A stretch of DNA of 64,000 nt from positions 248,001-312,000 of the forward strand of contig JAGNKU010000002.1 in assembly GCA_017999985.1 (NCBI GenBank), given 5' to 3'. The notes beneath the pieces are model-generated. The model saw only the letters and a program-made list of their open reading frames with translations. It was not told the DNA's origin and ran no database searches. Position 1 is the stretch's first letter. Every line of letters starts with the position of its first letter. This document shows, one piece after another, positions 1-64,000 of this stretch. Source of the DNA: Phycisphaerae bacterium. Lineage in GTDB: Bacteria > Planctomycetota > Phycisphaerae > UBA1845 > Fen-1342. The translations under genes were made by a program, and so were the position numbers.

Positions 1-2265
1 GAGCATCTGTCGGATGCCCGCCGACTCGCTCGAGATGACGGCCGTCTGGCACGCCAGGAGCTCGAACACCCGCCGCGAGAACATCGTCGGGCTGGTCGAG
101 ACCGAGTTGACGTTCAGGAAGACGCGGTAGGCGCGGTACGCCGACAGCATGCGGTCGTACTCGAGCGATCCGCGAATCGCCGGCTGGTAGATCTCCGGAA
201 AGCGCCGGTGCGTATTGTCGGCGAAATTCGCGCAGCGGTCGAAGATGTGCAGGTTCAGGCGCAGCGCGGGCTCAAGCACGGTGCGCATGTCGCCCTGCCG
301 CTCCGGGTGCTTGTTGTCGTGCCAGGAGCCGGCGAAGCAGATGTCATGGCGCCGCAGCTCGTGCGCGCCAACTGGGTTGTGAATGACGGGCTGCGCCGCG
401 AAGGGGAGCGCGTAGACGCGTTCGTGGCCCAGGTCGCGATGGTACCGAGGGATGCAGTCGGCGTCGGTTGTGAACACGTGGTCAAAATCGCGCGCCACAT
501 CGAGGAAGACGGAGTAATTCGGCGGATCCTCCTTGTTCCACAGCACCGTCGGCAGCCCCTGCGCACGGCACCAGTGCAACAGTGCCCGCAGCGGGTTGTC
601 CGGAATGCGGGCGTACTTGCGGAACAACCCGAACCACTCGTCGTTGTTCCCGTGCCACGCCGACTCCGCGAAGAAGAACGCCGGGCGCCCGGCCTCGAGT
701 TCCGCCTGCCAGCCCGCCTTCGTCACCGGCAGCAGGTCCAGTTCGTAGGCAAAGCAGGCGTGGCTGAAGTTGTCGAGGATCGATGCGACGCGCGGCGTCG
801 GGCCGCGGGGGACCGCGCGCGGCTGAAACGGCGGGAACGTGAGCGACGCGGCAGGCTGTGCGGGCGTGCTTGCGCGCGGTGGCGCGACAGGCTCGACGGG
901 CTTTGTGGCCTGGCGCACCGGGCTTTGCGCTGACGCGCCCTCAGCGCCGTCCGTTGGGCGCGGCTCCGGCGGCTCCGCCGCGGGCGCGCTACTGGCGTCA
1001 GACAGAGCCTCGGTCGGCGCCGGTCGCGGCAGGACTGGCTGGCGGGCGCGCTCGCGTTGGCGGCGCAGTCCGTCGCGGAAAAGCTCCAGCAGCCGGAACG
1101 GCAGCAGCAGGGTCGCTTTCGACGGCCGGGCGGCCTGCACCAACGCATCGCCGAGTCGGTAGCGAACCTCTCCGCGCCGCCGTTCAAGTTCGGCCTCATA
1201 GTACCGGATGTGCTCGACGAGCCGCCGGATGCGCGCCTCCGCGCGCCCCCGGGCGGCGCGGTCCCGCTCGCGCCCCCGACGGTCGGCGCGCAGCTTCTGA
1301 CTGGCGCTGGTCAGCTCGGCGTCCTTGCGCCGCAGCTCGGCGCGTACACGGGCCAGCTCGTCCCGTACCGGCTGCAATGCCCGGGCGGCTTCGCTCGCGG
1401 CGGTTTCCCAGCGCGCCTGTTCAGCACGGCTCGCGGCCAGCGCGTTGTCGAGGTCCTGAAGTTTCGCCTGCGCCTCCGCGAGTTGCTGCGCGAACGCGGC
1501 CTGTTGCTGGGCCTGGCGCGACACGCGCTTGAGCTCCAAGCGCAGCGCGCTCAGGGCCGCGCGCAATTCCACGACGGTTGCGTGATCTTCACGCCAGCGG
1601 GTATGCATGTCCCGCTCCGCCTGCTCCTGCGCATTCTCCACCAGGCGCTGCCAGCGCTGCAGCAGCTCGGGCGCCGGCGCCGCCGGGGCTTCCGCGCACG
1701 GCTTGACCGCGACCGCGCAGAGATAGCGGTGCTCGATCACGTCCACCTCGACCGTCGTGAAACGGTGGCCCAGCAGCTCCAGCAGGCCCGCCAGGTAGAA
1801 CGTGTGCTTGTGATCGTGATGCGGCATGTAACCCAGGGGCGTGCTGACGACCACCCGTCCCCCCGGTGTCAACCACTCGGCCACGCGGTCCAGGAGCACC
1901 TCCGGCGACGCGAGATGCTCGATGACTTCGCCCAGGATGATCGAATCGAAGGACGCCGGCGCCAACTCGACACGGAAGGCGTCGGCCACCTCGAAGCGGA
2001 CGTGCGCCTGCACATGCGGCGGCTCGCCGGCGAGAAACTCGCGCGCCGCGCGAATGCCCCCCTCTTCGATGTCGATGCCGAGGACGGTGCGCCCTTCGCG
2101 GGCGAGAATGACGGCACAGATGCCCTGGCTGCAGCCGATGTCGAGGACCCGGGGGCCGCCCGCGTGCGTGCACAGCCAATGCACACGCTCCCGGCAGAGG
2201 GTCTGGCTCCGCTGGCTGTCGATCTTGCCCTGGTAGAGCTCCAGCACCCTGTCTTCGTTGGCCAT
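1..2265 (-). CDS. Methyltransferase-coiled coil-CgeB-like glycosyltransferase fusion (3' end outside window)
   Basis: The reading frame stays open from the ATG at 2265 to the window edge (755 codons, no stop seen), so the protein is C-terminally incomplete. Residues 1-190 are a class I SAM methyltransferase: VLDIGCSQG near residue 40 is the SAM-binding loop, EVIEHL near 113 is typical of the UbiG/COQ5-like group, and WLTPGGRVVVSTP follows. Residues about 230-405 are charged and rich in Ala, Arg, Glu and Gln, as in a coiled coil. A Pro/Ala linker follows to about 475. Residues about 490-755 resemble CgeB/DUF3880-type glycosyltransferases (VLWNKEDPPN, DICFAGSW, VFELLACQT). The likely role is to modify and extend a surface glycan in the cytoplasm. 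It is divergent from the PMT pair. Domain calls are by pattern only; the glycosyl donor and acceptor cannot be told. Confidence 0.8.
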   Translation of the reverse strand, partial: MANEDRVLELYQGKIDSQRSQTLCRERVHWLCTHAGGPRVLDIGCSQGICAVILAREGRTVLGIDIEEGGIRAAREFLAGEPPHVQAHVRFEVADAFRVELAPASFDSIILGEVIEHLASPEVLLDRVAEWLTPGGRVVVSTPLGYMPHHDHKHTFYLAGLLELLGHRFTTVEVDVIEHRYLCAVAVKPCAEAPAAPAPELLQRWQRLVENAQEQAERDMHTRWREDHATVVELRAALSALRLELKRVSRQAQQQAAFAQQLAEAQAKLQDLDNALAASRAEQARWETAASEAARALQPVRDELARVRAELRRKDAELTSASQKLRADRRGRERDRAARGRAEARIRRLVEHIRYYEAELERRRGEVRYRLGDALVQAARPSKATLLLPFRLLELFRDGLRRQRERARQPVLPRPAPTEALSDASSAPAAEPPEPRPTDGAEGASAQSPVRQATKPVEPVAPPRASTPAQPAASLTFPPFQPRAVPRGPTPRVASILDNFSHACFAYELDLLPVTKAGWQAELEAGRPAFFFAESAWHGNNDEWFGLFRKYARIPDNPLRALLHWCRAQGLPTVLWNKEDPPNYSVFLDVARDFDHVFTTDADCIPRYHRDLGHERVYALPFAAQPVIHNPVGAHELRRHDICFAGSWHDNKHPERQGDMRTVLEPALRLNLHIFDRCANFADNTHRRFPEIYQPAIRGSLEYDRMLSAYRAYRVFLNVNSVSTSPTMFSRRVFELLACQTAVISSESAGIRQML

Positions 2266-2490
2266 TTGCGCTCCCGTTTAACCGCTTCTCCGCCGCTCCA
2301 GGTCCATTTGTGCCACAGCTCGCGCGCAGCGCAGCGCAGCGCGACCGGTCGCGTGCCAGAACACTCCATCAGCAGCTTCAAACGTACAGCCGCGCTGTGC
2401 GGGCGCCAAGCGCCGAATGCACGCCCCACGGGCTCCGCCCGAGTCGGCCTGGTGGTTGCTCCGGACGCCAGCATCGCTATGCTACCCGCG

Positions 2491-5190
2491 ATGCAGGGTA
2501 GCGAGTGGAACAACAAACCAGCCGGCTTAGTGGGCCGCACCGCGGTCGCGCCCCAGCCGGCCTGCGCCGCACGGGAGCGCGTGCAGGCTTATGAGACCGC
2601 CCTGCTGGCCCTGGCCATCCTGGCCGGGCTCAGCGTGCGCCTGGTGTTCTTCACCGGGCTGATTGGGAGCGATGACCTCACGTACGCGGACGCCGCGCGC
2701 TACATGTTCAGTTCCGAGCACGAGCGTCCGTTTGAGGACGCAACCGCCGGCGGCGTCGCGATCCGGCGAATCGGGCTGAACCTGCCGCTGTTCCTGGCGA
2801 TGCAGGCCTTCGGCGTGAGCGAACAATCGCTGGCCCTGGCCCCGCTGCTGTTCAGCCTGGCGGGCATCCCCATTGTGTGGGGCCTGCTGCGACTCTGGGC
2901 GGGCCCGGGAGCCGGCCTGACGGCCGCCTGGCTCTGGGCACTGCTGCCGGTCGACGTCTACACGGCGACGCTCTGGCTGCCGGACAACGTCTTCGCGACG
3001 GTGTTCGCCACGTTCCTGCTGTTCCTGGCGTTGTCCGAGCGCTCGCAAACGGGGCGGTGGGCAGCGCTGTTCGCCGGGGTCGCACTGGGTTATCTCGAGT
3101 ACGTCAAAGAGATCGCGTACGTCTTCATCGTCCCGCTCGCCGCCCACGCGGCGTACACCTGGTGGCGGACACGCCGGCTGAATACCCGGGTGATCTACGT
3201 CGTTGTCGGCTTCGTCTTCGTCCAGGTGCTGGCGGCGTGGTATTTCTGGAGCCAGGGCGGGCATCCGCTCGTGTTCTGGAGGATGGCGTTTCTGCGCTAC
3301 ACCGACGTGATGCTACACTTCGACCAGCGCAACCCGTTCCCGCAGAACCTCGTGCTCACCTGGCGCTACCTGACGGAGCAGTGGGCGTTTGGCTACGGGG
3401 TGGTGGTGTTCGCGCCGCTCATGCTCATCGGCCTCCTGTCCAAGTCAACGCCCATGCGCGGGCGGCTGTTCATGTTCCTGCTGCTCCAGGCGTACATCGT
3501 GTACGAGGGCGTCAAGCTCGGGCACTGGACGCAACGCTACCTGCTCCAGGCCTCCCCCACGGTGCTCGCGCTGGTGGTCATGGGGCTCTGGGTGCTGCTG
3601 AGCCGCCTGCCCCAGCCGCGGAACCGCCGGGCTCTGGCGCTCGCCGGCACGGCGCTGGTGCTCGCCACCGGCGTCGCGTTGCGCCCGGAGCGACAGCAGC
3701 ACGGTCGTTTTCGCGCGCAAGTGCTGCGCGACGCGCACGCCTACCTGGCGGCCAACGCGGCGGCGGACGATCCGATCTATCTCGTCGCGAGCAATGAATA
3801 CTGGAAGGGTGCCGTGCCGTTCTACACGAAGCGGGCCCTGGAACTGCTCTCCGGACACCGTCCGTTCAAAGGCGGCTTCCACGATCTGGCGGAGGCGTAC
3901 GCCGCGCAATCCGGCTGGGTGGTTCTGTCGCACCTGGAAGGGCAATACCTGAATCTCGGCCTCAACGGTCGGATCTGGGGCATCGCGTCGAACTGGCTGG
4001 AAGTCTTTCGCGCCCAGACGCCCCAGAACCGCCGGTACTACGCCAGCGTGTACAAGATTCTGCCCGCCGTCCCGCCCGCATTCGTCTGCATCATCGACAA
4101 GCCCATGCTGCCGGCCCCGTTGCCGGATGTCTCCAGGCATCACTTTGAACCGGCGGTGCTCTTCGGCAGCCTGGAGGGCCTGCGCAGTCCGCGCTGGAGC
4201 CGTCGCCTCGCGTCGCAGGAAATCCAGGCGACGGAGGAGGGACTGCGCTGCGCGCTCGTCGCCGAGGCGGGCGCAGACCAGTCCTCACGCGGCGGGGTGC
4301 GGCTGCGCGTGCCGGGCTTGGCTGCGCTCGTCGCCGACCTGGAAATCGCCCAGCCCGAAAACGTGCGCTCCGTGTGCATTTATGCGAATGGAAACGCGTC
4401 GCGGGACACCATCAAGTGGCAATGGCGCCTGTCTGACGCGCAGCGCCGGGGACCCAATTTCCGCACGCGCATCGCGCTCGTGCCGGGCAAGCCGGCCGGC
4501 TACTTCCGGGCCAGCGGCGACCTGCCGCCGGAAGAGGTACGCGAGGTGCACGTGTTCGTCGAGCTCAACCCCGGCACCGCGGCGGGTTTCACGCTGCGCG
4601 AGCTGCAGGTCGCGGCGCCCACCGCGGCACCTGCCGACGAACCCGCGGCATTCACCACCATCGCGCTCGACGGCCCACCGGACAGCTATCGCCTGCGGAA
4701 CATCGGGGCCAGCCGCAGCGCGGACGTGCACACGTGGGCGCGCGGCTTGCGCTGCGACATCGTTGGCGACCCGGATAGTCAAGCGCACCAGTACGGCGGG
4801 TTCCAACTGCCGGTGGACGGGCTGCATGCCCTGCGCTTCAAGCTCGGGCTCATCGACCCGCAGAACATCGTCGGCGTGTGGGTGGACGGGCTGGACGAGC
4901 GACGCGCGCGCGTGCTGCGCTGGGAGTGGTTGCTGTCGGCGGAACGCCCGGCGTTCGATGTAGGACAGACATATACGTTGCAGCCGGAGCAATCGGACGG
5001 CTACTTCGAGACAGTCACCGCAGGCGACGGCGCGGCCGTACGCGAGATCAGGGTGTTCGCCCGGATCAAGCCCGGCACGGAAGCTGGCCTGCTGCTTTGG
5101 GCGGCTGATGTGGAACCGGTCGAGGAGAAGGCGATTGGTGCCGCGACCGCGCCGGTAACGTCAAGCGACGACGTGAGCAACGCCCCATGA
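2491..5190 (+). CDS. PMT/ArnT-type integral membrane glycosyltransferase with two C-terminal repeat modules
   Basis: About 899 residues. The first 480 hold roughly ten hydrophobic segments, with a GSDDLTYADAARYM motif after the first one; the acidic pair in this first outer loop is the catalytic feature of polyprenyl-phosphate-sugar glycosyltransferases (PMT_2/GT39/GT83 type). Such enzymes move a sugar from a lipid carrier to a protein or glycan outside the membrane. The soluble part carries two copies of a beta-rich module (about residues 545-710 and 720-880; both contain an EVREVHVFVELNPGT-like or EIRVFARIKPGT stretch). The next gene is a paralogue with one copy and overlaps it by 4 nt. The start is uncertain: ATG 2479 and ATG 2491 lack a ribosome-binding site, while GTG 2581 has GGGAG close by and aligns exactly with the start of the paralogue. 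Confidence 0.85.
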   Translation: MQGSEWNNKPAGLVGRTAVAPQPACAARERVQAYETALLALAILAGLSVRLVFFTGLIGSDDLTYADAARYMFSSEHERPFEDATAGGVAIRRIGLNLPLFLAMQAFGVSEQSLALAPLLFSLAGIPIVWGLLRLWAGPGAGLTAAWLWALLPVDVYTATLWLPDNVFATVFATFLLFLALSERSQTGRWAALFAGVALGYLEYVKEIAYVFIVPLAAHAAYTWWRTRRLNTRVIYVVVGFVFVQVLAAWYFWSQGGHPLVFWRMAFLRYTDVMLHFDQRNPFPQNLVLTWRYLTEQWAFGYGVVVFAPLMLIGLLSKSTPMRGRLFMFLLLQAYIVYEGVKLGHWTQRYLLQASPTVLALVVMGLWVLLSRLPQPRNRRALALAGTALVLATGVALRPERQQHGRFRAQVLRDAHAYLAANAAADDPIYLVASNEYWKGAVPFYTKRALELLSGHRPFKGGFHDLAEAYAAQSGWVVLSHLEGQYLNLGLNGRIWGIASNWLEVFRAQTPQNRRYYASVYKILPAVPPAFVCIIDKPMLPAPLPDVSRHHFEPAVLFGSLEGLRSPRWSRRLASQEIQATEEGLRCALVAEAGADQSSRGGVRLRVPGLAALVADLEIAQPENVRSVCIYANGNASRDTIKWQWRLSDAQRRGPNFRTRIALVPGKPAGYFRASGDLPPEEVREVHVFVELNPGTAAGFTLRELQVAAPTAAPADEPAAFTTIALDGPPDSYRLRNIGASRSADVHTWARGLRCDIVGDPDSQAHQYGGFQLPVDGLHALRFKLGLIDPQNIVGVWVDGLDERRARVLRWEWLLSAERPAFDVGQTYTLQPEQSDGYFETVTAGDGAAVREIRVFARIKPGTEAGLLLWAADVEPVEEKAIGAATAPVTSSDDVSNAP

Positions 5191-7232
5191 AGCCTGCGGA
5201 CATCGCGCTGCTCGCCCTGGCCGTCCTGGTCGGGCTGGTAATCCGCCTGTATTTCTTCACCGGCCTGATCGCCAGCGACGATCTGACCTACGCCGAGTCG
5301 GCCCATCGGATGTTCCAGGGCGCAGATGAGCGCACGCACGTCAACGAAGGAACGGTGGTGGTGCGTCGCCTCGGCGTGAATTTTCCGCTCTTCCTCGCGA
5401 CGCGGGCATTCGGCGTGCACGAGCGGTCCCTCGCACTAGTCCCCCTCGTTTTCAGTCTGGGGGGCATCGTTGCCGCCTATGCTACGCTGCGGCTGCTGGC
5501 CGGCCCGGGGGCCGGATTACTGGCAGCCTGGCTCTGGGCCTGCCTGCCGGCCGACGTGTACACGGCAACGGTCTGGTTGCCGGACAACATCTTCGCCACC
5601 GTATGCATGGTCATGACGTACTTCCTGGCGGCGTCCGAGGCGTGGCCGCGGCGACAATGGCTGGCGGCGCTGCTCGCGGGCATCGCGCTCGGATACCTCG
5701 AGTATGTCAAGGAGGCGGCGTACATCCTGCTGCTGCCCTGGTTGGCGTGGGGCGCATACACGCTTTGGCGCACCCGGCGGGTTGACCTGCGTCCGGTGTA
5801 CGTTCTCTCCGGCTTTCTACTGGTGCAGGTCCTCGCCAGCGTGTACTTCTGGACCCAGGGCGGACATCCGCTGGTGTTCTGGCAGCACACGATTAAACGG
5901 TATTCGGAGGTCATGCTGCATACGCCACAGCCGCTGCCTTTTCCGGCCAACATTGCGATGGGTGGCACCTACGTGTTCAAGCAGTGGATCCTGGGTTATG
6001 GATTCGTACTCTTTCCGCTGCTGCTAATCGCGGCGTTAATGGATCGACGCCTGCGACTCCGGGGCCGACTGCTGCTGTTACTCGCCCTGCAGATGTACAT
6101 TGTCGTGGAAGGATGGAAATTGGGCTCGTGGACGCAGCGTTACATCCTGCATGCCACCGCCAGCATCGTCGCGCTGAGCGCGCTGGGTCTGCACGCGCTA
6201 ACGAGCCGGCTGCCTCCGCGCCGGCAGGGCTGGAGCATGGCTACAACGTCCATCGCACTGATCATGGCGAGCATCGCCGCCCTGCGGCCACAGTGGCAGC
6301 AACACGGCCGCTTTCGCGCGGATGTTCTGCGAAGTGCCCATGCCTATCTGCAGAACAACGCCGGCCCGGAGGATGTGATCTATGCCGACCTGACGCGCAA
6401 AATGACCTACGCCCCGCGCGCCCTGGCACTGCTAGCGGGATTCCAGCCGTTCAAGGGCGGGTTTCAGAACATTGATCGCGCCTACCGTGCGCAGTCCGGC
6501 TGGGTCCTGTTGACACACCTGGATGACACGCACCGAAGTCGACGGCCCGCGCGCAGCTTCCGTGGCATCGCGCCGCACTGGCTGGAAGTCTGCCGCGCGG
6601 AGGATCTCGACGGCAACTGCTTCGCGCGCGTGTTCAAGATCTTGCCCGCTGAGCCGCCGCCGTTTGTCGCCGTTCTTGCGCCGGCAACGCTTACCGAAGT
6701 CCCCATCGACCTCAGCCAACTGGAGTTCGAATCGTTGACCCTGGCCGGCCCGCCTGAGGCGCTGCGCAGCCGCCGCTGGGTTCCGGATGCCACAACCGTT
6801 GAGATCACTTTGGACAAGAACAGCGTGCGCTGCCTGACGCGCCCGGATCCTGGCGGATCCGAGACGCGCCATGCCGGCATACAGTTCAGTGTCGTCGGCC
6901 TAGCCGCCCTGCGGGGCGACCTGACCCTGACGAATGCCCACGACGTTCAGGTCGTGTTCGTTTACCTATACGGCGGGGAGCCCGGGAGCGTCGCGCGCTA
7001 CCAGTGGCGTCTCAGAGCGCGCGACCGCACTGACGACCGGCATGAACCCATGCTGATCGTCCCGGGGCTTGCGACAGGTGGCTTCCGCCTCGCCGGCGGC
7101 ATCGCCCCGGAGGACGTGCGCGAAGTCCACGTGTTCGTACGTGTGGCACCCGGGGCGGCAGCGGGGTTCACCCTCCGGAACCTGGAGATCGCAACACCCG
7201 AGCTTGTCGACAATGCGGAGTCCCGCGACTGA
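5187..7232 (+). CDS. PMT/ArnT-type integral membrane glycosyltransferase, paralogue with one C-terminal module
   Basis: 681 residues, starting inside the stop of the previous gene (ATGA), so the two are probably translationally coupled. The membrane half matches its neighbour closely: ASDDLTYAESAHRM holds the predicted catalytic acidic pair, and GPGAGLLAAWLWACLP and the VWLPDNIFATV segment recur. It has about ten transmembrane segments up to residue 390, then an outer domain. Residues about 505-665 are a single copy of the beta-rich module present twice upstream (EDVREVHVFVRVAPGA near the end). The pair clearly arose by tandem duplication, with later gain or loss of one module. Predicted role: transfer of a lipid-linked sugar to an extracytoplasmic acceptor. 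Substrate unknown. Confidence 0.87.
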   Translation: MKPADIALLALAVLVGLVIRLYFFTGLIASDDLTYAESAHRMFQGADERTHVNEGTVVVRRLGVNFPLFLATRAFGVHERSLALVPLVFSLGGIVAAYATLRLLAGPGAGLLAAWLWACLPADVYTATVWLPDNIFATVCMVMTYFLAASEAWPRRQWLAALLAGIALGYLEYVKEAAYILLLPWLAWGAYTLWRTRRVDLRPVYVLSGFLLVQVLASVYFWTQGGHPLVFWQHTIKRYSEVMLHTPQPLPFPANIAMGGTYVFKQWILGYGFVLFPLLLIAALMDRRLRLRGRLLLLLALQMYIVVEGWKLGSWTQRYILHATASIVALSALGLHALTSRLPPRRQGWSMATTSIALIMASIAALRPQWQQHGRFRADVLRSAHAYLQNNAGPEDVIYADLTRKMTYAPRALALLAGFQPFKGGFQNIDRAYRAQSGWVLLTHLDDTHRSRRPARSFRGIAPHWLEVCRAEDLDGNCFARVFKILPAEPPPFVAVLAPATLTEVPIDLSQLEFESLTLAGPPEALRSRRWVPDATTVEITLDKNSVRCLTRPDPGGSETRHAGIQFSVVGLAALRGDLTLTNAHDVQVVFVYLYGGEPGSVARYQWRLRARDRTDDRHEPMLIVPGLATGGFRLAGGIAPEDVREVHVFVRVAPGAAAGFTLRNLEIATPELVDNAESRD

Positions 7233-7280
7233 CCTCCGGTGCGCCGACGTGCGGCGCAGACCGGGGCTTCTGGAGGTGGT

Positions 7281-7898
7281 ATGGCGCAGATCACGTCCGG
7301 CGTGCGACGGCTGCTCGCGGCGGCACACGTCTACGATCTGTTTCAGTGGCTCGTTGGCGCTGACGCGGCGCGGGCCACGCTCGCCCGTGACTTCATCCGC
7401 GCCCAGCCCGGCCAGCGCATCCTCGACATCGGCTGCGGCACGGGGGCGATCCTGGCGCACTTGCCGGCTGTTGAGTACTACGGGTTCGACCTGAGCGCGG
7501 ACTACATCGCCGCCGCGCGCCAGCGCTTCGGCAACCGCGGCACGTTCTGGCCTGAACGCGTGACCTCGGCCAGCCTGGAACGCGTGCCACAATGCGACAT
7601 CGTGATCACGGTGGCTGTGCTGCACCACCTGGACGATGATGAAGCGCTGCAACTCTTCGGGCTGGCCCATGCGGCGCTGCGCCCCGGCGGCCGGCTTGTG
7701 ACGTACGACAACTGCTACACCGCCGATCAATCCTGGCTGTCGCGCTGGATCGTATCGCGGGACCGCGGGCAGAACGTCCGCTGGGAGCCGGAATATCGCG
7801 CGCTCGCGGAAAAGGTCTTCGCGCGCGTGCGGACGGTTGTGTCGCACAAGATACTGCGCATCCCCTACACGTCCATCTTCATGGAGTGCGAGAAGTAG
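7281..7898 (+). CDS. Class I SAM-dependent methyltransferase
   Basis: 205 residues. The ATG at 7281 is chosen because GGAGGT lies just upstream; an upstream GTG at 7239 would add 14 poorly supported residues. RILDIGCGTGAIL near residue 45 is the SAM-binding glycine loop, YYGFDLSADYI the acidic loop, and VAVLHHLDDDEA and LRPGGRLVTYDNC the usual later motifs. It lies 48 nt after the PMT pair in the same direction and ends 4 nt before the end of a convergent methyltransferase. Context suggests methylation of a sugar or lipid-linked intermediate of the surface glycan, but the acceptor is not visible. Confidence 0.85.
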   Translation: MAQITSGVRRLLAAAHVYDLFQWLVGADAARATLARDFIRAQPGQRILDIGCGTGAILAHLPAVEYYGFDLSADYIAAARQRFGNRGTFWPERVTSASLERVPQCDIVITVAVLHHLDDDEALQLFGLAHAALRPGGRLVTYDNCYTADQSWLSRWIVSRDRGQNVRWEPEYRALAEKVFARVRTVVSHKILRIPYTSIFMECEK

Positions 7899-7902
7899 CT
7901 CC

Positions 7903-8787
7903 CTACCGGCCGGTCTTGGCCGCCACGACGAAGAGCGAGCCGCCCCACGGGAAGCGCACACCGGCCTGAATCAGGGCCCGCTCGCCGGCCAGGGCCATCC
8001 CGAGCACCGCGTTCGCCAGTGTCCCCATCCGCAACTCATCGACGGCGTCGTACCCCTCGGTCAGACGCCGGTTCCGCGAACGCGAGAGCAGCATCAGCGG
8101 GAGTAGCACGGCGTTGAAAGAGCCAACCCGCAGCGGTGCGAAGCCTGCTCCACGCACCTTGGACAGCAGTTCCTGACGCGCGTAGCGCCGCTTGTGCTGC
8201 GCGTACTCGTCGAATGCGCTCCAGAGGAAACGGTGCTGCGGCACGGTCAACAAAATGCCGCCGCCGTCGCGAACCGCGCGATGCATCTGCCGCAGTACGG
8301 CCTCGTCATCCTCGATGTGCTCCAGGACATCGAAGGCCCCGACCACGTCGAACTCATCGACATACGGGATATTCCGGGCGTCCATCTGGAACAGATCCGT
8401 CCCCGGCAAGCGCGCTTGGGCGAACGCCAGGCCCTCGGTGTAGATTTCGCTGCCCGAGAACCGCAGGGCGGGAAACTCCCGGCGGAGATTGCTGAGCACA
8501 AAACCCGTGCCGCAGCCGATTTCCAGCAGCGACTCCGCCCGCGGAAAGTAGCGGCGCAGCGCCCACGCCAGCAGCCGATTCCGGGCTCGGAACCAGAAAT
8601 TGCCCGCCTCCACTCCCGCCAGACCCGCAAACGCCTCCGGCTTGAACCCGTCGTTCTGCGCCGCCAGCTCCGGCGCGAAGGCCAGGAAACCCTGGCGCGT
8701 GGCCGGCATGTGCGCGCACTGCGGACAGCGCCAATCGGCCCGGTCGAACGTCTGCCGGCATGCGAGGCAACGCTTCAATTCGGGCAC
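7903..8787 (-). CDS. SAM-dependent methyltransferase with N-terminal zinc-ribbon-like segment
   Basis: 294 residues. The N-terminus has CLAC...CPQC (residues 8-24), a four-cysteine zinc-ribbon pattern. Residues about 80-200 are a Methyltransf_11/23 domain: LLEIGCGTGFVLSNL, SGSEIYTEGL, then VGAFDVLEHIEDDE and DGGGILLTVPQH. The C-terminal part (MLLSRSRNRRL onward) resembles the extended tail of methyltransferases found in polysaccharide loci. It is convergent with the previous methyltransferase (4 nt between stops) and divergent from the WbqC-led operon. Probable substrate: a sugar or a lipid-linked intermediate. The zinc ribbon may bind a partner or nucleic acid; that is speculation. Confidence 0.85.
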   Translation of the reverse strand: MPELKRCLACRQTFDRADWRCPQCAHMPATRQGFLAFAPELAAQNDGFKPEAFAGLAGVEAGNFWFRARNRLLAWALRRYFPRAESLLEIGCGTGFVLSNLRREFPALRFSGSEIYTEGLAFAQARLPGTDLFQMDARNIPYVDEFDVVGAFDVLEHIEDDEAVLRQMHRAVRDGGGILLTVPQHRFLWSAFDEYAQHKRRYARQELLSKVRGAGFAPLRVGSFNAVLLPLMLLSRSRNRRLTEGYDAVDELRMGTLANAVLGMALAGERALIQAGVRFPWGGSLFVVAAKTGR

Positions 8788-8861
8788 TCCGCGCGGGTTG
8801 CGGCCCGCGCGGCGATTGTAGCAGGCGTGGTGGCGACGGCCAGACCCGACGCCGGTGCGGC

Positions 8862-8889
8862 TTGTTTCACCCCCACACGCCGGTACAAT
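8862..8889 (+). promoter_or_regulatory. Candidate sigma70-type promoter for the WbqC-RffA operon
   Basis: TTGTTT at 8862-8867 and TACAAT at 8884-8889 are separated by 16 nt, about 65 nt upstream of the WbqC-family start codon. No other good promoter pair was seen in this 166-nt divergent gap. Confidence 0.4.
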
Positions 8890-8953
8890 GGACGCAAGCT
8901 ACCGAGCGCAGCAATCTGCGGACCGGATCGGGCAGCCTGGCAAGACTGGAACC

Positions 8954-9646
8954 ATGACGCGGCGCGTGGCGATTCTGCAGTCGAACTACATTCCCTGGAA
9001 GGGGTACTTTGACATCATCAATCTGGTCGACGAGTTCGTGCTGTACGACGAGGTGCAATACACGCGCCGCGACTGGCGCAACCGCAACCAGATCAAAACG
9101 CCCGGCGGGCTATTGTGGCTCACGATTCCCGTGCAGGTGAAGGGCAAGTACACGCAGCGGATCATGGACACGGTGGTTTCGGAACCGGACTGGCCGCAGC
9201 GTCACTGGGCCAGCATCACGCACAACTACGCCCGGGCCGGCGGCTTTGCTGAATATCGCGGTGTGCTGAGCGACCTGTACGGCTCGGTGCACGAAACGCT
9301 CCTGAGCCAGATCAACCATCGTTTCCTGACTACGCTCTGCCAACTCCTGGGTATTCGCACGCGGCTGTCCTGGTCCACCGACTACCCGCGTCAGACCGAA
9401 GACCGCACCCGGCGTCTGGTCGAGATCTGCCGGCAACTGGGCGCGACGGAGTACCTGAGCGGCCCGGCAGCGCGCAGTTATCTGGACGAATCTGCGTTCG
9501 CGGCGGCGGGGATCAGGGTGCAGTACATGAACTACGACGGCTACGCGGAATACGAGCAGGTTCATCCGCCATTCTGTCACGCGGTGAGCATCATCGACCT
9601 GCTGCTGAATACGGGCGCGGCCGCGCGCCGCTACATGAAGAGTTGA
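8954..9646 (+). CDS. WbqC-family protein
   Basis: 230 residues from ATG 8954; the frame is open about 100 nt further upstream but the family signature begins right here (RRVAILQSNYIPWKGYFDII). Other family marks are VLYDEVQYTRRDWRNRN, a PV(Q)VKGKY segment, INDHYARA-like THNYARAGGF, and GATEYLSGPAARSYLD. WbqC proteins (PF08889) occur in O-antigen and other polysaccharide loci beside aminotransferases; their exact biochemical role is not firmly known, although acyl- or formyl-amino sugar assembly has been suggested. It is the first gene of a run of six genes that abut or overlap and includes an RffA-type aminotransferase and a formyltransferase. Confidence 0.88.
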   Translation: MTRRVAILQSNYIPWKGYFDIINLVDEFVLYDEVQYTRRDWRNRNQIKTPGGLLWLTIPVQVKGKYTQRIMDTVVSEPDWPQRHWASITHNYARAGGFAEYRGVLSDLYGSVHETLLSQINHRFLTTLCQLLGIRTRLSWSTDYPRQTEDRTRRLVEICRQLGATEYLSGPAARSYLDESAFAAAGIRVQYMNYDGYAEYEQVHPPFCHAVSIIDLLLNTGAAARRYMKS

Positions 9647-9650
9647 ACCC

Positions 9651-10670
9651 GTGAAACTGTCCATCGTCACTTCGCTGTACCACTCGGCGCGCTACCTGGA
9701 GGAGTTCCACCGGCGTACTTCCGCCGCGGCTGCGCAGGTCACCGACGATTTCGAGCTCGTGCTGGTCAACGACGGCTCGCCAGACGACTCCCTCGAGGTT
9801 GCGGTCCGGCTGCACCGCGCTGATCCGCGCGTGCGCGTCATCGACCTGGCCCGCAACTTCGGCCACCACAAGGCGCTGATGACCGGCCTGGCCCACGCGC
9901 GCGGTGATCTGATCTTCCTCATCGACGCGGACCTGGAGGAGGAGCCGGAACTGCTCCCGCGCTTCCACGCCGAAATGCAGGCGACCAGCGCCGAGGTGAT
10001 CTACGGCGTGCAGGCCCGGCGCAAAGGCGACTGGTTCGAGCGGCTCAGCGGCTGGTGTTTCTACCGCCTGTTCAACCTGTTATCGAGCCACCCAATCCCG
10101 GCCAACCTGATCACCGCCCGGCTGATGACCCGCCGCTACGTCGCCGCCCTGCTCCTGCATCGCGAATCCGAGGTCTTTCTCGGCGGCGTCTGGGCGATCA
10201 CGGGCTTTCGGCAGCTTCCGCTGCAGGTGGTCAAGCACAGTCACGGCCACACCACCTATAACCTCTGGCGGCGCCTGGCGCTGCTGGTCAACGCCATCAC
10301 ATCGTTCAGCAGCCGCCCGCTGCGGATGGTCTTCTATCTGGGAGCCCTGATTTTTCTGGTCTCGTCCCTGGCGGCCGCGTATCTCGTGTGTCTGCGCCTG
10401 TTCGTGCACGGCTTCACGCTCGGCTGGCCCTCGGTGGTGGTTTCGATCTGGATGATCGGCGGGCTGACGATTTTCTGCATCGGCGTCGTCGGTATCTACG
10501 TCTCCAAGATCTTCACCGAGAGCAAGCGGCGACCGTATACCATCGTGCGGGACATCTACGAGCGCGCCGAGGAGCCTGAGAGCCATGTCGTTCACCCACA
10601 TCCGGGATTCAGTGAGCGCCTACTACACTCAGAAGCTCCGCGCGAATGGCCCGAACGCGCGCGGCGTTGA
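9651..10670 (+). CDS. GT2 family glycosyltransferase, polyprenyl-phosphate sugar synthase type
   Basis: 339 residues from GTG 9651, four nt after the WbqC stop. The GT-A domain (residues 1-220) has LVNDGSPDDS, ARNFGHHKALMTGL and the metal-binding FLIDADLEEEPE, as in DPM1/GtrB/ArnC-like enzymes that put a sugar on undecaprenyl phosphate. Two transmembrane segments follow (about 225-255 and 262-290; VGIYVSKIFTESKRRPYTIV after the second), also typical. Such a product could feed the PMT-type transferases upstream. The last 29 residues are encoded in a region that also codes for the start of the next gene, and look like a low-constraint tail. Confidence 0.88.
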   Translation: MKLSIVTSLYHSARYLEEFHRRTSAAAAQVTDDFELVLVNDGSPDDSLEVAVRLHRADPRVRVIDLARNFGHHKALMTGLAHARGDLIFLIDADLEEEPELLPRFHAEMQATSAEVIYGVQARRKGDWFERLSGWCFYRLFNLLSSHPIPANLITARLMTRRYVAALLLHRESEVFLGGVWAITGFRQLPLQVVKHSHGHTTYNLWRRLALLVNAITSFSSRPLRMVFYLGALIFLVSSLAAAYLVCLRLFVHGFTLGWPSVVVSIWMIGGLTIFCIGVVGIYVSKIFTESKRRPYTIVRDIYERAEEPESHVVHPHPGFSERLLHSEAPREWPERARR

Positions 10671-11208
10671 CTGGAACTCGACCGAGTCACAGGTCCTGCG
10701 CTTCGATCAACTCCTCAAGGTGTGTCCGAGCGCACGCGATTTCAGCTTGCTCGACTACGGCTGCGGTTACGGCGCACTGTACGACTATCTGTGCTCCCGC
10801 GGCCTGTCGTGCGATTACTGCGGCTTTGACATCTCCGCCGCCATGATCGCCACGGCGCGCGCCCAGCATCCGGGCGCATCGCGCTGCCTCTTCACGGACG
10901 CCGACGCCGCGCTGACGGCCGCGGATTACGCGGTCGCGAGCGGCATCTTCAACGTGCGGCAGAACGTGCCCGACGCCGTGTGGTGGGAATATACCCGCAC
11001 CACCCTCGGTCGGCTGGCCGAACTGAGCCGGCACGGGTTCGCGTTCAACATGCTCACATCCTACTCCGACCCTGAGCGCATGCGACCGGATCTCTACTAT
11101 CCCGACCCCTGCAAGATCTTCGACTACTGCAAACGCACGTTCTCGAGGCAGGTAGCCTTGTTGCACGACTACGGCCTGTATGAGTTCACGATCCATGTGC
11201 GTCTGTGA
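10585..11208 (+). CDS. SAM-dependent methyltransferase overlapping the GT2 gene
   Basis: 207 residues. ATG 10585 lies 86 nt inside the preceding gene in another frame, but the N-terminal stretch (YYTQKLRANGPNARGVDWN) looks like a genuine family start, so the overlap is probably real. LLDYGCGYGALYDYL near residue 54 is the SAM loop; YCGFDISAAMIATA follows. The C-terminal half (YTRTTLGRLAELSRHGFAFNML, YYPDPCKIFDYCKR) matches methyltransferases of O-antigen and capsule loci. Likely cytoplasmic, acting on a sugar or nucleotide-sugar precursor; acceptor unknown. Confidence 0.85.
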   Translation: MSFTHIRDSVSAYYTQKLRANGPNARGVDWNSTESQVLRFDQLLKVCPSARDFSLLDYGCGYGALYDYLCSRGLSCDYCGFDISAAMIATARAQHPGASRCLFTDADAALTAADYAVASGIFNVRQNVPDAVWWEYTRTTLGRLAELSRHGFAFNMLTSYSDPERMRPDLYYPDPCKIFDYCKRTFSRQVALLHDYGLYEFTIHVRL

Positions 11209-11242
11209 GCCAGGTTGCCGCGCACCGCGTGGAGCTCCGCCC

Positions 11243-11938
11243 ATGCTGCGGGTAGCCTTCTGCATTTCCGGCCGCGGACGCCTGGCCCGCAGCGCGCTCG
11301 CGTGCCGCACCGCTCTGGGATTCAAGCCCGTACTTATCCTCACCGACGAAAAAGCTGACCCATCCCTGGAGCCGTTCGCCCAGGACGTCGGCACGCCGTT
11401 CGTCCGGCTGGATGTCCACGATCGACCGCGCTTTGATCGGGACCTCGAGGCCGCCTGCGTGCACGCCACCCCCGACCTCATCGTACTCACCTTCGACAAG
11501 CTCGTGCCTGCAACCCTGGTGGCGCGGTTTCCGCACGCGATCGTGAATGTGCATCTTTCGCTGCTGCCGGCGTTTCGCGGCTTCGGCGCACTGCGCGCCG
11601 CACTCGAGGCCGGCGTGAAATTCGCCGGGGCGACGCTGCACCTGGTCGGCACTGACGTCGATGGCGGCCCGATCATCACCCAGGGGGTCGTGCCCGTCCG
11701 CGCGGACGACACCCCCGCTGCGCTCGGGACCCGCATTTACGGACGACTGCTGCCGATGTACCTGCAGGTCCTGGCATGGTACGCTGCCGGCCGCGTGTGG
11801 CACGATACCGCGGGGCGCGTCTGGATTCGTGACGCCGACTACGGCGATTGCTTGACGTGTCCGGCGATTGAACCTGGCGTCGCTGCGCTGGCGCGCCGAC
11901 TTTCCGAGACACCTGAAGAAGTGAACCCGCACCCATGA
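11243..11938 (+). CDS. Formyltransferase-fold protein, likely sugar-amine N-formyltransferase
   Basis: 231 residues; ATG 11243 has GGAG nine nt upstream, and the frame further upstream overlaps the previous gene. The formyl_transf_N fold is seen from VNVHLSLLPAFRGFGALRAA (catalytic Asn and His, SLLP signature) and GTDVDGGPII (catalytic Asp). These residues use N10-formyl-tetrahydrofolate. There is no C-terminal tRNA-binding domain as in Met-tRNA formyltransferase (Fmt about 310 residues), and the gene overlaps by 4 nt an RffA-type transaminase that makes a 4-amino sugar. I infer N-formylation of dTDP-4-amino-4,6-dideoxy-hexose, as in VioF/FdtF-like systems. Sugar identity is inference. Confidence 0.82.
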   Translation: MLRVAFCISGRGRLARSALACRTALGFKPVLILTDEKADPSLEPFAQDVGTPFVRLDVHDRPRFDRDLEAACVHATPDLIVLTFDKLVPATLVARFPHAIVNVHLSLLPAFRGFGALRAALEAGVKFAGATLHLVGTDVDGGPIITQGVVPVRADDTPAALGTRIYGRLLPMYLQVLAWYAAGRVWHDTAGRVWIRDADYGDCLTCPAIEPGVAALARRLSETPEEVNPHP

Positions 11939-13074
11939 CGACTTCGCCAATCCCCTTCAACCGCCCCGTACCTGCCGGCCGCGAGCTGGAGTACATCCAG
12001 CAGTGCCTGCACGGCGCGCACCTGTCCGGCGACGGCCCGTTTACGAAGCGTGCGCACGCACTGCTCGAACAGCTCACCGGCGCCCGCAAGGCTTTCCTGA
12101 CGACTTCCTGCACGCACGCCCTGGAAATGTGCGCGCTGCTGCTGGACCTCAGCTCCGACCACGAGTTCATCGTCCCGTCATTCACGTTCGTCTCGACCGC
12201 CAACGCGTTCGCGCTCCGCGGCGCGCGGCCGGTCTTCTGTGACATTCGTCCGGACACACTCAACCTGGACGAGACGAAGCTCGCAGCGCTCATCACGCCG
12301 CGCACCCGCGCGATCGTGCCCGTGCATTACGCCGGCGTCGGCTGCGAAATGGACGCCATCCTCGCGATCGCGCGCCGCCACAACATCCCCGTGGTCGAGG
12401 ACAACGCCCATGGGCTGTTCGGCCGATACAAGGACCGGGCGCTCGGTACGTTCGGCGCGCTGGCGACGCAGAGCTTCCACGAGACGAAGAATATCGTCTG
12501 CGGCGAGGGCGGGGCCCTGCTGATCAACGACCCCGCGTACGTTGAGCGGGCCGAGATCATCCGCGAGAAAGGCACGAACCGCAGCCGCTTCTTCCGCGGA
12601 CAGATCGACAAGTACACGTGGGTCGATCTCGGGTCGAGCTACCTGCCGTCCGAGCTTCTCGCGGCGTTCCTGTGCGCGCAACTGGAGCAGGCGACCGAGA
12701 TCCAGGCGCGCCGCGGACGCATCTGGAACCACTACAACACCGAGCTGCACGACTGGGCCGCCGCGCACGACGTGCGCCTGCCGATCGTGCCGGCACACTG
12801 CCAACAGCCCTTCCACATGTTCTACATGCTGCTGCCGTCGCTCGAAGTGCGGCAGCGTCTGATTGCGCATCTGAAGGAGCACAAGATCCTGGCCGTGTTT
12901 CATTACCTGCCGCTACACCTCTCCGACGTCGGCCGGCGGTTCGGCGGCCGCGCGGGGCAATGTCCGGTCACCGAGCGCATCAGCGAACGACTGCTGCGTC
13001 TCCCCCTCTACAACGACATGACGCCCGCGGAGCAGGAGCGCGTCATCAACGCCGTGCGCGAGTTCAACTATTGA
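11935..13074 (+). CDS. rffA: dTDP-4-amino-4,6-dideoxygalactose transaminase, DegT/DnrJ family
   Basis: 379 residues, the usual length. It converts a dTDP-4-keto-6-deoxyhexose to the 4-amino sugar with PLP and glutamate. Family marks, much like the enterobacterial RffA/WecE as I remember it: PSFTFVSTANAFALRGARPVF, VPVHYAGVGCEMD, SFHETKN with the PLP lysine, EIIREKGTNRSRFFRGQIDKYTW, GSSYLPSE and MAVFHY-like LAVFHYLPLH. The start overlaps the stop of the formyltransferase gene (ATGA) and its stop overlaps the next start (TGATG), so all three are coupled. No rmlA or rmlB is visible in the window, so the keto-sugar must come from elsewhere. Confidence 0.93.
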   Translation: MTTSPIPFNRPVPAGRELEYIQQCLHGAHLSGDGPFTKRAHALLEQLTGARKAFLTTSCTHALEMCALLLDLSSDHEFIVPSFTFVSTANAFALRGARPVFCDIRPDTLNLDETKLAALITPRTRAIVPVHYAGVGCEMDAILAIARRHNIPVVEDNAHGLFGRYKDRALGTFGALATQSFHETKNIVCGEGGALLINDPAYVERAEIIREKGTNRSRFFRGQIDKYTWVDLGSSYLPSELLAAFLCAQLEQATEIQARRGRIWNHYNTELHDWAAAHDVRLPIVPAHCQQPFHMFYMLLPSLEVRQRLIAHLKEHKILAVFHYLPLHLSDVGRRFGGRAGQCPVTERISERLLRLPLYNDMTPAEQERVINAVREFNY

Positions 13075-14183
13075 TGCCCCGCGCGCTGGCCCTGGCGCTT
13101 CTGATCCTGCCACTGCTGGGCAGCTGTCCGACCATCGGGCTGCGAACCACGAATAGCCTGGAGATGGGATTCAATACCGGCGCCACCATGACGCCCGTGG
13201 CGACATCGGACACCCCGCTCTTTCGTGCCACCGCCGTGTTCGACAGCATCGCGGGCAAAGCCGGCAGCCACGCCCCCACGATCACTGCGTTTCCCGACGG
13301 CGAGCTGCTGGCAGCCTGGTATTCCTACAACGGGCCGCACGAGCTCGACGGGGCAGCCATTTACACCGCACGCCGACTCCCTGGTTCTGAAACGTGGGAG
13401 CCGCCGACACTGCATATCGATCGCCCGGCGGCCGACGGCAATCCGGTGCTCTACAGCGAAGGCGACAGCGTGTGGCTGTTTCAGGCCGTGGTGAGTGGCA
13501 CCGGCTGGAGCACCGCGCACATCGAGGTGCAGCGCTCCTCAAACCGCGGTGCTACGTGGTTGTCGCCGGAGCTGATCGTTGGCCCGCTAGGCGCCAATGT
13601 ACGCTTTCCGCCGATACGCACCCGCGACAGCGAATTGCTCCTGCCTGCGTACAACGACTTGGTCTTGCAGGCACTCTTTTTCGTTTCGCCGAACGGGCAA
13701 GACTGGACCCTGCGCGCCACGGTCGCGACCGCCCCGCCGCACGAATGCCTGCAACCGTCCGTCGTCAGGTTGGCCGACGGTCGCCTGCTGGCCGTGCTGC
13801 GGAACCGCGGGCAGGAGTGGCTCTGGGTTACCTCGTCCGCGGACGATGGCCGGACCTGGGCGACGCCGGCGGACAGCGGATTCCCCAACCCGGGCAGCGC
13901 GGCCGCCCTGTTGCGCCTGGCCAATGGACACCTCGTGCTGGTGTACAACGACAGCCCGTCAGCCCGGCGCCCGCTCTCCACCACAGTTTCCGCTGACGAC
14001 GGAGCCACCTGGTACCCGCCGCGGCTGCTCGTCGACGGTCCCGGTTCCTACGCCTACCCAGCCGCGATCCAGACGCCGGACGGCCTGATTCACATCGTCT
14101 ATTCCGACGACCGCCAACGCATCGGGCACATCGCGCTGAACGAGGCGTGGATCGTCGCAGAGGCGCCCGGGAGCGGTTCCTGA
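13074..14183 (+). CDS. Sialidase-like (BNR-repeat) lipoprotein
   Basis: 369 residues, starting in the TGATG overlap with rffA. The N-terminus MPRALALALLILPLLGSC is a lipoprotein signal (lipobox LGSC, Cys18). The body is a six-bladed-propeller type with BNR/Asp-box motifs: SSNRGATW, SSADDGRTW and SADDGATW, plus SHAPTITAFPDGELLAAWYS and ECLQPSVVRLADGRLLAVLRNRG, which resemble BNR_2 exo-sialidase-like proteins (PF13088). The first arginine of the sialidase triad and the catalytic Tyr/Glu pair cannot be confirmed by eye, so the substrate may be another glycan. Its coupling to sugar-synthesis genes suggests trimming or remodelling of the same polymer at the cell surface. Confidence 0.85.
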   Translation: MPRALALALLILPLLGSCPTIGLRTTNSLEMGFNTGATMTPVATSDTPLFRATAVFDSIAGKAGSHAPTITAFPDGELLAAWYSYNGPHELDGAAIYTARRLPGSETWEPPTLHIDRPAADGNPVLYSEGDSVWLFQAVVSGTGWSTAHIEVQRSSNRGATWLSPELIVGPLGANVRFPPIRTRDSELLLPAYNDLVLQALFFVSPNGQDWTLRATVATAPPHECLQPSVVRLADGRLLAVLRNRGQEWLWVTSSADDGRTWATPADSGFPNPGSAAALLRLANGHLVLVYNDSPSARRPLSTTVSADDGATWYPPRLLVDGPGSYAYPAAIQTPDGLIHIVYSDDRQRIGHIALNEAWIVAEAPGSGS

Positions 14184-14194
14184 CAGATCCGGAC

Positions 14195-14223
14195 TTGACT
14201 TTCCAGTGAACTTGGGCGATACT
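14195..14223 (+). promoter_or_regulatory. Sigma70-type promoter of the TetR gene
   Basis: TTGACT at 14195-14200 and GATACT at 14218-14223 are separated by the ideal 17 nt. The operator palindrome starts at the next base, so a bound repressor would block the start site. Confidence 0.65.
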
Positions 14224-14239
14224 GTAAGTATCCGCTTAC
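14224..14239. promoter_or_regulatory. Operator copy 1, GTAAG-N6-CTTAC
   Basis: Perfect 5-bp inverted repeat with a 6-nt spacer, placed just after the -10 box of the TetR gene. The same palindrome occurs again at 14877-14892 before the next gene. Two identical half-site pairs flanking a TetR gene are the usual signature of autoregulation plus control of the adjacent target. Confidence 0.7.
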
Positions 14240-14260
14240 GATACAGCACATGGAGTATGA

Positions 14261-14854
14261 ATGCCTCGAGTCAGTCAGACCAACGCCAAACGCCGCGCGC
14301 TGCTGCCGATTGTCGCGCACGCCTTCGCCGAACTGGGCTACCGGCGGACGACCACCGCGGAGCTGGCCCGACGCTGCGGCGTACGTGAGAACATCCTCTA
14401 CCGCCTCTGGCCGGACAAGAAGGCGATGTTCATCGCGGCGATCGGCTACGTGTACGACCAGTCGGTCGCGATCTGGGGCCGACTGCTGGTCGAGACCGAT
14501 GGTGAAACCACGCTCGCCGAGCGATTGCTCGCCTATGAGTCCCAGCACCACGGCGAGTTCGGACATTATAGGATTGTGTTCGCGGGGCTGAGCGAGACGG
14601 ACGACCCGGAAGTGCGGGCGGCCCTCTCGGACATGTATCGCCGGTTCGCACGTTTCGTGGAGCAGCAGATTAAAGTCCACCGCGCGAGCCGTGCCGTCGG
14701 GACGACCCCCGGTGCTGGCGACACGGCCTGGGCCGTGGTCGGGCTGGGCACGGTGGCCAACATCGCCCGTGAGCTGGGGCTGGTCAGCGACACGCAGCGC
14801 CGGCGGCTGTTCGCCGAAGTCGGGCGGCTGCTGCTCACCGGGTCGCAGAAGTGA
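14261..14854 (+). CDS. TetR/AcrR family transcriptional regulator
   Basis: 197 residues from ATG 14261. Residues about 10-56 form the helix-turn-helix domain (HAFAELGYRRTTTAELARRC, then GVRENILYRLWPDKKAMFIAAI), the standard TetR arrangement. The C-terminal ligand domain (about 60-197) is not assignable; it includes VFAGLSETDDPEVRAALSDMYRRF and a VVGLGTVANIARELGL helix. It probably binds GTAAG-N6-CTTAC at its own promoter and before the lipoprotein gene 70 nt downstream, and so represses both until a ligand is bound. The effector is unknown. Confidence 0.9.
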   Translation: MPRVSQTNAKRRALLPIVAHAFAELGYRRTTTAELARRCGVRENILYRLWPDKKAMFIAAIGYVYDQSVAIWGRLLVETDGETTLAERLLAYESQHHGEFGHYRIVFAGLSETDDPEVRAALSDMYRRFARFVEQQIKVHRASRAVGTTPGAGDTAWAVVGLGTVANIARELGLVSDTQRRRLFAEVGRLLLTGSQK

Positions 14855-14876
14855 GCGTTTTCTTTTTGGCGACAAT

Positions 14877-14892
14877 GTAAGCATATACTTAC
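14877..14892. promoter_or_regulatory. Operator copy 2, GTAAG-N6-CTTAC, over a -10 box
   Basis: Identical half-sites and spacing to 14224-14239. The spacer and right arm contain TATACT (14884-14889), a good -10 box, about 35 nt before the lipoprotein start. I see no convincing -35 box, so the promoter may depend on another feature. Confidence 0.65.
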
Positions 14893-14924
14893 CGAATACT
14901 AACGCACGTACAAGGAGAGGGTTT

Positions 14925-16493
14925 ATGAAACAGTTCGTAGCAGTGTCGGCATTGGGCATGTTGGGTGGGCTGGTGGTGCTCACGCTGGGCAGTTGCGGCG
15001 GCGCCGCCGATCCGCAGCTCGAGCAGGAGTTCCGAGAGACCCTGGGAGATACGTCCATCACCGTCTTCCCGGCCGCGATACGCCGGGAGACGGTCACCTA
15101 TGATCACGCGCCAACGCTGAGAATCGGCGAGTTCCTGGCGGCGCAGAAGCTGGCCCAGCCAACGATTTCTGATGCGGAGGTGCCGCTCAGCGGGCCGTGG
15201 CACTCGAATGAGTCTACGATGTGGCAGGAGAGCGCCGCCTCCCTGGGCACGTATGTGAAGGCGCACCCCATCCAGACCCGTTATGCTCTGCTGCCGGAGT
15301 ACCTGATCCTCGGCGGAAGCGGCGCTGTCGGCGGCGTGCACGTGTACGTCGTGCGCGACGATGGCGCGCTCGTGTTCGGGTTTGGCCTGAATTCCCATCA
15401 CGAGGCGTTCAAGCGGCTGAGTCCGAAGACGGTGGATGATTGCACGACGCTCGCGATCGATCAACTGCGGGCGCAGCTCGTGACGGACAACGGGACGGCG
15501 AAGGTGAAATCCGGCTTGAAGGCGGACACCGCGCTGACCATCGTACCCGTCGTAATGCACGGTGGACCGTCGAAGGACGTGGCCGACGTCGTGGGGCTGA
15601 TGCTGGAAAAAGAAGGAATGCCGAATATCTGGACGACCGACGCGGCGTTCAATCCGGCCGCGGATGGGTCTCTGGATGAGCTGGCCACGGCGTTCGCCAA
15701 GTTCATTAAGGCGCATCCGGTCGAGACCGAGTATGCGCTGTTCGCGCAACTCCTCGGCACGCCGCAGACGGGGCTTACCGAGAGTCGCGCGGTGTTGGTG
15801 GACAAGGCCGGCGCTGTTGTCTGGAAGGACCAGCAAGGACCGGATGACGCTGACTTCCAGCGCATCCAGCCGCGCGAGCCGATGCAGTGCTGCCTGCTGC
15901 TGTGCGAGCGGCTGAAGCCGGTGTTTCATCTTTCGGCAGTGACGCGCGCGAAGGCGAGCGAGGGCCGGATGGCACGGCTGTGGGCGGAGAAATCCGGCAC
16001 GCCCACAGACGCGGAGCGCGCGGCGATGCATGACCGCGTGAGCAAGCTCAAGGCCGCCATCGGCAAGGCGACGATCGCCGTCTATCCCGTGCTGCTCGGC
16101 GACCAGGTGGATCGACAAGACGGCGAACAACTCGCGGCGCTCGTCGCCGAGGAGTTCGGCGGATCTGTGCAAGCGGCGGCAACCGACTTACCGCTGAAGA
16201 TCGCCCCGAACTCGAACGAGCAGCGACGGCTATGGGACCTCGCGCGGGCATTCCAGGCCCAGGTACGCGCGAATCCGCCGGCCGCCGATTACGCGCTCTA
16301 TGCGGAATACACGATCCGGCCAAGTGATCAGCAGGTCTGGACCGTGCATTTCGTGGTTTGTAACCGGGCCGGCGAGTGGGTCATCGTGGATTTCCAGAAC
16401 AACCATCACGACGATTTCCAGCGGATCAACCCACAGAACAAAGGCGACTGCGCTCGGCTGATCGTGAAACGGCTGCAGGGCTACCTGCGGTAG
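14925..16493 (+). CDS. Lipoprotein with three copies of an unrecognised domain
   Basis: 522 residues; ATG 14925 follows AAGGAGAGG. A lipoprotein signal ends at LTLGSC (Cys24). The rest is three related units (about residues 44-185, 203-332 and 384-522). Each begins with a beta strand of the type ITVFPAAI / LTIVPVVM / IAVYPVLL, contains a helix ending in AHPIQTRYAL / AHPVETEYAL / ANPPAADYAL, then a strand with a hydrophobic core (VHVYVVRDDG / SRAVLVDKAG / VHFVVCNRAG), an H-x-FQRI-x-P type turn, and a helix CTTLAIDQL / CLLLCERL / CARLIVKRL. I do not recognise the domain. It is probably anchored in a membrane and under the control of the TetR gene. The next gene is a zinc-ribbon membrane protein. 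Confidence 0.85.
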   Translation: MKQFVAVSALGMLGGLVVLTLGSCGGAADPQLEQEFRETLGDTSITVFPAAIRRETVTYDHAPTLRIGEFLAAQKLAQPTISDAEVPLSGPWHSNESTMWQESAASLGTYVKAHPIQTRYALLPEYLILGGSGAVGGVHVYVVRDDGALVFGFGLNSHHEAFKRLSPKTVDDCTTLAIDQLRAQLVTDNGTAKVKSGLKADTALTIVPVVMHGGPSKDVADVVGLMLEKEGMPNIWTTDAAFNPAADGSLDELATAFAKFIKAHPVETEYALFAQLLGTPQTGLTESRAVLVDKAGAVVWKDQQGPDDADFQRIQPREPMQCCLLLCERLKPVFHLSAVTRAKASEGRMARLWAEKSGTPTDAERAAMHDRVSKLKAAIGKATIAVYPVLLGDQVDRQDGEQLAALVAEEFGGSVQAAATDLPLKIAPNSNEQRRLWDLARAFQAQVRANPPAADYALYAEYTIRPSDQQVWTVHFVVCNRAGEWVIVDFQNNHHDDFQRINPQNKGDCARLIVKRLQGYLR

Positions 16494-16515
16494 CCCGCCG
16501 CATGCGAGGTGGACT

Positions 16516-17514
16516 ATGACGAACCTGGGTGCCCCGGTTGTCGGCGGCGACGTCGCGCGTTCGCGCCTGCGATTGAAGCGCGTCTTCCTGCGCACGCTCG
16601 TAATCTCGCTCGTGTCCTGCGCACTGGTCGCGGTCGCCGCACTGCTCGCGGGCACCTTCAACGACACGACCGCCAAGATATTGATGACGCTCGCGGCGCT
16701 GGCCGTGCACAGCGGCGTCGCGATGGTGCTCGCCCACGCGCTCGAGCGACAGGTTCGCACGATCGTGAGCCGCAGCGGTCTCATCCTGTTCGCCGCCAAC
16801 TTCGTGGTACTGCTCATCTGCATCTGGTGGCCGGGACCGCTGGACGCGCCCGCCGGCCGGGCCAGCGCGACGACGCTGGCCCTGCTGTGCGCGTATGTCG
16901 TCGCCGTACCGTGCGCCGACCTCATGGAACGTCGGGCCTACCAGCCGCTGCCGGCAGTCGGCCTGGCGAGCTGCATACTCGCTTTCGTGATGATCCTGGT
17001 CTGCATCTGGGCGGAGTCGCGGGAAAACGAAGCGTTCGCAAAGGCCACCGCCATCGCCGGCCTCGTCGCATTCTCGTTTGCCCATACGGCGCTGCTTCTG
17101 CGTGTGCCCACGGGCGGACGCACGGACTGGCTGCGCGCCGGCACCCTCTTGTGCGTATGGCTCGTGGCGGCAATGCTGGGCATCACGATCATTTGGGAAG
17201 TGGAAGACGAACTGTGGTTCCGCCTGCTCGGCGCCGCCGGTGTACTCGACGCCAGCGGCTCGCTGTCACTGCTGATCGTCGCCAAGTTGCGGCAGGTCGG
17301 CAAGACAGAGCAACTGCAGACCGCCGCGCCGCGCGTCGAGCTGAAGTGCCCGCGCTGCGCCACACCACAGTGCGTCGACATCGGCGCCACCCAGTGCAGC
17401 GCCTGCGGCTTGAAGTTCCGTATCGAGATCGAGGAACCACGCTGCGTGAAATGCGACTACGTGCTCTGGCAGTTGCCGGAGCGGCGCTGCCCGGAGTGCG
17501 GCACGCCGTTCTGA
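16516..17514 (+). CDS. Polytopic membrane protein with two C-terminal zinc ribbons
   Basis: 332 residues, 22 nt after the lipoprotein gene and probably in its operon. Seven or eight hydrophobic segments cover residues about 22-258 (for example LVISLVSCALVAVAALLAG and LAFVMILVCIWA). The C-terminal 65 residues are soluble and hold four CxxC knuckles (CPRC, CSAC, CVKC, CPEC) that form two rubredoxin-like zinc ribbons. This arrangement is common among unnamed planctomycete membrane proteins. No enzyme motif is visible; a sensory or assembly role beside the lipoprotein is possible but unproven. Confidence 0.8.
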   Translation: MTNLGAPVVGGDVARSRLRLKRVFLRTLVISLVSCALVAVAALLAGTFNDTTAKILMTLAALAVHSGVAMVLAHALERQVRTIVSRSGLILFAANFVVLLICIWWPGPLDAPAGRASATTLALLCAYVVAVPCADLMERRAYQPLPAVGLASCILAFVMILVCIWAESRENEAFAKATAIAGLVAFSFAHTALLLRVPTGGRTDWLRAGTLLCVWLVAAMLGITIIWEVEDELWFRLLGAAGVLDASGSLSLLIVAKLRQVGKTEQLQTAAPRVELKCPRCATPQCVDIGATQCSACGLKFRIEIEEPRCVKCDYVLWQLPERRCPECGTPF

Positions 17515-17560
17515 CACGGTGTGCCGCACAACCGCGGCGCACTTGGCCGGCCGACGCGCC

Positions 17561-19198
17561 CTACTTGCGGACCGCCGCCACCTCGTCTTTGATCCGCTTC
17601 ACATGCCCGCGGCCCAGACCCTTTACCTCGCAACCCAGCTCGAAGTACCGGCGGATCTTCGCGTCGTCCAGGATGCCGAAACAGTCGATGATCCCGACCG
17701 GCTGGCCGACCATCTTCACAACTTCGTCCGGCGACAGTGCCAGGTACGGCGCGTGCCGCACCGCGAGCACCACCGCGTCGGCGCCCTGCAACGCCGCCGC
17801 CAGGTCCTGCTGGACACGGAGATTTTTCAGACCCTCCTGGTTGCGGAAGAAGCGCGCCCAGCTGTGCCCCGGCGACGGATAGGTGTCCTGCTCCTCGACC
17901 TCCCACCAGTGCTGCAGGTACGGGTCATGCACACGCATGTCAGCCCCCATCTCGGTCAGCTTGCGCAGCACGAGCTCGCTGCCGCTGTAACGCGTGTCGC
18001 CGACGTCTTCGCGGTACGCCGCCCCGAGCAGCGCCACGCGCGCCGCCGCGACGATCTTACCCATGTTGCGCAGCGCGTCGCGCGTCAGCTCGGCGACGTG
18101 CAAGGCGCGGGTGTCGTTGATGTCAATCGCCATCGGCGTGATCTTGAAGATCTCGTCCTCGAAACCCATCAGGTGGCGGTAAGCCCACATGCCCAGGCCG
18201 CCGTCCTTCGGCAGGCAGTAGCCGCCGATGCCGGGGCCGGGGAAGATCATGTTGTTGTGCGTCGGCCGCATCTTGATCGCCTTGACGACCTTGATCAGGT
18301 CGACGCCGTTGCGCTCGGCGAAGAGGCTCCACTCGTCGAGAAAGGCCAGCATGGTGGCGCGGAAGCTGTTTTCCACGATCTTGCAGGTCTCGCTCTCGAG
18401 CGGGCGATCGAGCACGGTGAGGGGGAACTTCTCGGTGTTCAGCACCTCGGTGAGGAACTTTTCCACGCGCTGGCGGGCTTCCGCGTTCACGCCGCTGCAG
18501 ACACGCCAGAAGTCGCGAATGCTGCGGACGTACTCCTTGCCGGGCATGACGCGCTCGAAGCTGTGCGCCAGCAGCGGCTCGGAGGTGATCCCGCGGGCGG
18601 CGAAGGCGCGCTTCAGGATCGGCAGCGCCACGTACTCGGTCGTGCCCGGGGCGACGGTGGTCTCGATCAGCACGAGGCACTTCGGCGGGATGAGCTGCCC
18701 GATGACCTCGAAGCTCTTCTCCAGGGCGGCCATGTCGGCGCGGCCGGTACGCAGGTTGCCGAGGTCTTCCTTCAGGTAGTCGCACTGCACGTCAACCACG
18801 ACGCAATCGGCCAGCTTCAGCACGTCGTTGGTATACGTCGCCATCAACGTGCCCTTCTCCTTCACGCAACGCGGGATAATCTGGTCCACCTCGGGGTCTT
18901 CGGCCTTCACAGGCGACACGCCGCGGTTGAGGTACTGAATCTTCCAGTAGCTGCGCGTGCTGGGCCGCTGCATGCCGATCACGAACTTGCTCGGCTTGCC
19001 GGTCTTCTTGTCGACCGTGTCGGCCACGACGGCGGCCATGACCGCGCCGACGAACCCGACGCCGACGACCACGACGATCTCGCGGCCCTGCTTGCGCTGC
19101 TCGGCGACGATCTTCTCCAGCCGCTGATACTCGGCCGCATACTGCTCCTCGGTCGGCAGCGGAAACTTCTCACCATCGGGGCTGACTGAAAACGCCAT
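17561..19198 (-). CDS. UDP-glucose/GDP-mannose dehydrogenase family nucleotide-sugar dehydrogenase
   Basis: 545 residues, longer than the usual 430-450, with GAGGAG before the ATG at 19198. These enzymes oxidise a nucleotide sugar twice at C6 (or epimerised ManNAc) to an acid using NAD. Visible marks: IVVVVGVGFVGAVMAAV (NAD-binding Rossmann loop, about residue 42), ADCVVVDVQCDYL, VLIETTVAPGTTE, ENSFRATMLAFLDEWSLFAE and GPGIGGYCLPKD with the catalytic cysteine. The extra length is an N-terminal 35-residue extension plus insertions after the Rossmann fold (KFVIGMQRPST...). It may supply a uronic acid for surface polysaccharide. The exact sugar cannot be read from sequence. Confidence 0.88.
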   Translation of the reverse strand: MAFSVSPDGEKFPLPTEEQYAAEYQRLEKIVAEQRKQGREIVVVVGVGFVGAVMAAVVADTVDKKTGKPSKFVIGMQRPSTRSYWKIQYLNRGVSPVKAEDPEVDQIIPRCVKEKGTLMATYTNDVLKLADCVVVDVQCDYLKEDLGNLRTGRADMAALEKSFEVIGQLIPPKCLVLIETTVAPGTTEYVALPILKRAFAARGITSEPLLAHSFERVMPGKEYVRSIRDFWRVCSGVNAEARQRVEKFLTEVLNTEKFPLTVLDRPLESETCKIVENSFRATMLAFLDEWSLFAERNGVDLIKVVKAIKMRPTHNNMIFPGPGIGGYCLPKDGGLGMWAYRHLMGFEDEIFKITPMAIDINDTRALHVAELTRDALRNMGKIVAAARVALLGAAYREDVGDTRYSGSELVLRKLTEMGADMRVHDPYLQHWWEVEEQDTYPSPGHSWARFFRNQEGLKNLRVQQDLAAALQGADAVVLAVRHAPYLALSPDEVVKMVGQPVGIIDCFGILDDAKIRRYFELGCEVKGLGRGHVKRIKDEVAAVRK

Positions 19199-19251
19199 GC
19201 GACTCTCCTCGATACCTGTGCGCGCCCGCCGCCTGCGAAGACCGGCCGGGG

Positions 19252-20706
19252 CTAGATGTGCTCCGTCGCGATCCCGTACATCTGGCCATAGGCCTCAAAC
19301 TGCCGCACGTGATCGCCGTAAATGAACAACTGGTGAAAGCCCTGCGTGTCGCGCGTGTCGGCGGGGCCGTCCAGGGCCAGCTCGACCGACGTGCGGCACC
19401 CGCCGGCGGGCGGCGTGTCATGATTGCGCAGCACGCGGCCCTTGCCCAGGATCATCTTGTCCGGGGCCGTGAACTGCATGATCGTCACTTCCTGCTCGGG
19501 GCGCCACAGCACCTGGAGCGAGACACCGATGTCGGATTCCGAGTGGCTGCGCAGGATGAACGGCTCCGGGGGCTGGTGGTAGCCATTGAGCCGGGTCGGG
19601 CAGACACAGTGCGCGCCGATGAATGTGTTGTGCACTGTCTCCGGCACCGGATCCTGCATGAAGCCTGGCTTGTCCAACAGCTTGCAGCACAGCGTGTGCG
19701 ACATGACCGCGTTGATGTCTGCTTCGCAGATCGCGGGCACGCCTGCATCGAGGAACCGCGACCAGGCCATGCACGGCGGGCACGGTATCTGCCGGTCGAA
19801 GACCGCGCCGAGGCAGTCCATCGTGATCCCGTGACAGCCTTCCTCGCTGAGAATGCGCGCGGCTGCGAAGTAGTTGCGCGCCGCGTTGATCACATCCGCC
19901 CGCGAGGGCTCAACGACTTTCTGTGCCGCCTTGCTGTACTCCTCAACCATCGCCAGCACGTCCGGCGTCTCGCCCGTCGCCGCCAGTGCGTCCGCGAACC
20001 GTTGCCGCGGCAGACGCCGGAGCTGCAGGCCGAAGGGCTCGAGCACTTCGTCCCGCGTCTCGTTCCCGGCCAGGACCGCCACACGCGTTCGCCGCACGTC
20101 ATACGCTGTCCGCACCATCTTGAGCCCGAAGCGCAGCGGATTCAGCTCGAAGTCCGGCGACGAGATCAGGTGGACACCTGGCTGACGCGACAGCGCACGA
20201 ATGTGGCCGGTGAAGCACACCCCCAGGCCGGCGAAGATGATCGTCGGGACGCCTGCGTCGGCGATTTTCTTGACCTGCCCCCACTGATCCATGTGCAACG
20301 GCAGCGCGATAACCGCGGCCGGCTTTGCCGCCTGGACCTGCGCGGCAAAACCGGCGACGGCCGCGTCGTCATACAGCGGCTCAGGCTCGAAGCGCATGCG
20401 GACTTTCAGCTCGTGACCGAAGCCCTCCAGGCGCTCCCGCGTTTTGTTGACAAACGCGTCGTAGGCATGTTTTTCCCACGCGGTGCCCGGCCAGCCGAGC
20501 CAGTACTTGTTTTTCGGCCGCAGGAACACGACCCGGATTTCAGGCCAACTGCCGGGCGTGTCGGCGGCTTCCGTCTGCGCGACCTCGCGCGCCGTAGCTT
20601 GTCGCAACCAGAATGCACCCGCAACGCTGGTGCTGGCGGCGGCGACCAGAAACTCGCGCCGCGAGAGCCCACTCGAACTACCACAGCACGCGCTATGATG
20701 GCACAC
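19252..20706 (-). CDS. Tat-exported protein with L-fucose/L-arabinose isomerase-like fold
   Basis: 484 residues from GTG 20706; an upstream start at 20817 is possible but would bury the signal. SRREFL at residues 15-20, followed by a hydrophobic stretch and Ala-rich cleavage zone, is a twin-arginine signal. The mature part has the shape of the sugar isomerase N-terminal and central domains: AAVIALPLHMDQWGQV, ARNYFAAARILSEEGCHGITMDCLG, VPAICEADINAVMSH and FIGAHCVCPT, resembling FucI/AraA-like proteins of unknown substrate. A sugar isomerase-like protein folded in the cytoplasm and exported is unusual. The metal-ligand residues cannot be confirmed without alignment, so it could be a binding protein. 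Gene 53 nt from the dehydrogenase, same strand. Confidence 0.75.
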   Translation of the reverse strand: MCHHSACCGSSSGLSRREFLVAAASTSVAGAFWLRQATAREVAQTEAADTPGSWPEIRVVFLRPKNKYWLGWPGTAWEKHAYDAFVNKTRERLEGFGHELKVRMRFEPEPLYDDAAVAGFAAQVQAAKPAAVIALPLHMDQWGQVKKIADAGVPTIIFAGLGVCFTGHIRALSRQPGVHLISSPDFELNPLRFGLKMVRTAYDVRRTRVAVLAGNETRDEVLEPFGLQLRRLPRQRFADALAATGETPDVLAMVEEYSKAAQKVVEPSRADVINAARNYFAAARILSEEGCHGITMDCLGAVFDRQIPCPPCMAWSRFLDAGVPAICEADINAVMSHTLCCKLLDKPGFMQDPVPETVHNTFIGAHCVCPTRLNGYHQPPEPFILRSHSESDIGVSLQVLWRPEQEVTIMQFTAPDKMILGKGRVLRNHDTPPAGGCRTSVELALDGPADTRDTQGFHQLFIYGDHVRQFEAYGQMYGIATEHI

Positions 20707-20908
20707 GGTTCCGCCTCCAGCCGGTCCGCTGCCATGGCCGACACCGAGTCGTTGCGCGGACGGGCGGCACGATTGGACGGTGTGTGCCAGTATCGCCCAG
20801 GCCCGCGACGGCGCCAAGCAGGGCAGCCGCGGCTGAACGCCGGAATGGGCGCCGGGTCCTACCGATCCGCCGATTTCTGGCGGCCGTGCGGCCCGGTCCA
20901 GTCGTCGG

Positions 20909-20937
20909 CCGCGCCGGAAGCAGCACCTCCGGCGCGG
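20909..20937 (-). terminator. Stem-loop downstream of the DUF1579 gene
   Basis: CCGCGCCGGA at 20909-20918 pairs with TCCGGCGCGG at 20928-20937 (10 bp, 9-nt loop), 20 nt past the stop at 20957. No T-run follows on the minus strand, so a classical intrinsic terminator is not shown. The rest of the 250-nt gap 20707-20956 holds nothing recognisable. Confidence 0.35.
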
Positions 20938-20956
20938 CGACGCTGGCCCGTTTGAG

Positions 20957-21646
20957 CTACTTCACGCGCGTGTACGTGATTTCCATCTGCTTGATCTCCT
21001 TACCATCGGGCTGCGTCATGTACATCTCAAAGACGTGCTTGTCCTGGCTCTCGATGCGCGACACCGTGCGCCACTTCTGGTCCAGTTGCTCCGTCATCGG
21101 ATTGGGGCCCGCGCCGGTGATGGTGATGACCTTGCCCGTCGCGTCGCACTTTCCCGTGCCGTACATCATGCCCGTGCTCATGTTGTCGATCCACACGGAC
21201 ATGTACTCCTTTTTCATGTTGTCATAACCCAGCAGCCCCAGGCCGTTGTACGGAGGACCGTTCGGCTCTTCCGGCGGTGCCGTCACGTCCTGCCGCAGGT
21301 ACTTGCCGTCGTAGATCCACGTGAACTCCGCCTTGCCCTGCGAGGTCTGCGGCTCGGCGTCCGGCGACATCCACCAGCGCAACTGAAAGTCCCACTTGCC
21401 CACGAACGGGTCGAGGTGCTTGTGGTGCTCGCCCGGCGTGGCGTACTCCATGCACCGCTTCATCATCTCGGCCATTTTCTCGGCATCAGCCTGGGCCGCG
21501 GCGGGCTTCTTGGCGTCTTCCGCCTTCGACGGTGTTTCCGACGGCTTGCGAGTGTCCGGCGGCTGCTTCTCCTGCGCCAGCGCCGGCAGCGTCCACAGCA
21601 GCCCGCAAGCACACGCCAGCCCAAAAGTCCATTTACATCGCATCAT
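20957..21646 (-). CDS. Secreted DUF1579 domain protein
   Basis: 229 residues; the ATG at 21646 is preceded by AAGGAG with 7 nt spacing, better than the upstream start at 21682. A signal peptide (CKWTFGLACACGLLWTLPALA-Q) is cut near residue 25. A Lys/Glu/Ala-rich linker follows to about 60. The DUF1579 part runs from KHLDPFVGKWDFQLRWWMSP through GLLGYDNMKKEYMSVWIDNMSTG to the IKQMEITYTRVK end. DUF1579 proteins are lipocalin-like beta barrels of unknown function, common in planctomycetes and often many per genome. It probably acts in the periplasm. No operon partner is evident. Confidence 0.87.
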   Translation of the reverse strand: MMRCKWTFGLACACGLLWTLPALAQEKQPPDTRKPSETPSKAEDAKKPAAAQADAEKMAEMMKRCMEYATPGEHHKHLDPFVGKWDFQLRWWMSPDAEPQTSQGKAEFTWIYDGKYLRQDVTAPPEEPNGPPYNGLGLLGYDNMKKEYMSVWIDNMSTGMMYGTGKCDATGKVITITGAGPNPMTEQLDQKWRTVSRIESQDKHVFEMYMTQPDGKEIKQMEITYTRVK

Positions 21647-21868
21647 GCTTGTGCTCCTTCTCTGGGTATCGGCCCGCAACATCGCCGCCTCACACCGAGG
21701 TCGACGTCAACACGCAGACAGCATGTTAGGGTTTTGTTCGCTTTTCGTCAACTGCCATTCGGCCCGCACACTGGGAGATAGTAGCGCCGTTGCTCACATA
21801 GCGGCGGCGATGTACGCTGAGTGGGCAACGGGCGAGATGAGCGAATCCATGCTCCCGGCGCGATGCCT

Positions 21869-21874
21869 TATAAT
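21869..21874 (+). promoter_or_regulatory. Candidate -10 box for phoU
   Basis: A perfect TATAAT lies about 36 nt before the phoU start. No fitting -35 hexamer was found 16-18 nt upstream, so support is limited. The remainder of the divergent gap 21647-21909 shows no other feature. Confidence 0.35.
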
Positions 21875-21909
21875 CGTGGACCCGGTTCCGAACAATGAGT
21901 TAACCATTT

Positions 21910-22563
21910 ATGACAGCACACTTTGTGAATCTGCTAGACGAGCTGCGCCGCCGCTCCTTGCGGATGGCGAGCCAGGTCGAGGACATGTTGTTCGAGGCCT
22001 GCGAGGCCATCTCCGATCCGGGCCAGCAAATGGCCCTGCGCGTGATTGCCCGCGACGCCGAGGTGGACGCGGCCGAGGTCGAGGTCGAGGCCGAGGTCAT
22101 TCGGCTGCTCGCGCTGTATCAGCCCGTCGGCATCGACCTGCGGATGCTCTGCACGATCCTGAAGGTCAACAACGACCTGGAGCGGGTCGCGGACTGCGCG
22201 GTCAACATCGCGGAGCGCGCAGCGCATGGGGAATTGCAGGCGGTCGTGCGCGACAACGAAGAGCTGCGGCAGTTGTACCCGACGGTGCGTAAGGCACTGC
22301 GCGGCGCGGTGCAAGCCTACAGTTCCAACGACCCCGAGGCCGCGCGCGCAATCCGGGAGCAGGACCAGGGGATTGACGCGCTGTACCAGCAGATCATTCG
22401 AAACGTCCTGAAAGCGGCCGACGTGTCCCGCGATGACCTGGCCGCGTACCTCGATCTGCTGTCGGTGGCGAAAAACCTGGAGCGCATCGCCGACCACGCC
22501 ACGAACATCGCCGAAGACGTGATCTTCCTCTCCACGGGCCAGATCGTCCGGCACCGCGAATGA
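21910..22563 (+). CDS. phoU: Phosphate-uptake regulator PhoU
   Basis: 217 residues, normal for the family. Two three-helix PhoU repeats are visible: DPGQQMALRVIARDAEVDAAE with LLALYQPVGIDLRMLCTILKVNNDLERVADCAVNIAE, and EQDQGIDALYQQ with YLDLLSVAKNLERIADHATNIAEDVIFL. The acidic E/DxxxD metal-cluster motifs in each repeat are intact. PhoU represses PhoR-PhoB signalling when phosphate is plentiful, acting with the Pst transporter. Here it stands alone: no pstSCAB or phoBR is in the window. No ribosome-binding site is visible before the ATG. Confidence 0.93.
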   Translation: MTAHFVNLLDELRRRSLRMASQVEDMLFEACEAISDPGQQMALRVIARDAEVDAAEVEVEAEVIRLLALYQPVGIDLRMLCTILKVNNDLERVADCAVNIAERAAHGELQAVVRDNEELRQLYPTVRKALRGAVQAYSSNDPEAARAIREQDQGIDALYQQIIRNVLKAADVSRDDLAAYLDLLSVAKNLERIADHATNIAEDVIFLSTGQIVRHRE

Positions 22564-22584
22564 GGCCACCGCGCGCCGCCACGC

Positions 22585-24027
22585 TCAATCCGCCCTGCGT
22601 AATACCGCTTTGAAGACCTCGATGGTCCGCTGCCGCGCGGCGGTGTGGTCGCAGAGGGGCGCCGGATAATCCAGCGCGGCCCGCTGCTCGGTCAGCCCGG
22701 CCGGATCGTGCAGCGCCCGCATCGCCACGTCGCGCAGCTCCGGCACCCATTCACGGATGAACTCGCCGTCCGGGTCGAACTTGCGCGCCTGCGTGTACGG
22801 GTTGAATATGCGGAAATACGGGACGGCGTCCGTACCCGTTGACGCGGCCCATTGCCAGCCGCCGTTGTTACTCGCCAAGTCCCCATCGACCAGGTGACGC
22901 ATGAAGTGCTGTTCGCCGCGCCGCCAGTCGATCAGCAGGTCCTTCGCCAGGTACGTCGCCACGATCATGCGCAGCCGATTGTGCATCCAGCCGGTGGCCG
23001 CGAGTTGCCGCAGGCCGGCGTCGACGATCGGCACGCCAGTGCGTCCGGCACACCATGCCGCGAAGTCCGCGTCGGCCGTCCGCCACGGCAAGCGCTCCGT
23101 CGGTGGCTGAAACGCCCGCCCCATGCTGACGCGCGGAAACGCCACCAGCACGTGCTGATAGAACTCGCGCCAGATCAGCTCGTTGATCCACGTCACCGGC
23201 CCGGCCCGCCCGGTGTCCAGCCGTCCGTCATTCGCGTCGCGCGCTTCGGCCAGGCAGCGCCGCGGCGACAGAACACCCAGGGTCAGGTACGGCGAGAGGC
23301 GGCTGGTGCCCTCGGCGGCCGGCCGATCGCGCAGCTTGCGGTAGGTCGTCACCGGGCCGGAGAGGAAATCGCTCAGTCGCCGCTGCGCGACGCGTTCGCC
23401 CGCCGGCCAGAGATCCGGCCGCCCGCGCGACAGGTCAAAGCCGGCGATTTGCTCGGGGATACTGTCCGGCGCGCACACCAGCCGCGCGCGTGGCCGCGGT
23501 GCCGGGCGCGGCGCATCCAGACCGTGCGCTTCAATGTGCGCAGTCCAGGCCCGTTTGAACGGCGTGAACACGGTGTAGTCACCCCCCTGCCGCGTGTGCA
23601 ACGCGCCGGGCGCGACGATCGTGCGATCATCGAACGCCCGCACGTCCAGACCCGCGCCGGTGAGTGCGCTTGTCACCGCTTCATCGCGGCGGCGCTCGTT
23701 GACCTCATACTCCCGGTTGAAGTAGAGCGCGTCGCAGTTGAACTGGCGCGCCACGTCGCGCAGCACAGCCGGTACGCGCTCGAAGGTCGGCACACTCCTG
23801 ATCAGCAGGGGAATTCTGAGGCGCTTCAACCGCTCCGACAAACACGCCAGGTTACGCAGCAGAAACTCGACCTTGATGTCCGCCCAGTCGTGACTGCGCC
23901 ACTGCCGCGGGCAGATGACGAAGACGCCCACGACGCCACGGTCTGCCGCGCGGCAGGCCTCCGCGAGCGCGGGATGATCGTCGACCCGGAGGTCCGCGCG
24001 AAACCACACGAGCGCACGCGTGTGCAT
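22585..24027 (-). CDS. phrB: Deoxyribodipyrimidine photolyase
   Basis: 480 residues. It repairs UV-made cyclobutane pyrimidine dimers in DNA with light, using FAD and an antenna pigment. The N-terminal alpha/beta antenna domain starts ALVWFRADLRVDDHPAL. The C-terminal FAD domain has TSRLSPYLTLGVLSPR, WINELIWREFYQHVLVAFP, GVPIVDAGLRQLAATGWMHNR and WQWAASTGTDAVPYFRIFNP, all strongly conserved in class I photolyases. The substrate and tryptophan-relay positions look intact. The gene follows the epimerase-family gene by 2 nt on the minus strand and is probably cotranscribed with it, an arrangement seen in other bacteria. Confidence 0.93.
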   Translation of the reverse strand: MHTRALVWFRADLRVDDHPALAEACRAADRGVVGVFVICPRQWRSHDWADIKVEFLLRNLACLSERLKRLRIPLLIRSVPTFERVPAVLRDVARQFNCDALYFNREYEVNERRRDEAVTSALTGAGLDVRAFDDRTIVAPGALHTRQGGDYTVFTPFKRAWTAHIEAHGLDAPRPAPRPRARLVCAPDSIPEQIAGFDLSRGRPDLWPAGERVAQRRLSDFLSGPVTTYRKLRDRPAAEGTSRLSPYLTLGVLSPRRCLAEARDANDGRLDTGRAGPVTWINELIWREFYQHVLVAFPRVSMGRAFQPPTERLPWRTADADFAAWCAGRTGVPIVDAGLRQLAATGWMHNRLRMIVATYLAKDLLIDWRRGEQHFMRHLVDGDLASNNGGWQWAASTGTDAVPYFRIFNPYTQARKFDPDGEFIREWVPELRDVAMRALHDPAGLTEQRAALDYPAPLCDHTAARQRTIEVFKAVLRRAD

Positions 24028-24029
24028 TG

Positions 24030-25412
24030 TCAGCCCACCTCATGGCCCAGCAGATGTCGCAGGGCCGCGTCGAGCTCCGGATGCCGAAAACAGTAGTCCG
24101 TGCGGGTCAGAACGGCCGGCGCGACACGTGCGCTCGCCAGTACGACCTCGTCCGCTAGTCGGCCCAGCGCCAGGCGCAACACGCAGCCCGGCACGCGCAA
24201 CGCGGCCGGCCGTCGCAGGACCCGGCCCAGCGTCCGCGCGAACTCGCGGCTGGTCACCGGGCGCGGTGCCACCACGTTGACCGGGCCATGCACACGGTCA
24301 TCGAACAGCGCGTGATACACTGCACCGACCGCGTCATCCAGGCTCACCCAGCTCAGGTACTGCGCGCCGCCGCCGACCGGGCCACCCAAGCCCAAGCGAA
24401 ACGCCGGCAACAACTGCCGCAACATCCCTCCCCCGGGCGTCAGCACGACGCCGAAACGCAGGTGCACACAGCGGACGCCATCGGGCCCCATCGCCCGCGC
24501 AGCCGCCTCCCACGCCTGACACACCTCCGGTAGGAACCCCTGCCCCGGCGCGCTGTCCTCGTCCAGCACCTCAGCCCCACGATCGCCATAGAGGCCGACC
24601 GCAGAGGCGCACAAGAACACACGCGGCCGCTCCGGCAGAGCGCGCAGGGACGCACACAGCGCCTGCGTGGCGTCGACGCGACTGTGACGGATCGCCTCCA
24701 TGCGGCGGGCCGTCCACCGACCTGCGATGCTCTCGCCCGCGAGATGAATGACAGCATCGACACCGGCGAGCCGCGCCGGTTCCAGAACTCCGCGCTCCGG
24801 GTCCCACTGCACTTCAGCCAGGTCGCCGGCGGGGCGGCGCACGAGCCGCAGGGTGCGGTGCCCGCCGGTCGTGAGCAGTGCATCCAGGGCGGTCCCGATG
24901 AGCCCGCGTGCTCCGCTGAGGGCGACCGTCAGGCGCGGCCGGGTGCGGTGTGCCGCGTGGAGCCGCAAATCGTCGGCGGTCGTGCGGTGCCGATAGCGGA
25001 ACACGCGCTGCAGCGTGCGGCGAATGGCACGCTCACCCAGCGCGGCACCCACGGCCCCCCCCGGCAGGCCATAGTGGATCTCGTCGCGGAGCAGGCAGCG
25101 CCCCGCTTCCACCGGCACAAACTCGTGCCGATGCACCCAGTGCGCGAACGGCCCGCGCACCTGCACATCGCAGAACTGCCGCCCAGCCTCGTATTCCCGG
25201 TGCTCCAATTGCCACCGTGTCCGCAGCAGCCCGGACCCCACCAGCAGATCCACGCGGTCGCCGTCGCAAATGCCGCCGCTTCGCTTCAGCACGCGCACCC
25301 GCTGCCAAGGCGGCACCAGGCGTTCAAATGCCCCCGGCCGCGCGTGCCAGTCGAACACCTCTGACGCCGCGGCGTCGAGCAGCGTCTCGAAAGCGAACGA
25401 TCCAGGCGTCAT
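24030..25412 (-). CDS. SRPBCC domain fused to TIGR01777-type epimerase
   Basis: 460 residues from ATG 25412 with GGAG seven nt upstream. Residues 1-150 are a START/SRPBCC-like lipid or ligand-binding domain (FAFETLLDAAASEVFDWHARPGAFERL...). Residues about 160-455 are an SDR-type NAD(P)-binding domain of the TIGR01777 family (YfcH/SDR39U1): VALSGARGLIGTALDALL, VIHLAGESIAGRW, VFLCASAVGLYGDRG and LRFGVVLTPGGGML. The function of the family is not established. The fusion of the two domains and the neighbouring photolyase are both recurrent in bacteria, which suggests a stress or light-linked role. Confidence 0.9.
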   Translation of the reverse strand: MTPGSFAFETLLDAAASEVFDWHARPGAFERLVPPWQRVRVLKRSGGICDGDRVDLLVGSGLLRTRWQLEHREYEAGRQFCDVQVRGPFAHWVHRHEFVPVEAGRCLLRDEIHYGLPGGAVGAALGERAIRRTLQRVFRYRHRTTADDLRLHAAHRTRPRLTVALSGARGLIGTALDALLTTGGHRTLRLVRRPAGDLAEVQWDPERGVLEPARLAGVDAVIHLAGESIAGRWTARRMEAIRHSRVDATQALCASLRALPERPRVFLCASAVGLYGDRGAEVLDEDSAPGQGFLPEVCQAWEAAARAMGPDGVRCVHLRFGVVLTPGGGMLRQLLPAFRLGLGGPVGGGAQYLSWVSLDDAVGAVYHALFDDRVHGPVNVVAPRPVTSREFARTLGRVLRRPAALRVPGCVLRLALGRLADEVVLASARVAPAVLTRTDYCFRHPELDAALRHLLGHEVG

Positions 25413-25535
25413 GTGCTGCTCCGGCCGCACACATCCGCCCCGCGACGGCGTGCAGCATACGCGGGTGCGTCCCCGTGTGTCTACGCGGTCCACCCGCAGC
25501 GTGGATGAACCAGCAAACGCGCGAAACACGGCCGC

Positions 25536-26216
25536 TCAGTTGCCCGGCACGGCCGCGGCGGGTTCGCGCGCTGCCGGGGCAATGTCTGCCGGCTGTGCGC
25601 GTGCGGTCCGCTGCTGAAGCTCGGCCAGCTTGGCCCGGACCCGCTCCGCGTGCCCCTCCGGAATGACCTCGGGCCAGTGCCAGGCGACGCGCCCATCAGG
25701 GTCAATCATGACTGTGCTGCGCATCGCCCGCGCGCCCCACGCGGTCTCCGCCCACGCGCCGTACGCCGTCATCACCGCGTGGTCCGGGTCCGACAGCAAC
25801 GGCACCGTGAGCTTGAACGCGTCGGTGACGGCTTTGTGACTCGCGACCGAATCGGGGCTGATGCCGTAGACCCAGGCGTTCAGCCGCTGAAACTGCCGGT
25901 GGCTGCGCGTGAACTCCTGCGCTTGACACGTGCAGCCCGCGGTCCCATCGGCAGGGTAGAAGTAGATCACAACCCAGTGGCCGCGGGCGTCCCGAAGACG
26001 TACAGGCCGGTCGTCCTGATCGGGCAGCGTGAAGTCCGGCGCCGGCCGCCCGACCAGCGTGGACCGCTGCGCTGCCGCCAGTTCGATCTCCGCGGCCCGC
26101 TGCGCCGACAGACAGCCGCTCGCCAGCAGCGCCACACTTTCCAGCAATACACCCCCGACGATGCGTAGGCGCCCGCGGGGCGTGCCCACAGCGCCGCCTG
26201 CCCGATGCTCCATCAT
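25536..26216 (-). CDS. Peroxiredoxin (BCP/AhpC-TSA family), lipoprotein-like
   Basis: 226 residues from ATG 26216 (GGAG seven nt upstream; other in-frame ATGs at 26222 and 26213). An N-terminal signal ends in ALLASGC, a plausible lipobox, so the enzyme may be membrane-anchored outside the cytoplasm. The thioredoxin fold follows: GRPAPDFTLPDQDDRPVRL, then VVIYFYPADGTAGCTCQAQEF. The cysteine after GTAG sits at the peroxidatic position, and the second cysteine two residues on could act as resolving Cys, as in BCP-type enzymes. It reduces peroxides. The Pro/Ala tail beyond the fold is unconserved. It is in line with, but 123 nt upstream of, the SRPBCC/epimerase gene. Confidence 0.87.
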   Translation of the reverse strand: MMEHRAGGAVGTPRGRLRIVGGVLLESVALLASGCLSAQRAAEIELAAAQRSTLVGRPAPDFTLPDQDDRPVRLRDARGHWVVIYFYPADGTAGCTCQAQEFTRSHRQFQRLNAWVYGISPDSVASHKAVTDAFKLTVPLLSDPDHAVMTAYGAWAETAWGARAMRSTVMIDPDGRVAWHWPEVIPEGHAERVRAKLAELQQRTARAQPADIAPAAREPAAAVPGN

Positions 26217-26351
26217 GATCATGCTCCACGCGACGGTCGCTGGCAGGCTCCCCCGCTCCGCCATGTCGCCCGGCTAGCGGGCACCACACCGCGACCAGAT
26301 TCGGCCCGTTCCAGAGATCGTGCCGCGGGCCCCTGAATACCCGCCAGCACC

Positions 26352-27158
26352 CTACGCCCCCGCGTACTCCGCGCACGTCTTCGCCGTCTCCCAAACGCGT
26401 ACCCGGTACAGGCGGGCCGGCGCGACCTGGTCCGCCAGCAGGCCCCAGATGACGCGCGCGATGTTCTCGACACTAGGATTGACCGCGCGGAACTCGTCCG
26501 TGTCCGCGTTCAGGTGCTTGTGATCGAGACGCTCGATGACGCGCTCCTGCACGATTTGCTCGAACCGCGGCAACGGCAGCACCGCACCGCTCTTCTCGTC
26601 CGGCACGCCCGCGACCGTCACCTCCAGCAGGTAATTGTGGCCGTGCCCGGTCGGGTTGTTGCACTTGCCAAACGTCCGGCGGTTTTCTTCGGAGGAGAAC
26701 TGTGGACAATGCAGCCGGTGCGCCGCCGAAAACTCGAATTGCTGTGTCAGCAGGACCATCTCAGGCTCCTCCCGATGCACGGTGTAGCGCAGGCACGGCG
26801 TCACACTCAGTTCCAAGGTGATCAGCGGAGCCCCCGCCGGTGCGCTCGGCGTAATGCGCCGCCAGATGTCCTGCAGAAGCCGCTCGGCCGACATCCGCCA
26901 GCCGTGCGCCTGCAGCGCCGCGGCGGCATGCGGAATCGCATGTCGGCGCAGCAGCTCATCCAGGATCGAGATGTTGCACAGGTAGCCGGTCACCGGGTCC
27001 GGTTCGCCGACGACGGTGGCGCGCAGGCGCAGGTACGGTACCAGGCCGACGGCACTTGGCCAGCCGCCCCAGGAGTTCGTGACCGGCCGCGAGAACTCGA
27101 CCCGTCCGGCCCAGTCGCGGTCAACCGAGAAGCGGACCTCGCGCGTCAGGCGTATCAT
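26352..27158 (-). CDS. queD: QueD-like 6-carboxytetrahydropterin synthase with duplicated domain
   Basis: 268 residues, twice the usual 120-140. The C-terminal half (about 135-268) is a full PTPS/QueD domain: FSAAHRLHCPQFSSEENRRTFGKCNNPTGHGHNYLLEVTV holds the zinc histidines and the catalytic cysteine, then LDHKHLN and the PSVENIARVIW / VRVWETAKTCAEY end. The N-terminal half (VRFSVDR ... YLRLRATVVGEPDPVTGYLCNISILDEL) has the same fold pattern but lacks the histidines, so it is a degenerate copy. The enzyme makes 6-carboxytetrahydropterin for queuosine and other deazapurines; other queuosine genes are not nearby, so it could also serve pterin synthesis. Confidence 0.83.
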   Translation of the reverse strand: MIRLTREVRFSVDRDWAGRVEFSRPVTNSWGGWPSAVGLVPYLRLRATVVGEPDPVTGYLCNISILDELLRRHAIPHAAAALQAHGWRMSAERLLQDIWRRITPSAPAGAPLITLELSVTPCLRYTVHREEPEMVLLTQQFEFSAAHRLHCPQFSSEENRRTFGKCNNPTGHGHNYLLEVTVAGVPDEKSGAVLPLPRFEQIVQERVIERLDHKHLNADTDEFRAVNPSVENIARVIWGLLADQVAPARLYRVRVWETAKTCAEYAGA

Positions 27159-27230
27159 GGTGCCCGATTGTAGGCCGGACTATGATCGGGGACGAGTTTC
27201 AGCGTGACCCTTTCTCGCGAGGACAAGCGC

Positions 27231-27929
27231 GTGACTGAACAGACCTGCGTCATCACCGGAGCCAGCCGGGGGATCGGACTGGCAACCGCATCGGAGTTCG
27301 CCCAGCGCGGCTGGCGGATCGTGGCCGCGGCCCGCCGGTCGGAAGATCTAACCGCCGCGGCTGAGCAGATCAAGGTCGCGGGCGGTGTGTGCACCGCGGT
27401 GCCGACGGACGTGGGCCAGGCCGCGGAGGCCCAGGCCCTGATTCGTACCGCCCAGGAGCGCTGTGGGCGAATCGACGTGCTGGTCAACAACGCCGGTGTG
27501 GCGCCGCTGTGCGCCACGGCGCAACTGGACCCCGCGGAGTTCGACCACGTGTTCGCCGTGAACATGGCGGCGATTTATCACACGACGCGCGCGGTGTGGC
27601 CGCTCATGCAGGCCCAGGGCGGCGGAACGATCATCAACATCTCGTCGCTGGCGTCGGTGGACCCGTTCCCCGGCTTCGCGGTTTACGGCGCGAGCAAGGC
27701 GTGGGTCAATGTTTTCACGCAGGCCACCGCCGCCGAGGGCAAGCCCCACAATATCCGGGTGTTCAGCGTTGCGCCCGGCGCGGTCGAGACCAGCCTGATG
27801 CGCGCCGCGTTTCCCAAGTTCCCGCCGGAGAAGACGCTCGCGCCCGAAGCCGTCGCGCGCGTTATCGTCGCCCTCTGCGATCCGGGCATGACGCCGTGCA
27901 GCGGGCAGACCATCTTCGTCCGCAAGTAG
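27231..27929 (+). CDS. Short-chain dehydrogenase/reductase
   Basis: 232 residues from GTG 27231, with GAGGA seven nt upstream; GTG 27204 is a weaker alternative. Classical SDR features: TGASRGIGLA (cofactor loop, about residue 9), DVLVNNAGVAPL, ISSLAS with the catalytic serine, and VYGASKAW with the Tyr-x3-Lys pair. A basic residue pair after the second strand (AARRSED) suggests NADP(H). It resembles 3-oxoacyl-ACP reductase-like proteins but the substrate cannot be read. It stands alone, divergent from queD and convergent with the papain-type gene. Confidence 0.88.
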   Translation: MTEQTCVITGASRGIGLATASEFAQRGWRIVAAARRSEDLTAAAEQIKVAGGVCTAVPTDVGQAAEAQALIRTAQERCGRIDVLVNNAGVAPLCATAQLDPAEFDHVFAVNMAAIYHTTRAVWPLMQAQGGGTIINISSLASVDPFPGFAVYGASKAWVNVFTQATAAEGKPHNIRVFSVAPGAVETSLMRAAFPKFPPEKTLAPEAVARVIVALCDPGMTPCSGQTIFVRK

Positions 27930-27955
27930 CTCGCGGTCGGCGTCGCCGCTGGCAG

Positions 27956-28038
27956 GATTACTCCCACATGGGTGCGATGGGCATCTTGCCCGTCTTTCCA
28001 GCGGGCGGGACGCCCGTTCCACCCCCTATGTGGATTAC
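27956..28038. repeat. Structured repeat-like element between convergent genes
   Basis: Three nested inverted repeats fill the 127-nt convergent gap: CCACAT (27964-27969) with ATGTGG (28028-28033), GGGC-N5-GCCC (27979-27991), and CGGGCG-gga-CGCCCG (28002-28016). From memory, sequences with this layout, which translate to a MGILPV..GTPVP-like peptide, recur between genes in planctomycete genomes. It may serve as a two-way terminator. Copy number needs a genome search. Confidence 0.45.
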
Positions 28039-28056
28039 TTGTGATGCGGCAATACC

Positions 28057-30102
28057 CTAACCGCCGCTCAGCAGTGCGACAAACGCGTTGATGTCGCCGA
28101 ACCCGACCACGCCGTCGTTATTGATGTCGCCGTTGATCCGGATGCAGTCCGGGTGCACGGCGCGGTACTCGTCCGGGTTGCCCATTAGCAGCACGAACGG
28201 GTTGATGTCGCCGAAGCCCACCCCGCCGTCGCAGTTCAGGTCACCGGCCAGCTTCTCACACACGTCCGGCACGGCGTTCGTGTTGTCATCCGCGCACGTG
28301 CCGCCGGCGATGTCGATCCAGTCCGCCACGCCGTTGCCGTTGCAGTCGGTCGTCGGCGGGGCAAACGCCCACACCTCGACGTCGTCAATGTTCCAGCCGG
28401 AGTAGGCCCACGCGCCCACGCCGATCTGGTAGCCCCAGCGGATGTAGACGGTCGGCTGCTCGTCGATCACCGCGGGCAGGTCATACGACCGCAGCGTCCA
28501 GGCGTTCTCGCGCATCACGGTCGTGCCGGCGGTCCAGACGTTGACCCAGTTGCTGCCGTCCGCCGACGCGTCGATCGTGTTGCGCACATACGGGAAGTAG
28601 TCGCTGTTCAACCAGCGCTGGAACTTGAGCGTGCCGCCCGCGCCGCCGCTGAAGTCCAGCGGTCCGAGGGTGAGGTAGTACGGGCCGCCGTAAGTCGGCG
28701 TGTAGTCGCCCTGCAGGTTCACGCCGAAGACGTTGCTGCCGGTCGCGCCGGCGGTCGGGTCGGGATAGCCGTGGGACCCGCCCTGCCCGGCGGGCGTGCC
28801 ATACTCCCACTGCCCCTGCAGGCTCCAGCCCGGGTTCGTGTCCATCGGGAAGCTGTAGACCCGCACGGGGCTGCCGACCTCGAGCTTCACCAGGCGGATC
28901 GTGTCGCCGCGGTGGTTGGTCGTGTTGATGAACTCCAGCGTGTCCGTATAGCGCCCCACGTCGAGTGCGTTCGCCGTCGCGTTCACCGTGACGGTCACGT
29001 TGGCCGTGGCCAGGCCCGCCAGGTAGCCGCTCGCGTTCGTCACCGTCAGCCACGGCGCCGTGTGCGTCACCTCGTAGTTGACAGCGAGGCCACTCTGGTT
29101 CTTGACCACGTACGTGATCGTGTTGGGCGTGAACGGCCCCCCGGGTTCACCCGTGGCGGTCAGCCCGCCGGCCGGCGTTACCTCCAAACCCTTGGCCCCC
29201 AGGTACTCGACGTAGCAGGCCGCATAGCCGATGCTGGAGCAGTTGTACGGGATGCGCATATACCCGTCCTCGCCCCAGTCCGGACCCCACGAATTGCGCA
29301 TGATCCAGTAGCCGCCGTCCGCATCATTCCAGCCGACGAGCACGACTGCGTGGTTGCACGCGCCGCTCGCGCAGCCGTTGAAAATCCCGCCGCTGTAAGC
29401 GTGAAACGCCGAGTTGACATAGCAGGCCACCGACACCGGGCCGTGATCGAGGATCGCCTGCTTGATCGAGCTCACCGGCGGAATGTTGCTCGAGGTGCCG
29501 ATGTAGGCCCAGTTGTTGATCAGGTAAACGTGCTCATACGGGCAATTGCAGGGCACATCCAGGGCGACGTACGGAAAGGACGCTTCTGCGACCGCACCCG
29601 TGCCCCCACAGGGATCCGTCTTCCACTCGAGGTAATCGTGCGCCCAGAAACCGCCGCCGCAGTCCCAGCCGTCGCTGTTGCAGCTCACCAGCCATTGCTC
29701 GGAGAGGTCCGGCGTGTCGCCGTCGTGGATCATGATGTTGCATTCGAGCGGGCCAATCGTGCCGAAAGCCCAGCAACTGCCGCAACTCGCCTGGTTGCGC
29801 ACGGGGGGGCAGAAATTCTGACCGTTGACGTTGCGCCAGTCGTACGCCGCCGGCAGCGCGCGCGTCGCCACGCACGGGTCAAACCGCGCCCCCACCCACC
29901 AGTTGTCGGGCGCGACAAAGCCGCACAGCTCCGACAGCGGCCGCCGCGTCGCGTCACTCTCACCCACCGTGAACGTCCAGCCCTCGCGCTCGCCCTGTGC
30001 CTGCAGGGCGTCGATATCCGCGGCGGTGAGCTGTGCCCACGCCGGCGCTGCCCAGATCAGCCCGCTGCCCAACACCAACCCGATGATGACCGAACGGTGC
30101 AT
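28057..30102 (-). CDS. Secreted papain-family (C1) cysteine protease with dockerin-like C-terminus
   Basis: 681 residues, AGAGGAG before ATG 30102. Signal peptide to about residue 24. The catalytic domain (about 83-305) shows Gln104 and Cys110 in NQASCGSCWAF, His251 in CNHAVVLVGW and Asn270 in RNSWGPDWGEDGY, the complete papain set. A beta-sandwich follows (about 310-410, VTVNATANALDVGRYTDTLEF, as in the BACON-like or NPCBM-type linkers), then a jelly-roll domain (about 415-590, SGWNIDDVEVWAF). The end has a calcium-loop pair, DCNGNGVADWIDI and GDLNCDGGVGFGDINPF / GDINNDGVVGFGDINAF. The same ending is on the three metallopeptidases upstream, so all four may be displayed or sorted alike. No classical propeptide inhibitor is obvious. 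Confidence 0.92.
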   Translation of the reverse strand: MHRSVIIGLVLGSGLIWAAPAWAQLTAADIDALQAQGEREGWTFTVGESDATRRPLSELCGFVAPDNWWVGARFDPCVATRALPAAYDWRNVNGQNFCPPVRNQASCGSCWAFGTIGPLECNIMIHDGDTPDLSEQWLVSCNSDGWDCGGGFWAHDYLEWKTDPCGGTGAVAEASFPYVALDVPCNCPYEHVYLINNWAYIGTSSNIPPVSSIKQAILDHGPVSVACYVNSAFHAYSGGIFNGCASGACNHAVVLVGWNDADGGYWIMRNSWGPDWGEDGYMRIPYNCSSIGYAACYVEYLGAKGLEVTPAGGLTATGEPGGPFTPNTITYVVKNQSGLAVNYEVTHTAPWLTVTNASGYLAGLATANVTVTVNATANALDVGRYTDTLEFINTTNHRGDTIRLVKLEVGSPVRVYSFPMDTNPGWSLQGQWEYGTPAGQGGSHGYPDPTAGATGSNVFGVNLQGDYTPTYGGPYYLTLGPLDFSGGAGGTLKFQRWLNSDYFPYVRNTIDASADGSNWVNVWTAGTTVMRENAWTLRSYDLPAVIDEQPTVYIRWGYQIGVGAWAYSGWNIDDVEVWAFAPPTTDCNGNGVADWIDIAGGTCADDNTNAVPDVCEKLAGDLNCDGGVGFGDINPFVLLMGNPDEYRAVHPDCIRINGDINNDGVVGFGDINAFVALLSGG

Positions 30103-30223
30103 GTGCGACTCCTCTGGAACTGAATTCCGGCGGACGGGGCGCCGACAGTCTGCCCGCCCATCTCCCTCGATATGTCCTTTATACCACTTCGGACCGGATA
30201 TTCCTATCCCGCGGGCGGTCCGT

Positions 30224-30262
30224 TGGAAAAAGAAGCAGGCCGGGTCCGAGGACCCGGCCTGC
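30224..30262 (-). terminator. Intrinsic terminator of metallopeptidase gene 1
   Basis: GCAGGCCGGGTCC (30235-30247) and its exact complement (30250-30262) form a 13-bp stem with a 2-nt loop. On the minus strand it is followed by TTCTTTTTCC. It lies 36 nt past the stop at 30298. The rest of the gap 30103-30297 shows nothing else. Confidence 0.8.
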
Positions 30263-30297
30263 TCACCGATTATCCGGCTATGCCTCGCCCGGCCGCG

Positions 30298-33087
30298 TTA
30301 CCGCGCGCTGAGCAGGGCTACGAACGGGTTGATGTCGCCAAAGCTGACCATCCCGTCCTGGTTGATATCCGCGTTCTGCTCCGGGCAGTCCGGGAACGCC
30401 GCCGCATACTGATCCGGGTTCGCCAACCGCAGCACGAACGGGTTGATATCGGCGAAACCGACGACGCCGTCGCAGTTCAGGTCGCCGATCAGGTACGGCG
30501 GCGTACAATCCACCGTCTTGATGCGGAAGTCATCGAGCGCCGCCTCGACGATCGAGCCCGAGCCGATGTCCTCGGCGATGAAGCGCAGCCGGACCTGGCT
30601 GGTCAGCGGCACGAAGTTGCTGACTTCAAACTCGTGGTAGTACCAGCCGCCGGAGGTCTCCGGCCCGGTCGGACCGACGGTCTCGACGTTGGTCCAGCTA
30701 CTGCCGCCAGTGCTGCTGATGTCGACGCGGAAGGTGTCCGCATTGGGCGCGCCGCCTTGGTCGTTCGAGTACCACCGCCAGTAGCTGATCACCGCGCTGC
30801 TGTAGCTCGACAGGTCCAGCAGCGGCGACTTCAGGGTCGTCTTGCCTCCATCGACGTCGTACGAGCCGATGCCGGAGCCGGCGCGGTAGTCGGTCACCCA
30901 GCACAGCGTGCCGGGATCGGGCGTGTGGTCGCTGCCGGGTTGAGCGGCGGTGGCCTGCGGCACATTCCGCGTCCAGAGTCCGGTGGTCGCGGTATCGCCG
31001 GTGTCACCCACGGTCCAGCCCTGGTCCGTCTCGAACGCGTCCTCGAATGGGACCACCAGCCCGTAGCCGCTCAGCGCTGAGTACACCGTCGCCGGTGCGC
31101 CGGTCGGGTTGAACGTCGTGTCGCCGACCACGGTCTGCGCGCTGAAGTAATAACGCACTGCGGTGCCGCACGTGGCGGGCGGGAACACGGCGTCATACAC
31201 ATTGGGCGCGACCATCTGCATTGCCACGGCCGTGTAGCTTCCACCGCCGATCTGGTAGTAGAACATGCCGGTCCCCGGCTCCGGCGACGATCCCAGTGAC
31301 GACACCTCGACCCGCACGACGTCGCCGCCGGCGGGATTCACGACTTCCGGGCGCCCGTTGGGGAACGTGAAGGCCAGCGGCGGCAGCGCCGGGGCCGCCA
31401 TGTTGTGCATGGAGAAGCCGGTGTTGATCTCGGCGTAGTGCGGCGAGCCGTTAGTCAGATCGCCGTCGTTGTCGTCGAGGGTCAGAAAGTCAATCGTGAT
31501 CTGCGGCGTGATCGTGCTGCCGCTGTGCAGCGGGACCGAATTGAGCGTCAGGCTTGAGAGGATCGCGCGGTAGTCGTCCGGCTCGGTAATCGCCAGCTCG
31601 TTCCGTGTGTGCCAGATGCAGCCCGACAGCAGCTCCGCGCACGCGTGGGCCTCGCCCGTGCAGGGATACTGGAGCAGCGTATTCGCGTTGCGCAGGCCCG
31701 TGTTACAGTTGCCGAAGAAGCCGTAGCCGAGAATCGGGTCGTCCGCAATCAGCACCGCGACGCAGTCGCTCATGCCCTCGCCGTACTGATCCTGCCCGCT
31801 GCCGCCACACTGGACGATGTGGTGGCCATACTCGTGGTGCACGACGCTCGAATACGCCGTGTTCGGATAGCTGCCGCTGGCCGAGCAGAAATTGAGCGAC
31901 GTGCCGCTGTACCACGCGTTGCCCGGGCAGTAGCCGTCCGTCCGGTTCACGTAGATCGGGAAGTTCGTCTGCGTCGCGATCGTCGGGTACGCCGGGTTCT
32001 GCGCCAGCACCCAGTCACGCACGATATTGGCCTGCACGTACGCGTTCGATTGCGCCCGCACCGCCGGATCCAGGTTCGCCCCGTTGTGCACGAAATTGGC
32101 CGGCCCCGGTGGCGTCAGGGTCTGCGACATCGTCTCTTCGGCGCCGGCGTAGTTGTCGACCGTGAAGTATTGCCCGGCCATGTACGACGTTACCGTCACT
32201 TGCGCCGTCCCGCCGTTCGGGATCGTGAAGTCGCCGTTGGAGTCCGCATAGGCCGTGCTGCCGCCGGTGATCGACACGCGGGCGTACGGGTAAGGCATGA
32301 GCACTTCGGCCGCGCAGTTGTCGGCCTTGGGGCCTTCGGTTGCATACCCGCTCACGTTGCCGATCATGTCCGTGAAGAGAATCAAGTTCTCGGTGTGCAG
32401 AATCTGCCCGGTGGCCGCATCGGTGACAAACCGGAAGCGCTTCGGCTCGGCCCGGGCGCTGAGGCCCTCGCCCACGAACGTCAGGGCGACGGTCGGCGCC
32501 GCGCGCAGTTGATCCACGCCGGCCCAGATCACCAGCTCGGCTTCATCGAACTGGCTCAGACCGGGCTCAAACGCCTTCGCCGCGGCGTGCGCTGCGCCTT
32601 CCGACACGTTGGCCGCCGCCCGCGAGGGCACCGTGTAGCCGCCCAGGTCACGCAGTGACGACGACGCCAGCACCAGTGGATAGTCCGGGAGATTCCGGAC
32701 CAGCAGGCGCAGGTCCGAGCCGTACACCGGGATGCCGTCCTTGTACTGCCGGTAGTAGAGCAGCGTGAACTTGTATGTGCCCGTGGCGGGCTCGTACATC
32801 AGCGGCTGGGTGTACACGCCGTTGAAGCCGTTGCCCGGCACCAGCTCAGCGGTCGGCAGGCCGAAGACGTGGCTGGCGGAGTGCACGAACGCGTCCGCAC
32901 TCTCCTCCGGCGACTGACCATAACTGAACGGCTTTGCCCACACGCGGGTGAGCTGCCCGTCCTCCACAAAGAACTGCACGCCGGGATAGACCTGCGCCAA
33001 TTCCTCGCGGGCGTCCTCCACGAATCCGTTGCCCAGGGCCAGCGATCCGCTGACCAGAACCAGACCGAGACTTAACCACCAGCGCAT
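30298..33087 (-). CDS. Secreted fungalysin/thermolysin-like metallopeptidase 1, with jelly-roll and dockerin-like end
   Basis: 929 residues; the ATG at 33087 follows GGAGG. Signal peptide to about residue 19. Residues 20-200 are an FTP-type prodomain (YYRQYKDGIPVYGSDLRLLVRN; DEAELVIWAG). Residues about 240-330 hold an inserted small beta domain (DSNGDFTIPNGGTAQVTV). The catalytic part has HHEYGHH near residue 417 (zinc ligands His and His, general base Glu) and GEGMSD 18 residues on, supplying the third ligand as in M36/M4. A module with a MAM/jelly-roll look (LSSYSSAVISYWRWYSN) sits at about 700-860, and the last 65 residues are the dockerin-like pair (DLNCDGVVGFADINPF, DINQDGMVSFGDINPF). 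It is the last of three tandem paralogues. Probably secreted and self-activating. Confidence 0.9.
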   Translation of the reverse strand: MRWWLSLGLVLVSGSLALGNGFVEDAREELAQVYPGVQFFVEDGQLTRVWAKPFSYGQSPEESADAFVHSASHVFGLPTAELVPGNGFNGVYTQPLMYEPATGTYKFTLLYYRQYKDGIPVYGSDLRLLVRNLPDYPLVLASSSLRDLGGYTVPSRAAANVSEGAAHAAAKAFEPGLSQFDEAELVIWAGVDQLRAAPTVALTFVGEGLSARAEPKRFRFVTDAATGQILHTENLILFTDMIGNVSGYATEGPKADNCAAEVLMPYPYARVSITGGSTAYADSNGDFTIPNGGTAQVTVTSYMAGQYFTVDNYAGAEETMSQTLTPPGPANFVHNGANLDPAVRAQSNAYVQANIVRDWVLAQNPAYPTIATQTNFPIYVNRTDGYCPGNAWYSGTSLNFCSASGSYPNTAYSSVVHHEYGHHIVQCGGSGQDQYGEGMSDCVAVLIADDPILGYGFFGNCNTGLRNANTLLQYPCTGEAHACAELLSGCIWHTRNELAITEPDDYRAILSSLTLNSVPLHSGSTITPQITIDFLTLDDNDGDLTNGSPHYAEINTGFSMHNMAAPALPPLAFTFPNGRPEVVNPAGGDVVRVEVSSLGSSPEPGTGMFYYQIGGGSYTAVAMQMVAPNVYDAVFPPATCGTAVRYYFSAQTVVGDTTFNPTGAPATVYSALSGYGLVVPFEDAFETDQGWTVGDTGDTATTGLWTRNVPQATAAQPGSDHTPDPGTLCWVTDYRAGSGIGSYDVDGGKTTLKSPLLDLSSYSSAVISYWRWYSNDQGGAPNADTFRVDISSTGGSSWTNVETVGPTGPETSGGWYYHEFEVSNFVPLTSQVRLRFIAEDIGSGSIVEAALDDFRIKTVDCTPPYLIGDLNCDGVVGFADINPFVLRLANPDQYAAAFPDCPEQNADINQDGMVSFGDINPFVALLSAR

Positions 33088-33277
33088 GAGGTGTCCTCCA
33101 GATTTAGCGCGCGGGAAAGAAGGGTACGAATTCCGCATCTTCAAGTCCGACCTGAGGATAGCCGGCGCGCGCGGCCAAAACAACCGCTAACTTCCGGCTC
33201 GCACCCGGCCTGCACACGCCACCAAAGTCGACTGCGCGACACAAGTTCCGATAATACCACCAACCTCATGCCATAAG

Positions 33278-33304
33278 ATGCCATGGCATGCCTCAGCCGG
33301 CTGA
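33278..33304. repeat. Two adjacent perfect 12-bp palindromes
   Basis: ATGCCATGGCAT (33278-33289) and TCAGCCGGCTGA (33293-33304) lie side by side, three bases apart, in the gap between metallopeptidases 1 and 2. They could be regulator sites about 190 nt ahead of gene 1 or a transcription-end structure for gene 2. No T-run follows. The rest of gap 33088-33364 shows nothing. Confidence 0.35.
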
Positions 33305-33364
33305 ATCTGTCTTCGACCAACGAACGCCAATACTTGCCGCGAAAACCCGGCCGCGCCGCGTCCG

Positions 33365-36310
33365 TCACCGCGCGGCGAGCAGCGCCACGAACGGATTGAT
33401 GTCGCCAAAGCTGACGCTGCCGTCTTCATTGATGTCACCGTTCGCATCCGGGCAAGTTGGATACGCGGCGGCGTACTGCTCCGGGTTCGCCAGCCGCAGC
33501 ACGAACGCGTTGATGTCGCGGAAGCCGACCTCACCGTCACAGTTGAGGTCGCCGCGGAGCATGTTCGTGCCGGTCGTCAGCATCGCAGTCGGCCCCCAGG
33601 CGGTCTCCACGCCGGCCTGGTTGCGGGCCTTGACGACGAAGGTGTACTCGGTCGCCGCTTGCAGACCCGCCACGGTCAGCGTGGCCCATTGCGCGTCGGT
33701 CTGCCAGACGGGCGTGGCACTCGGTTGTCCGCCGGCACCGACGTACATGCCGTCCCAGGCGGCATCCGCCGGGTTTGTCGCCGCGCAGCGAATCGCGAAC
33801 ACCGTGTACCCCGGGTTGTCATTGGGCTGCACATCCAGGTCGAGCGTGCTGGCCGTCGCGTTGGCCAGAGCCGGAGCAGCCGGCACGTTCGCCCAGGTGG
33901 TCGCCGCGGCGCTGCCCGAGTAACCCGTCACGTTCGGCGGCGACGCGCTGTCGCGCGCCCGCACCCGGTACGTGTACGTCGTGTCGGGTACGAGTCCCTC
34001 GTTCGCATAGAGAGTGGACGCTTGCCAGACACTGCTGGCACCGCCTGCGCCGCCCGCCACGAACTCGAACTCATACTGTACCGGCGGCGATCCGGCGTCC
34101 GTCGCCGTCGTCGCGGTCATCTTGATGGCGTTGGCGCTGATCGCGGCCGGCGCACTCGCAAACGTCATTGGGTCGGGGCTCGGGGACGTCGTGTCCTCCG
34201 CGGCGCAGGCCGGTCCGGACACATTGAGCACGTACGTGCCCGTCGCGCCATTCTTGCCCGAGATGCGGATGTAGTAGGTGGTGTTCGCGATGACATTCAA
34301 GGTCAGTGCGGACTGCGATGTCGGGAAGAACCCGCAGGCGCCGAACCAACTTGTATCGTCGTTGCACGCGAGCTGGTTCGCCGACGTGCCTGGGCACCCG
34401 CTGTGCACCGAGAGAACCGTGTCGTAGCTCGAATCACACAGCTCCAGCGTCAGGCTGCCGCTGGTCTGCGGGGTGTACCTGTACCACGCGTCCGGCGTGG
34501 AATTGGACGAGCCGCATGAAGCGGAGCCATCCACGGTGCGTCCGGTGGTCGTGTAGCTGTAGGCGCCCGGGCAGGCGCGCGCGGCCTCCGCGCAGTCGTC
34601 ATTCTCGGGCGGCAGGCCCTGCCACATGTTGTGCGCGCCGAAGCCCGTGGTGATCTCGGTGAAGTGCGGCGTGCCGTTGGTGAGATCGCTGTCGTTGTCA
34701 TCCAGCGTGAGGAAGTCGACGCAGATCTGCGGCGTAATGGCCCCGCCCTGATGCAGCAGGATCGAGTTCACCGTCAGGTTGGAGATGATGCTGAGGTAAT
34801 CGACCGGCTCGGTGATGTAAAGCTCGTTGCGCGTGCTCCAGACGCAGCCGGACAGCAACTGGCCGCACTCATGGATCTCACCGGTGCACGGGTATTGAAA
34901 GTCGTTGTCGCCCGTGCGAATGCCGGCGTTGCAGTTGCCCGCAAAGCCGTAGCCGAGCACGGGGTCGTCGACGGTGAGCATGCTGTGGCAGTCGGACATG
35001 CCTTCGCCATAGGCATCCTGCCCGCTGCCGCCGCAATCGACGACGTGATGGCCGTACTCGTGGTGGATGACGCTCTGGAAAGCAGTGTTGACGTAGCCTT
35101 GGCCGGAGGAGCAGAAGTTGATGGAGGAACCGTCCGACCAAGCATTGCCGGGGCAATAGAGATCGGTGCGGTTCACGTGGATCGGGAAATTCGTCTCCGC
35201 GCTGATCGTCGGGAAGCCGGGGTTCTGCGCGAGGACCCAGTCACGCACCTTGTTCGCCTGCACGTACGCGTTCACCTGGGCCCGCACCGCCTCTGACGCA
35301 TTCGCGGCATTGTGCAGGAAGTTGGCCGGCCCCGGCGGCGTCACGCTCAGCGTGAGCGTCTCCTCTGCGCCCGCGTAGTTGTCCACGTTGAAGTAGAGGC
35401 CGTACATGTAGGAGAGCACCGACACCGTACTCGAACCGCCGTTCGGAATCGTGAAATTGCCGGCGCCGTCGGCGTAGACGGCGTTGCCGCCCGAGATCGC
35501 CACACGCCCCCAGGGCATCGGCATCGCAACCTCGTCATTGCAGATGTCCGCCTTGGAGCCCTCCGTCGCCAGACCCTGCACGCTGCCCGCGACGTCGGTG
35601 AACAGGATCAGGTCTTCGGTGTGCAGAACGGCACCGGTCGCGGCGTCGGTCACGAAACGCCATTTGCGGTAGAGACCGTCGGGGGTCAGGCCGTCACCGA
35701 CGAACGTGATGGCCAGCGTCGGCGAAGCGGGCCGCTCGTCCACGCCCGCCCAAATCACCAGCTCGGCCGGGCCGAAATTGACGAGGCCAGGCTCGAATGC
35801 GACGGCTGCGGCGTGGGCAGCGCCCTCCGCGATGTCGCCGGTCGCGGCCCGCGCGACGCTGAAGTCGCCCAGCGCGCGGAGGCTCGACGCCACCAGGACG
35901 AGCGGGAACGCGGCCTCGTTGCGCACCAGCAGCCGCAGGTCGGCCCGGTAGACCGGAACGCCGTCACGGTACTGGTGGTAGTACACCAGCGTGAACTTGT
36001 ACGTGCCGGTCTCCGCCTGGTACATCACGGGCTGCGCATACTGGTGGTTGAAGGCGTTGCCCGGCAGCAGTTCCTCAGCCGTCACGCCAAACACCCCGGC
36101 GAATGTGTGGACAAAATTGTCGGCGCTCTGCTCGGCGGAGACGCCATAGCTGCACGGTGCCCCGTAGACGCGGTCGACTTGTGCCCCCGCGGCGCTGATC
36201 AGCACGCCGGGATAGGCCTGCTGCAGTTCCGCCACCACATCGTCTACTTCGCCGGCCAGTGTCAGAGATCCGACCAGCAGCACCGCGCCCAACGCCAGGA
36301 ATCCGCGCAT
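33365..36310 (-). CDS. Secreted fungalysin/thermolysin-like metallopeptidase 2, with PPC-like, FN3 and dockerin-like modules
   Basis: 981 residues; GAGGAGG before ATG 36310. Signal peptide to about residue 19. The prodomain (YYHQYRDGVPVYRADLRLLVRN) and small beta insert (DGAGNFTIPNGGSSTVSV) match gene 1. HHEYGHH near residue 416, followed by GQDAYGEGMSD, is the zinc site. The C-terminal half differs: a PPC-like beta domain (ENDDCAEAARACPG ... YDTVLSVHSGCPG ... YYIRISGKNGATG, about 560-690), then two fibronectin type III domains (VPDTTYTYRVRARDSA and QAATEYTFVVKARNQAG, about 700-915), then the dockerin-like pair (DLNCDGEVGFRDINAF / DINEDGSVSFGDINPF). Same catalytic core, other attachments, so modular exchange is likely. 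Confidence 0.9.
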   Translation of the reverse strand: MRGFLALGAVLLVGSLTLAGEVDDVVAELQQAYPGVLISAAGAQVDRVYGAPCSYGVSAEQSADNFVHTFAGVFGVTAEELLPGNAFNHQYAQPVMYQAETGTYKFTLVYYHQYRDGVPVYRADLRLLVRNEAAFPLVLVASSLRALGDFSVARAATGDIAEGAAHAAAVAFEPGLVNFGPAELVIWAGVDERPASPTLAITFVGDGLTPDGLYRKWRFVTDAATGAVLHTEDLILFTDVAGSVQGLATEGSKADICNDEVAMPMPWGRVAISGGNAVYADGAGNFTIPNGGSSTVSVLSYMYGLYFNVDNYAGAEETLTLSVTPPGPANFLHNAANASEAVRAQVNAYVQANKVRDWVLAQNPGFPTISAETNFPIHVNRTDLYCPGNAWSDGSSINFCSSGQGYVNTAFQSVIHHEYGHHVVDCGGSGQDAYGEGMSDCHSMLTVDDPVLGYGFAGNCNAGIRTGDNDFQYPCTGEIHECGQLLSGCVWSTRNELYITEPVDYLSIISNLTVNSILLHQGGAITPQICVDFLTLDDNDSDLTNGTPHFTEITTGFGAHNMWQGLPPENDDCAEAARACPGAYSYTTTGRTVDGSASCGSSNSTPDAWYRYTPQTSGSLTLELCDSSYDTVLSVHSGCPGTSANQLACNDDTSWFGACGFFPTSQSALTLNVIANTTYYIRISGKNGATGTYVLNVSGPACAAEDTTSPSPDPMTFASAPAAISANAIKMTATTATDAGSPPVQYEFEFVAGGAGGASSVWQASTLYANEGLVPDTTYTYRVRARDSASPPNVTGYSGSAAATTWANVPAAPALANATASTLDLDVQPNDNPGYTVFAIRCAATNPADAAWDGMYVGAGGQPSATPVWQTDAQWATLTVAGLQAATEYTFVVKARNQAGVETAWGPTAMLTTGTNMLRGDLNCDGEVGFRDINAFVLRLANPEQYAAAYPTCPDANGDINEDGSVSFGDINPFVALLAAR

Positions 36311-36422
36311 GGCTTAGCCTCCTCTCGTTTTGCCCAAGGAACCCGGAATGAAGCCTTTCCTTCTCCTACGGATCAGAATATCCCCTGTGCCGCGGCGGTA
36401 CAAGCAACAACCCCGAAACCAG

Positions 36423-36458
36423 ACCGCCGGTTCGGGCCTGAACACCCCGACCGGCGGT
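36423..36458 (-). terminator. Hairpin downstream of metallopeptidase gene 3
   Basis: ACCGCCGGTTCGGG (36423-36436) pairs with CCCGACCGGCGGT (36446-36458) with one bulged base, 46 nt past the stop at 36504. The bases after it on the minus strand are only modestly T-rich, so terminator activity is possible rather than shown. Confidence 0.45.
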
Positions 36459-36503
36459 GGCAGTTCAGCACCCCCGCAGTGCGGATTTGCAACACCGGCA
36501 CCG

Positions 36504-39221
36504 CTACGGGTTGACGATCCGCTCGACGAAGGGGTTGATGTCCTCGAAGTTGGCCACGCCGTCTCCGTTGATGTCCGCGTTCAGGATCGAGCAGCTTGGG
36601 TACACGTCGGTGTACGTTGCCGGATTGGTGAGCGCCAGCACGAATGGATTGATATCGCCGAAGTTGACGAGACCACTGCAGTCCAGGTCACCGGGCAATT
36701 CGAACACCGCGGTCACGATGTGAGGCGCGTCCATGACAATCGTCGCCGGGTTTGCCGACCCACTCAAATCATCCTCCCAGTGGCTGAACCGCCAGTGCTC
36801 GCTGGCATCGGCCGTCAGTTGCACGGTCGTTCCAGACGGGTAGCTGCCACCGGCGGGATCGAGCGTCACGGTGCCGAGACCCACGACGTTGATGGTGAGC
36901 GTGAACAGATCCTGCACGAAGACGGCCGTGACGCTCTTGTTGCGGTTCATCAGGACGGTGGCCGGGTTCGTCGCACCGCCCAGGTCGCCCGTCCAATGAT
37001 CGAAGTGCCAGCCGCCAATCGCGTCCGCCATCACGGTAACGGTCGTGCCGGACGGGTACGTCCCACCCGGTGGATTCAGCGTGATGCTGCCCGTGCCAGC
37101 TGGGGTGACGCTCGTCGTCAGCGTGTAGTCAACGGACTGGCACGCCGGCCCGGTGATCGTCAGGGCATAGGCGCCGGCGGACCCGCTCCAGCCGCTGACG
37201 CGAATCAGGTACGTCGTGCCCGCCGTCACGTTCCGCGTGACGGTGGAGGGCGCGCTGAACCCGCCGCACCCGTCATCGTCGCAGTTCAGCGAATTCGCCG
37301 CCGTCCCGGGGCAGCCGCTGTGGACGGAGAGGACCGAGTCGTAGGTCGTCCCCGCGCCGCACAGGCTGAACGTCGCGCTACCGCTGGTGGCCGGCGTGTA
37401 TTGGTACCAGACATCGGCCGTGCTGCTCGAAGAGCCGCAGGTTGTCGCGCCGTCCACCGTGGCCGACGCGGTATTGCCCGTATAGGTCTGCCCAGGGCAC
37501 GCCACGATCGCATCCGCGCAGGCATCATTCGGGGGCGGCGGCTGCGGAATCATGTTGTGAGCCGCGAAGCCGGCGGTGATCTCGTCGTAATGCGGCCCAT
37601 CCGTGCCGCCGTCGAGCGTGATGAACGTGTTGTAAATCGCCGGCGTAATCAAGGTGCCCGTGTGCGCCAGCACGCTGTTGAGCGTCAGGTTCGACAGGAT
37701 CGACAGGTAGTTCACCGGTTCGGTGAGCAAGAGCGCGTTGCGCGTGTCCCAGATGCAGCCCGATAGCAACCCCGCGCAGGCATGCGCCTCGTCCGAACAG
37801 GGATACTGCATCGTGTTGTCGGCCGTGCGCAGGCCGGCGGTGCAGTCGCCAAAGAAGCCATAACCCAGGATCGGGTCATCCGCGATCAGGACCGCCACGG
37901 AATCACTCAGACCCTCGCCGTACTGACCCTGTCCGCTGTCGCCGCACTGCACGATGTGGTGCCCGTACTCGTGGTGCACGACGCTCGAGTACGCGGTGTT
38001 CGGATAGCCGCTGCTGGCGACGCAGAAATTCAGCGAGCTGCCGTCGTACCAGGCGTTGCCGGGGCAGAAACCGTCCGCGCGATTGACATAGATCGGGAAG
38101 GTCGTCTGCTCGTGAATGACCGGGTACGCGGGATTCTGCGCCAGGACCCAGTCGCGGACGATATTGGCCTGGACGTAGGCGTTGACCTGCGCGCGCACCG
38201 CCGGGAGCGTGTTCTCGGCGTTGTGCACGAAATTGGCCGGCCCGGGGGGCAACACGCTGACGGACAGCGTCTCCTCGCCACCCATCGCATTGTCGACCAC
38301 GAAATACAGGCCGGCCATGAACGACTGCACGGTGACCTGCGCTGAGCCCCCGTTCGGAATCGCGAAGTCGCCGTTGACGTCCGCGTAGGCGTTCGCCCCG
38401 GCGGTGATGTACACCCGCGCATACGGCATCGGCAGCACCGCCTCCGGACCGCAGTCATCCGACTTCGGCCCCGTCGTCGCCATGCCGCTCACGTTGCCGG
38501 TCACGTCGGTGAAGTGGATCAGGTTCTCGGTGTGCAGGATCGCGCCGCTGTCCGCGTCCGTGACAAACCGGAACTTCATGAACTGGCCGCGCGCATTCAC
38601 GCCCTGGCCGACGAAGGTAAGCGCGACGCGCGGCACGGACGGCTTGCTCTCCGCATCCGGCCAGATCACCAGCTCGGACGCGCCGAACTCCAGCAAGCCG
38701 GGCTTGAAAGCCGCCGCCGCCGCATGGGCCGCGCCCTCGGCGACGTCCGCGCCCGCACGAGCCGGGACGGCGAATGACCGCAAGTCGAACAGGTTCGCGT
38801 TCGCCAGCACCAGCGGACACCCGGCTTCATTCTTCACCAGCAGCCGCAGGTCCGCACCGTACACCGGGATGCCATCCTTGTACTGCCGGTAGTACACAAG
38901 CGCAAACTTGTACGTCCCGGTCGCGGCGTCATACATCACGGGTTGCACGAAGCGTCCGCTGAACGCGTTGCCGGGCTGCAATTCACCCGCGCCCACGCCG
39001 AACACCTCCCCGTAGGTCTGCACAAACGCGTCCGCCGCTTCCTCCGGCGTGCGGCCATAACCGAAATCCGCGCCGTACAGTTGCACGAGTTGGCGCCCCA
39101 CGGTGTAGAACTGGACCCCCGGGTACGCCGCCTGGAGCTGCGCACTCGCCTCCGGAACCGTCGCCCCCAGCACCCACGATCCACTCAGTAGCGCAAGGCT
39201 GAGAGAGACCCACCAGCGCAT
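36504..39221 (-). CDS. Secreted fungalysin/thermolysin-like metallopeptidase 3, with PPC-like, InlB-type and dockerin-like modules
   Basis: 905 residues; AAGGAG lies before ATG 39221, and a longer frame upstream lacks a signal. Signal peptide to about residue 19. Prodomain (YYRQYKDGIPVYGADLRLLVKN) and zinc site (HHEYGHH near 416, then GQYGEGLSD) as in genes 1 and 2. After a PPC-like domain (NDACADAIVACPG ... SVHSGCPG, about 560-690) come two divergent InlB B-repeats (PPGGTYPSGTTVTVMADA... DHWTGDL; PAGGSYPSGTTVQLTADA ... SHWEDDL). The end is the dockerin-like pair (DLDCSGLVNFGDINPF, DINGDGVANFEDINPF); the first loop has Ser in place of Asp. It is upstream of the other two and divergent from the propeller gene. 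Confidence 0.9.
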   Translation of the reverse strand: MRWWVSLSLALLSGSWVLGATVPEASAQLQAAYPGVQFYTVGRQLVQLYGADFGYGRTPEEAADAFVQTYGEVFGVGAGELQPGNAFSGRFVQPVMYDAATGTYKFALVYYRQYKDGIPVYGADLRLLVKNEAGCPLVLANANLFDLRSFAVPARAGADVAEGAAHAAAAAFKPGLLEFGASELVIWPDAESKPSVPRVALTFVGQGVNARGQFMKFRFVTDADSGAILHTENLIHFTDVTGNVSGMATTGPKSDDCGPEAVLPMPYARVYITAGANAYADVNGDFAIPNGGSAQVTVQSFMAGLYFVVDNAMGGEETLSVSVLPPGPANFVHNAENTLPAVRAQVNAYVQANIVRDWVLAQNPAYPVIHEQTTFPIYVNRADGFCPGNAWYDGSSLNFCVASSGYPNTAYSSVVHHEYGHHIVQCGDSGQGQYGEGLSDSVAVLIADDPILGYGFFGDCTAGLRTADNTMQYPCSDEAHACAGLLSGCIWDTRNALLLTEPVNYLSILSNLTLNSVLAHTGTLITPAIYNTFITLDGGTDGPHYDEITAGFAAHNMIPQPPPPNDACADAIVACPGQTYTGNTASATVDGATTCGSSSSTADVWYQYTPATSGSATFSLCGAGTTYDSVLSVHSGCPGTAANSLNCDDDGCGGFSAPSTVTRNVTAGTTYLIRVSGWSGSAGAYALTITGPACQSVDYTLTTSVTPAGTGSITLNPPGGTYPSGTTVTVMADAIGGWHFDHWTGDLGGATNPATVLMNRNKSVTAVFVQDLFTLTINVVGLGTVTLDPAGGSYPSGTTVQLTADASEHWRFSHWEDDLSGSANPATIVMDAPHIVTAVFELPGDLDCSGLVNFGDINPFVLALTNPATYTDVYPSCSILNADINGDGVANFEDINPFVERIVNP

Positions 39222-39433
39222 CGCGTCGTCTCCTTTATCCGTAAAGTGACATGTCGGGGAACAACGGCGTTTCCGACTTGAGAGTAACGACTCACGAGTT
39301 GCGGAGCAAGGAACTACCGGGACGGGCGGTCGCACGTTAGCCCGCGACCGTACCTGTCCGATAATAGCCATGGACCGATGGCAGGATCTGACCGCGCGCT
39401 CCATTCGGGACAACATCGGAGGTGTCGGCTACG

Positions 39434-41230
39434 ATGATGCCCCGCATGACCAAACCGGCGCTTACACGACTGCCGCGCGGTGCGGCGCCCGCTGTGCAAC
39501 GGCGGCGCGCGCCGTGGCGGCTCGCCCTCATCGTGGTCGCACTCGCTGCGGGAGCACTCTATGCCGGCCGGTCATACCTCATCGGGCGCAGCCTCGCATG
39601 GCAGGCAACCCGCGGGCTCGCCGCGCTGGCGGAAGCGGATAGTCCGACGCGGGTGCGTGCGGCACTCGACCGCTGGGAGCACGAGACACGGGCGTTCTGG
39701 GAGCCGCGCCGCCCGGAGTTCATCGCGCACCTGTTCAGCCGGTACCCGCTGGAGGACCGCCGTGTCCGGCTGTTGCTCACACGCGTGTCGGGCGCGGACT
39801 ACGGCCCCCGGCGCGCCGACTGGCAGCGCTGGTACGACGCCTATCGCCGCGGGCTGGCCGGCGACCCCCCGCAGGTGCCGCGCCGCGAAGCCGTCACGCT
39901 GCAACTGGCCTGGCAGGCCCCGGTCGGATTGACGGCCTGGTTCACGACCATCCTGCCGCTGGACGGGCAAATCTACGTCGCTTCCCTGGGGGCGGCTTTC
40001 GACGATGTTGAGGACACGGCGGACGGCGTTGTGCGCGTGGACGGCAGCACGGGCGAAGCGGAGTGGCTCTTCAATCCGCCGCCCGTCTACCGCGGGCCGC
40101 GGGATGTGACCGGCCTCGCGGCGGGCGACGAGTGTTTCTTTGTGGCGTGCTACAACGGCGCCGTGTTCTGCGTGGACGCCGCCGGGCAAAGCCGCTGGCA
40201 TGTTCATGTCAGTGATCCGATTGTGGCGCCGCCGCTCAGCTTCGACATCAACCGCGACGGCACGGTGGACGTGGTGGTTGCGACGCGGGCCGGCAAGGTC
40301 ATTGCGCTGAGCGGCAAGCAGGGGAAGACGATCTGGGTGGCCAGCGTGGCGCGCCCGACGGCCGGCCAGAACATGCTCGGGGCGACGCTCGCCGTGGGCA
40401 ACGCACTCGGCCAAGCCGACGCCGAACTGGTCGTGACCATGCCGCCGGGCGATGTCGAGGTGCTGGCCCTCCAGAACGGCCGCTCTCTCTGGCGGCACAC
40501 GCTCGGTGCCGGCTCCGTCGCCGGCGCGTTGTGCCGCGCCGAGCTGCCGACGCCGGGGCCACCCGTCTATCTGGCGGATCGCGCCGCTTCGGTCTGGTCG
40601 CTGGCGGGCGCGGGCCGCACGCGCGAGGCGATCCGCGCTCACGCGCTGGCGGTGCACCGGGATGAAACGCTTGTTGCCGGTCTTCGCACGCTCGGTGTGG
40701 CGGCGAGCCCCGATAGTGTGGCCGAGACGCCCGCCGGACTGCTGCTCGCGTGCGTCACGGGCGAATACGGCTCCGGGCAGGGCGCAGTCAGCGCGCTGCT
40801 GCCGGACGCCGAATACTGGCGGCTCCCGCTGCGGGGCGCGATCTGGGGCACCCCGGCGGTCGCCGACCTCAACCGCGACGGCCAGCCGGACATCGTGGTG
40901 GCGACGATCGAAGGCACGGCCGGCGGCGTGCTGGGCGGCGCGCTCGTCGTGGTGTCCTCGGCCGGTCATCTCGTGCAGCGGGTTGCCTTTGACGCCCCGA
41001 TCGAATGCTCGCCCGTGGTGGCGGATGTCGACGGTGACAGCCGGCTCGAGGTGCTCGTCGCCGACCAGTCCGGGTATTTGTACTGCTTCAAGACCGACGG
41101 GTATGGGCCGGTGGAATGGGGCTTGTTCGGCGGTGACAGCCACAACACCCGCAATGCCGCCTGCGCGTATGCCTACGGCCAGCGTCTATACGGTTATCAG
41201 TGGAAATGGCGTCCGGAGCGTGCGCGTTAG
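39434..41230 (+). CDS. Membrane-anchored PQQ-like / VCBS-type beta-propeller protein
   Basis: About 598 residues from ATG 39434; GGAGG is 11 nt upstream, so the exact start is open. One transmembrane segment (about 29-48, LALIVVALAAGALYAGRSYL) leaves the rest outside the cytoplasm. A helical stretch to about 150 precedes a propeller: DGVVRVDGSTGEAEW and GKQGKTIWVASV are PQQ-type blades, and INRDGTVDVVVAT, LNRDGQPDIVVAT and VDGDSRLEVLVAD are calcium-binding FG-GAP/VCBS loops. The end EWGLFGGDSHNTRNA is a common closing motif. No enzyme residues are seen; likely a binding or scaffold protein. Its stop overlaps by 4 nt the stop of the convergent adaptor gene. Confidence 0.83.
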   Translation: MMPRMTKPALTRLPRGAAPAVQRRRAPWRLALIVVALAAGALYAGRSYLIGRSLAWQATRGLAALAEADSPTRVRAALDRWEHETRAFWEPRRPEFIAHLFSRYPLEDRRVRLLLTRVSGADYGPRRADWQRWYDAYRRGLAGDPPQVPRREAVTLQLAWQAPVGLTAWFTTILPLDGQIYVASLGAAFDDVEDTADGVVRVDGSTGEAEWLFNPPPVYRGPRDVTGLAAGDECFFVACYNGAVFCVDAAGQSRWHVHVSDPIVAPPLSFDINRDGTVDVVVATRAGKVIALSGKQGKTIWVASVARPTAGQNMLGATLAVGNALGQADAELVVTMPPGDVEVLALQNGRSLWRHTLGAGSVAGALCRAELPTPGPPVYLADRAASVWSLAGAGRTREAIRAHALAVHRDETLVAGLRTLGVAASPDSVAETPAGLLLACVTGEYGSGQGAVSALLPDAEYWRLPLRGAIWGTPAVADLNRDGQPDIVVATIEGTAGGVLGGALVVVSSAGHLVQRVAFDAPIECSPVVADVDGDSRLEVLVADQSGYLYCFKTDGYGPVEWGLFGGDSHNTRNAACAYAYGQRLYGYQWKWRPERAR

Positions 41231-42843
41231 GCGGGCGGTCCGGGCGGCGGCTCTTCCGCGGCGGGCACCGCCGGCTGCGAGGCCGCGGGCGTCGGCAGCA
41301 GCGCGAGCATCTGCTCGTCCGGTGACATGACCACCTTGTCGCCGACCGAGACGCCCGCGGTGATTTCCGTCATCGTCGTCGTGCTGCGGCCGAGCTTGAC
41401 CTCGACGGGCGCCGCGGACAGCCCCTTGCGCACGAACACGTAATGCTGTGCGCCGCGGGTGAAGACGCACTGCACGGGAACGGCCAGCACATCGGGCACA
41501 TCTTCGATCAGGATTTCGATGTGCGCGGTATCGCCTGGCGACAAGGCCGGGTCGCTCTCGTCCAGCCGGATCTCGGCGGCGTGCTCCTTCAGGTTCGGAT
41601 TGAGCCAGCCGCGCTCCGAGTCCGCGAATTTCGTGATCTTGCTGAGCTTGCCGGTGAACGTGCGGCCCGGCACGGCGGGCACATTGACCAGGCACGTGAG
41701 TCCCTCGCGGACCTTGTGGCGGTCAGCCTCATGAATCCGCGTCGAGACCAGCATCTGCGACGTGTCCGGGATGGTCATGATGGTCTGGCCGGCGTAGACC
41801 TGCTCGCCGGCCGCGATGCGCTGGTCGCTCCAGTAGCGGCGCTCGCCGGCGGGACCGTACTGCACGACGCCATCGCACGGCGCGTGGATCTCGCAGCGCG
41901 CCAACTGCTCTTTCGAGCGCTCAAAGCGTCGCTGGCGGATTTCCAGCGCCTGCCGCTGATCCGCGACCTTGCCGAGCGCCTGCTTCTCGCGCGACGCCGC
42001 GCGGGCCAGCTCGCGTTTGAGCTCCTCGCGCGCCTGGTCGACCGCGAGCGTCTTCTGCTTCAGCGTCTTCTGATGCTCGTACTGATCAAGCGTGCGCAGC
42101 TCGAGCTGGTTCTTCTCGAGCGTCATCTGCATCTTTTCGAGCTGGTCCTCCAGCTCCCGAATCCGCGCCTTGGTCACGAAGCCCTTCTCCAGGAGCGGGC
42201 GGCTCTTGTCCAGCTCGTCGGTCTTCTGGTCGATATCCATTTCGTTCTGCTTGATGTCGATCTCGATTGCCTTGATGCGCTTGACGTAGTCGCCCTCCAG
42301 GTAGCCCTGCAGGTCCAGCTCGGCCACTTCCAGGTCGATCTCGCACTTGTTCCGCTTGCTCTCGTTCTCGCTGCGCGTGATCTCCAGCGTCTGCTCCGCC
42401 TCCTCGAGCGCCGTCGCGATGCCGCGCACCTCCATCTCCTCGAGATCCACGCGGTCCTTCATGTCGGCGGCCACCAGCTTGACGAGCAGGTCGTCCTTTT
42501 TCACGTGCGTGCTCTCGGGCACCACGGTCTCGATGGTCACGCGCTCGCCCTGCACCTCGCACTTGATCTCCACCGAGTTGACCGGCTTCAGCTCCCCGTC
42601 CTCCTTGAGCGTGATGTGCAGCGTGGTCGGCGTGACCACGTGCACCGCGGCCTCCCCCGGCGCGCGGCTGAGCAGTCCTCGCAGCCACCGATCGGGACGC
42701 AGGATGCCAATCGCGCCCGCCAGTCCCACGATCACCGCCCCGCCCACCCACGCCCGCCGGCGCCAGTGCGCCGTCTTCCGCGTCGGGACCGCGTACCGCA
42801 TCGCCACGATCGAAGAGGCGGAGGTTTCCGTGCTCGCACTCAT
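41227..42843 (-). CDS. HlyD/MacA-type membrane-fusion protein with long coiled coil, no partner transporter nearby
   Basis: About 538 residues. ATG 42843 is 8-9 nt after GGAGG; ATG 42849 is also possible. One transmembrane helix (about 30-47) is followed by a lipoyl half (ELKPVNSVEIKCEVQGERV), a very charged helical hairpin (about 115-330), the second lipoyl half (LARCEIHAPCDGVVQYG) and a beta-barrel part (LVNVPAVPGRTFTGKLSKI; LSPGDTAHIEI). These adaptors link an inner-membrane pump to an outer-membrane channel. No ABC, RND or MFS pump or TolC gene is adjacent, so it may work with a distant partner. Confidence 0.87.
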   Translation of the reverse strand: MSASTETSASSIVAMRYAVPTRKTAHWRRRAWVGGAVIVGLAGAIGILRPDRWLRGLLSRAPGEAAVHVVTPTTLHITLKEDGELKPVNSVEIKCEVQGERVTIETVVPESTHVKKDDLLVKLVAADMKDRVDLEEMEVRGIATALEEAEQTLEITRSENESKRNKCEIDLEVAELDLQGYLEGDYVKRIKAIEIDIKQNEMDIDQKTDELDKSRPLLEKGFVTKARIRELEDQLEKMQMTLEKNQLELRTLDQYEHQKTLKQKTLAVDQAREELKRELARAASREKQALGKVADQRQALEIRQRRFERSKEQLARCEIHAPCDGVVQYGPAGERRYWSDQRIAAGEQVYAGQTIMTIPDTSQMLVSTRIHEADRHKVREGLTCLVNVPAVPGRTFTGKLSKITKFADSERGWLNPNLKEHAAEIRLDESDPALSPGDTAHIEILIEDVPDVLAVPVQCVFTRGAQHYVFVRKGLSAAPVEVKLGRSTTTMTEITAGVSVGDKVVMSPDEQMLALLPTPAASQPAVPAAEEPPPGPPA

Positions 42844-42927
42844 GGCCATCTTCCTCCAGTCCGCTTCCTGCCGCCGGCGGCACGCAGGTGGCCCCTGCTC
42901 CACCGCCGGTCCCTCCCCGGGAACCAT

Positions 42928-44001
42928 CTATTCTAACAACCAGTGCCGCATGCGCTGCATGTTCTCCTGCAGCCACCGGATCTTGCGGGCGACCATCTGC
43001 AGCACGCCGAAGCCGGGCAGCCGCCCGAATGAGCCGGTGATCGCGATTGGCAGGGCCGCCTCCGAGATCAGGGCCTCGATCATCAGTAGCGGGATCACGC
43101 GCCGCTGGTCGGCCGGGATCGATCCCACCTGCAGGTAACCCGCCAGGAACCGGCGCATGCGGGTCTCATCAAAGAAATCGGGCCACAGATCGGGCGCCGA
43201 CGCCGCCCGCAGGATCGAAAACTGCAGCATGCCATACGCCACATCGATGATCAGCGGCTGATGGCGGGCCGCATCGAAATCCAGCACGGCACGCACGTTT
43301 CCATGCTGAAAAAGCATGTTTCCGGGGTGCCAATCACCGTGGATGATCGTCGCGGGCCAGCGGTGAAACCCGCCCCGGTTCACGTCGTCCGCGACCTCGT
43401 CATACTGTTCATGGAGCAGTTGCGTCAGGTGCAGCAACTCCGCCTCGTGGCCGACCACCGAGTCATGGCTGGACGTGACGGTCGGGATGGCGTTCAGACC
43501 GGCCCGCACGTTTGGGGCGGCATGGTAGCTCCCGGCCGGCGGGGTCCACTCGGTCGAGAAGTCTTCCACCGCCGCATGGTAGTGCGCCAAGGCTCGACCG
43601 GACGCCAGGGTTGCCTCCAGCGAGCTGTCGTAGCGCTCGCCGTCGACAAATTCAAACAATTCGTACACCCGCCCGCGGAGCTGGAGCATTGAATTCTGGT
43701 CATCGCAGGTGCCGATCAGACGCGGCACGGGGAACTTCCGCGCCCGCAGGTGCCCCATCAGCGCGTGGGCAAAAGCCACTTTGAATGGGTCGTCCTTGCC
43801 CGTTGCCCGGCGTTTCAGCAGGTACCGGCCGGTGGGCGTGTCCAGGAGCAGCTTGGGTGCACGCCGCGACCCGCGCGTGAACTCCTTGGCGCTGTGGATC
43901 ACGCCCACGTCATAGTGGCTGAGCACCTCGCCCAGCTCTTCCGACGCGAAGCTCTCCCGCTCGGTCGTCACCTCATCCATCCATAATCCGGCCGTCACCA
44001 T
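42928..44001 (-). CDS. APH/choline-kinase family phosphotransferase
   Basis: 357 residues from ATG 44001 (ATG 43980 is an alternative). The kinase-like fold of the aminoglycoside phosphotransferase family is shown by HGDWHPGNMLF (catalytic Asp, metal Asn) near residue 227 and VLDFDAARHQPLI with the metal-binding Asp. The N-lobe has LLKRRATGK with a probable ATP-binding lysine. In the family, substrates range from antibiotics to homoserine and choline; the VYELFEFVDGERY and YHAAVEDF stretches are like homoserine kinase type II/spore-coat CotS relatives rather than resistance enzymes. Substrate unknown. It is divergent from the second adaptor gene. Confidence 0.85.
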   Translation of the reverse strand: MVTAGLWMDEVTTERESFASEELGEVLSHYDVGVIHSAKEFTRGSRRAPKLLLDTPTGRYLLKRRATGKDDPFKVAFAHALMGHLRARKFPVPRLIGTCDDQNSMLQLRGRVYELFEFVDGERYDSSLEATLASGRALAHYHAAVEDFSTEWTPPAGSYHAAPNVRAGLNAIPTVTSSHDSVVGHEAELLHLTQLLHEQYDEVADDVNRGGFHRWPATIIHGDWHPGNMLFQHGNVRAVLDFDAARHQPLIIDVAYGMLQFSILRAASAPDLWPDFFDETRMRRFLAGYLQVGSIPADQRRVIPLLMIEALISEAALPIAITGSFGRLPGFGVLQMVARKIRWLQENMQRMRHWLLE

Positions 44002-44067
44002 GATAGCGCGATCTCACGCCCCCACAAGATATATACGCAATCCGTGCGCCGCGGGCACCCCGGATGG

Positions 44068-44095
44068 TTGTCGCCGGCAGCGACGCGCGTACACT
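44068..44095 (+). promoter_or_regulatory. Candidate sigma70-type promoter for the adaptor gene at 44142
   Basis: TTGTCG (44068-44073) and TACACT (44090-44095) are separated by 16 nt, 46 nt before the start codon. No competing pair was noticed in the divergent gap 44002-44141. Confidence 0.4.
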
Positions 44096-44141
44096 AGTGG
44101 GGTTGCCGCGCGTGCGCTTCCGCACACTTCGGAGAACGAAC

Positions 44142-45266
44142 ATGAGCCAGAACAAGCCCCCGTCACCACCGGCCAGGGTGGGCAGGATCATCCGGACCAC
44201 GCTCGTCGCCGTCGGGTTCACGGCCGTCGTGGTGGTCCTGCTGCTTTGGCTCGCCGGCACGTTCACGCGGAAGATCGACACCGCCGTAACTCCCGCGCAC
44301 GCCCAGGCCGAGCGAACCGTCCCGCCGGGCACGCCCGTCGTACCGGTCGAGATTCTGCGCACGCCGACGATTGAGGCGGCGGTCGGGACGGTCCGGGCCG
44401 TCTACGAGTCGTCCGTTGCGTCGAAACTCCTTGCCAAGGTGGTCGAGGTGAACGTGCAGGCCGGGCAGGAGGTCAAGGCCGGACAGGTGCTCGTGCGGCT
44501 GGACGACGAGGACCTGCGGGCCCAGTTGCGGCAGGCGGAAGCCGTCGTCGCCGCTGCCGAAGCGACCCGCAACCAGGCCCAGACCGAGTTCGAACGCGTG
44601 CAACGGCTATATGAGCGCGCCAACGCGTCCAAGACCGAGTTCGACCAGGCCGACACGGCGCTGAAGACCGCCGCCGCCGAGCTGGTCCGCGCCCAGCAGG
44701 CCCGCGAGCAGGCCCAGACCATCCTCGAGTACGCTACCATCCGGAGCCCGCTCGATGGCAAGATCGTCGACAAGCGGATCGAGGTCGGCGACACGGCCCA
44801 GCCCGGCCAGGTGCTGCTGACGCTCTACGACCCCACCCGCATGCAGCTCGTCGCCAGCGTCCGCGAGTCGCTGACGCAGCGCCTGCAGGTCGGCCAGATG
44901 ATCGGCGTCCAGGTCGATGCCCTCGCCAAGACCTGCGAAGGTCGCATCAGCGAGATCGTCCCCGAAGCCCAGGCCGCCAGCCGGACGTTTTCCGTCAAGG
45001 TCACCGGACCCTGCCCGCCCGGCGTGTACTCCGGCATGTTCGGGCGGCTGCTGATTCCGCTCGACGAGCAGGAAGTGCTGGTCATCCCGAAAACCGCGGT
45101 CCGCCGCGTCGGGCAACTCGACATCGTGGAGGTTGCGGAGGCCGCCGCCGGTCAGCCCGCAGTCCTGCGCCGGCGCGTCGTGCAACTCGGCCGCGAATTC
45201 GATGATCGCGTGCAGGTACTTTCCGGGTTGCGCGCGGATGAACAGGTGGCACTATTGAAGATGTGA
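44142..45266 (+). CDS. RND-type efflux periplasmic adaptor, no pump gene nearby
   Basis: 374 residues; GGAG is seven nt before ATG 44142. A single transmembrane helix (about 20-42) anchors it. The lipoyl halves (VVEVNVQAGQEVKAGQVLVRL and YATIRSPLDGKIVDKRIEVGD) flank a coiled-coil hairpin (about 130-195, Ala/Gln-rich). The beta-barrel and membrane-proximal parts end with VVQLGREFDDRVQVLSGLRADEQVAL. In most genomes an RND pump gene follows; here the next gene is convergent, so the adaptor is an orphan or has lost its partner. Confidence 0.87.
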   Translation: MSQNKPPSPPARVGRIIRTTLVAVGFTAVVVVLLLWLAGTFTRKIDTAVTPAHAQAERTVPPGTPVVPVEILRTPTIEAAVGTVRAVYESSVASKLLAKVVEVNVQAGQEVKAGQVLVRLDDEDLRAQLRQAEAVVAAAEATRNQAQTEFERVQRLYERANASKTEFDQADTALKTAAAELVRAQQAREQAQTILEYATIRSPLDGKIVDKRIEVGDTAQPGQVLLTLYDPTRMQLVASVRESLTQRLQVGQMIGVQVDALAKTCEGRISEIVPEAQAASRTFSVKVTGPCPPGVYSGMFGRLLIPLDEQEVLVIPKTAVRRVGQLDIVEVAEAAAGQPAVLRRRVVQLGREFDDRVQVLSGLRADEQVALLKM

Positions 45267-45272
45267 CGAATC

Positions 45273-45286
45273 GCCCCGACCGGGGC
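45273..45286 (+). terminator. Short GC hairpin after the orphan adaptor gene
   Basis: GCCCC-gacc-GGGGC lies 7 nt past the stop at 45266. Only a short TT follows, so termination is a guess. The rest of the convergent gap to 45408 shows nothing else. Confidence 0.3.
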
Positions 45287-45408
45287 TTGGCTGCGCCAAA
45301 CCATGTCACCCGGCCGCCACTGTCCCCATTGTCACCTTGTTACCTGCACACTTTGTCACGTCCACGGCCTGCCTGCGCCAGACCGTGCCACCCCGAGTGA
45401 CGCGCCGA

Positions 45409-46275
45409 TCAATACTCCGGCGGCAGGTCCTTGAGCTGCGCCATCGTGAACACCGGCCCGTCCTTGCAGACGAACACCTTGCCCACGTTGCAGTGACCGC
45501 ACTTGCCTACGCCGCACTTCATGCGGTTTTCGAGCGTCGTGTAGATCTGCTCCGGCGTGAACCCGAGCTTCGCCAGCACGGGCATCGTCAGCTTGATCAT
45601 GATCGGCGGGCCGCACACGATCGCGATCGTGTTCTCTGCCGACGGGGCGACCTGCTCCAGGATCGTCGGCACGAATCCGACGTGACCCTTCCAGTCCGGC
45701 GTCTGGCCGCCCGGATCGACCGTCGTAAACAGCTTCACGTCGCTCCGGCTGCCCCACTCGGCCAACTCGTGCTTGTAGACGAGGTCCGCCACCGTCCGCG
45801 CGCCGTAGATGATCGTGACATCGCCGTACTTGTCGCGCAGGTCGAGGCAGTTCCAGATCACGCAGCGCATCGGCGGCAGCGCGATCCCGCCGGCGATGAA
45901 GAGCAGCTTCTTGCCGTGCCACCGGTCGATCGGAAAGACGTTTCCGTAAGGCCCGCGGAAGCCGATGATGTCGCCTTCGTCACGATCTGCCAGCGCCGAC
46001 GTCACGCGTCCGGTCTGGCGGAACGTGCACTCGATGTAGCCCTTGCGCGTCGGCGACGAGGCGATGCAGAAGGTCGATTCGCCTTCGCCATACACCGAGT
46101 ACTCGCCGAACTGCCCGGCCTTGAACGAGAACCGCTGCCCCTCCTGCTCGTCCACGAACTCCAGGCGGAACGTCTTTACGCCGGGGGCCTCTTCGGTGAC
46201 CTTGGCGATGCGCATCCGATAGGGAACGTACAGGTTGCGCTCTGCAGACACATGGGTACTGGCAGCCGTGGTCAT
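45409..46275 (-). CDS. flxA: FlxA-like NADH-oxidising FAD/[2Fe-2S] subunit
   Basis: 288 residues; the ATG at 46275 overlaps the previous stop (ATGA). Ferredoxin-reductase fold: FKAGQFGEYSVYGEGESTFCIASSP binds FAD, LLFIAGGIALPPMRCVIW and FTTVDPGG...VCGPPIM bind NAD(P). The C-terminal CGVGKCGHCNVGKVFVC cluster holds a [2Fe-2S] centre, as in dihydroorotate dehydrogenase PyrK, sulfhydrogenase gamma HydG, and FlxA. In the Flx-Hdr complex described in Desulfovibrio vulgaris, FlxA takes electrons from NADH and passes them to HdrA for flavin-based bifurcation. It ends the operon hdrC-hdrB-hdrA-flxD-flxC-flxB-flxA. Its assignment rests on family motifs plus this gene order. Confidence 0.85.
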   Translation of the reverse strand: MTTAASTHVSAERNLYVPYRMRIAKVTEEAPGVKTFRLEFVDEQEGQRFSFKAGQFGEYSVYGEGESTFCIASSPTRKGYIECTFRQTGRVTSALADRDEGDIIGFRGPYGNVFPIDRWHGKKLLFIAGGIALPPMRCVIWNCLDLRDKYGDVTIIYGARTVADLVYKHELAEWGSRSDVKLFTTVDPGGQTPDWKGHVGFVPTILEQVAPSAENTIAIVCGPPIMIKLTMPVLAKLGFTPEQIYTTLENRMKCGVGKCGHCNVGKVFVCKDGPVFTMAQLKDLPPEY

Positions 46276-47291
46276 GCGGGCATCTCCGCCAGGGACTGAA
46301 CGTGTTCGCCGAGATTCATGTCCGCGGGGCACGAACGCGAGCAGCGCCCGCAGCCGACGCACCCCAGGACGCCCAGCCGCTCCGGCTGGTACGAGAACTT
46401 GTGCATCACGCGTTGCCGCCAGCGCTCGCTCTGCTTCGTGCGCGGGTTGTGGCCCGACGCGTGCAACGTGAACAGCGAGAGGCCGCACGAATCCCAGCAG
46501 CGCTGCCGCACGCCGCCGTAGCGTTCGCGCTCGTCCTGAATGTCGAAGCAGGAACACGTTGGGCACACGAACGCACACGCCCCGCAGCCAATGCAGCGCA
46601 GGGACTGGTCCAACCAGATTTCGTTCTTCGCAAACAGCCCCGGCAGCTTCGCCGCCAGCTTGTCCGCCTGGAAGCGCGGCGCGATCTTCGCCAAGGCGGC
46701 GTCCTTCGTTACACCGTTCGCCGCCCCAAACAGGCTCGGCGCCAGCGCCACAATCGCCTGCCCCTTATCCGTCAGGATTTCCGCGAGGTAGCGGTTCTCA
46801 TCGATCGGCGTCAGCAGGATGTCGCTGCCGCGCGTGTCGCCCGGCCCGCCGCCGACCGACGTGCAGAAACAGTACGCATCGCCCTTGGTGCAGCTCAGGC
46901 CGATGACGGTCGTGTTCGCGAGCTTCGGCTCGAAATATGCGTCCGGGCTGTCCCAGGTGAAGACCGCCTTCAGCGTCGCCAAGCTCGCTGCATCGCACGG
47001 GTGCAAGCCGAAGAGCACAGTCGGCGGCGCCTGCACGGCAGTGTCTTCCACCTTCACGTCCTTGCCGGCCAGCTGGAAACGCAGCAGTTCTTCATGGCGC
47101 GGGAAGTACGCCGCCTTAGCCGAGCGCGTCGTCTGCACGTAGTCCAGTGCGACCGTCGCAGGCGACTTGACTTCTTCAAACCCGAGCTGCGCGCCCTTCT
47201 GCACCGGCGCCAGAATCCGCCGGCCGGCGGCGCTGAGCTTCTCGAAAAGCTGCCCGAGGGACTGCCGCTGCAATATCCGTGTTTCGCTCAT
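46272..47291 (-). CDS. flxB: FlxB-like 4Fe-4S subunit (HydB/AsrA family)
   Basis: 339 residues; GAGG precedes ATG 47291. The N-terminal 200 residues resemble the sulfhydrogenase beta / anaerobic sulfite reductase A group (GLHPCDAASLATL, IGLSCTKGDAYCFC). The C-terminal part has two [4Fe-4S] ferredoxin motifs, CIGCGACAFVCPTCSCFDI and CVGCGRCSRSCP. It should carry electrons between the NADH-oxidising FlxA and the Hdr part in the cytoplasm. The start is 13 nt after flxC, and its stop overlaps the flxA start, so the genes are coupled. Confidence 0.83.
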   Translation of the reverse strand: MSETRILQRQSLGQLFEKLSAAGRRILAPVQKGAQLGFEEVKSPATVALDYVQTTRSAKAAYFPRHEELLRFQLAGKDVKVEDTAVQAPPTVLFGLHPCDAASLATLKAVFTWDSPDAYFEPKLANTTVIGLSCTKGDAYCFCTSVGGGPGDTRGSDILLTPIDENRYLAEILTDKGQAIVALAPSLFGAANGVTKDAALAKIAPRFQADKLAAKLPGLFAKNEIWLDQSLRCIGCGACAFVCPTCSCFDIQDERERYGGVRQRCWDSCGLSLFTLHASGHNPRTKQSERWRQRVMHKFSYQPERLGVLGCVGCGRCSRSCPADMNLGEHVQSLAEMPA

Positions 47292-47304
47292 GGTCCTCGC
47301 CGCC

Positions 47305-48114
47305 TTAGCGGATGAACTCTTCCTTGTCGTCGGGCTTGTATGCGGACAGGGCGTACTCCCGCCGCGTGGTGTAGCCCGGCTCGGCGCCGAACTGCGTCAG
47401 CGCTTCCTGCGCGAGCACGCGGTTCAGCAGGTCGAGGCGGATACCCTCGGGGCACGCCTCAGCACACGAGCCGCAATCCACACAGCGCCCCGCCAGGTGC
47501 ATCGCCCGCACCACGTTCCATTCCAGGTTCCCCAGCTCCGTGGACGCCACCGGAATCCACTGCGGCTGGTTCACGTCCACGATGCAGCGTGTGCAGTAGC
47601 ACAGCGGGCACGCCGCACGGCAGGCGTAGCACTTCATGCAGCGCGACAGCTCGCCCGCCCAGAACGCCCAGCGCTCCTCCAGCGGAAGCTGCGCCATGCG
47701 AGCCAACTCCTGCTGTTGCTCCGGCGTCAGGCCGCGCGGTTGCTGCGCGAGGTATTCCTCGATCGCCGCGAACGTGGGCAGCTCGGTGACAATGCCCGCG
47801 TCCGAGACCGCCAGCGCCAACACCGCCTCATCGGTGAGCTGGCTCTCGGCGGCGTATTGGAGCAGCGTCCGCAGTGTCGCGTTACGGGCCACGATCGCCG
47901 GCTTGCCCAGCGCCTTGACCTCCGGCTTCACCAGGTAGGCCGCCAGGTTCTGCTTGCAGCGGGCATCCCAAATCAACTGCTGGGCCTGCTCCGGCTGGCG
48001 GGCAAAGATGGCCCGGCAGCGCTGGGCATCCGAGCCGGCCGCGTACCCGATGACCACCTTGACGGTGCCGGCTTCGAGCAGAGCGCGGGCTTTTTTCTGT
48101 AGTGCTTCCATCAT
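47305..48114 (-). CDS. flxC: FlxC-like iron-sulfur subunit
   Basis: 269 residues; ATG 48114 overlaps the flxD stop (ATGA), and a second ATG follows directly. The N-terminal half (KKARALLEAGTVKVVIGYAAGS) resembles the FrhB/CcoG-type regulator domain found in these subunits. The C-terminal half has CMKCYACRAACPLCYCTRC and CVDCGSCAEACP, enough for two or more [4Fe-4S] clusters. In Flx-Hdr operons this subunit lies between FlxB and FlxD. Role: electron transfer in the complex. Based on position and motifs; individual biochemistry of FlxC is poorly known. Confidence 0.8.
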   Translation of the reverse strand: MMEALQKKARALLEAGTVKVVIGYAAGSDAQRCRAIFARQPEQAQQLIWDARCKQNLAAYLVKPEVKALGKPAIVARNATLRTLLQYAAESQLTDEAVLALAVSDAGIVTELPTFAAIEEYLAQQPRGLTPEQQQELARMAQLPLEERWAFWAGELSRCMKCYACRAACPLCYCTRCIVDVNQPQWIPVASTELGNLEWNVVRAMHLAGRCVDCGSCAEACPEGIRLDLLNRVLAQEALTQFGAEPGYTTRREYALSAYKPDDKEEFIR

Positions 48115-48560
48115 CCGACCTCTACGGCCTGCAGCCGCCCGTTCAGACGCTTCGGGAACGTCGCGTACGGGCCGAGTGCGCGGACCTGTGCGGCCACGTC
48201 ATTCACCAGCTCGGCCCACTTGGCCCCTTCGGCCGCCGAGACCCACGAGAAGTGGACCCGGCGCAGATCGACCCCCATGAAATCCAGCAGCCGGCGGAAC
48301 AGGATCCAGCGCCGCCGGGCGTGGAAATTGCCCGCCGTGTAGTGGCAGTCGCCCGGGTGGCAGCCGGAGACGATGATGCCATCCGCGCCCTGGCCGAACG
48401 CCTGCAACAGCAGCATGAAGTCGATCCGGCCCGTGCAGGGCAGCCGGATCATCCGCACGCTGGGCGAGTACTTGATGCGGCTGGTCCCGGTCAGGTCCGC
48501 ACCGGCGTACGTGCACCAGTTGCACACGAACGCGACGATCTTCGGTTCAAACTCGGCCAT
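48111..48560 (-). CDS. flxD: FlxD / MvhD-like [2Fe-2S] electron-transfer subunit
   Basis: 149 residues, typical for MvhD (hydrogenase iron-sulfur subunit). It keeps the family cysteines: FVCNWCTYAG, RLPCTGR and SGCHPGDCHY, which bind a [2Fe-2S] cluster and pass electrons to HdrA. It is separated from hdrA by 192 nt filled by an inverted-repeat element, unlike all other gaps in the operon, which are at most 13 nt. Start ATG 48560. Soluble, cytoplasmic. Confidence 0.88.
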   Translation of the reverse strand: MAEFEPKIVAFVCNWCTYAGADLTGTSRIKYSPSVRMIRLPCTGRIDFMLLLQAFGQGADGIIVSGCHPGDCHYTAGNFHARRRWILFRRLLDFMGVDLRRVHFSWVSAAEGAKWAELVNDVAAQVRALGPYATFPKRLNGRLQAVEVG

Positions 48561-48578
48561 GGATGGCTCCGCTCAACG

Positions 48579-48746
48579 GATCACCACCGAGACACAGAGG
48601 GCACAGACGAGCACAGAGGAATGCACCTATCTGCGCTCGGACAGACGCGCAGCCGGCAATACTCGCGAATCCAACCTGACTTCTGACTTAACACTGCTGA
48701 CTTCTCTCTGTGTATCTCTGTGTCCTCTGTGGCCTCTGTGGTGATC
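48579..48746. repeat. Long inverted-repeat element, MITE-like, inside the hdr-flx operon
   Basis: The ends GATCACCAC (48579-48587) and GTGGTGATC (48738-48746) are exact complements. The match continues imperfectly for over 40 nt on each side through ACACAGAGG-type repeats, around a loop of about 80 nt. It fills nearly all of the gap between the hdrA stop (48753) and flxD start (48560). I recall CACCACAGAGGCACAGAG-type sequences as common dispersed repeats in environmental bacteria; this cannot be tested here. It has no gene. In RNA it would form a large hairpin. Confidence 0.75.
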
Positions 48747-48752
48747 TTTTTG

Positions 48753-50744
48753 TTAAAGTGCAACCAGCTCCGCGAAGACCTGCTCATTGGTGAACCCCTG
48801 CAGGTCGATCGACTTCGACCGGCACAGCGCGACGCACGTGCCGCAGCCCTGGCACACACCCTGGTTCACCTTCGCCACGGTCTTGATCAGCTTCCCGTCG
48901 CGGGTCTTGATCTCTTCGCGCTCGATCGCCTGGTATGGGCACGCCGACTCGCACAAAAAGCAGCCCACGCACGTCGAAAAGTGCGGCGGCCCGGAGCGGT
49001 TCACCACCGCCACCACCGGCTCGCGCGAAAGCTCGGCCTTGCTGAACAGACCGACGACCTTGCTCGCCGCGCCGGACGCCTGCGCCACCGTCTCGGGGAT
49101 GTCCTTCGGGGCCTGGCACGCGCCGGCGACGAAGATCCCCGCCGTATTCATCTCGACCGGCCGCAGTTTTGGGTGCGCCTCCGACAGGAAATGATCCCCG
49201 TCGTAGCTCACCTTCATCTTCTGCGCGATTTCCTCGGCGTCCGCCTGTGCCACCATCGCGGTCGCGAGCACCACCAGGTCCGCCTCGATCTCGACCGGCA
49301 TCGAGTTCAGCAGCGTGTCGACGCCCTTCACGATCAATTTGCCGTCGCGCTCGTAGATCCGCGCCACTCGGCCGCGGACGTAATGGACCTCGTCTTCCTC
49401 GATCGCCCGCCGGACGAACTCCTCGTACATCTTCCCGCCCGCGCGGATGTCCATGTAGAACACGTACGCCTGCCCGCCGTGCACCTTGTGCCGGTACAGC
49501 ATCGCGTGCTTGGCCGTATACATGCAGCAGATTTTCGAGCAGTAGTTCAGCCCCTTCGCCGGGTCGCGCGAGCCGGCGCACGCGATGAACACGACCTTCG
49601 CCGGTGTCTTGCCGTCAGAAGGCCGCTTAATCGCGCCGAGGGTCGGTCCCGACGCCGACGCGAGCCGCTCGAACTGCAGCCCGGTGATGACGTCCTTGTG
49701 CTTGCCGTAGCCGTATTCGGGGAAAAAGTCCGTGCCTTTGACCTCATAGCCGGTCGCCGCGACCACCGCACCGACGTCCACGGTAATCAGCTCATCTTCC
49801 TGGTCGTAGCGCAGGGCCTTGGTCGGGCAGACCCGCTCGCACAGCTTGCACTTGCCCGTGCGGTAGTACGTACAATGCGCCCGGTCGATGACCGGCTTGT
49901 TCGGCACGGCCTGCGGGAACGGGACGTAGATCGCGGTCCGCATGCCGAGGCCGGCGTTGAACTCGCTGGGGATCTTCTTCGTCGGGCACTTCTGCGTGCA
50001 CGCGCCGCAGCCGGTGCAGAGCTTCTCATCGATGCCGCGGGCCTTCTTGCGGATGGTCGCCTTGAAGTTCCCAATGAAGCCTTCCAGGCTCTCCAGCTCC
50101 GAGTACGTGTACAGCGTGATGTTCGGATGCTGCGCGACCTCGACCATGCGGGGCGTCAGGATGCACTGCGAACAGTCCAGCGTCGGGAACGTCTCCGAAA
50201 GCTGTGCCATGTGCCCCCCGATCGACGGGTCACGCTCGACCAGGATCACCTTGTGGCCGGCGTTCGCGATATCCAAGCTGGCCTGGATCCCCGCGATGCC
50301 GCCGCCGAGCACGAGCGCGGTCTTCGTGATCGGAACATTGATCGGGAACAGCGGCCGGTTGCGCTTCACCTTCTCGATCATGATCCGCACGAGATCGATG
50401 GCCTTCTCGGTCGTCGGCGGCAGCTTCTCATGCACCCACGAGCAGTGCTCGCGCAGGTTCGCCATCTCGCACAGGAACGGGTTCAGGCCGGCTTCGGCGC
50501 ACGCCCGGCGGAACGTCGGCTCGTGCATGCGCGGCGAGCACGCCGCCACGACCACGCCCGTCAGCTTCTTCTCCTTGATAGCCTCTTTGATCTGGCTCTG
50601 TCCGGGGTCGGAGCACATGTACTTGTAATCGATGCTGTGCACGACACCGGGCAAGGCGGCGCAAGCCTGCGCGACCGCGGCACAATCCACCGTGCCCGCG
50701 ATGTTCTCGCCGCAATGACAGATAAAAACACCGATCCGCGGCAT
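48753..50744 (-). CDS. hdrA: HdrA-like FAD/iron-sulfur bifurcating subunit
   Basis: 663 residues, as for methanogen and bacterial HdrA. VFICHCGENIAG at the N-terminus and a GVVVAACSPRMHEPTFRRA segment are typical; ALVLGGGIAGIQASLDIANAGHKVILVE (about 145) binds FAD; LDCSQCILTPRM follows. [4Fe-4S] motifs: CTGCGACTQKCP, CKLCERVCP, and C-terminal CVGCFLCESACP and CQGCGTCVALC. HdrA splits electron pairs at its flavin: one to HdrB, one to ferredoxin. Together with FlxABCD, NADH would be the donor. It lies 2 nt after hdrB. Confidence 0.93.
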   Translation of the reverse strand: MPRIGVFICHCGENIAGTVDCAAVAQACAALPGVVHSIDYKYMCSDPGQSQIKEAIKEKKLTGVVVAACSPRMHEPTFRRACAEAGLNPFLCEMANLREHCSWVHEKLPPTTEKAIDLVRIMIEKVKRNRPLFPINVPITKTALVLGGGIAGIQASLDIANAGHKVILVERDPSIGGHMAQLSETFPTLDCSQCILTPRMVEVAQHPNITLYTYSELESLEGFIGNFKATIRKKARGIDEKLCTGCGACTQKCPTKKIPSEFNAGLGMRTAIYVPFPQAVPNKPVIDRAHCTYYRTGKCKLCERVCPTKALRYDQEDELITVDVGAVVAATGYEVKGTDFFPEYGYGKHKDVITGLQFERLASASGPTLGAIKRPSDGKTPAKVVFIACAGSRDPAKGLNYCSKICCMYTAKHAMLYRHKVHGGQAYVFYMDIRAGGKMYEEFVRRAIEEDEVHYVRGRVARIYERDGKLIVKGVDTLLNSMPVEIEADLVVLATAMVAQADAEEIAQKMKVSYDGDHFLSEAHPKLRPVEMNTAGIFVAGACQAPKDIPETVAQASGAASKVVGLFSKAELSREPVVAVVNRSGPPHFSTCVGCFLCESACPYQAIEREEIKTRDGKLIKTVAKVNQGVCQGCGTCVALCRSKSIDLQGFTNEQVFAELVAL

Positions 50745-50746
50745 GT

Positions 50747-51646
50747 TCAGTCTTCCTTCTGTCCGCTGGTCTGCAGGACGGGTTGCGGTGCGGCCGGCCG
50801 GGCCGCGAAGCGCACCGGCACGTGATGCCGATGCAGCCCCAGCGTCTGCTCATCCAGCCCCAACGCCAGCCCGAGCACCTGGCTGATGTAGAGCACGGGG
50901 ACCGTGTAGTGTTGGCCGCGGTGGCTCGTGATCGCGTCCCGCCGCAGGTCCAGGTTCGTGTGGCACATCGGGCAGGCGACGACGAGCGCCTCGGCGCCGC
51001 GCCGCACCGCGTCCTCGACGATGCGCCCGGACAACTCCGCGACCGTGCTGGTGCGCGAGACTGACAAGCCGGCCCCGCAGCATTCCACCTTGAAGGCCCA
51101 GTCAATCGGCTCGGCGCCGGCGATCTTCATCAGCTCGTCCATTTCCTGCGGGTCTTCGGCCCGGGCACAGGTCGCGATTTTCGCGGGCCGCGTCAGGTAG
51201 CAGCCGTAGTAGCAGGCAACCTTGTGCGCAAACGGCACGCGGACCTTGTCCTTGAAGTTGTTCGTCACACAACGGGCCAGCACTTCCAGCGCGTTCAGTA
51301 CCTCGGTGCGCCCCTGGTACGGCATCTCGATGATGTCTGCGATTTCCTTGCGCAGCGCCGCATTCTCCGCCAGCTCATGGCGCGTCGCCGCCAGCCGGCT
51401 GAAACACGCCGAGCACGGCACGAGCAACTCATCCAGCCCGGCCTTCTCAGCCAGCGCCAGAATTCGCGCGGGTAGCGCGAGCGCGAGCTTGTGATTCAGC
51501 GTGTGGGCGGCCGTCGCCCCGCAGCAGTTCCAATCCGGCACTTCGGCCAGTTCCAGGCCCAGCGCCGGCGCGATCGCGCGCAGCGACTCAAGGTACTCGC
51601 GCGAGGAGCCTTCCAGCGAGCACCCGGGGAAGAAGCCCATTCTCAT
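50747..51646 (-). CDS. hdrB: HdrB-like subunit with two CCG domains
   Basis: 299 residues; ATG 51646 overlaps the hdrC stop (ATGA). Two CCG cysteine-rich domains, each Cx(n)CCGx(n)CxxC: MGFFPGCSLEGSS...WNCCGATA...PCSACF and CYYGCYLTRP...VECCGAGLS...CPMCHTNL. In methanogens they hold non-cubane [4Fe-4S] clusters that reduce the CoM-S-S-CoB disulfide. Bacteria lack that disulfide; DsrC or another small thiol protein has been proposed as acceptor in the Flx-Hdr system. No dsrC is in this window. Confidence 0.92.
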   Translation of the reverse strand: MRMGFFPGCSLEGSSREYLESLRAIAPALGLELAEVPDWNCCGATAAHTLNHKLALALPARILALAEKAGLDELLVPCSACFSRLAATRHELAENAALRKEIADIIEMPYQGRTEVLNALEVLARCVTNNFKDKVRVPFAHKVACYYGCYLTRPAKIATCARAEDPQEMDELMKIAGAEPIDWAFKVECCGAGLSVSRTSTVAELSGRIVEDAVRRGAEALVVACPMCHTNLDLRRDAITSHRGQHYTVPVLYISQVLGLALGLDEQTLGLHRHHVPVRFAARPAAPQPVLQTSGQKED

Positions 51647-52227
51647 GCGTGATCCGCCTTGCTTTTCTGGGTGCGCTCGAAGATGCGGGCGACCGCGGCC
51701 CTGCCGGCGATGGCGTGCGGCAGCAGGCTGAGCTTGCCGCGCGCCAGTAGCTTCGGCGCCACCAGCACGTCCTGGAACAGGTGCAGCGTCCGCAGCTTGT
51801 AAGTCGAGATCAGCCCCACCTCGTGCAGCCGGCCGCCACGCTTGATCGTGTCCAGAAACGCCTCGTGGAACGCCAAGATGTCCTTGGCCTTGGGATGCAC
51901 CAGGCCGCGGGCCTGCGACTGCTGCCGCAGGTAGTCCATGATCCGCGGCAGGTCCACCTCCTGCGGGCAGCGCGCCGCGCACGTCTCACACGTCAGGCAC
52001 AGCCAGATGCTCAGCGCCCGCAGCACCTGCTCCTCCGCGCCCGGCAACCCCAGCTGCAGCAGCCGCAGGACCTGGTTCGGGGCGTAGTCCATTTCGGCCG
52101 CCAAGGGGCAACCCGCCGAACACTTTCCACATTGGTAGCAATTGAAGACCGACTCGCCCGTGGCGGCACGTACCCGGGCCGGCAGCGTGTCCGCGTGGGC
52201 GGAGTCATGCGAGGAGCCGGACATCAT
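51643..52227 (-). CDS. hdrC: HdrC-like [4Fe-4S] subunit
   Basis: 194 residues from ATG 52227 with AGGAG four nt upstream (a second ATG follows directly). Two [4Fe-4S] ferredoxin motifs, CYQCGKCSAGCP (about residue 30) and CLTCETCAARCP (about 75), with MDYAPNQVLRLLQLG between, as in HdrC and archaeal-type relatives. It links HdrA to HdrB. It is the first gene of the hdrCBA-flxDCBA operon. The upstream gap to motB (52228-52524) is 297 nt and shows no gene; it should hold the operon promoter, which I cannot pick out with confidence. Confidence 0.9.
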   Translation of the reverse strand: MMSGSSHDSAHADTLPARVRAATGESVFNCYQCGKCSAGCPLAAEMDYAPNQVLRLLQLGLPGAEEQVLRALSIWLCLTCETCAARCPQEVDLPRIMDYLRQQSQARGLVHPKAKDILAFHEAFLDTIKRGGRLHEVGLISTYKLRTLHLFQDVLVAPKLLARGKLSLLPHAIAGRAAVARIFERTQKSKADHA

Positions 52228-52524
52228 GTTACTCCTGAGAGGCACACGCGGGCCCGGCGACACCCGGACGGTGCGCCCCCGCGCGGGTCGGATACTGTAT
52301 CACAGGCGCGCCAGCGTGCCAGATACCCAGACCTTCAGACAACAATGTACCCTGGTGGAGTGCATGCGCCGTGCCAGCGCGGCTCCGGCGTGTCAGCGTG
52401 GCGCAAGCGCATGAGACGTTTGCGCTTACGACTGTACTCGGCGAATCGACGCACGGCCGGTCATCGAGCGCGCGGAAAAACCTCGCACCAGTTGGGAAAA
52501 TCCCCCACAGCGACAGGCGGCCCG

Positions 52525-53400
52525 CTACGGCGCTGTGGCGGGCGTGTCCGGCGCCTCCGGCACGTCTGGCGCCACCTGGTCGATCTCGATCACCTCCGCG
52601 CGCTGGTTGCGCCGGTGTCCCGCGTCCTCATACGTCCGCGCGTTGATGCGGTCATTGTCGGCACAGGCGGTCAGCCGGATCTGGTTCCAGCCCAGCCCCT
52701 GCGCGACCAGCACCTCCGCGACCACGTAGGCGCGCTGGTACGAGAGTTCCATCCCGCGCGCCGGATGCTGGAATGCCTCGGCAGCGCTGCAGTGCCCGCG
52801 GACTTCCAGCATGGTCCGACACCCGCGGAACTGCGCGCCAAGTTGCTCAGCGCACTTGCGACCGACGTCATCCAGGACGGCGCTGTCGGTTTCGAACGGC
52901 ACCACGCCGCCCGCCCCGAAGAGACCACCCTCGCGTACGGTCTGCACATCGTGGTCGGCCCCCTCCAGCCCCTCCTGCTCGGCCTGGCCCGAGCCACGCT
53001 GCCGCGCGAGCAGCCGCTGCACGAGCAGCACGTCGCGGGCATCGGTCGAGTCAAGCTGGACGGGATTGTTGAACGCCGCACGCACCGCGATCGCGAAATC
53101 AAGCTGCTCGGCCGACACCGCCGGGACCCCGGTGCTGGCGTCCTCGCCCCGGCGTTTGCCCTCGCCGCCGCCGCTGGGCGCTTTCATCGCCAGCGCCAGC
53201 AGGATCACGAAGAAGCCCATCTGGAGCATGACGTTGTCGGCAAACGAGATCAACCACTCCGGTGCGCCCTCGTGGGCCTCTTCGTGGCCGCCGCCATGCG
53301 GACCATGGTGGCCGTGACGGCCATGCCCGCCTGCGGCGGCCGCGTGGGCGGGCGGTGCGCCGGGCGCGTCCTGTGCGTCGGGATGGCGTTTCTCGGACAT
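52525..53400 (-). CDS. motB: MotB-like flagellar stator protein with histidine-rich N-terminus
   Basis: 291 residues. Nine histidines lie in the first 45 residues. One transmembrane helix (PEWLISFADNVMLQMGFFVILLALAM, split by the proton-carrying Asp in FAD) follows. The periplasmic C-terminal part is an OmpA/MotB domain (VVPFETDSAVLDDVGRKCAEQL, LEVRGHCSAAEAF..., LSYQRAYVVAEVLVAQGLGWNQI, RRNQRAEV), which binds peptidoglycan. Together with MotA it makes the ion channel that turns the flagellum. Gene 16 nt after motA, minus strand. Confidence 0.88.
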   Translation of the reverse strand: MSEKRHPDAQDAPGAPPAHAAAAGGHGRHGHHGPHGGGHEEAHEGAPEWLISFADNVMLQMGFFVILLALAMKAPSGGGEGKRRGEDASTGVPAVSAEQLDFAIAVRAAFNNPVQLDSTDARDVLLVQRLLARQRGSGQAEQEGLEGADHDVQTVREGGLFGAGGVVPFETDSAVLDDVGRKCAEQLGAQFRGCRTMLEVRGHCSAAEAFQHPARGMELSYQRAYVVAEVLVAQGLGWNQIRLTACADNDRINARTYEDAGHRRNQRAEVIEIDQVAPDVPEAPDTPATAP

Positions 53401-53416
53401 GGCGTGCAGTTCTGCG

Positions 53417-54196
53417 CTAGTTGTCGATGTTGATCTTGGCGCGCGTCGCGTGCGGCAGGAACGCCAGCATCTTCTCCATTGTCACGCGCGGGTTATCGCC
53501 CGCGCCGATCGAGAGGATCCCCTGCAGGATCATCTCGCGATTAATGATCTCCTCGCCGGAGCGCAGCGCCAGCTTGTCGCCAATCGGGCCGGCGACGGCA
53601 TTGGCCATGATCGTGCCGTACATCGTCGCGACCACGGCGACCGCCAGCATGTGCCCCATGATCTCGACCTCGCCGCCGAGGTGGCCGAACATGCCGATCT
53701 GGCCGATCAGCGTGGCCACCAACCCGTAACCCGGGGCGTAGAGCTTGATCAGGTCAAAGAACTTCTTGCCCGCCTTGTGCCGCTCCTGCATCGAGAGCAG
53801 TTCCATGCGCAGGTTGGTCTCGATGGCATCCGGCGGCGTTCCGTCCACCAGCATCTTGAGCCCCTGCGACAGGAATTTGTCGTCTAGTTTTTCGACCTCC
53901 GACTCCAGCGCCAGCACGCCATCGCGGCGCCCCTTCTCGGACAGCTCGACGATCTGCTTGATTACCGCGCTCGGGCTGCGCGCCTTGTGAAACAGGAAGC
54001 GGCGTACGTAGCCGGGCACGCACTTGAGCTTGTCGGTCGGCATCGCCATCAGCGCCACGCTGATCGTGCCGCCGAAGACCATCACCATGCCCTTCTCGGA
54101 GTAGAAGATGGCCCAGTTGCCCTCGGACGCCCGGTACCCCACGTAGAGGCAGGCAGCAATCCCGATCAGGCTGCCGATGAGACTGGACTTGTCCAC
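53417..54196 (-). CDS. motA: MotA flagellar stator protein
   Basis: 259 residues, as usual. Start GTG 54196 (GGAG nine nt upstream) gives VDKSSLIGSLIGIAACLYVGY, a first helix as in MotA; a longer frame exists but is unlikely. Four transmembrane segments, with VFGGTISVALMAMP, a long cytoplasmic loop with charged residues (RRDGVLALESEVEKLDDKFLSQGLKMLVDG) and YAPGYGLVATLIGQIGMFGHLG, then MYGTIMANAVAGPIGDKL. These fit the PomA/MotA group. Cofunctions with MotB, directly downstream. No other flagellar genes are nearby. Confidence 0.9.
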   Translation of the reverse strand: MDKSSLIGSLIGIAACLYVGYRASEGNWAIFYSEKGMVMVFGGTISVALMAMPTDKLKCVPGYVRRFLFHKARSPSAVIKQIVELSEKGRRDGVLALESEVEKLDDKFLSQGLKMLVDGTPPDAIETNLRMELLSMQERHKAGKKFFDLIKLYAPGYGLVATLIGQIGMFGHLGGEVEIMGHMLAVAVVATMYGTIMANAVAGPIGDKLALRSGEEIINREMILQGILSIGAGDNPRVTMEKMLAFLPHATRAKINIDN

Positions 54197-54563
54197 GACG
54201 CGCGTCTCCAGCTCAGCATGTCGCACCAGGCAAACCCGCGCCACGGCGCGCGCAACGCCGCACAGGCCAACAGCTTCCCATCAACAGTCATCGACGCCCG
54301 CGCCGACAGTATCGAATAGAAGTGCTCCGTCGCCGTCATCGCACACCCACTGTCCCCGTATTACGGGACGGCGCCCTGCGCCTAACCGCAATGCCGGCCC
54401 ATAATGCCGCCGCGGACGACCCGTTCGGCACCCCGGGCTGACCACCCAGCGGCAGTCCTCGAGCCGCCCCGGGCACAGCGCATTCAGCGCGCCGCCCCGT
54501 CCCCCCTGTCCGGATAATCCTCTATGATGGGACCGTTCGTGCTGGTTCGACGTGAGGCCGCTC
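54197..54563. other. 367-nt divergent gap between motA and the symporter gene
   Basis: I see no gene here. TATGAT at 54523-54528 and GATAAT at 54513-54518 could be -10 boxes for the symporter, but neither has a good -35 partner. A CCCGTA-t-TACGGG palindrome (54355-54367) is the only other structure seen. Confidence 0.5.
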
Positions 54564-55955
54564 ATGAGCCCGGACCCCGTTCCGCCTGACACCAACGCGG
54601 CACAACCCGCGGCACCTGCCCGCCGCCGGCTGGCCCTGCACTGGCAGATCGTGATTGGTCTGATCATCGGTGCGGTGGCCGGTCTCATCGCCAACGCGGC
54701 CTGCCCGCGTCAGGCCGATGGTACGCCGCACGCCGGCCTCGACTGGTTCGTCGTCAACATCGCCGGCCCCATCGGCCAGATCTTCCTTAATCTCATTTTT
54801 ATGGTTGTACTGCCGCTGGTCTTCTCGGCGCTCGTGCTCGGCATTGCCGAGCTGGGCGACGTACGGCGGCTGGGTCGTATCGGCGCGAAGACGCTGGCGT
54901 ACACGCTGATCCTGTCCACCTGCTCGGTGGCCATCGGCGTCGGGCTGGCGCGCACCGTGCAGCCCGGCGCGCACCTGGCGCAGGAGCGGCGCGACGAACT
55001 GCGGCAACGGTATGCGTCCGAGGCCGACGCGAAGATTGCCGACGCCCGCGCCGCCAAGAACCTGCGCGAGACCCTGCTCGAGCTCATCCCGCGCAACCCG
55101 CTGCAGGAGATGGTGGGCGCCGTGGATGGCAGCTCCCCCGGCGGCGGCATGCTGGCCGTGATGTTCTTTGCCCTGCTGTTCGGGATTGCGGTGACCTTGA
55201 CGCCGGAACGCACGCGGCCCCTGATCGGTGTGCTGGAGGGCATCTTTGACGTCACCATGGTCGTCATCGGCTTCGCCATGCGCTTGGCGCCGCTGGCGGT
55301 TGGCGCCCTGGTCTTCCGCCTCACGGCCGTGCTCGGGATGGACATACTCCACACACTGGTCTGGTACGTACTGACCGTGCTGAGCGGGCTGGCCCTGCAC
55401 CTGCTGATCGTGTATTCGCTGGCGGTCGGGCTGCTGGCGCGCATGAACCCGCTGCGGTTTTTCAGCCGCGTGACGGAGGCCGCCGTGACCGCCTTCGCGA
55501 CCTCGTCATCCAACGCCACGCTGCCGACGGCGCTCCGCGTGGCGGACCAGCGCCTCGGCCTGCGGCGGGAGATCGGCACGTTCGTCCTTACGGTCGGCGC
55601 GACGGCGAACCAGAACGGGACTGCGCTGTACGAAGGCGTGACCGTGCTCTTCCTCGCCCAGGTCTTCGGCGTGGACCTGACTCTCACCCAGCAGATCACC
55701 GTCGCGGTCCTGGCGATCCTCGCCGGCATCGGCACTGCCGGCGTGCCGGGCGGCTCGCTGCCCCTCGTGGTGGTCATCCTGCAAACGGTGAGGATTCCCG
55801 CCGAGGGCATCGCGATCATCATCGGGATTGACCGGCTGCTCGATATGTGCCGCACGACCCTGAACGTCGTCGGCGATCTGGCGATCGCAACCTGCGTCGA
55901 CCGCTCGGAACGCCACCGGGCCGCGCGCCACGCCCGTCAGGCGTCCAGCACCTGA
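54564..55955 (+). CDS. gltP: Glutamate/dicarboxylate:cation symporter (DAACS family)
   Basis: 463 residues from ATG 54564 (a GTG sits at 54552). The family motifs are placed as in GltPh: SSSNATLPTAL (hairpin 1), a TM7 motif that reads NQNGTALYEG where most relatives have NMDGT, and the TM8 segment DRLLDMCRTTLNVVGD with the acidic-substrate arginine and the sodium or proton acidic residues. Therefore it should take up glutamate, aspartate or a C4-dicarboxylate. The N-terminal half has the expected six helices with a long charged loop (about 135-190). The 3' end overlaps by 19 nt the end of the convergent kinase gene. Confidence 0.9.
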   Translation: MSPDPVPPDTNAAQPAAPARRRLALHWQIVIGLIIGAVAGLIANAACPRQADGTPHAGLDWFVVNIAGPIGQIFLNLIFMVVLPLVFSALVLGIAELGDVRRLGRIGAKTLAYTLILSTCSVAIGVGLARTVQPGAHLAQERRDELRQRYASEADAKIADARAAKNLRETLLELIPRNPLQEMVGAVDGSSPGGGMLAVMFFALLFGIAVTLTPERTRPLIGVLEGIFDVTMVVIGFAMRLAPLAVGALVFRLTAVLGMDILHTLVWYVLTVLSGLALHLLIVYSLAVGLLARMNPLRFFSRVTEAAVTAFATSSSNATLPTALRVADQRLGLRREIGTFVLTVGATANQNGTALYEGVTVLFLAQVFGVDLTLTQQITVAVLAILAGIGTAGVPGGSLPLVVVILQTVRIPAEGIAIIIGIDRLLDMCRTTLNVVGDLAIATCVDRSERHRAARHARQASST

Positions 55956-58900
55956 CGCACCCGCTGCAACAGCGCGCGCCGGCTGAACGGCTTTTCCAGG
56001 AACTGCACGCCGGCATCCAACACTCCATGGTGCGCGATCACGTTCGACGTGTAACCCGAGACGTAGAGCGTGCGCAGCGCCGGCCACAGCTCCGTCAGCG
56101 CCTCGGATACCTTCTTGCCATTCAGCTCCGGCATGATCACGTCCGTGATCAGCAGATCCACCGGCGTCTGCCGCGCGTGCGCCAGCTCCAGGGCCCGCGC
56201 GCCGTTTTCCGCAGCGGTAACGGCATAGCCCGCCTCCCCGAGCAAGTGCACCGTCAACTGACGCACCGTTGCGTCATCCTCGCACACCAGAATCGCTTCG
56301 TGCCCGCCGGGCGCATGCTCTTCCTGGCCTTCCAGGGTATATGCGACGGGCGGCGCGTCCACCGCCGGCAGGTAGACGCGAAACGTCGAGCCCTTCCGCG
56401 GTTCGCTGTAGACCGTGACGTGTCCGCCGGCCTGCCGGACGATGCCGTACACGGTTGCCAGCCCGAGCCCGGTCCCCTGGCCCAGGCCCTTGGTCGTGAA
56501 GAACGGCTCAAAGACCCGCTCAAGCATGCTGGCATCCATGCCGCAGCCCGTGTCGCTGACGCTGAGCACGACATGCATCCCGGTGCGGGCCTCGGCGTGG
56601 GTGGCAACGTACGCCGGGTCGAGCTCGGCGTTGGCCGTAGCAATCACGAGGTGCCCGCCGTCCGGCATCGCATCGCGCGCGTTCACCGCCAGGTTCACGA
56701 TCACCTGCTCGATCTGCCCGGCATCGATGCGCACCGCGTGCAGGTCCGGCGCGGCGTCGATGGTCAGCGCCACGTTCTCCGTGAGCAGCCGGCGCAGCAT
56801 CTTCTCCAGTTCCAGCAGCGTCTGATTCAGGTTCAGGATCGTCGGCTGGGACACCTGCCGCCGACTGAACGCCAGGAGTTGCCGCGTCAGCCCGGCGGCC
56901 CGTTGCGCACTGCGGTCGATCTGGCGCAGCTCCTCGAGCAGCGCATTGCCTGGAGCGCCGGCCTCGGCGCCGGCGATCGCCAGCTCGGTGTTGCCGAGAA
57001 TCGCCGTCAGGATGTTATTGAAATCATGGGCCACGCCCCCCGCCAACTGGCCGATGGCCTCCAACTTCTGCGATTGGCGCAACTGGGCTTCGAGGCGCGC
57101 CTTCTCTTCGGCCGCGCGGCGGCGCGCGGTGATGTCCAGCACGGTGAACGAGACGCCCTTGGTCAGGTCCGCCGGATCGAGCGGCGCCGAACTCAGCAGC
57201 ACGTCGATGATTTCGCCGTCCTTGCGCCGCCAGCGCGTCTCGACGGTGCCGGCGCCGTGCGCCTGGATCTGCGCGTACTTCGCGCGCCCGACGTATTCAA
57301 AGTCCTCGTCGCTGGGGTAGATCAGTCGTGCGGACTGGCCCAGCAGTTCATCGCGCGTGTAGCCCGTCAGCAGACAGCACTGGTCGTTCACCTCGCGGAA
57401 CACGCGGCCGACGACGACGCCGATCCCGACCGGCGCCGCGCGGAAGATGCTCTTCAGGCGCGCCTCGCGCTCGCGCACCGCCTCCTCGGCCAGCGCGCGC
57501 GCGTGGATGGCCCGCCCCTGCTGCACGTTCTGGAAGGCGAGCTGCGACATCTGGTTGGCCACCAGGAACAGCGCGTGGGCCACGTTGCGGAACTGCTCCG
57601 TCGACATGACCGTGACCTCGGCCAGCGCCGCCCGGAACTCCGCCTCGTCCGCGCCGATCTCGCGCGCATAGGCGCACAGCCGCTCCTCGTCCAGGTCCGC
57701 GTTCCGCACCTGGCCGATCAGCCAGTTCGCAATATGCTGCTCGCCTACGAAGATGCTCGCGCCCGCGTCCCACAACCCGCCGCTCAGACACGGCCGCACG
57801 ATCGGACCATCCGGGTTTGGTTGCCCCAGCACCGCGTCCGAACGCATGCAGTTCTCCAGCCCCTTGCCCGTGCGGCGAATGATCGTGCTGCACAGGCGAC
57901 AGAAGTTGCTGGGGCGCGTCAGCGGCGTTCCATCCGGTTGCGTGATAATGGAGGCCACCCCGGTCGCCGCGGCGAAGGCGTCCTGTATCCGCTGGATCTC
58001 CGCCATGTCGAACAGGTCCGCGAACGATAGGCGCAGCTCCTCGTCGGCGGGGCTGGTGAGCTGTTGGAGTCGCCCGCGCAGTTGGTCCTCGGCACGCTTG
58101 CGTTCCGTAATGTCCTGCGCGATCGCGAGGATGCCGCTCGGCTTTCCGTCATCATCAAACAGGCAGTCCACGTTCCAGAGCAGCGTGTGCTCGCGACCGT
58201 CCGCCGCGCGCAGTGATTTCTCGTAACTGCGCAGCGGCTCGCCCGCCAGGAGGCGCGGCAAGTCCGCCAGCACATCGGCGCGGACGTCCGGCGGGAGCAG
58301 CCGGTCGAAGTAGTTCTGGCCCAGGACCTCGGCGCGGGTGCGCCCGTAGATCCGCTCCGCCTCGGGGTTGAACTCCAAAATGCGCCCGTCCGGCGCCAGG
58401 TACAGGACGACGGTGGTCGCGGACTGGACCAGCGTCCGGAAACGATCCTCGCTGGCCCGCAGGAGGTCCTCGGCCCGCCGCCGGGCAGCCACTTCCTGCT
58501 GCAGCTCCTCGTTCACGACCCCCAGGCGCGCCGCATTCGCGCGCAGTTGCTCGTACAGCAGCGCATTCTGCACGCCCATCCCGATGGCGCGCGACAGCGT
58601 CTCGAGAAACTCCGCCTGCGCCGCGAAGTCACGCGGGGTCTTGGACGCCAGCCCCAGCACGCCCACGATCGCGTCACCGCCCCGCAGCGGCAGTGCGGCG
58701 AACGAGCGCAGCCCTGCGTCGCGGCACTCCGGCAACGTGCAGCGCGGGTCGCTCAGGATGTCCGCCGCGAAGATCGGCGTACCGTTGCTTACCGCCACGC
58801 CGCACAGGCACTCCCCGACCCGATGCACTGGCGACCGCAGGTGCTCCTCCAGCGCCGATGGCGCGCGATAGGCCTGCAATTGCAGCTCATCGCCCACGCG

Positions 58901-59539
58901 CAGAAAGAGCAGGGCGAGATCGGGCGCCACGGGTCCATCCAGACCGGCGAGGGCCGCCCGCGCCACCTCCCCCAGCGACAGGTTCGCGCACACTCGCTGC
59001 GTCAGTGTGTGCAGCGCGGCCAGCTCGCGCGCGCGTTGTGCGACGTCGGCCGCCGCGCGCCGCTGCGCCGTAATGTCGTGCAGGATACAGTGCGCCTGCT
59101 GAAAGCGACCGCCCGCGTCGCGGCTGACCCGACCATCCATGGCAAACACCAGTGCCCGCCCGTCCTTGTGCACGAGCTCGAACTCCGCGCCGCGGATGAG
59201 CCCGTCGCGTTTGAAGTGCGGGAAGCGGTGGCGGAACTGCTCGCGTGACGCAGCGGTGAGAAAATCCCCCAGCCATCGGCCGATTACCTCGCCGCGCGTG
59301 TACCCCAGCGCCTCCAGCCAAGCCGCGTTCACATCCCGTACGTGCCCCGTTTCGTCCAGCGACTGGCACGCCACGGGCCCATCCTGACAAAACTGTCGGA
59401 AATGCGCCTCACTCTCCTCCAGGCCCGCTTGGGCGTCGCGCGACTGCGCCTCTGCGCCCGCGCGCGTGGCCGCGGCGGCGCGCACTGCCTGCGTCTCACC
59501 CGACACCCACGGCGCACGTCCGTCTCGTTCCGGCCCCAT
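55937..59539 (-). CDS. Hybrid sensor histidine kinase with PAS, GAF and PocR sensory domains
   Basis: 1200 residues from ATG 59539 (GAGG seven nt upstream). Order: PAS (about 40-160), GAF (170-325; CLCGVAVSNGTPIFAADILSD), PAS (355-480), PocR ligand domain (500-660; DLFDMAEIQRIQDAFAAATGVAS, then cysteines in CRLC and NCMRSD), PAS (690-810), HisKA (830-900; GGVAHDFNNILTAILGN with the phosphorylated His), HATPase (940-1055; NLAVNARDAMP, DTGCGMD, GQGTGLGLATVYGIV), and a receiver (1075-1195; LLITDVIMPELNGKKV with the phospho-Asp). No transmembrane helix, so it is cytoplasmic. No separate response regulator lies beside it. PocR domains sense small hydrocarbon-like ligands in some regulators; here the ligand is unknown. 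Confidence 0.9.
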   Translation of the reverse strand: MGPERDGRAPWVSGETQAVRAAAATRAGAEAQSRDAQAGLEESEAHFRQFCQDGPVACQSLDETGHVRDVNAAWLEALGYTRGEVIGRWLGDFLTAASREQFRHRFPHFKRDGLIRGAEFELVHKDGRALVFAMDGRVSRDAGGRFQQAHCILHDITAQRRAAADVAQRARELAALHTLTQRVCANLSLGEVARAALAGLDGPVAPDLALLFLRVGDELQLQAYRAPSALEEHLRSPVHRVGECLCGVAVSNGTPIFAADILSDPRCTLPECRDAGLRSFAALPLRGGDAIVGVLGLASKTPRDFAAQAEFLETLSRAIGMGVQNALLYEQLRANAARLGVVNEELQQEVAARRRAEDLLRASEDRFRTLVQSATTVVLYLAPDGRILEFNPEAERIYGRTRAEVLGQNYFDRLLPPDVRADVLADLPRLLAGEPLRSYEKSLRAADGREHTLLWNVDCLFDDDGKPSGILAIAQDITERKRAEDQLRGRLQQLTSPADEELRLSFADLFDMAEIQRIQDAFAAATGVASIITQPDGTPLTRPSNFCRLCSTIIRRTGKGLENCMRSDAVLGQPNPDGPIVRPCLSGGLWDAGASIFVGEQHIANWLIGQVRNADLDEERLCAYAREIGADEAEFRAALAEVTVMSTEQFRNVAHALFLVANQMSQLAFQNVQQGRAIHARALAEEAVREREARLKSIFRAAPVGIGVVVGRVFREVNDQCCLLTGYTRDELLGQSARLIYPSDEDFEYVGRAKYAQIQAHGAGTVETRWRRKDGEIIDVLLSSAPLDPADLTKGVSFTVLDITARRRAAEEKARLEAQLRQSQKLEAIGQLAGGVAHDFNNILTAILGNTELAIAGAEAGAPGNALLEELRQIDRSAQRAAGLTRQLLAFSRRQVSQPTILNLNQTLLELEKMLRRLLTENVALTIDAAPDLHAVRIDAGQIEQVIVNLAVNARDAMPDGGHLVIATANAELDPAYVATHAEARTGMHVVLSVSDTGCGMDASMLERVFEPFFTTKGLGQGTGLGLATVYGIVRQAGGHVTVYSEPRKGSTFRVYLPAVDAPPVAYTLEGQEEHAPGGHEAILVCEDDATVRQLTVHLLGEAGYAVTAAENGARALELAHARQTPVDLLITDVIMPELNGKKVSEALTELWPALRTLYVSGYTSNVIAHHGVLDAGVQFLEKPFSRRALLQRVRQVLDA

Positions 59540-59802
59540 CGTACACCCTCGCGCCGCACCAAAGACGTGCCGTGTGCGTCCCGACGCCCGACTACCCACG
59601 CTTCTGCACCGGCGCGACGCCCTTCGCTGCCGACATTATAGCCCAGTCGCGGTCAAAACCAGTCCCGGCAATGCAAAACACGCATTCCTTGCGCCACCGC
59701 TGGGCATCCGCCGGCGGGTATGGCCGCTTTGTCGCCGCCGGGCTTGACACAACGGCCTGCGGCGGCGAAGAAAGCGCACGTGACCTTTGATCTGTAACCC
59801 CC

Positions 59803-60480
59803 GTGGAAACGCCCGTGGCCAATGACTCGCTGTCCGACACCACGCCCGCGCCCGGCTCGGAAACGGCGCACGCAGCGCCCGCGGTGGGCCGCTGGCACCT
59901 GCATCGCCGGCTCTACAACTGGGTGCTGCACTGGGCGGAGACTCCGCACGGGGCCGTCGCCCTGTTCGCTCTCGCGTTCGCCGAGTCGAGCTTCTTCCCG
60001 ATTCCACCCGATGTGCTGCTGATCGCGCTCGTGCTCGGCGCTCGCCGGCGCTGGTGGTGGCTCGCGACCCTATGTGCCCTCGGCAGCGTGGCGGGCGGGG
60101 TGGCGGGCTACATGATCGGCCGCGGTCTGATGGATACGCTCGGGTGGGGCATCATCCGCTTCTATCACGCCGAAGAGTACTGGAAGCAGGTCAACACGCT
60201 GTACGCGAAGTACGATTACTGGATCGTCTTCACCGCGGCGTTCACGCCGATCCCATACAAGGTCTTCACGATCGCGTCCGGCGCGTTTCACATGAACCTG
60301 CTCGGCTTCGTGCTCGTGTCGGCGGTCGGGCGCGCGGTGCGCTTCTTCCTCGTCGCGTTTTTGCTGTACCTCTTCGGCCCGCCGATGCGGCGCCTGATCG
60401 AGAAACATTTTGACTGGCTGTGCGTGCTCTTCGTGGTGCTGCTCGTCGGCGGATTTGTCGTGATCAAATACGTCTTCTGA
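59803..60480 (+). CDS. DedA/YqaA-family membrane protein
   Basis: 225 residues from GTG 59803 (no better ATG keeps the domain). After a 45-residue soluble N-terminus, the SNARE-associated/DedA domain (PF09335) starts at about 50: FALAFAESSFFPIPPDVLLIAL is the family motif, followed by GSVAGGVAGYMIGRGL, FTPIPYKVFTIASGAFHMN and RFFLVAFLLYLFG. About five membrane segments. DedA proteins are thought to move lipids (undecaprenyl phosphate or phospholipids) across the membrane. It lies 31 nt before the TerC gene, so an operon is likely. Confidence 0.88.
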   Translation: METPVANDSLSDTTPAPGSETAHAAPAVGRWHLHRRLYNWVLHWAETPHGAVALFALAFAESSFFPIPPDVLLIALVLGARRRWWWLATLCALGSVAGGVAGYMIGRGLMDTLGWGIIRFYHAEEYWKQVNTLYAKYDYWIVFTAAFTPIPYKVFTIASGAFHMNLLGFVLVSAVGRAVRFFLVAFLLYLFGPPMRRLIEKHFDWLCVLFVVLLVGGFVVIKYVF

Positions 60481-60511
60481 GTCCCAGCCGCAGCCGTGAG
60501 GTCGCGAGGCA

Positions 60512-61561
60512 ATGGAACAATCCTGGATGTGGTGGGGCGGGTTCCTGGTGGCTGTGCTGGCCATGCTGGCTGTCGACCTGGGCGTGTTCCAGCGCCGCTC
60601 GCATCAGATCCGCTTCAAGGAAGCGCTGCTGTGGAGCATCTTCTGGATCGCCATCGCGCTCGTGTTCAACCTCGGCCTGTGGCTCGGCTGGATCGGCAGC
60701 TACCCGCCTGCAGAGCGCGGCCACGCGGCGATCACTTTTCTGACGGCCTACCTGCTGGAGAAATCGCTCAGCGTCGACAACCTGTTCGTCTTCTCGGTGA
60801 TCTTCTCGTACTTCGCCGTGCCGCCCAAGTACCACCACCGGGTGCTGTTCTATGGCATCCTCGGGGCCCTGGTCTTCCGCGCGATTTTCATCTTCGGCGG
60901 CCTGTGGCTGATCGAGAAGTTCGCGTGGATGGTGTACGTCTTCGGCGTGTTCCTGATCATCACCGGCATCAAGCTCGGCCTCGCCAAGGACAAGGAGATC
61001 CAGCCCGACCGCAACCCGGTGCTGCGGCTGGCGCGCGCCGTGCTGCCGCTGACGAACCACTACGTGGACGGGCATTTCATCACGCGCCATACGCCCTCCC
61101 CCGACGACGGGCCCGATCTCATCGCGCCCCATTGCGAGGGCGCCAAGCTGGTCGCCCCCACCGCCGGCCGGCTCCTGGCCACGCCCCTGCTGCTGGTGCT
61201 CATCTTCATCGAAGTCACCGACGTGATGTTCGCCGTCGACTCGATCCCCGCTGTCATCGGCGTGACCCGCGACTCGTTCATCGTCTTCACGTCCAACGTT
61301 TTCGCGATCCTCGGTTTGCGGGCGATTTACTTCGTCATTGCGGCGTTCGTGAAGATGTTCCACTACCTGTCGCACGGGCTGGCCGTGCTGCTCGTCTTCA
61401 TCGGCGTCAAGATGCTCACCGAGCCGATCCTGCACTACAAGATGAAGCCGATCCACTCGCTCGCAGTCGTCGCGATGATCCTCACCGTCGCCGTCGTGGC
61501 GTCGTTGCTGCGGCGCCGCAACACCGGGGCGCCCGCCGAGGAGCACGCCTCTGCCAGTTGA
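60512..61561 (+). CDS. alx: TerC/Alx family integral membrane protein
   Basis: 349 residues from ATG 60512. Nine hydrophobic segments with TerC hallmarks: YLLEKSLSVDNLFVFSVIFSYF with the conserved Asp-Asn, FIEVTDVMFAVDSIPAVIGVT (both acidic residues in the membrane), and LGLRAIYFV near the end. Length and the long loop (about 160-215) fit the Alx subgroup, which in E. coli exports manganese. It follows the DedA gene by 31 nt, too short for a separate yybP-ykoY riboswitch. The ion handled cannot be told from sequence alone. Confidence 0.9.
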   Translation: MEQSWMWWGGFLVAVLAMLAVDLGVFQRRSHQIRFKEALLWSIFWIAIALVFNLGLWLGWIGSYPPAERGHAAITFLTAYLLEKSLSVDNLFVFSVIFSYFAVPPKYHHRVLFYGILGALVFRAIFIFGGLWLIEKFAWMVYVFGVFLIITGIKLGLAKDKEIQPDRNPVLRLARAVLPLTNHYVDGHFITRHTPSPDDGPDLIAPHCEGAKLVAPTAGRLLATPLLLVLIFIEVTDVMFAVDSIPAVIGVTRDSFIVFTSNVFAILGLRAIYFVIAAFVKMFHYLSHGLAVLLVFIGVKMLTEPILHYKMKPIHSLAVVAMILTVAVVASLLRRRNTGAPAEEHASAS

Positions 61562-61640
61562 CCCGGTGCCGGCGGCGGCCGGGCAACGCAGCGCGTCCCG
61601 GCGCCGCCGCACGTCACCCCCTTGACTTCCGCGCTCCGAT

Positions 61641-61662
61641 GTTTCAAACTACCGCTTCAAAC
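61641..61662 (+). promoter_or_regulatory. Candidate operator before the CecR-type regulator
   Basis: TTCAAAC occurs twice (61643-61649 and 61656-61662), six bases apart, after a TTGACT hexamer at 61622-61627. The span GTTT...AAAC is also roughly palindromic. It is a possible autoregulatory site; no good -10 box was found in a standard place. Confidence 0.35.
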
Positions 61663-61687
61663 GTATGTTCAGCATGGGTCCGCCGCC

Positions 61688-62332
61688 GTGACCGAGCATT
61701 CTCAACCCGCTACGCGACAACGGCTGCTGGACGCGGCCGGCGAGGTGTTTGCCGAGCGCGGCTTCCGGCTCGCCACCGTGCGTGACATCTGTCAGCGCGC
61801 CGGCGCGAACATCGCCGCCATCAACTATCACTTCCGCGACAAGGAAGGGCTCTACGCCGCCGTCCTGCGCGACGCGCACCAGGCCGCGCACGAGAAGTAC
61901 CCCCCCACGCTCGGCCTGACCGCGCACGCCACGCCGGAAGAGCGGCTGCGCGCGTTCGTGCGCAGCCTGCTGGCCCGGATGCTCGACCTCGGCCGGCCGG
62001 CCTGGCACGGCTTGCTCATGGCGCGCGAGATGCTCGAGCCGACGGCGGCGTTCGACACGTTCATCACCGACTCGATCCGGCCGCGCTACCGGCTGCTGGC
62101 CGAAATCGTGCGCGACCTGTGCCCGGCCGCCGACAGCGATGAGAAGCGGAACCTGCTGGCCAATAGCATCGTCGGCCAGTGCCTGCACTACCATCACGCC
62201 CGGCATCTGCTCGCGCGGCTGTTGCCGGGGCAGCGCTGGCCGACCGACGTGGACCGCCTCACCGATCACATCGTGCGCTTCTCGCTGGCCGCGCTAAAAT
62301 CGAAGACACTATTCCCGAGGACCACCCCGTGA
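61688..62332 (+). CDS. TetR family regulator, CecR-type
   Basis: 214 residues from GTG 61688; a start at 61622 is possible but would add unconserved residues. Helix-turn-helix at about 12-55 (LLDAAGEVFAERGFRLATVRDIC, then ANIAAINYHFRDKEGLY). The C-terminal part (LGLTAHATPEERLRAFVRSLLARML, ANSIVGQCLHYHHARHLLARLLPG) fits the CecR/CerR C-terminal domain. Such regulators repress linked efflux genes; the next gene, an RND adaptor, starts inside its stop (GTGA overlap). Confidence 0.88.
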   Translation: MTEHSQPATRQRLLDAAGEVFAERGFRLATVRDICQRAGANIAAINYHFRDKEGLYAAVLRDAHQAAHEKYPPTLGLTAHATPEERLRAFVRSLLARMLDLGRPAWHGLLMAREMLEPTAAFDTFITDSIRPRYRLLAEIVRDLCPAADSDEKRNLLANSIVGQCLHYHHARHLLARLLPGQRWPTDVDRLTDHIVRFSLAALKSKTLFPRTTP

Positions 62333-63471
62333 GGTGCGCGACACCGCGACCATTGCCGTGGCTTGCGATTCTGGTAGCCGGGTTCGCAGGCTGCTCCCGG
62401 CACGACGCGGCGGCCAACCGGTCGCACGCCGTCCAGGCCGATCCCCTGCCGGTCAAAGTCGCCACCGCTGTCCGACAGGACGTGCCCGTCGAGCTGCACT
62501 CGATCGCGCGCGCGGCAGCCTACGCCACCGTGACCGTCAAGCCGCAAGTCACCGGGCAGATCGTCGCCGCGCACTTCGCCGAGGGCCAGGACGTCCAGGC
62601 CGGAGACCTGCTCTTCGATTTGGACGCGCGCCCCTTCGAGGCCGCGTTACGGGAGGCCGAGGCGACGCTCGCCAAGAACACCGCCCTGGCGGACGACGCC
62701 GAGGCCGAAGCGCAGCGCTCCACCGGCCTGTTCCGGCAGGGGGTGGCCACGCAGCGCGAGTACGAGACCAGCGTGGCGACGGCGGCATCCTTACGCGCGA
62801 CGGTGCAGGCCGCCCGGGCTGCGGTCGACGAAGCCAAGCTCAACCTGGAGTACTGCGCCGTCCGCTCGCCACTCGCCGGCCGCACCGGTACACGCCTGGC
62901 CGACCCGGGTAACGTCGTCAAGGCCAACGAATCCGAACTGGTGGTCATCAATCAGATCAACCCGATCTACGTCACGTTCGCGGTGCCCGAGCAGCACTTC
63001 GCCGCCGTCGTCGCGCGCCAGGCTCACGGCCGGTTGCCCGTGGTCGCGACCATTCCCGGCGACAGCGGCCTGCCCGAGCGCGGCGAATTAACCTTCATCG
63101 ACAATCAGGTCGACTCGATGACGGGCATGCTCAAGCTGAAGGCAACTTTCGCCAACGAGCAACGCCGCCTGTGGCCCGGCCAATACGTCAACGCCGTGCT
63201 GACGCTGACCATGCAGCCCAACGCGGTCGTTGTGCCGAACGCCGCAGTGCAAACGGGCCAGGCGGGGGACTTCGTGTACGTCGTGCAGAGTGACAACACG
63301 GTCGAACTGCGGCCCATCGTCGCCGGTCTGCGTTTCAACCACCACACTGTGATCGAGCAGGGCGTTGAAGCCGGCGAGCGCGTCGTGACCGAGGGTCAGC
63401 TCCGGCTGGTGGCGGAAGCCAAAGTGAGCATCAAGGACGGGGCCGCCACGACGCAGGAAGCCCGCCCATGA
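62329..63471 (+). CDS. RND efflux adaptor, MdtA/AcrA type lipoprotein
   Basis: 380 residues; GTG 62329 overlaps the regulator stop. A signal ends in AGFAGC (probable lipid-modified Cys). Lipoyl halves: VKPQVTGQIVAAHFAEGQDVQAGDLLFDLD and YCAVRSPLAGRTGTRLADPGNVV, around a coiled-coil hairpin (about 100-165). Beta barrel: INPIYVTFAVPEQHF; membrane-proximal part ends ALTLTMQPNAVVVPNAAVQ. This spacing and wording fit the MdtA/AcrA family that joins an RND pump to an outer-membrane channel. The pump gene follows with a 4-nt overlap. Confidence 0.9.
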   Translation: MRCATPRPLPWLAILVAGFAGCSRHDAAANRSHAVQADPLPVKVATAVRQDVPVELHSIARAAAYATVTVKPQVTGQIVAAHFAEGQDVQAGDLLFDLDARPFEAALREAEATLAKNTALADDAEAEAQRSTGLFRQGVATQREYETSVATAASLRATVQAARAAVDEAKLNLEYCAVRSPLAGRTGTRLADPGNVVKANESELVVINQINPIYVTFAVPEQHFAAVVARQAHGRLPVVATIPGDSGLPERGELTFIDNQVDSMTGMLKLKATFANEQRRLWPGQYVNAVLTLTMQPNAVVVPNAAVQTGQAGDFVYVVQSDNTVELRPIVAGLRFNHHTVIEQGVEAGERVVTEGQLRLVAEAKVSIKDGAATTQEARP

Positions 63472-64000
63472 ACCTCCCGGAGCTGTGCATCCGTCGTCCC
63501 GTAATGACGACGCTCCTGATGCTGGGCCTGGTCGTGTTCGGCGTCATGGGTTACAGCCTGCTCCCGGTCTCCGACCTGCCGAACGTCGATTACCCCACGA
63601 TCCAGGTCTCCGCCAGCCTGCCGGGGGCCAGTCCGGACACGATGGCCTCCTCCGTGGCCACGCCGCTGGAGCGCGAGTTTTCGACCATCGCCGGCATCGA
63701 TTCAATGTCCTCGACCAGCGTGCTGGGCACAGCGCAGATCACGTTGCAGTTCAATCTCACCCGCGACATCGACGCCGCCGCCCAGGACGTGCAGGCGGCG
63801 ATCGCCCGCGCCCAGCGGCGCCTGCCGCCCGAAATGCCGAACCCGCCCTCGTTCCGCAAGGTGAACCCCGCGGACCATCCCGTGCTGCTCCTCGCGCTCA
63901 CGTCGCCGTCGCTGCCGCTGTACACGCTGAACGAATACGCGGACACGCTGATGGCACAGCGCATCTCGATGGTCAACGGCGTCGCCCAGGTCATGGTCTT
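63468..64000 (+). CDS. RND efflux pump, MdtB/MdtC/AcrB-like (5' part only)
   Basis: The first 177 codons, open at the window end; full-length family members have about 1030-1050 residues. ATG 63468 overlaps the adaptor stop (ATGA). NLPELCIRRPVMTTLLMLGL with LLPVSDLPNVDYPTIQVSASLPGASPDTM is the canonical start: cytoplasmic helix, TM1, and first periplasmic strand. AQITLQFNLTRDIDAAAQDVQAAIARA and LPPEMPNPPSFRKVNPAD fit the MdtB/MdtC-like hydrophobic/amphiphilic efflux group. Energy source: proton gradient. The outer-membrane channel may lie beyond the window. Confidence 0.92.
   Translation, partial: MNLPELCIRRPVMTTLLMLGLVVFGVMGYSLLPVSDLPNVDYPTIQVSASLPGASPDTMASSVATPLEREFSTIAGIDSMSSTSVLGTAQITLQFNLTRDIDAAAQDVQAAIARAQRRLPPEMPNPPSFRKVNPADHPVLLLALTSPSLPLYTLNEYADTLMAQRISMVNGVAQVMV

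Follow-up and report, generated by a model that had tools for sequence, protein, structure and literature searches.

The window analyzed here, a 64,000-nt stretch of DNA from a Phycisphaerae bacterium, contains a gene for a repetitive lipoprotein flanked by genes for a TetR-type regulator and a zinc-ribbon membrane protein, and the locus raises the question of what such a lipoprotein does and how it is controlled. An earlier sequence-only reading had proposed three copies of an undescribed domain in a self-contained, inducible envelope system, naming a ligand binder or a stress shield as examples of what it might be. In our judgment, a local, autoregulated envelope-response unit is the best explanation of the locus, and we hold it with moderate confidence. 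The features on which the argument draws are as follows.

14195..14223, + strand: sigma-70-type promoter of the TetR gene (TTGACT-17-GATACT), predicted from sequence and ending exactly at operator 1
14224..14239, no strand: operator 1, GTAAGTATCCGCTTAC, directly 3′ of the −10 element of the TetR promoter
14261..14854, + strand: TetR-family repressor, 197 aa (PF00440, E 1.4e-10; orthologue alignment)
14858..14868, + strand: T-tract TTTTCTTTTTG, a −16-like promoter element whose last G lies exactly 9 nt before GTAAG
14871..14876, + strand: putative −10-like element (GACAAT) of the lipoprotein promoter
14877..14892, no strand: operator 2, GTAAGCATATACTTAC, before the lipoprotein gene
14925..16493, + strand: lipoprotein of three TolB-N/PelC-like units, 522 aa (ATG start; unit alignment and structure prediction)
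14925..14996, + strand: signal peptide with lipobox LGSC and putative lipidated Cys24 (from sequence; hydrophobic segment from residue 1)
15012..15479, + strand: unit U1 (local alignment; AlphaFold2)
15534..15923, + strand: unit U2 (local alignment; AlphaFold2)
16008..16487, + strand: unit U3 (local alignment; AlphaFold2)
16516..17514, + strand: polytopic membrane protein with a C-terminal double zinc ribbon (CPRC, CSAC, CVKC, CPEC), from sequence

The lipoprotein and the fold of its units

The lipoprotein ORF is preceded by an RBS-like AAGGAG and is present as a single copy in the genome (5.23 Mb, 31 contigs). Its product begins with a signal peptide and a lipobox cysteine (LTLGSC, residues 19–24), from which we infer that Cys24 is the lipidated residue; homologues also carry GGC or SGC as lipobox, and an envelope location is strongly implied. 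The nearest named relatives are found in Phycisphaerales/Phycisphaerae MAGs (Planctomycetota). Searches of plasmids and phages returned no match, and a mobile-element origin of the locus was rejected on that ground.

The repeat architecture proposed from the sequence proved to be real. Local alignment scores were 85 for U1/U2, 134 for U1/U3 and 104 for U2/U3, as compared with about 28 ± 5 for shuffled sequences, and none of the inter-unit scores was reached in 500 shuffles. The motifs quoted in that reading were all present: the AHPxxTxYAL type as KAHPIQTRYAL and KAHPVETEYAL and, in unit 3, as ANPPAADYAL; the strand VLVDKAGAVV; the turns FKRLSP, FQRIQP and FQRINP; and a cysteine in the last helix of every unit. 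In a tree of 75 units, U1, U2 and U3 each formed one clade (support 0.98, 1.0 and 0.95, respectively), implying that they are ancient unit types. Among related genomes, some have a gene with U1 alone, some a gene with U2-U3, some the two as neighbors and some a fusion like the present one; the one-unit U1 gene nearly always possesses a lipobox. A divergent, single-unit lipoprotein-like paralogue (E ~1e-12) with neither TetR nor operator was observed in G023 (L078:4295-4969), and a unit-gene remnant with two intact operators, a decayed copy of the system, in G108 (L079:4589-5135).

Pfam, NCBIfam and PDB sequence searches with the whole lipoprotein returned no match, and the 75 units searched separately against Pfam gave nothing above chance; the weak candidates that ranked first for the unit in Pfam, PDB and NCBIfam (G6B, RppH and others) were rejected as chance-level. 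The structure of unit 3 was predicted with AlphaFold2 from 75 aligned units (pLDDT 96.8, pTM 0.92), as was that of the mature three-unit protein (pLDDT 93.8, pTM 0.73). The predicted topology consists of three repeats of β-α-β-α-β-β-β-α-α, which is richer than the strand-helix-strand-helix plan first proposed. Foldseek placed PelBC (9h80, E 4.3e-5) and TolB (1c5k, E 1.4e-4) at the top, while VIA-align gave Z of 8–9 with FlgT, PelC and the TolB N-domain over 107–131 residues and of 6–9 with CsgG, LpoB, PqiC, HpaA and GNA1162; each of the three units matched PelC or TolB. Nitrilase-family matches of the full-length protein in Foldseek were disregarded (rmsd 18–20 Å). The cytosolic enzymes ITPase, Maf, YjjX and HcgB share the unit fold at equal Z, and the fold therefore proves no envelope role. 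On these models, homology of the unit to the periplasmic TolB-N/PelC/CsgG-like fold is probable rather than proven, with the ITPase/Maf-type likeness standing beside it. The domain is thus undescribed as a sequence family, as had been claimed, but its fold, that of TolB-N, PelC, FlgT, CsgG and LpoB, is a known one.

The likeness to these proteins and to GNA1162 extends from the predicted fold to an exported, lipoprotein context; the present protein differs in its lack of a sequence-family match, its three tandem units and its TetR control. It matches neither the TolB_N model nor any other Pfam entry and has no C-terminal β-propeller, in contrast to TolB; the Pfam models of CsgG, LpoB and GNA1162 do not match it, the pel and csg genes of the Pel and Csg systems are absent here, and no pel-like neighbor recurs across loci. 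PelC, which acts in Pel polysaccharide export, is encoded in the pel operon and forms a dodecameric ring.

The TetR repressor, its putative operators and the two predicted promoters

TetR/AcrR proteins such as AcrR (acrAB), TtgR and QacR are local one-component regulators that are autoregulated, lie beside their target and bind palindromic operators over promoters. The helix-turn-helix of the 197-aa protein scored 41.2 bits against the TetR_N model (PF00440; cut-off 24), placing it in this family. The nearest curated and PDB sequence match was the nucleoid occlusion protein SlmA (NCBIfam E 8e-8, PDB E 1.7e-6, mostly over the helix-turn-helix half); the two are set apart by a score of 32 bits where the cut-off is 120, and by local 16-bp operators in place of chromosome-wide sites. 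Perfect 16-bp palindromes (GTAAG-N6-CTTAC) occur on either side of the TetR gene, the first (14224) at its own putative promoter, an arrangement that recurs in orthologues, and the second before the lipoprotein gene. These are the only two GTAAGYNNNNRCTTAC sites in the 5.23-Mb genome, and a reversed-pattern control found none. The arrangement resembles that of AcrR-type regulators in having the repressor beside its putative target and palindromes over the predicted promoters. It differs in that the putative target is a lipoprotein or other envelope protein, not an efflux pump, and in that the operator is kept over the phylum while the targets are exchanged.

Among 54 loci with the unit, an orthologous TetR gene precedes it in the same orientation in 39, for the most part as its immediate neighbor. 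Exact operators were found on both sides in 16 of these, on one side in 15 and on neither in eight, such that at least one exact palindrome is kept in 31. Some of the 15 remaining loci are contig ends; others, in the class members G281, G337 and G358, encode the lipoprotein-type protein without this TetR. The pair and its operators were also found in other Planctomycetota classes (G414, G424, G436, G467 and G623), and G568, likewise of another class, has the pair without an exact operator. Over 50 sites, the operator consensus is NATANT-GTAAGYRNNYRCTTAC. Tandem palindromes, 21–24 bp apart, were seen near the TetR gene start in L105, L107 and L108 (G510, G554 and G561). A literature search for a Planctomycetota TetR-lipoprotein system, or for DUF2339 under TetR control, found nothing relevant.

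For the predicted TetR promoter, over 23 loci, matches to TTGACA averaged 5.4 of 6 positions (2.6 in shuffled sequence) and those to the −10 averaged 4.1 of 6 (1.5 in shuffled sequence); its general form is TTGACA-17-NATANT abutting the operator. The lipoprotein promoter has no −35, and a phased TTTTTTTG tract takes that place: the G falls at −9 from operator 2 in 19 of 22 sites, and T occupies −10 to −12 in 20 of 22. No consistent hairpin was found at the T-tract after tetR (hairpin z-scores average −0.65), and since the spacing of the tract is fixed relative to the operator and not relative to the stop codon, its interpretation as a tetR terminator was rejected. The tract resembles the −16 TTTTTTTG element of Campylobacter jejuni promoters, which is likewise a run of T closed by a G shortly before the −10 and replaces a conserved −35 (PMC3824568). 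The gap to the −10 is 1 nt there and 2 nt here, and here the tract occurs in GC-rich Planctomycetota and is combined with a TetR operator.

Taken together, the comparisons show that, across genera and classes, the predicted −10 of the TetR promoter and that of the lipoprotein promoter are each followed directly by the same 16-bp palindrome. For the repressor and its operators, the case is as firm as sequence evidence can make it. The pairing across much of the phylum suggests a small inducible envelope response, and the proposal of a self-contained inducible system with a dedicated repressor has good support from genomic comparison as regards the TetR-lipoprotein pair.

Neighbors of the regulator and competing explanations

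The zinc-ribbon gene, which begins 22 nt past the lipoprotein stop, had been taken as the third member of the system. It follows the lipoprotein gene in G000, G010, G086, G062 and G091 and lies ~3 kb off in G002; most lipoprotein loci lack it. Of 150 relatives, 60 carry a member of its family, mostly at an unlinked position, and the protein is thus a facultative partner. Of the expected synteny the TetR-lipoprotein pair remains, the three genes not being fixed together.

Orthologues of the TetR, or its operator, also occur beside other genes. The zinc-ribbon gene without the lipoprotein adjoins TetR in G022 and the operator only in G009; DUF7670 is found with TetR in G045 and G060 (C19), with the operator only in G060 (C39) and, weakly, in G503; and DUF2339 neighbors TetR in G147 and G224 and a decayed TetR in G016 and G026. 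DUF1579 adjoins an orthologous TetR in G707 (L111), DUF4019 does so in G681, and other membrane or exported proteins adjoin TetR or the operator in G531, G554 and G637. By prediction, all of the non-lipoprotein neighbors checked contain membrane segments or start with a signal-like sequence, except for a cytosolic, DUF3419 methyltransferase-like protein in G473. That nearly all are membrane or exported proteins supports an inducible envelope response, this putative wider regulon being drawn mostly from adjacency to TetR or operator.

Several observations concern the surroundings. In G016 and G026 (L093 and L094; L094:5746-6163), two operators flank the truncated TetR beside the DUF2339 membrane protein, an arrangement suggestive of a second copy of the regulatory unit that is undergoing decay. 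In the window, a BNR/sialidase-like exported protein (PF13088) is encoded at 13076-14182, directly upstream of tetR; G002 likewise has BNR/sialidase-related ORFs close to TetR, and G016 has a similar exported ORF close to its decayed TetR. The product of a 521-aa ORF (19255-20817, − strand), which has a Tat-like leader and looks like a substrate-binding protein, had no Pfam match at 0.001, and an exported DUF1579 protein, the family also seen in G707, is encoded 4 kb from the locus (20957-21682, − strand).

As an envelope-response unit, the locus would work as follows. Each operator would overlie the start of transcription and, when no inducer is present, a TetR dimer over the start-site region of both promoters would block them, such that simple steric repression is expected. 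On the inducing signal and the role of the lipoprotein, we infer that a small ligand would release TetR, its likely source being envelope damage or a membrane-active compound. The lipoprotein would then be synthesized and exported, receive its lipid at Cys24 and stay in the periplasm at a membrane, where its three TolB-N/PelC-like units may serve as protein-binding or oligomerizing modules that reinforce or adjust the envelope. The zinc-ribbon protein of this genome is probably co-transcribed as part of the same response. Counting against this reading are the eight TetR-linked loci without an exact operator, the cytosolic neighbor in G473, and the three genomes with the lipoprotein-type protein and no such TetR.

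A possible but rather unlikely alternative is that the TetR senses a small molecule (an antibiotic, lipid or signal) that the lipoprotein sequesters in the periplasm, with the conserved N-[SND]-H-[HW] and D-C positions of U1 and U3 forming the binding site. The high conservation of QN/NSHH...F...DC in these two units, the strong conservation of TetR ligand-domain residues across genera, and the pattern of one regulator and mainly one target at lipoprotein loci are in its favor; however, U2 lacks the HH motif, and a ligand common to the unrelated small membrane, DUF2339 and DUF1579 proteins beside the orthologues is unlikely. We consider it improbable that the units form a PelC/CsgG/FlgT-like ring or scaffold for secretion or surface polysaccharide assembly. 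The structural matches of every unit to PelC or TolB fit such a role, as do the surface-sugar genes around the locus (9651-13074 and 17561-19198; a methyltransferase and, within 6 kb, GT2 glycosyltransferase, formyltransferase, DegT aminotransferase and UDP-sugar dehydrogenase), but TetR and the lipoprotein are the only genes found repeatedly from locus to locus, with no exporter or polysaccharide gene conserved beside them, and three domains per chain contrast with the one-domain subunit of the PelC ring. Downstream genes do vary between lineages, yet that the TetR is a general autoregulator captured by varied neighbors without common function, the downstream gene being fortuitous, is very improbable given an operator directly before the lipoprotein gene with a phased promoter element, a pairing that spans classes, and neighbors that are nearly all membrane-bound or exported by prediction.

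Returning to the envelope-response reading, we propose more tentatively, at somewhat less than even confidence, that this is an undescribed one-component envelope-response TetR of Planctomycetota, with a phylum-wide GTAAG-N6-CTTAC operator, a phased T-tract for the −35, and interchangeable outputs that comprise TolB-N-like tandem lipoproteins, zinc-ribbon, DUF7670, DUF2339 and other proteins. The lipoprotein itself is new as a sequence family but not in its fold, and it belongs to a conserved, target-swapping local TetR regulon. Planctomycetota have an unusual envelope, and little is known of how they control envelope stress. The regulon described here is compact, with one repressor, two operators genome-wide and one main output, and it ties several proteins of unknown function (the TolB/PelC-like lipoprotein family, zinc-ribbon, DUF7670 and DUF2339) to one signal, while the phased T-tract suggests that the phylum uses a second type of promoter.
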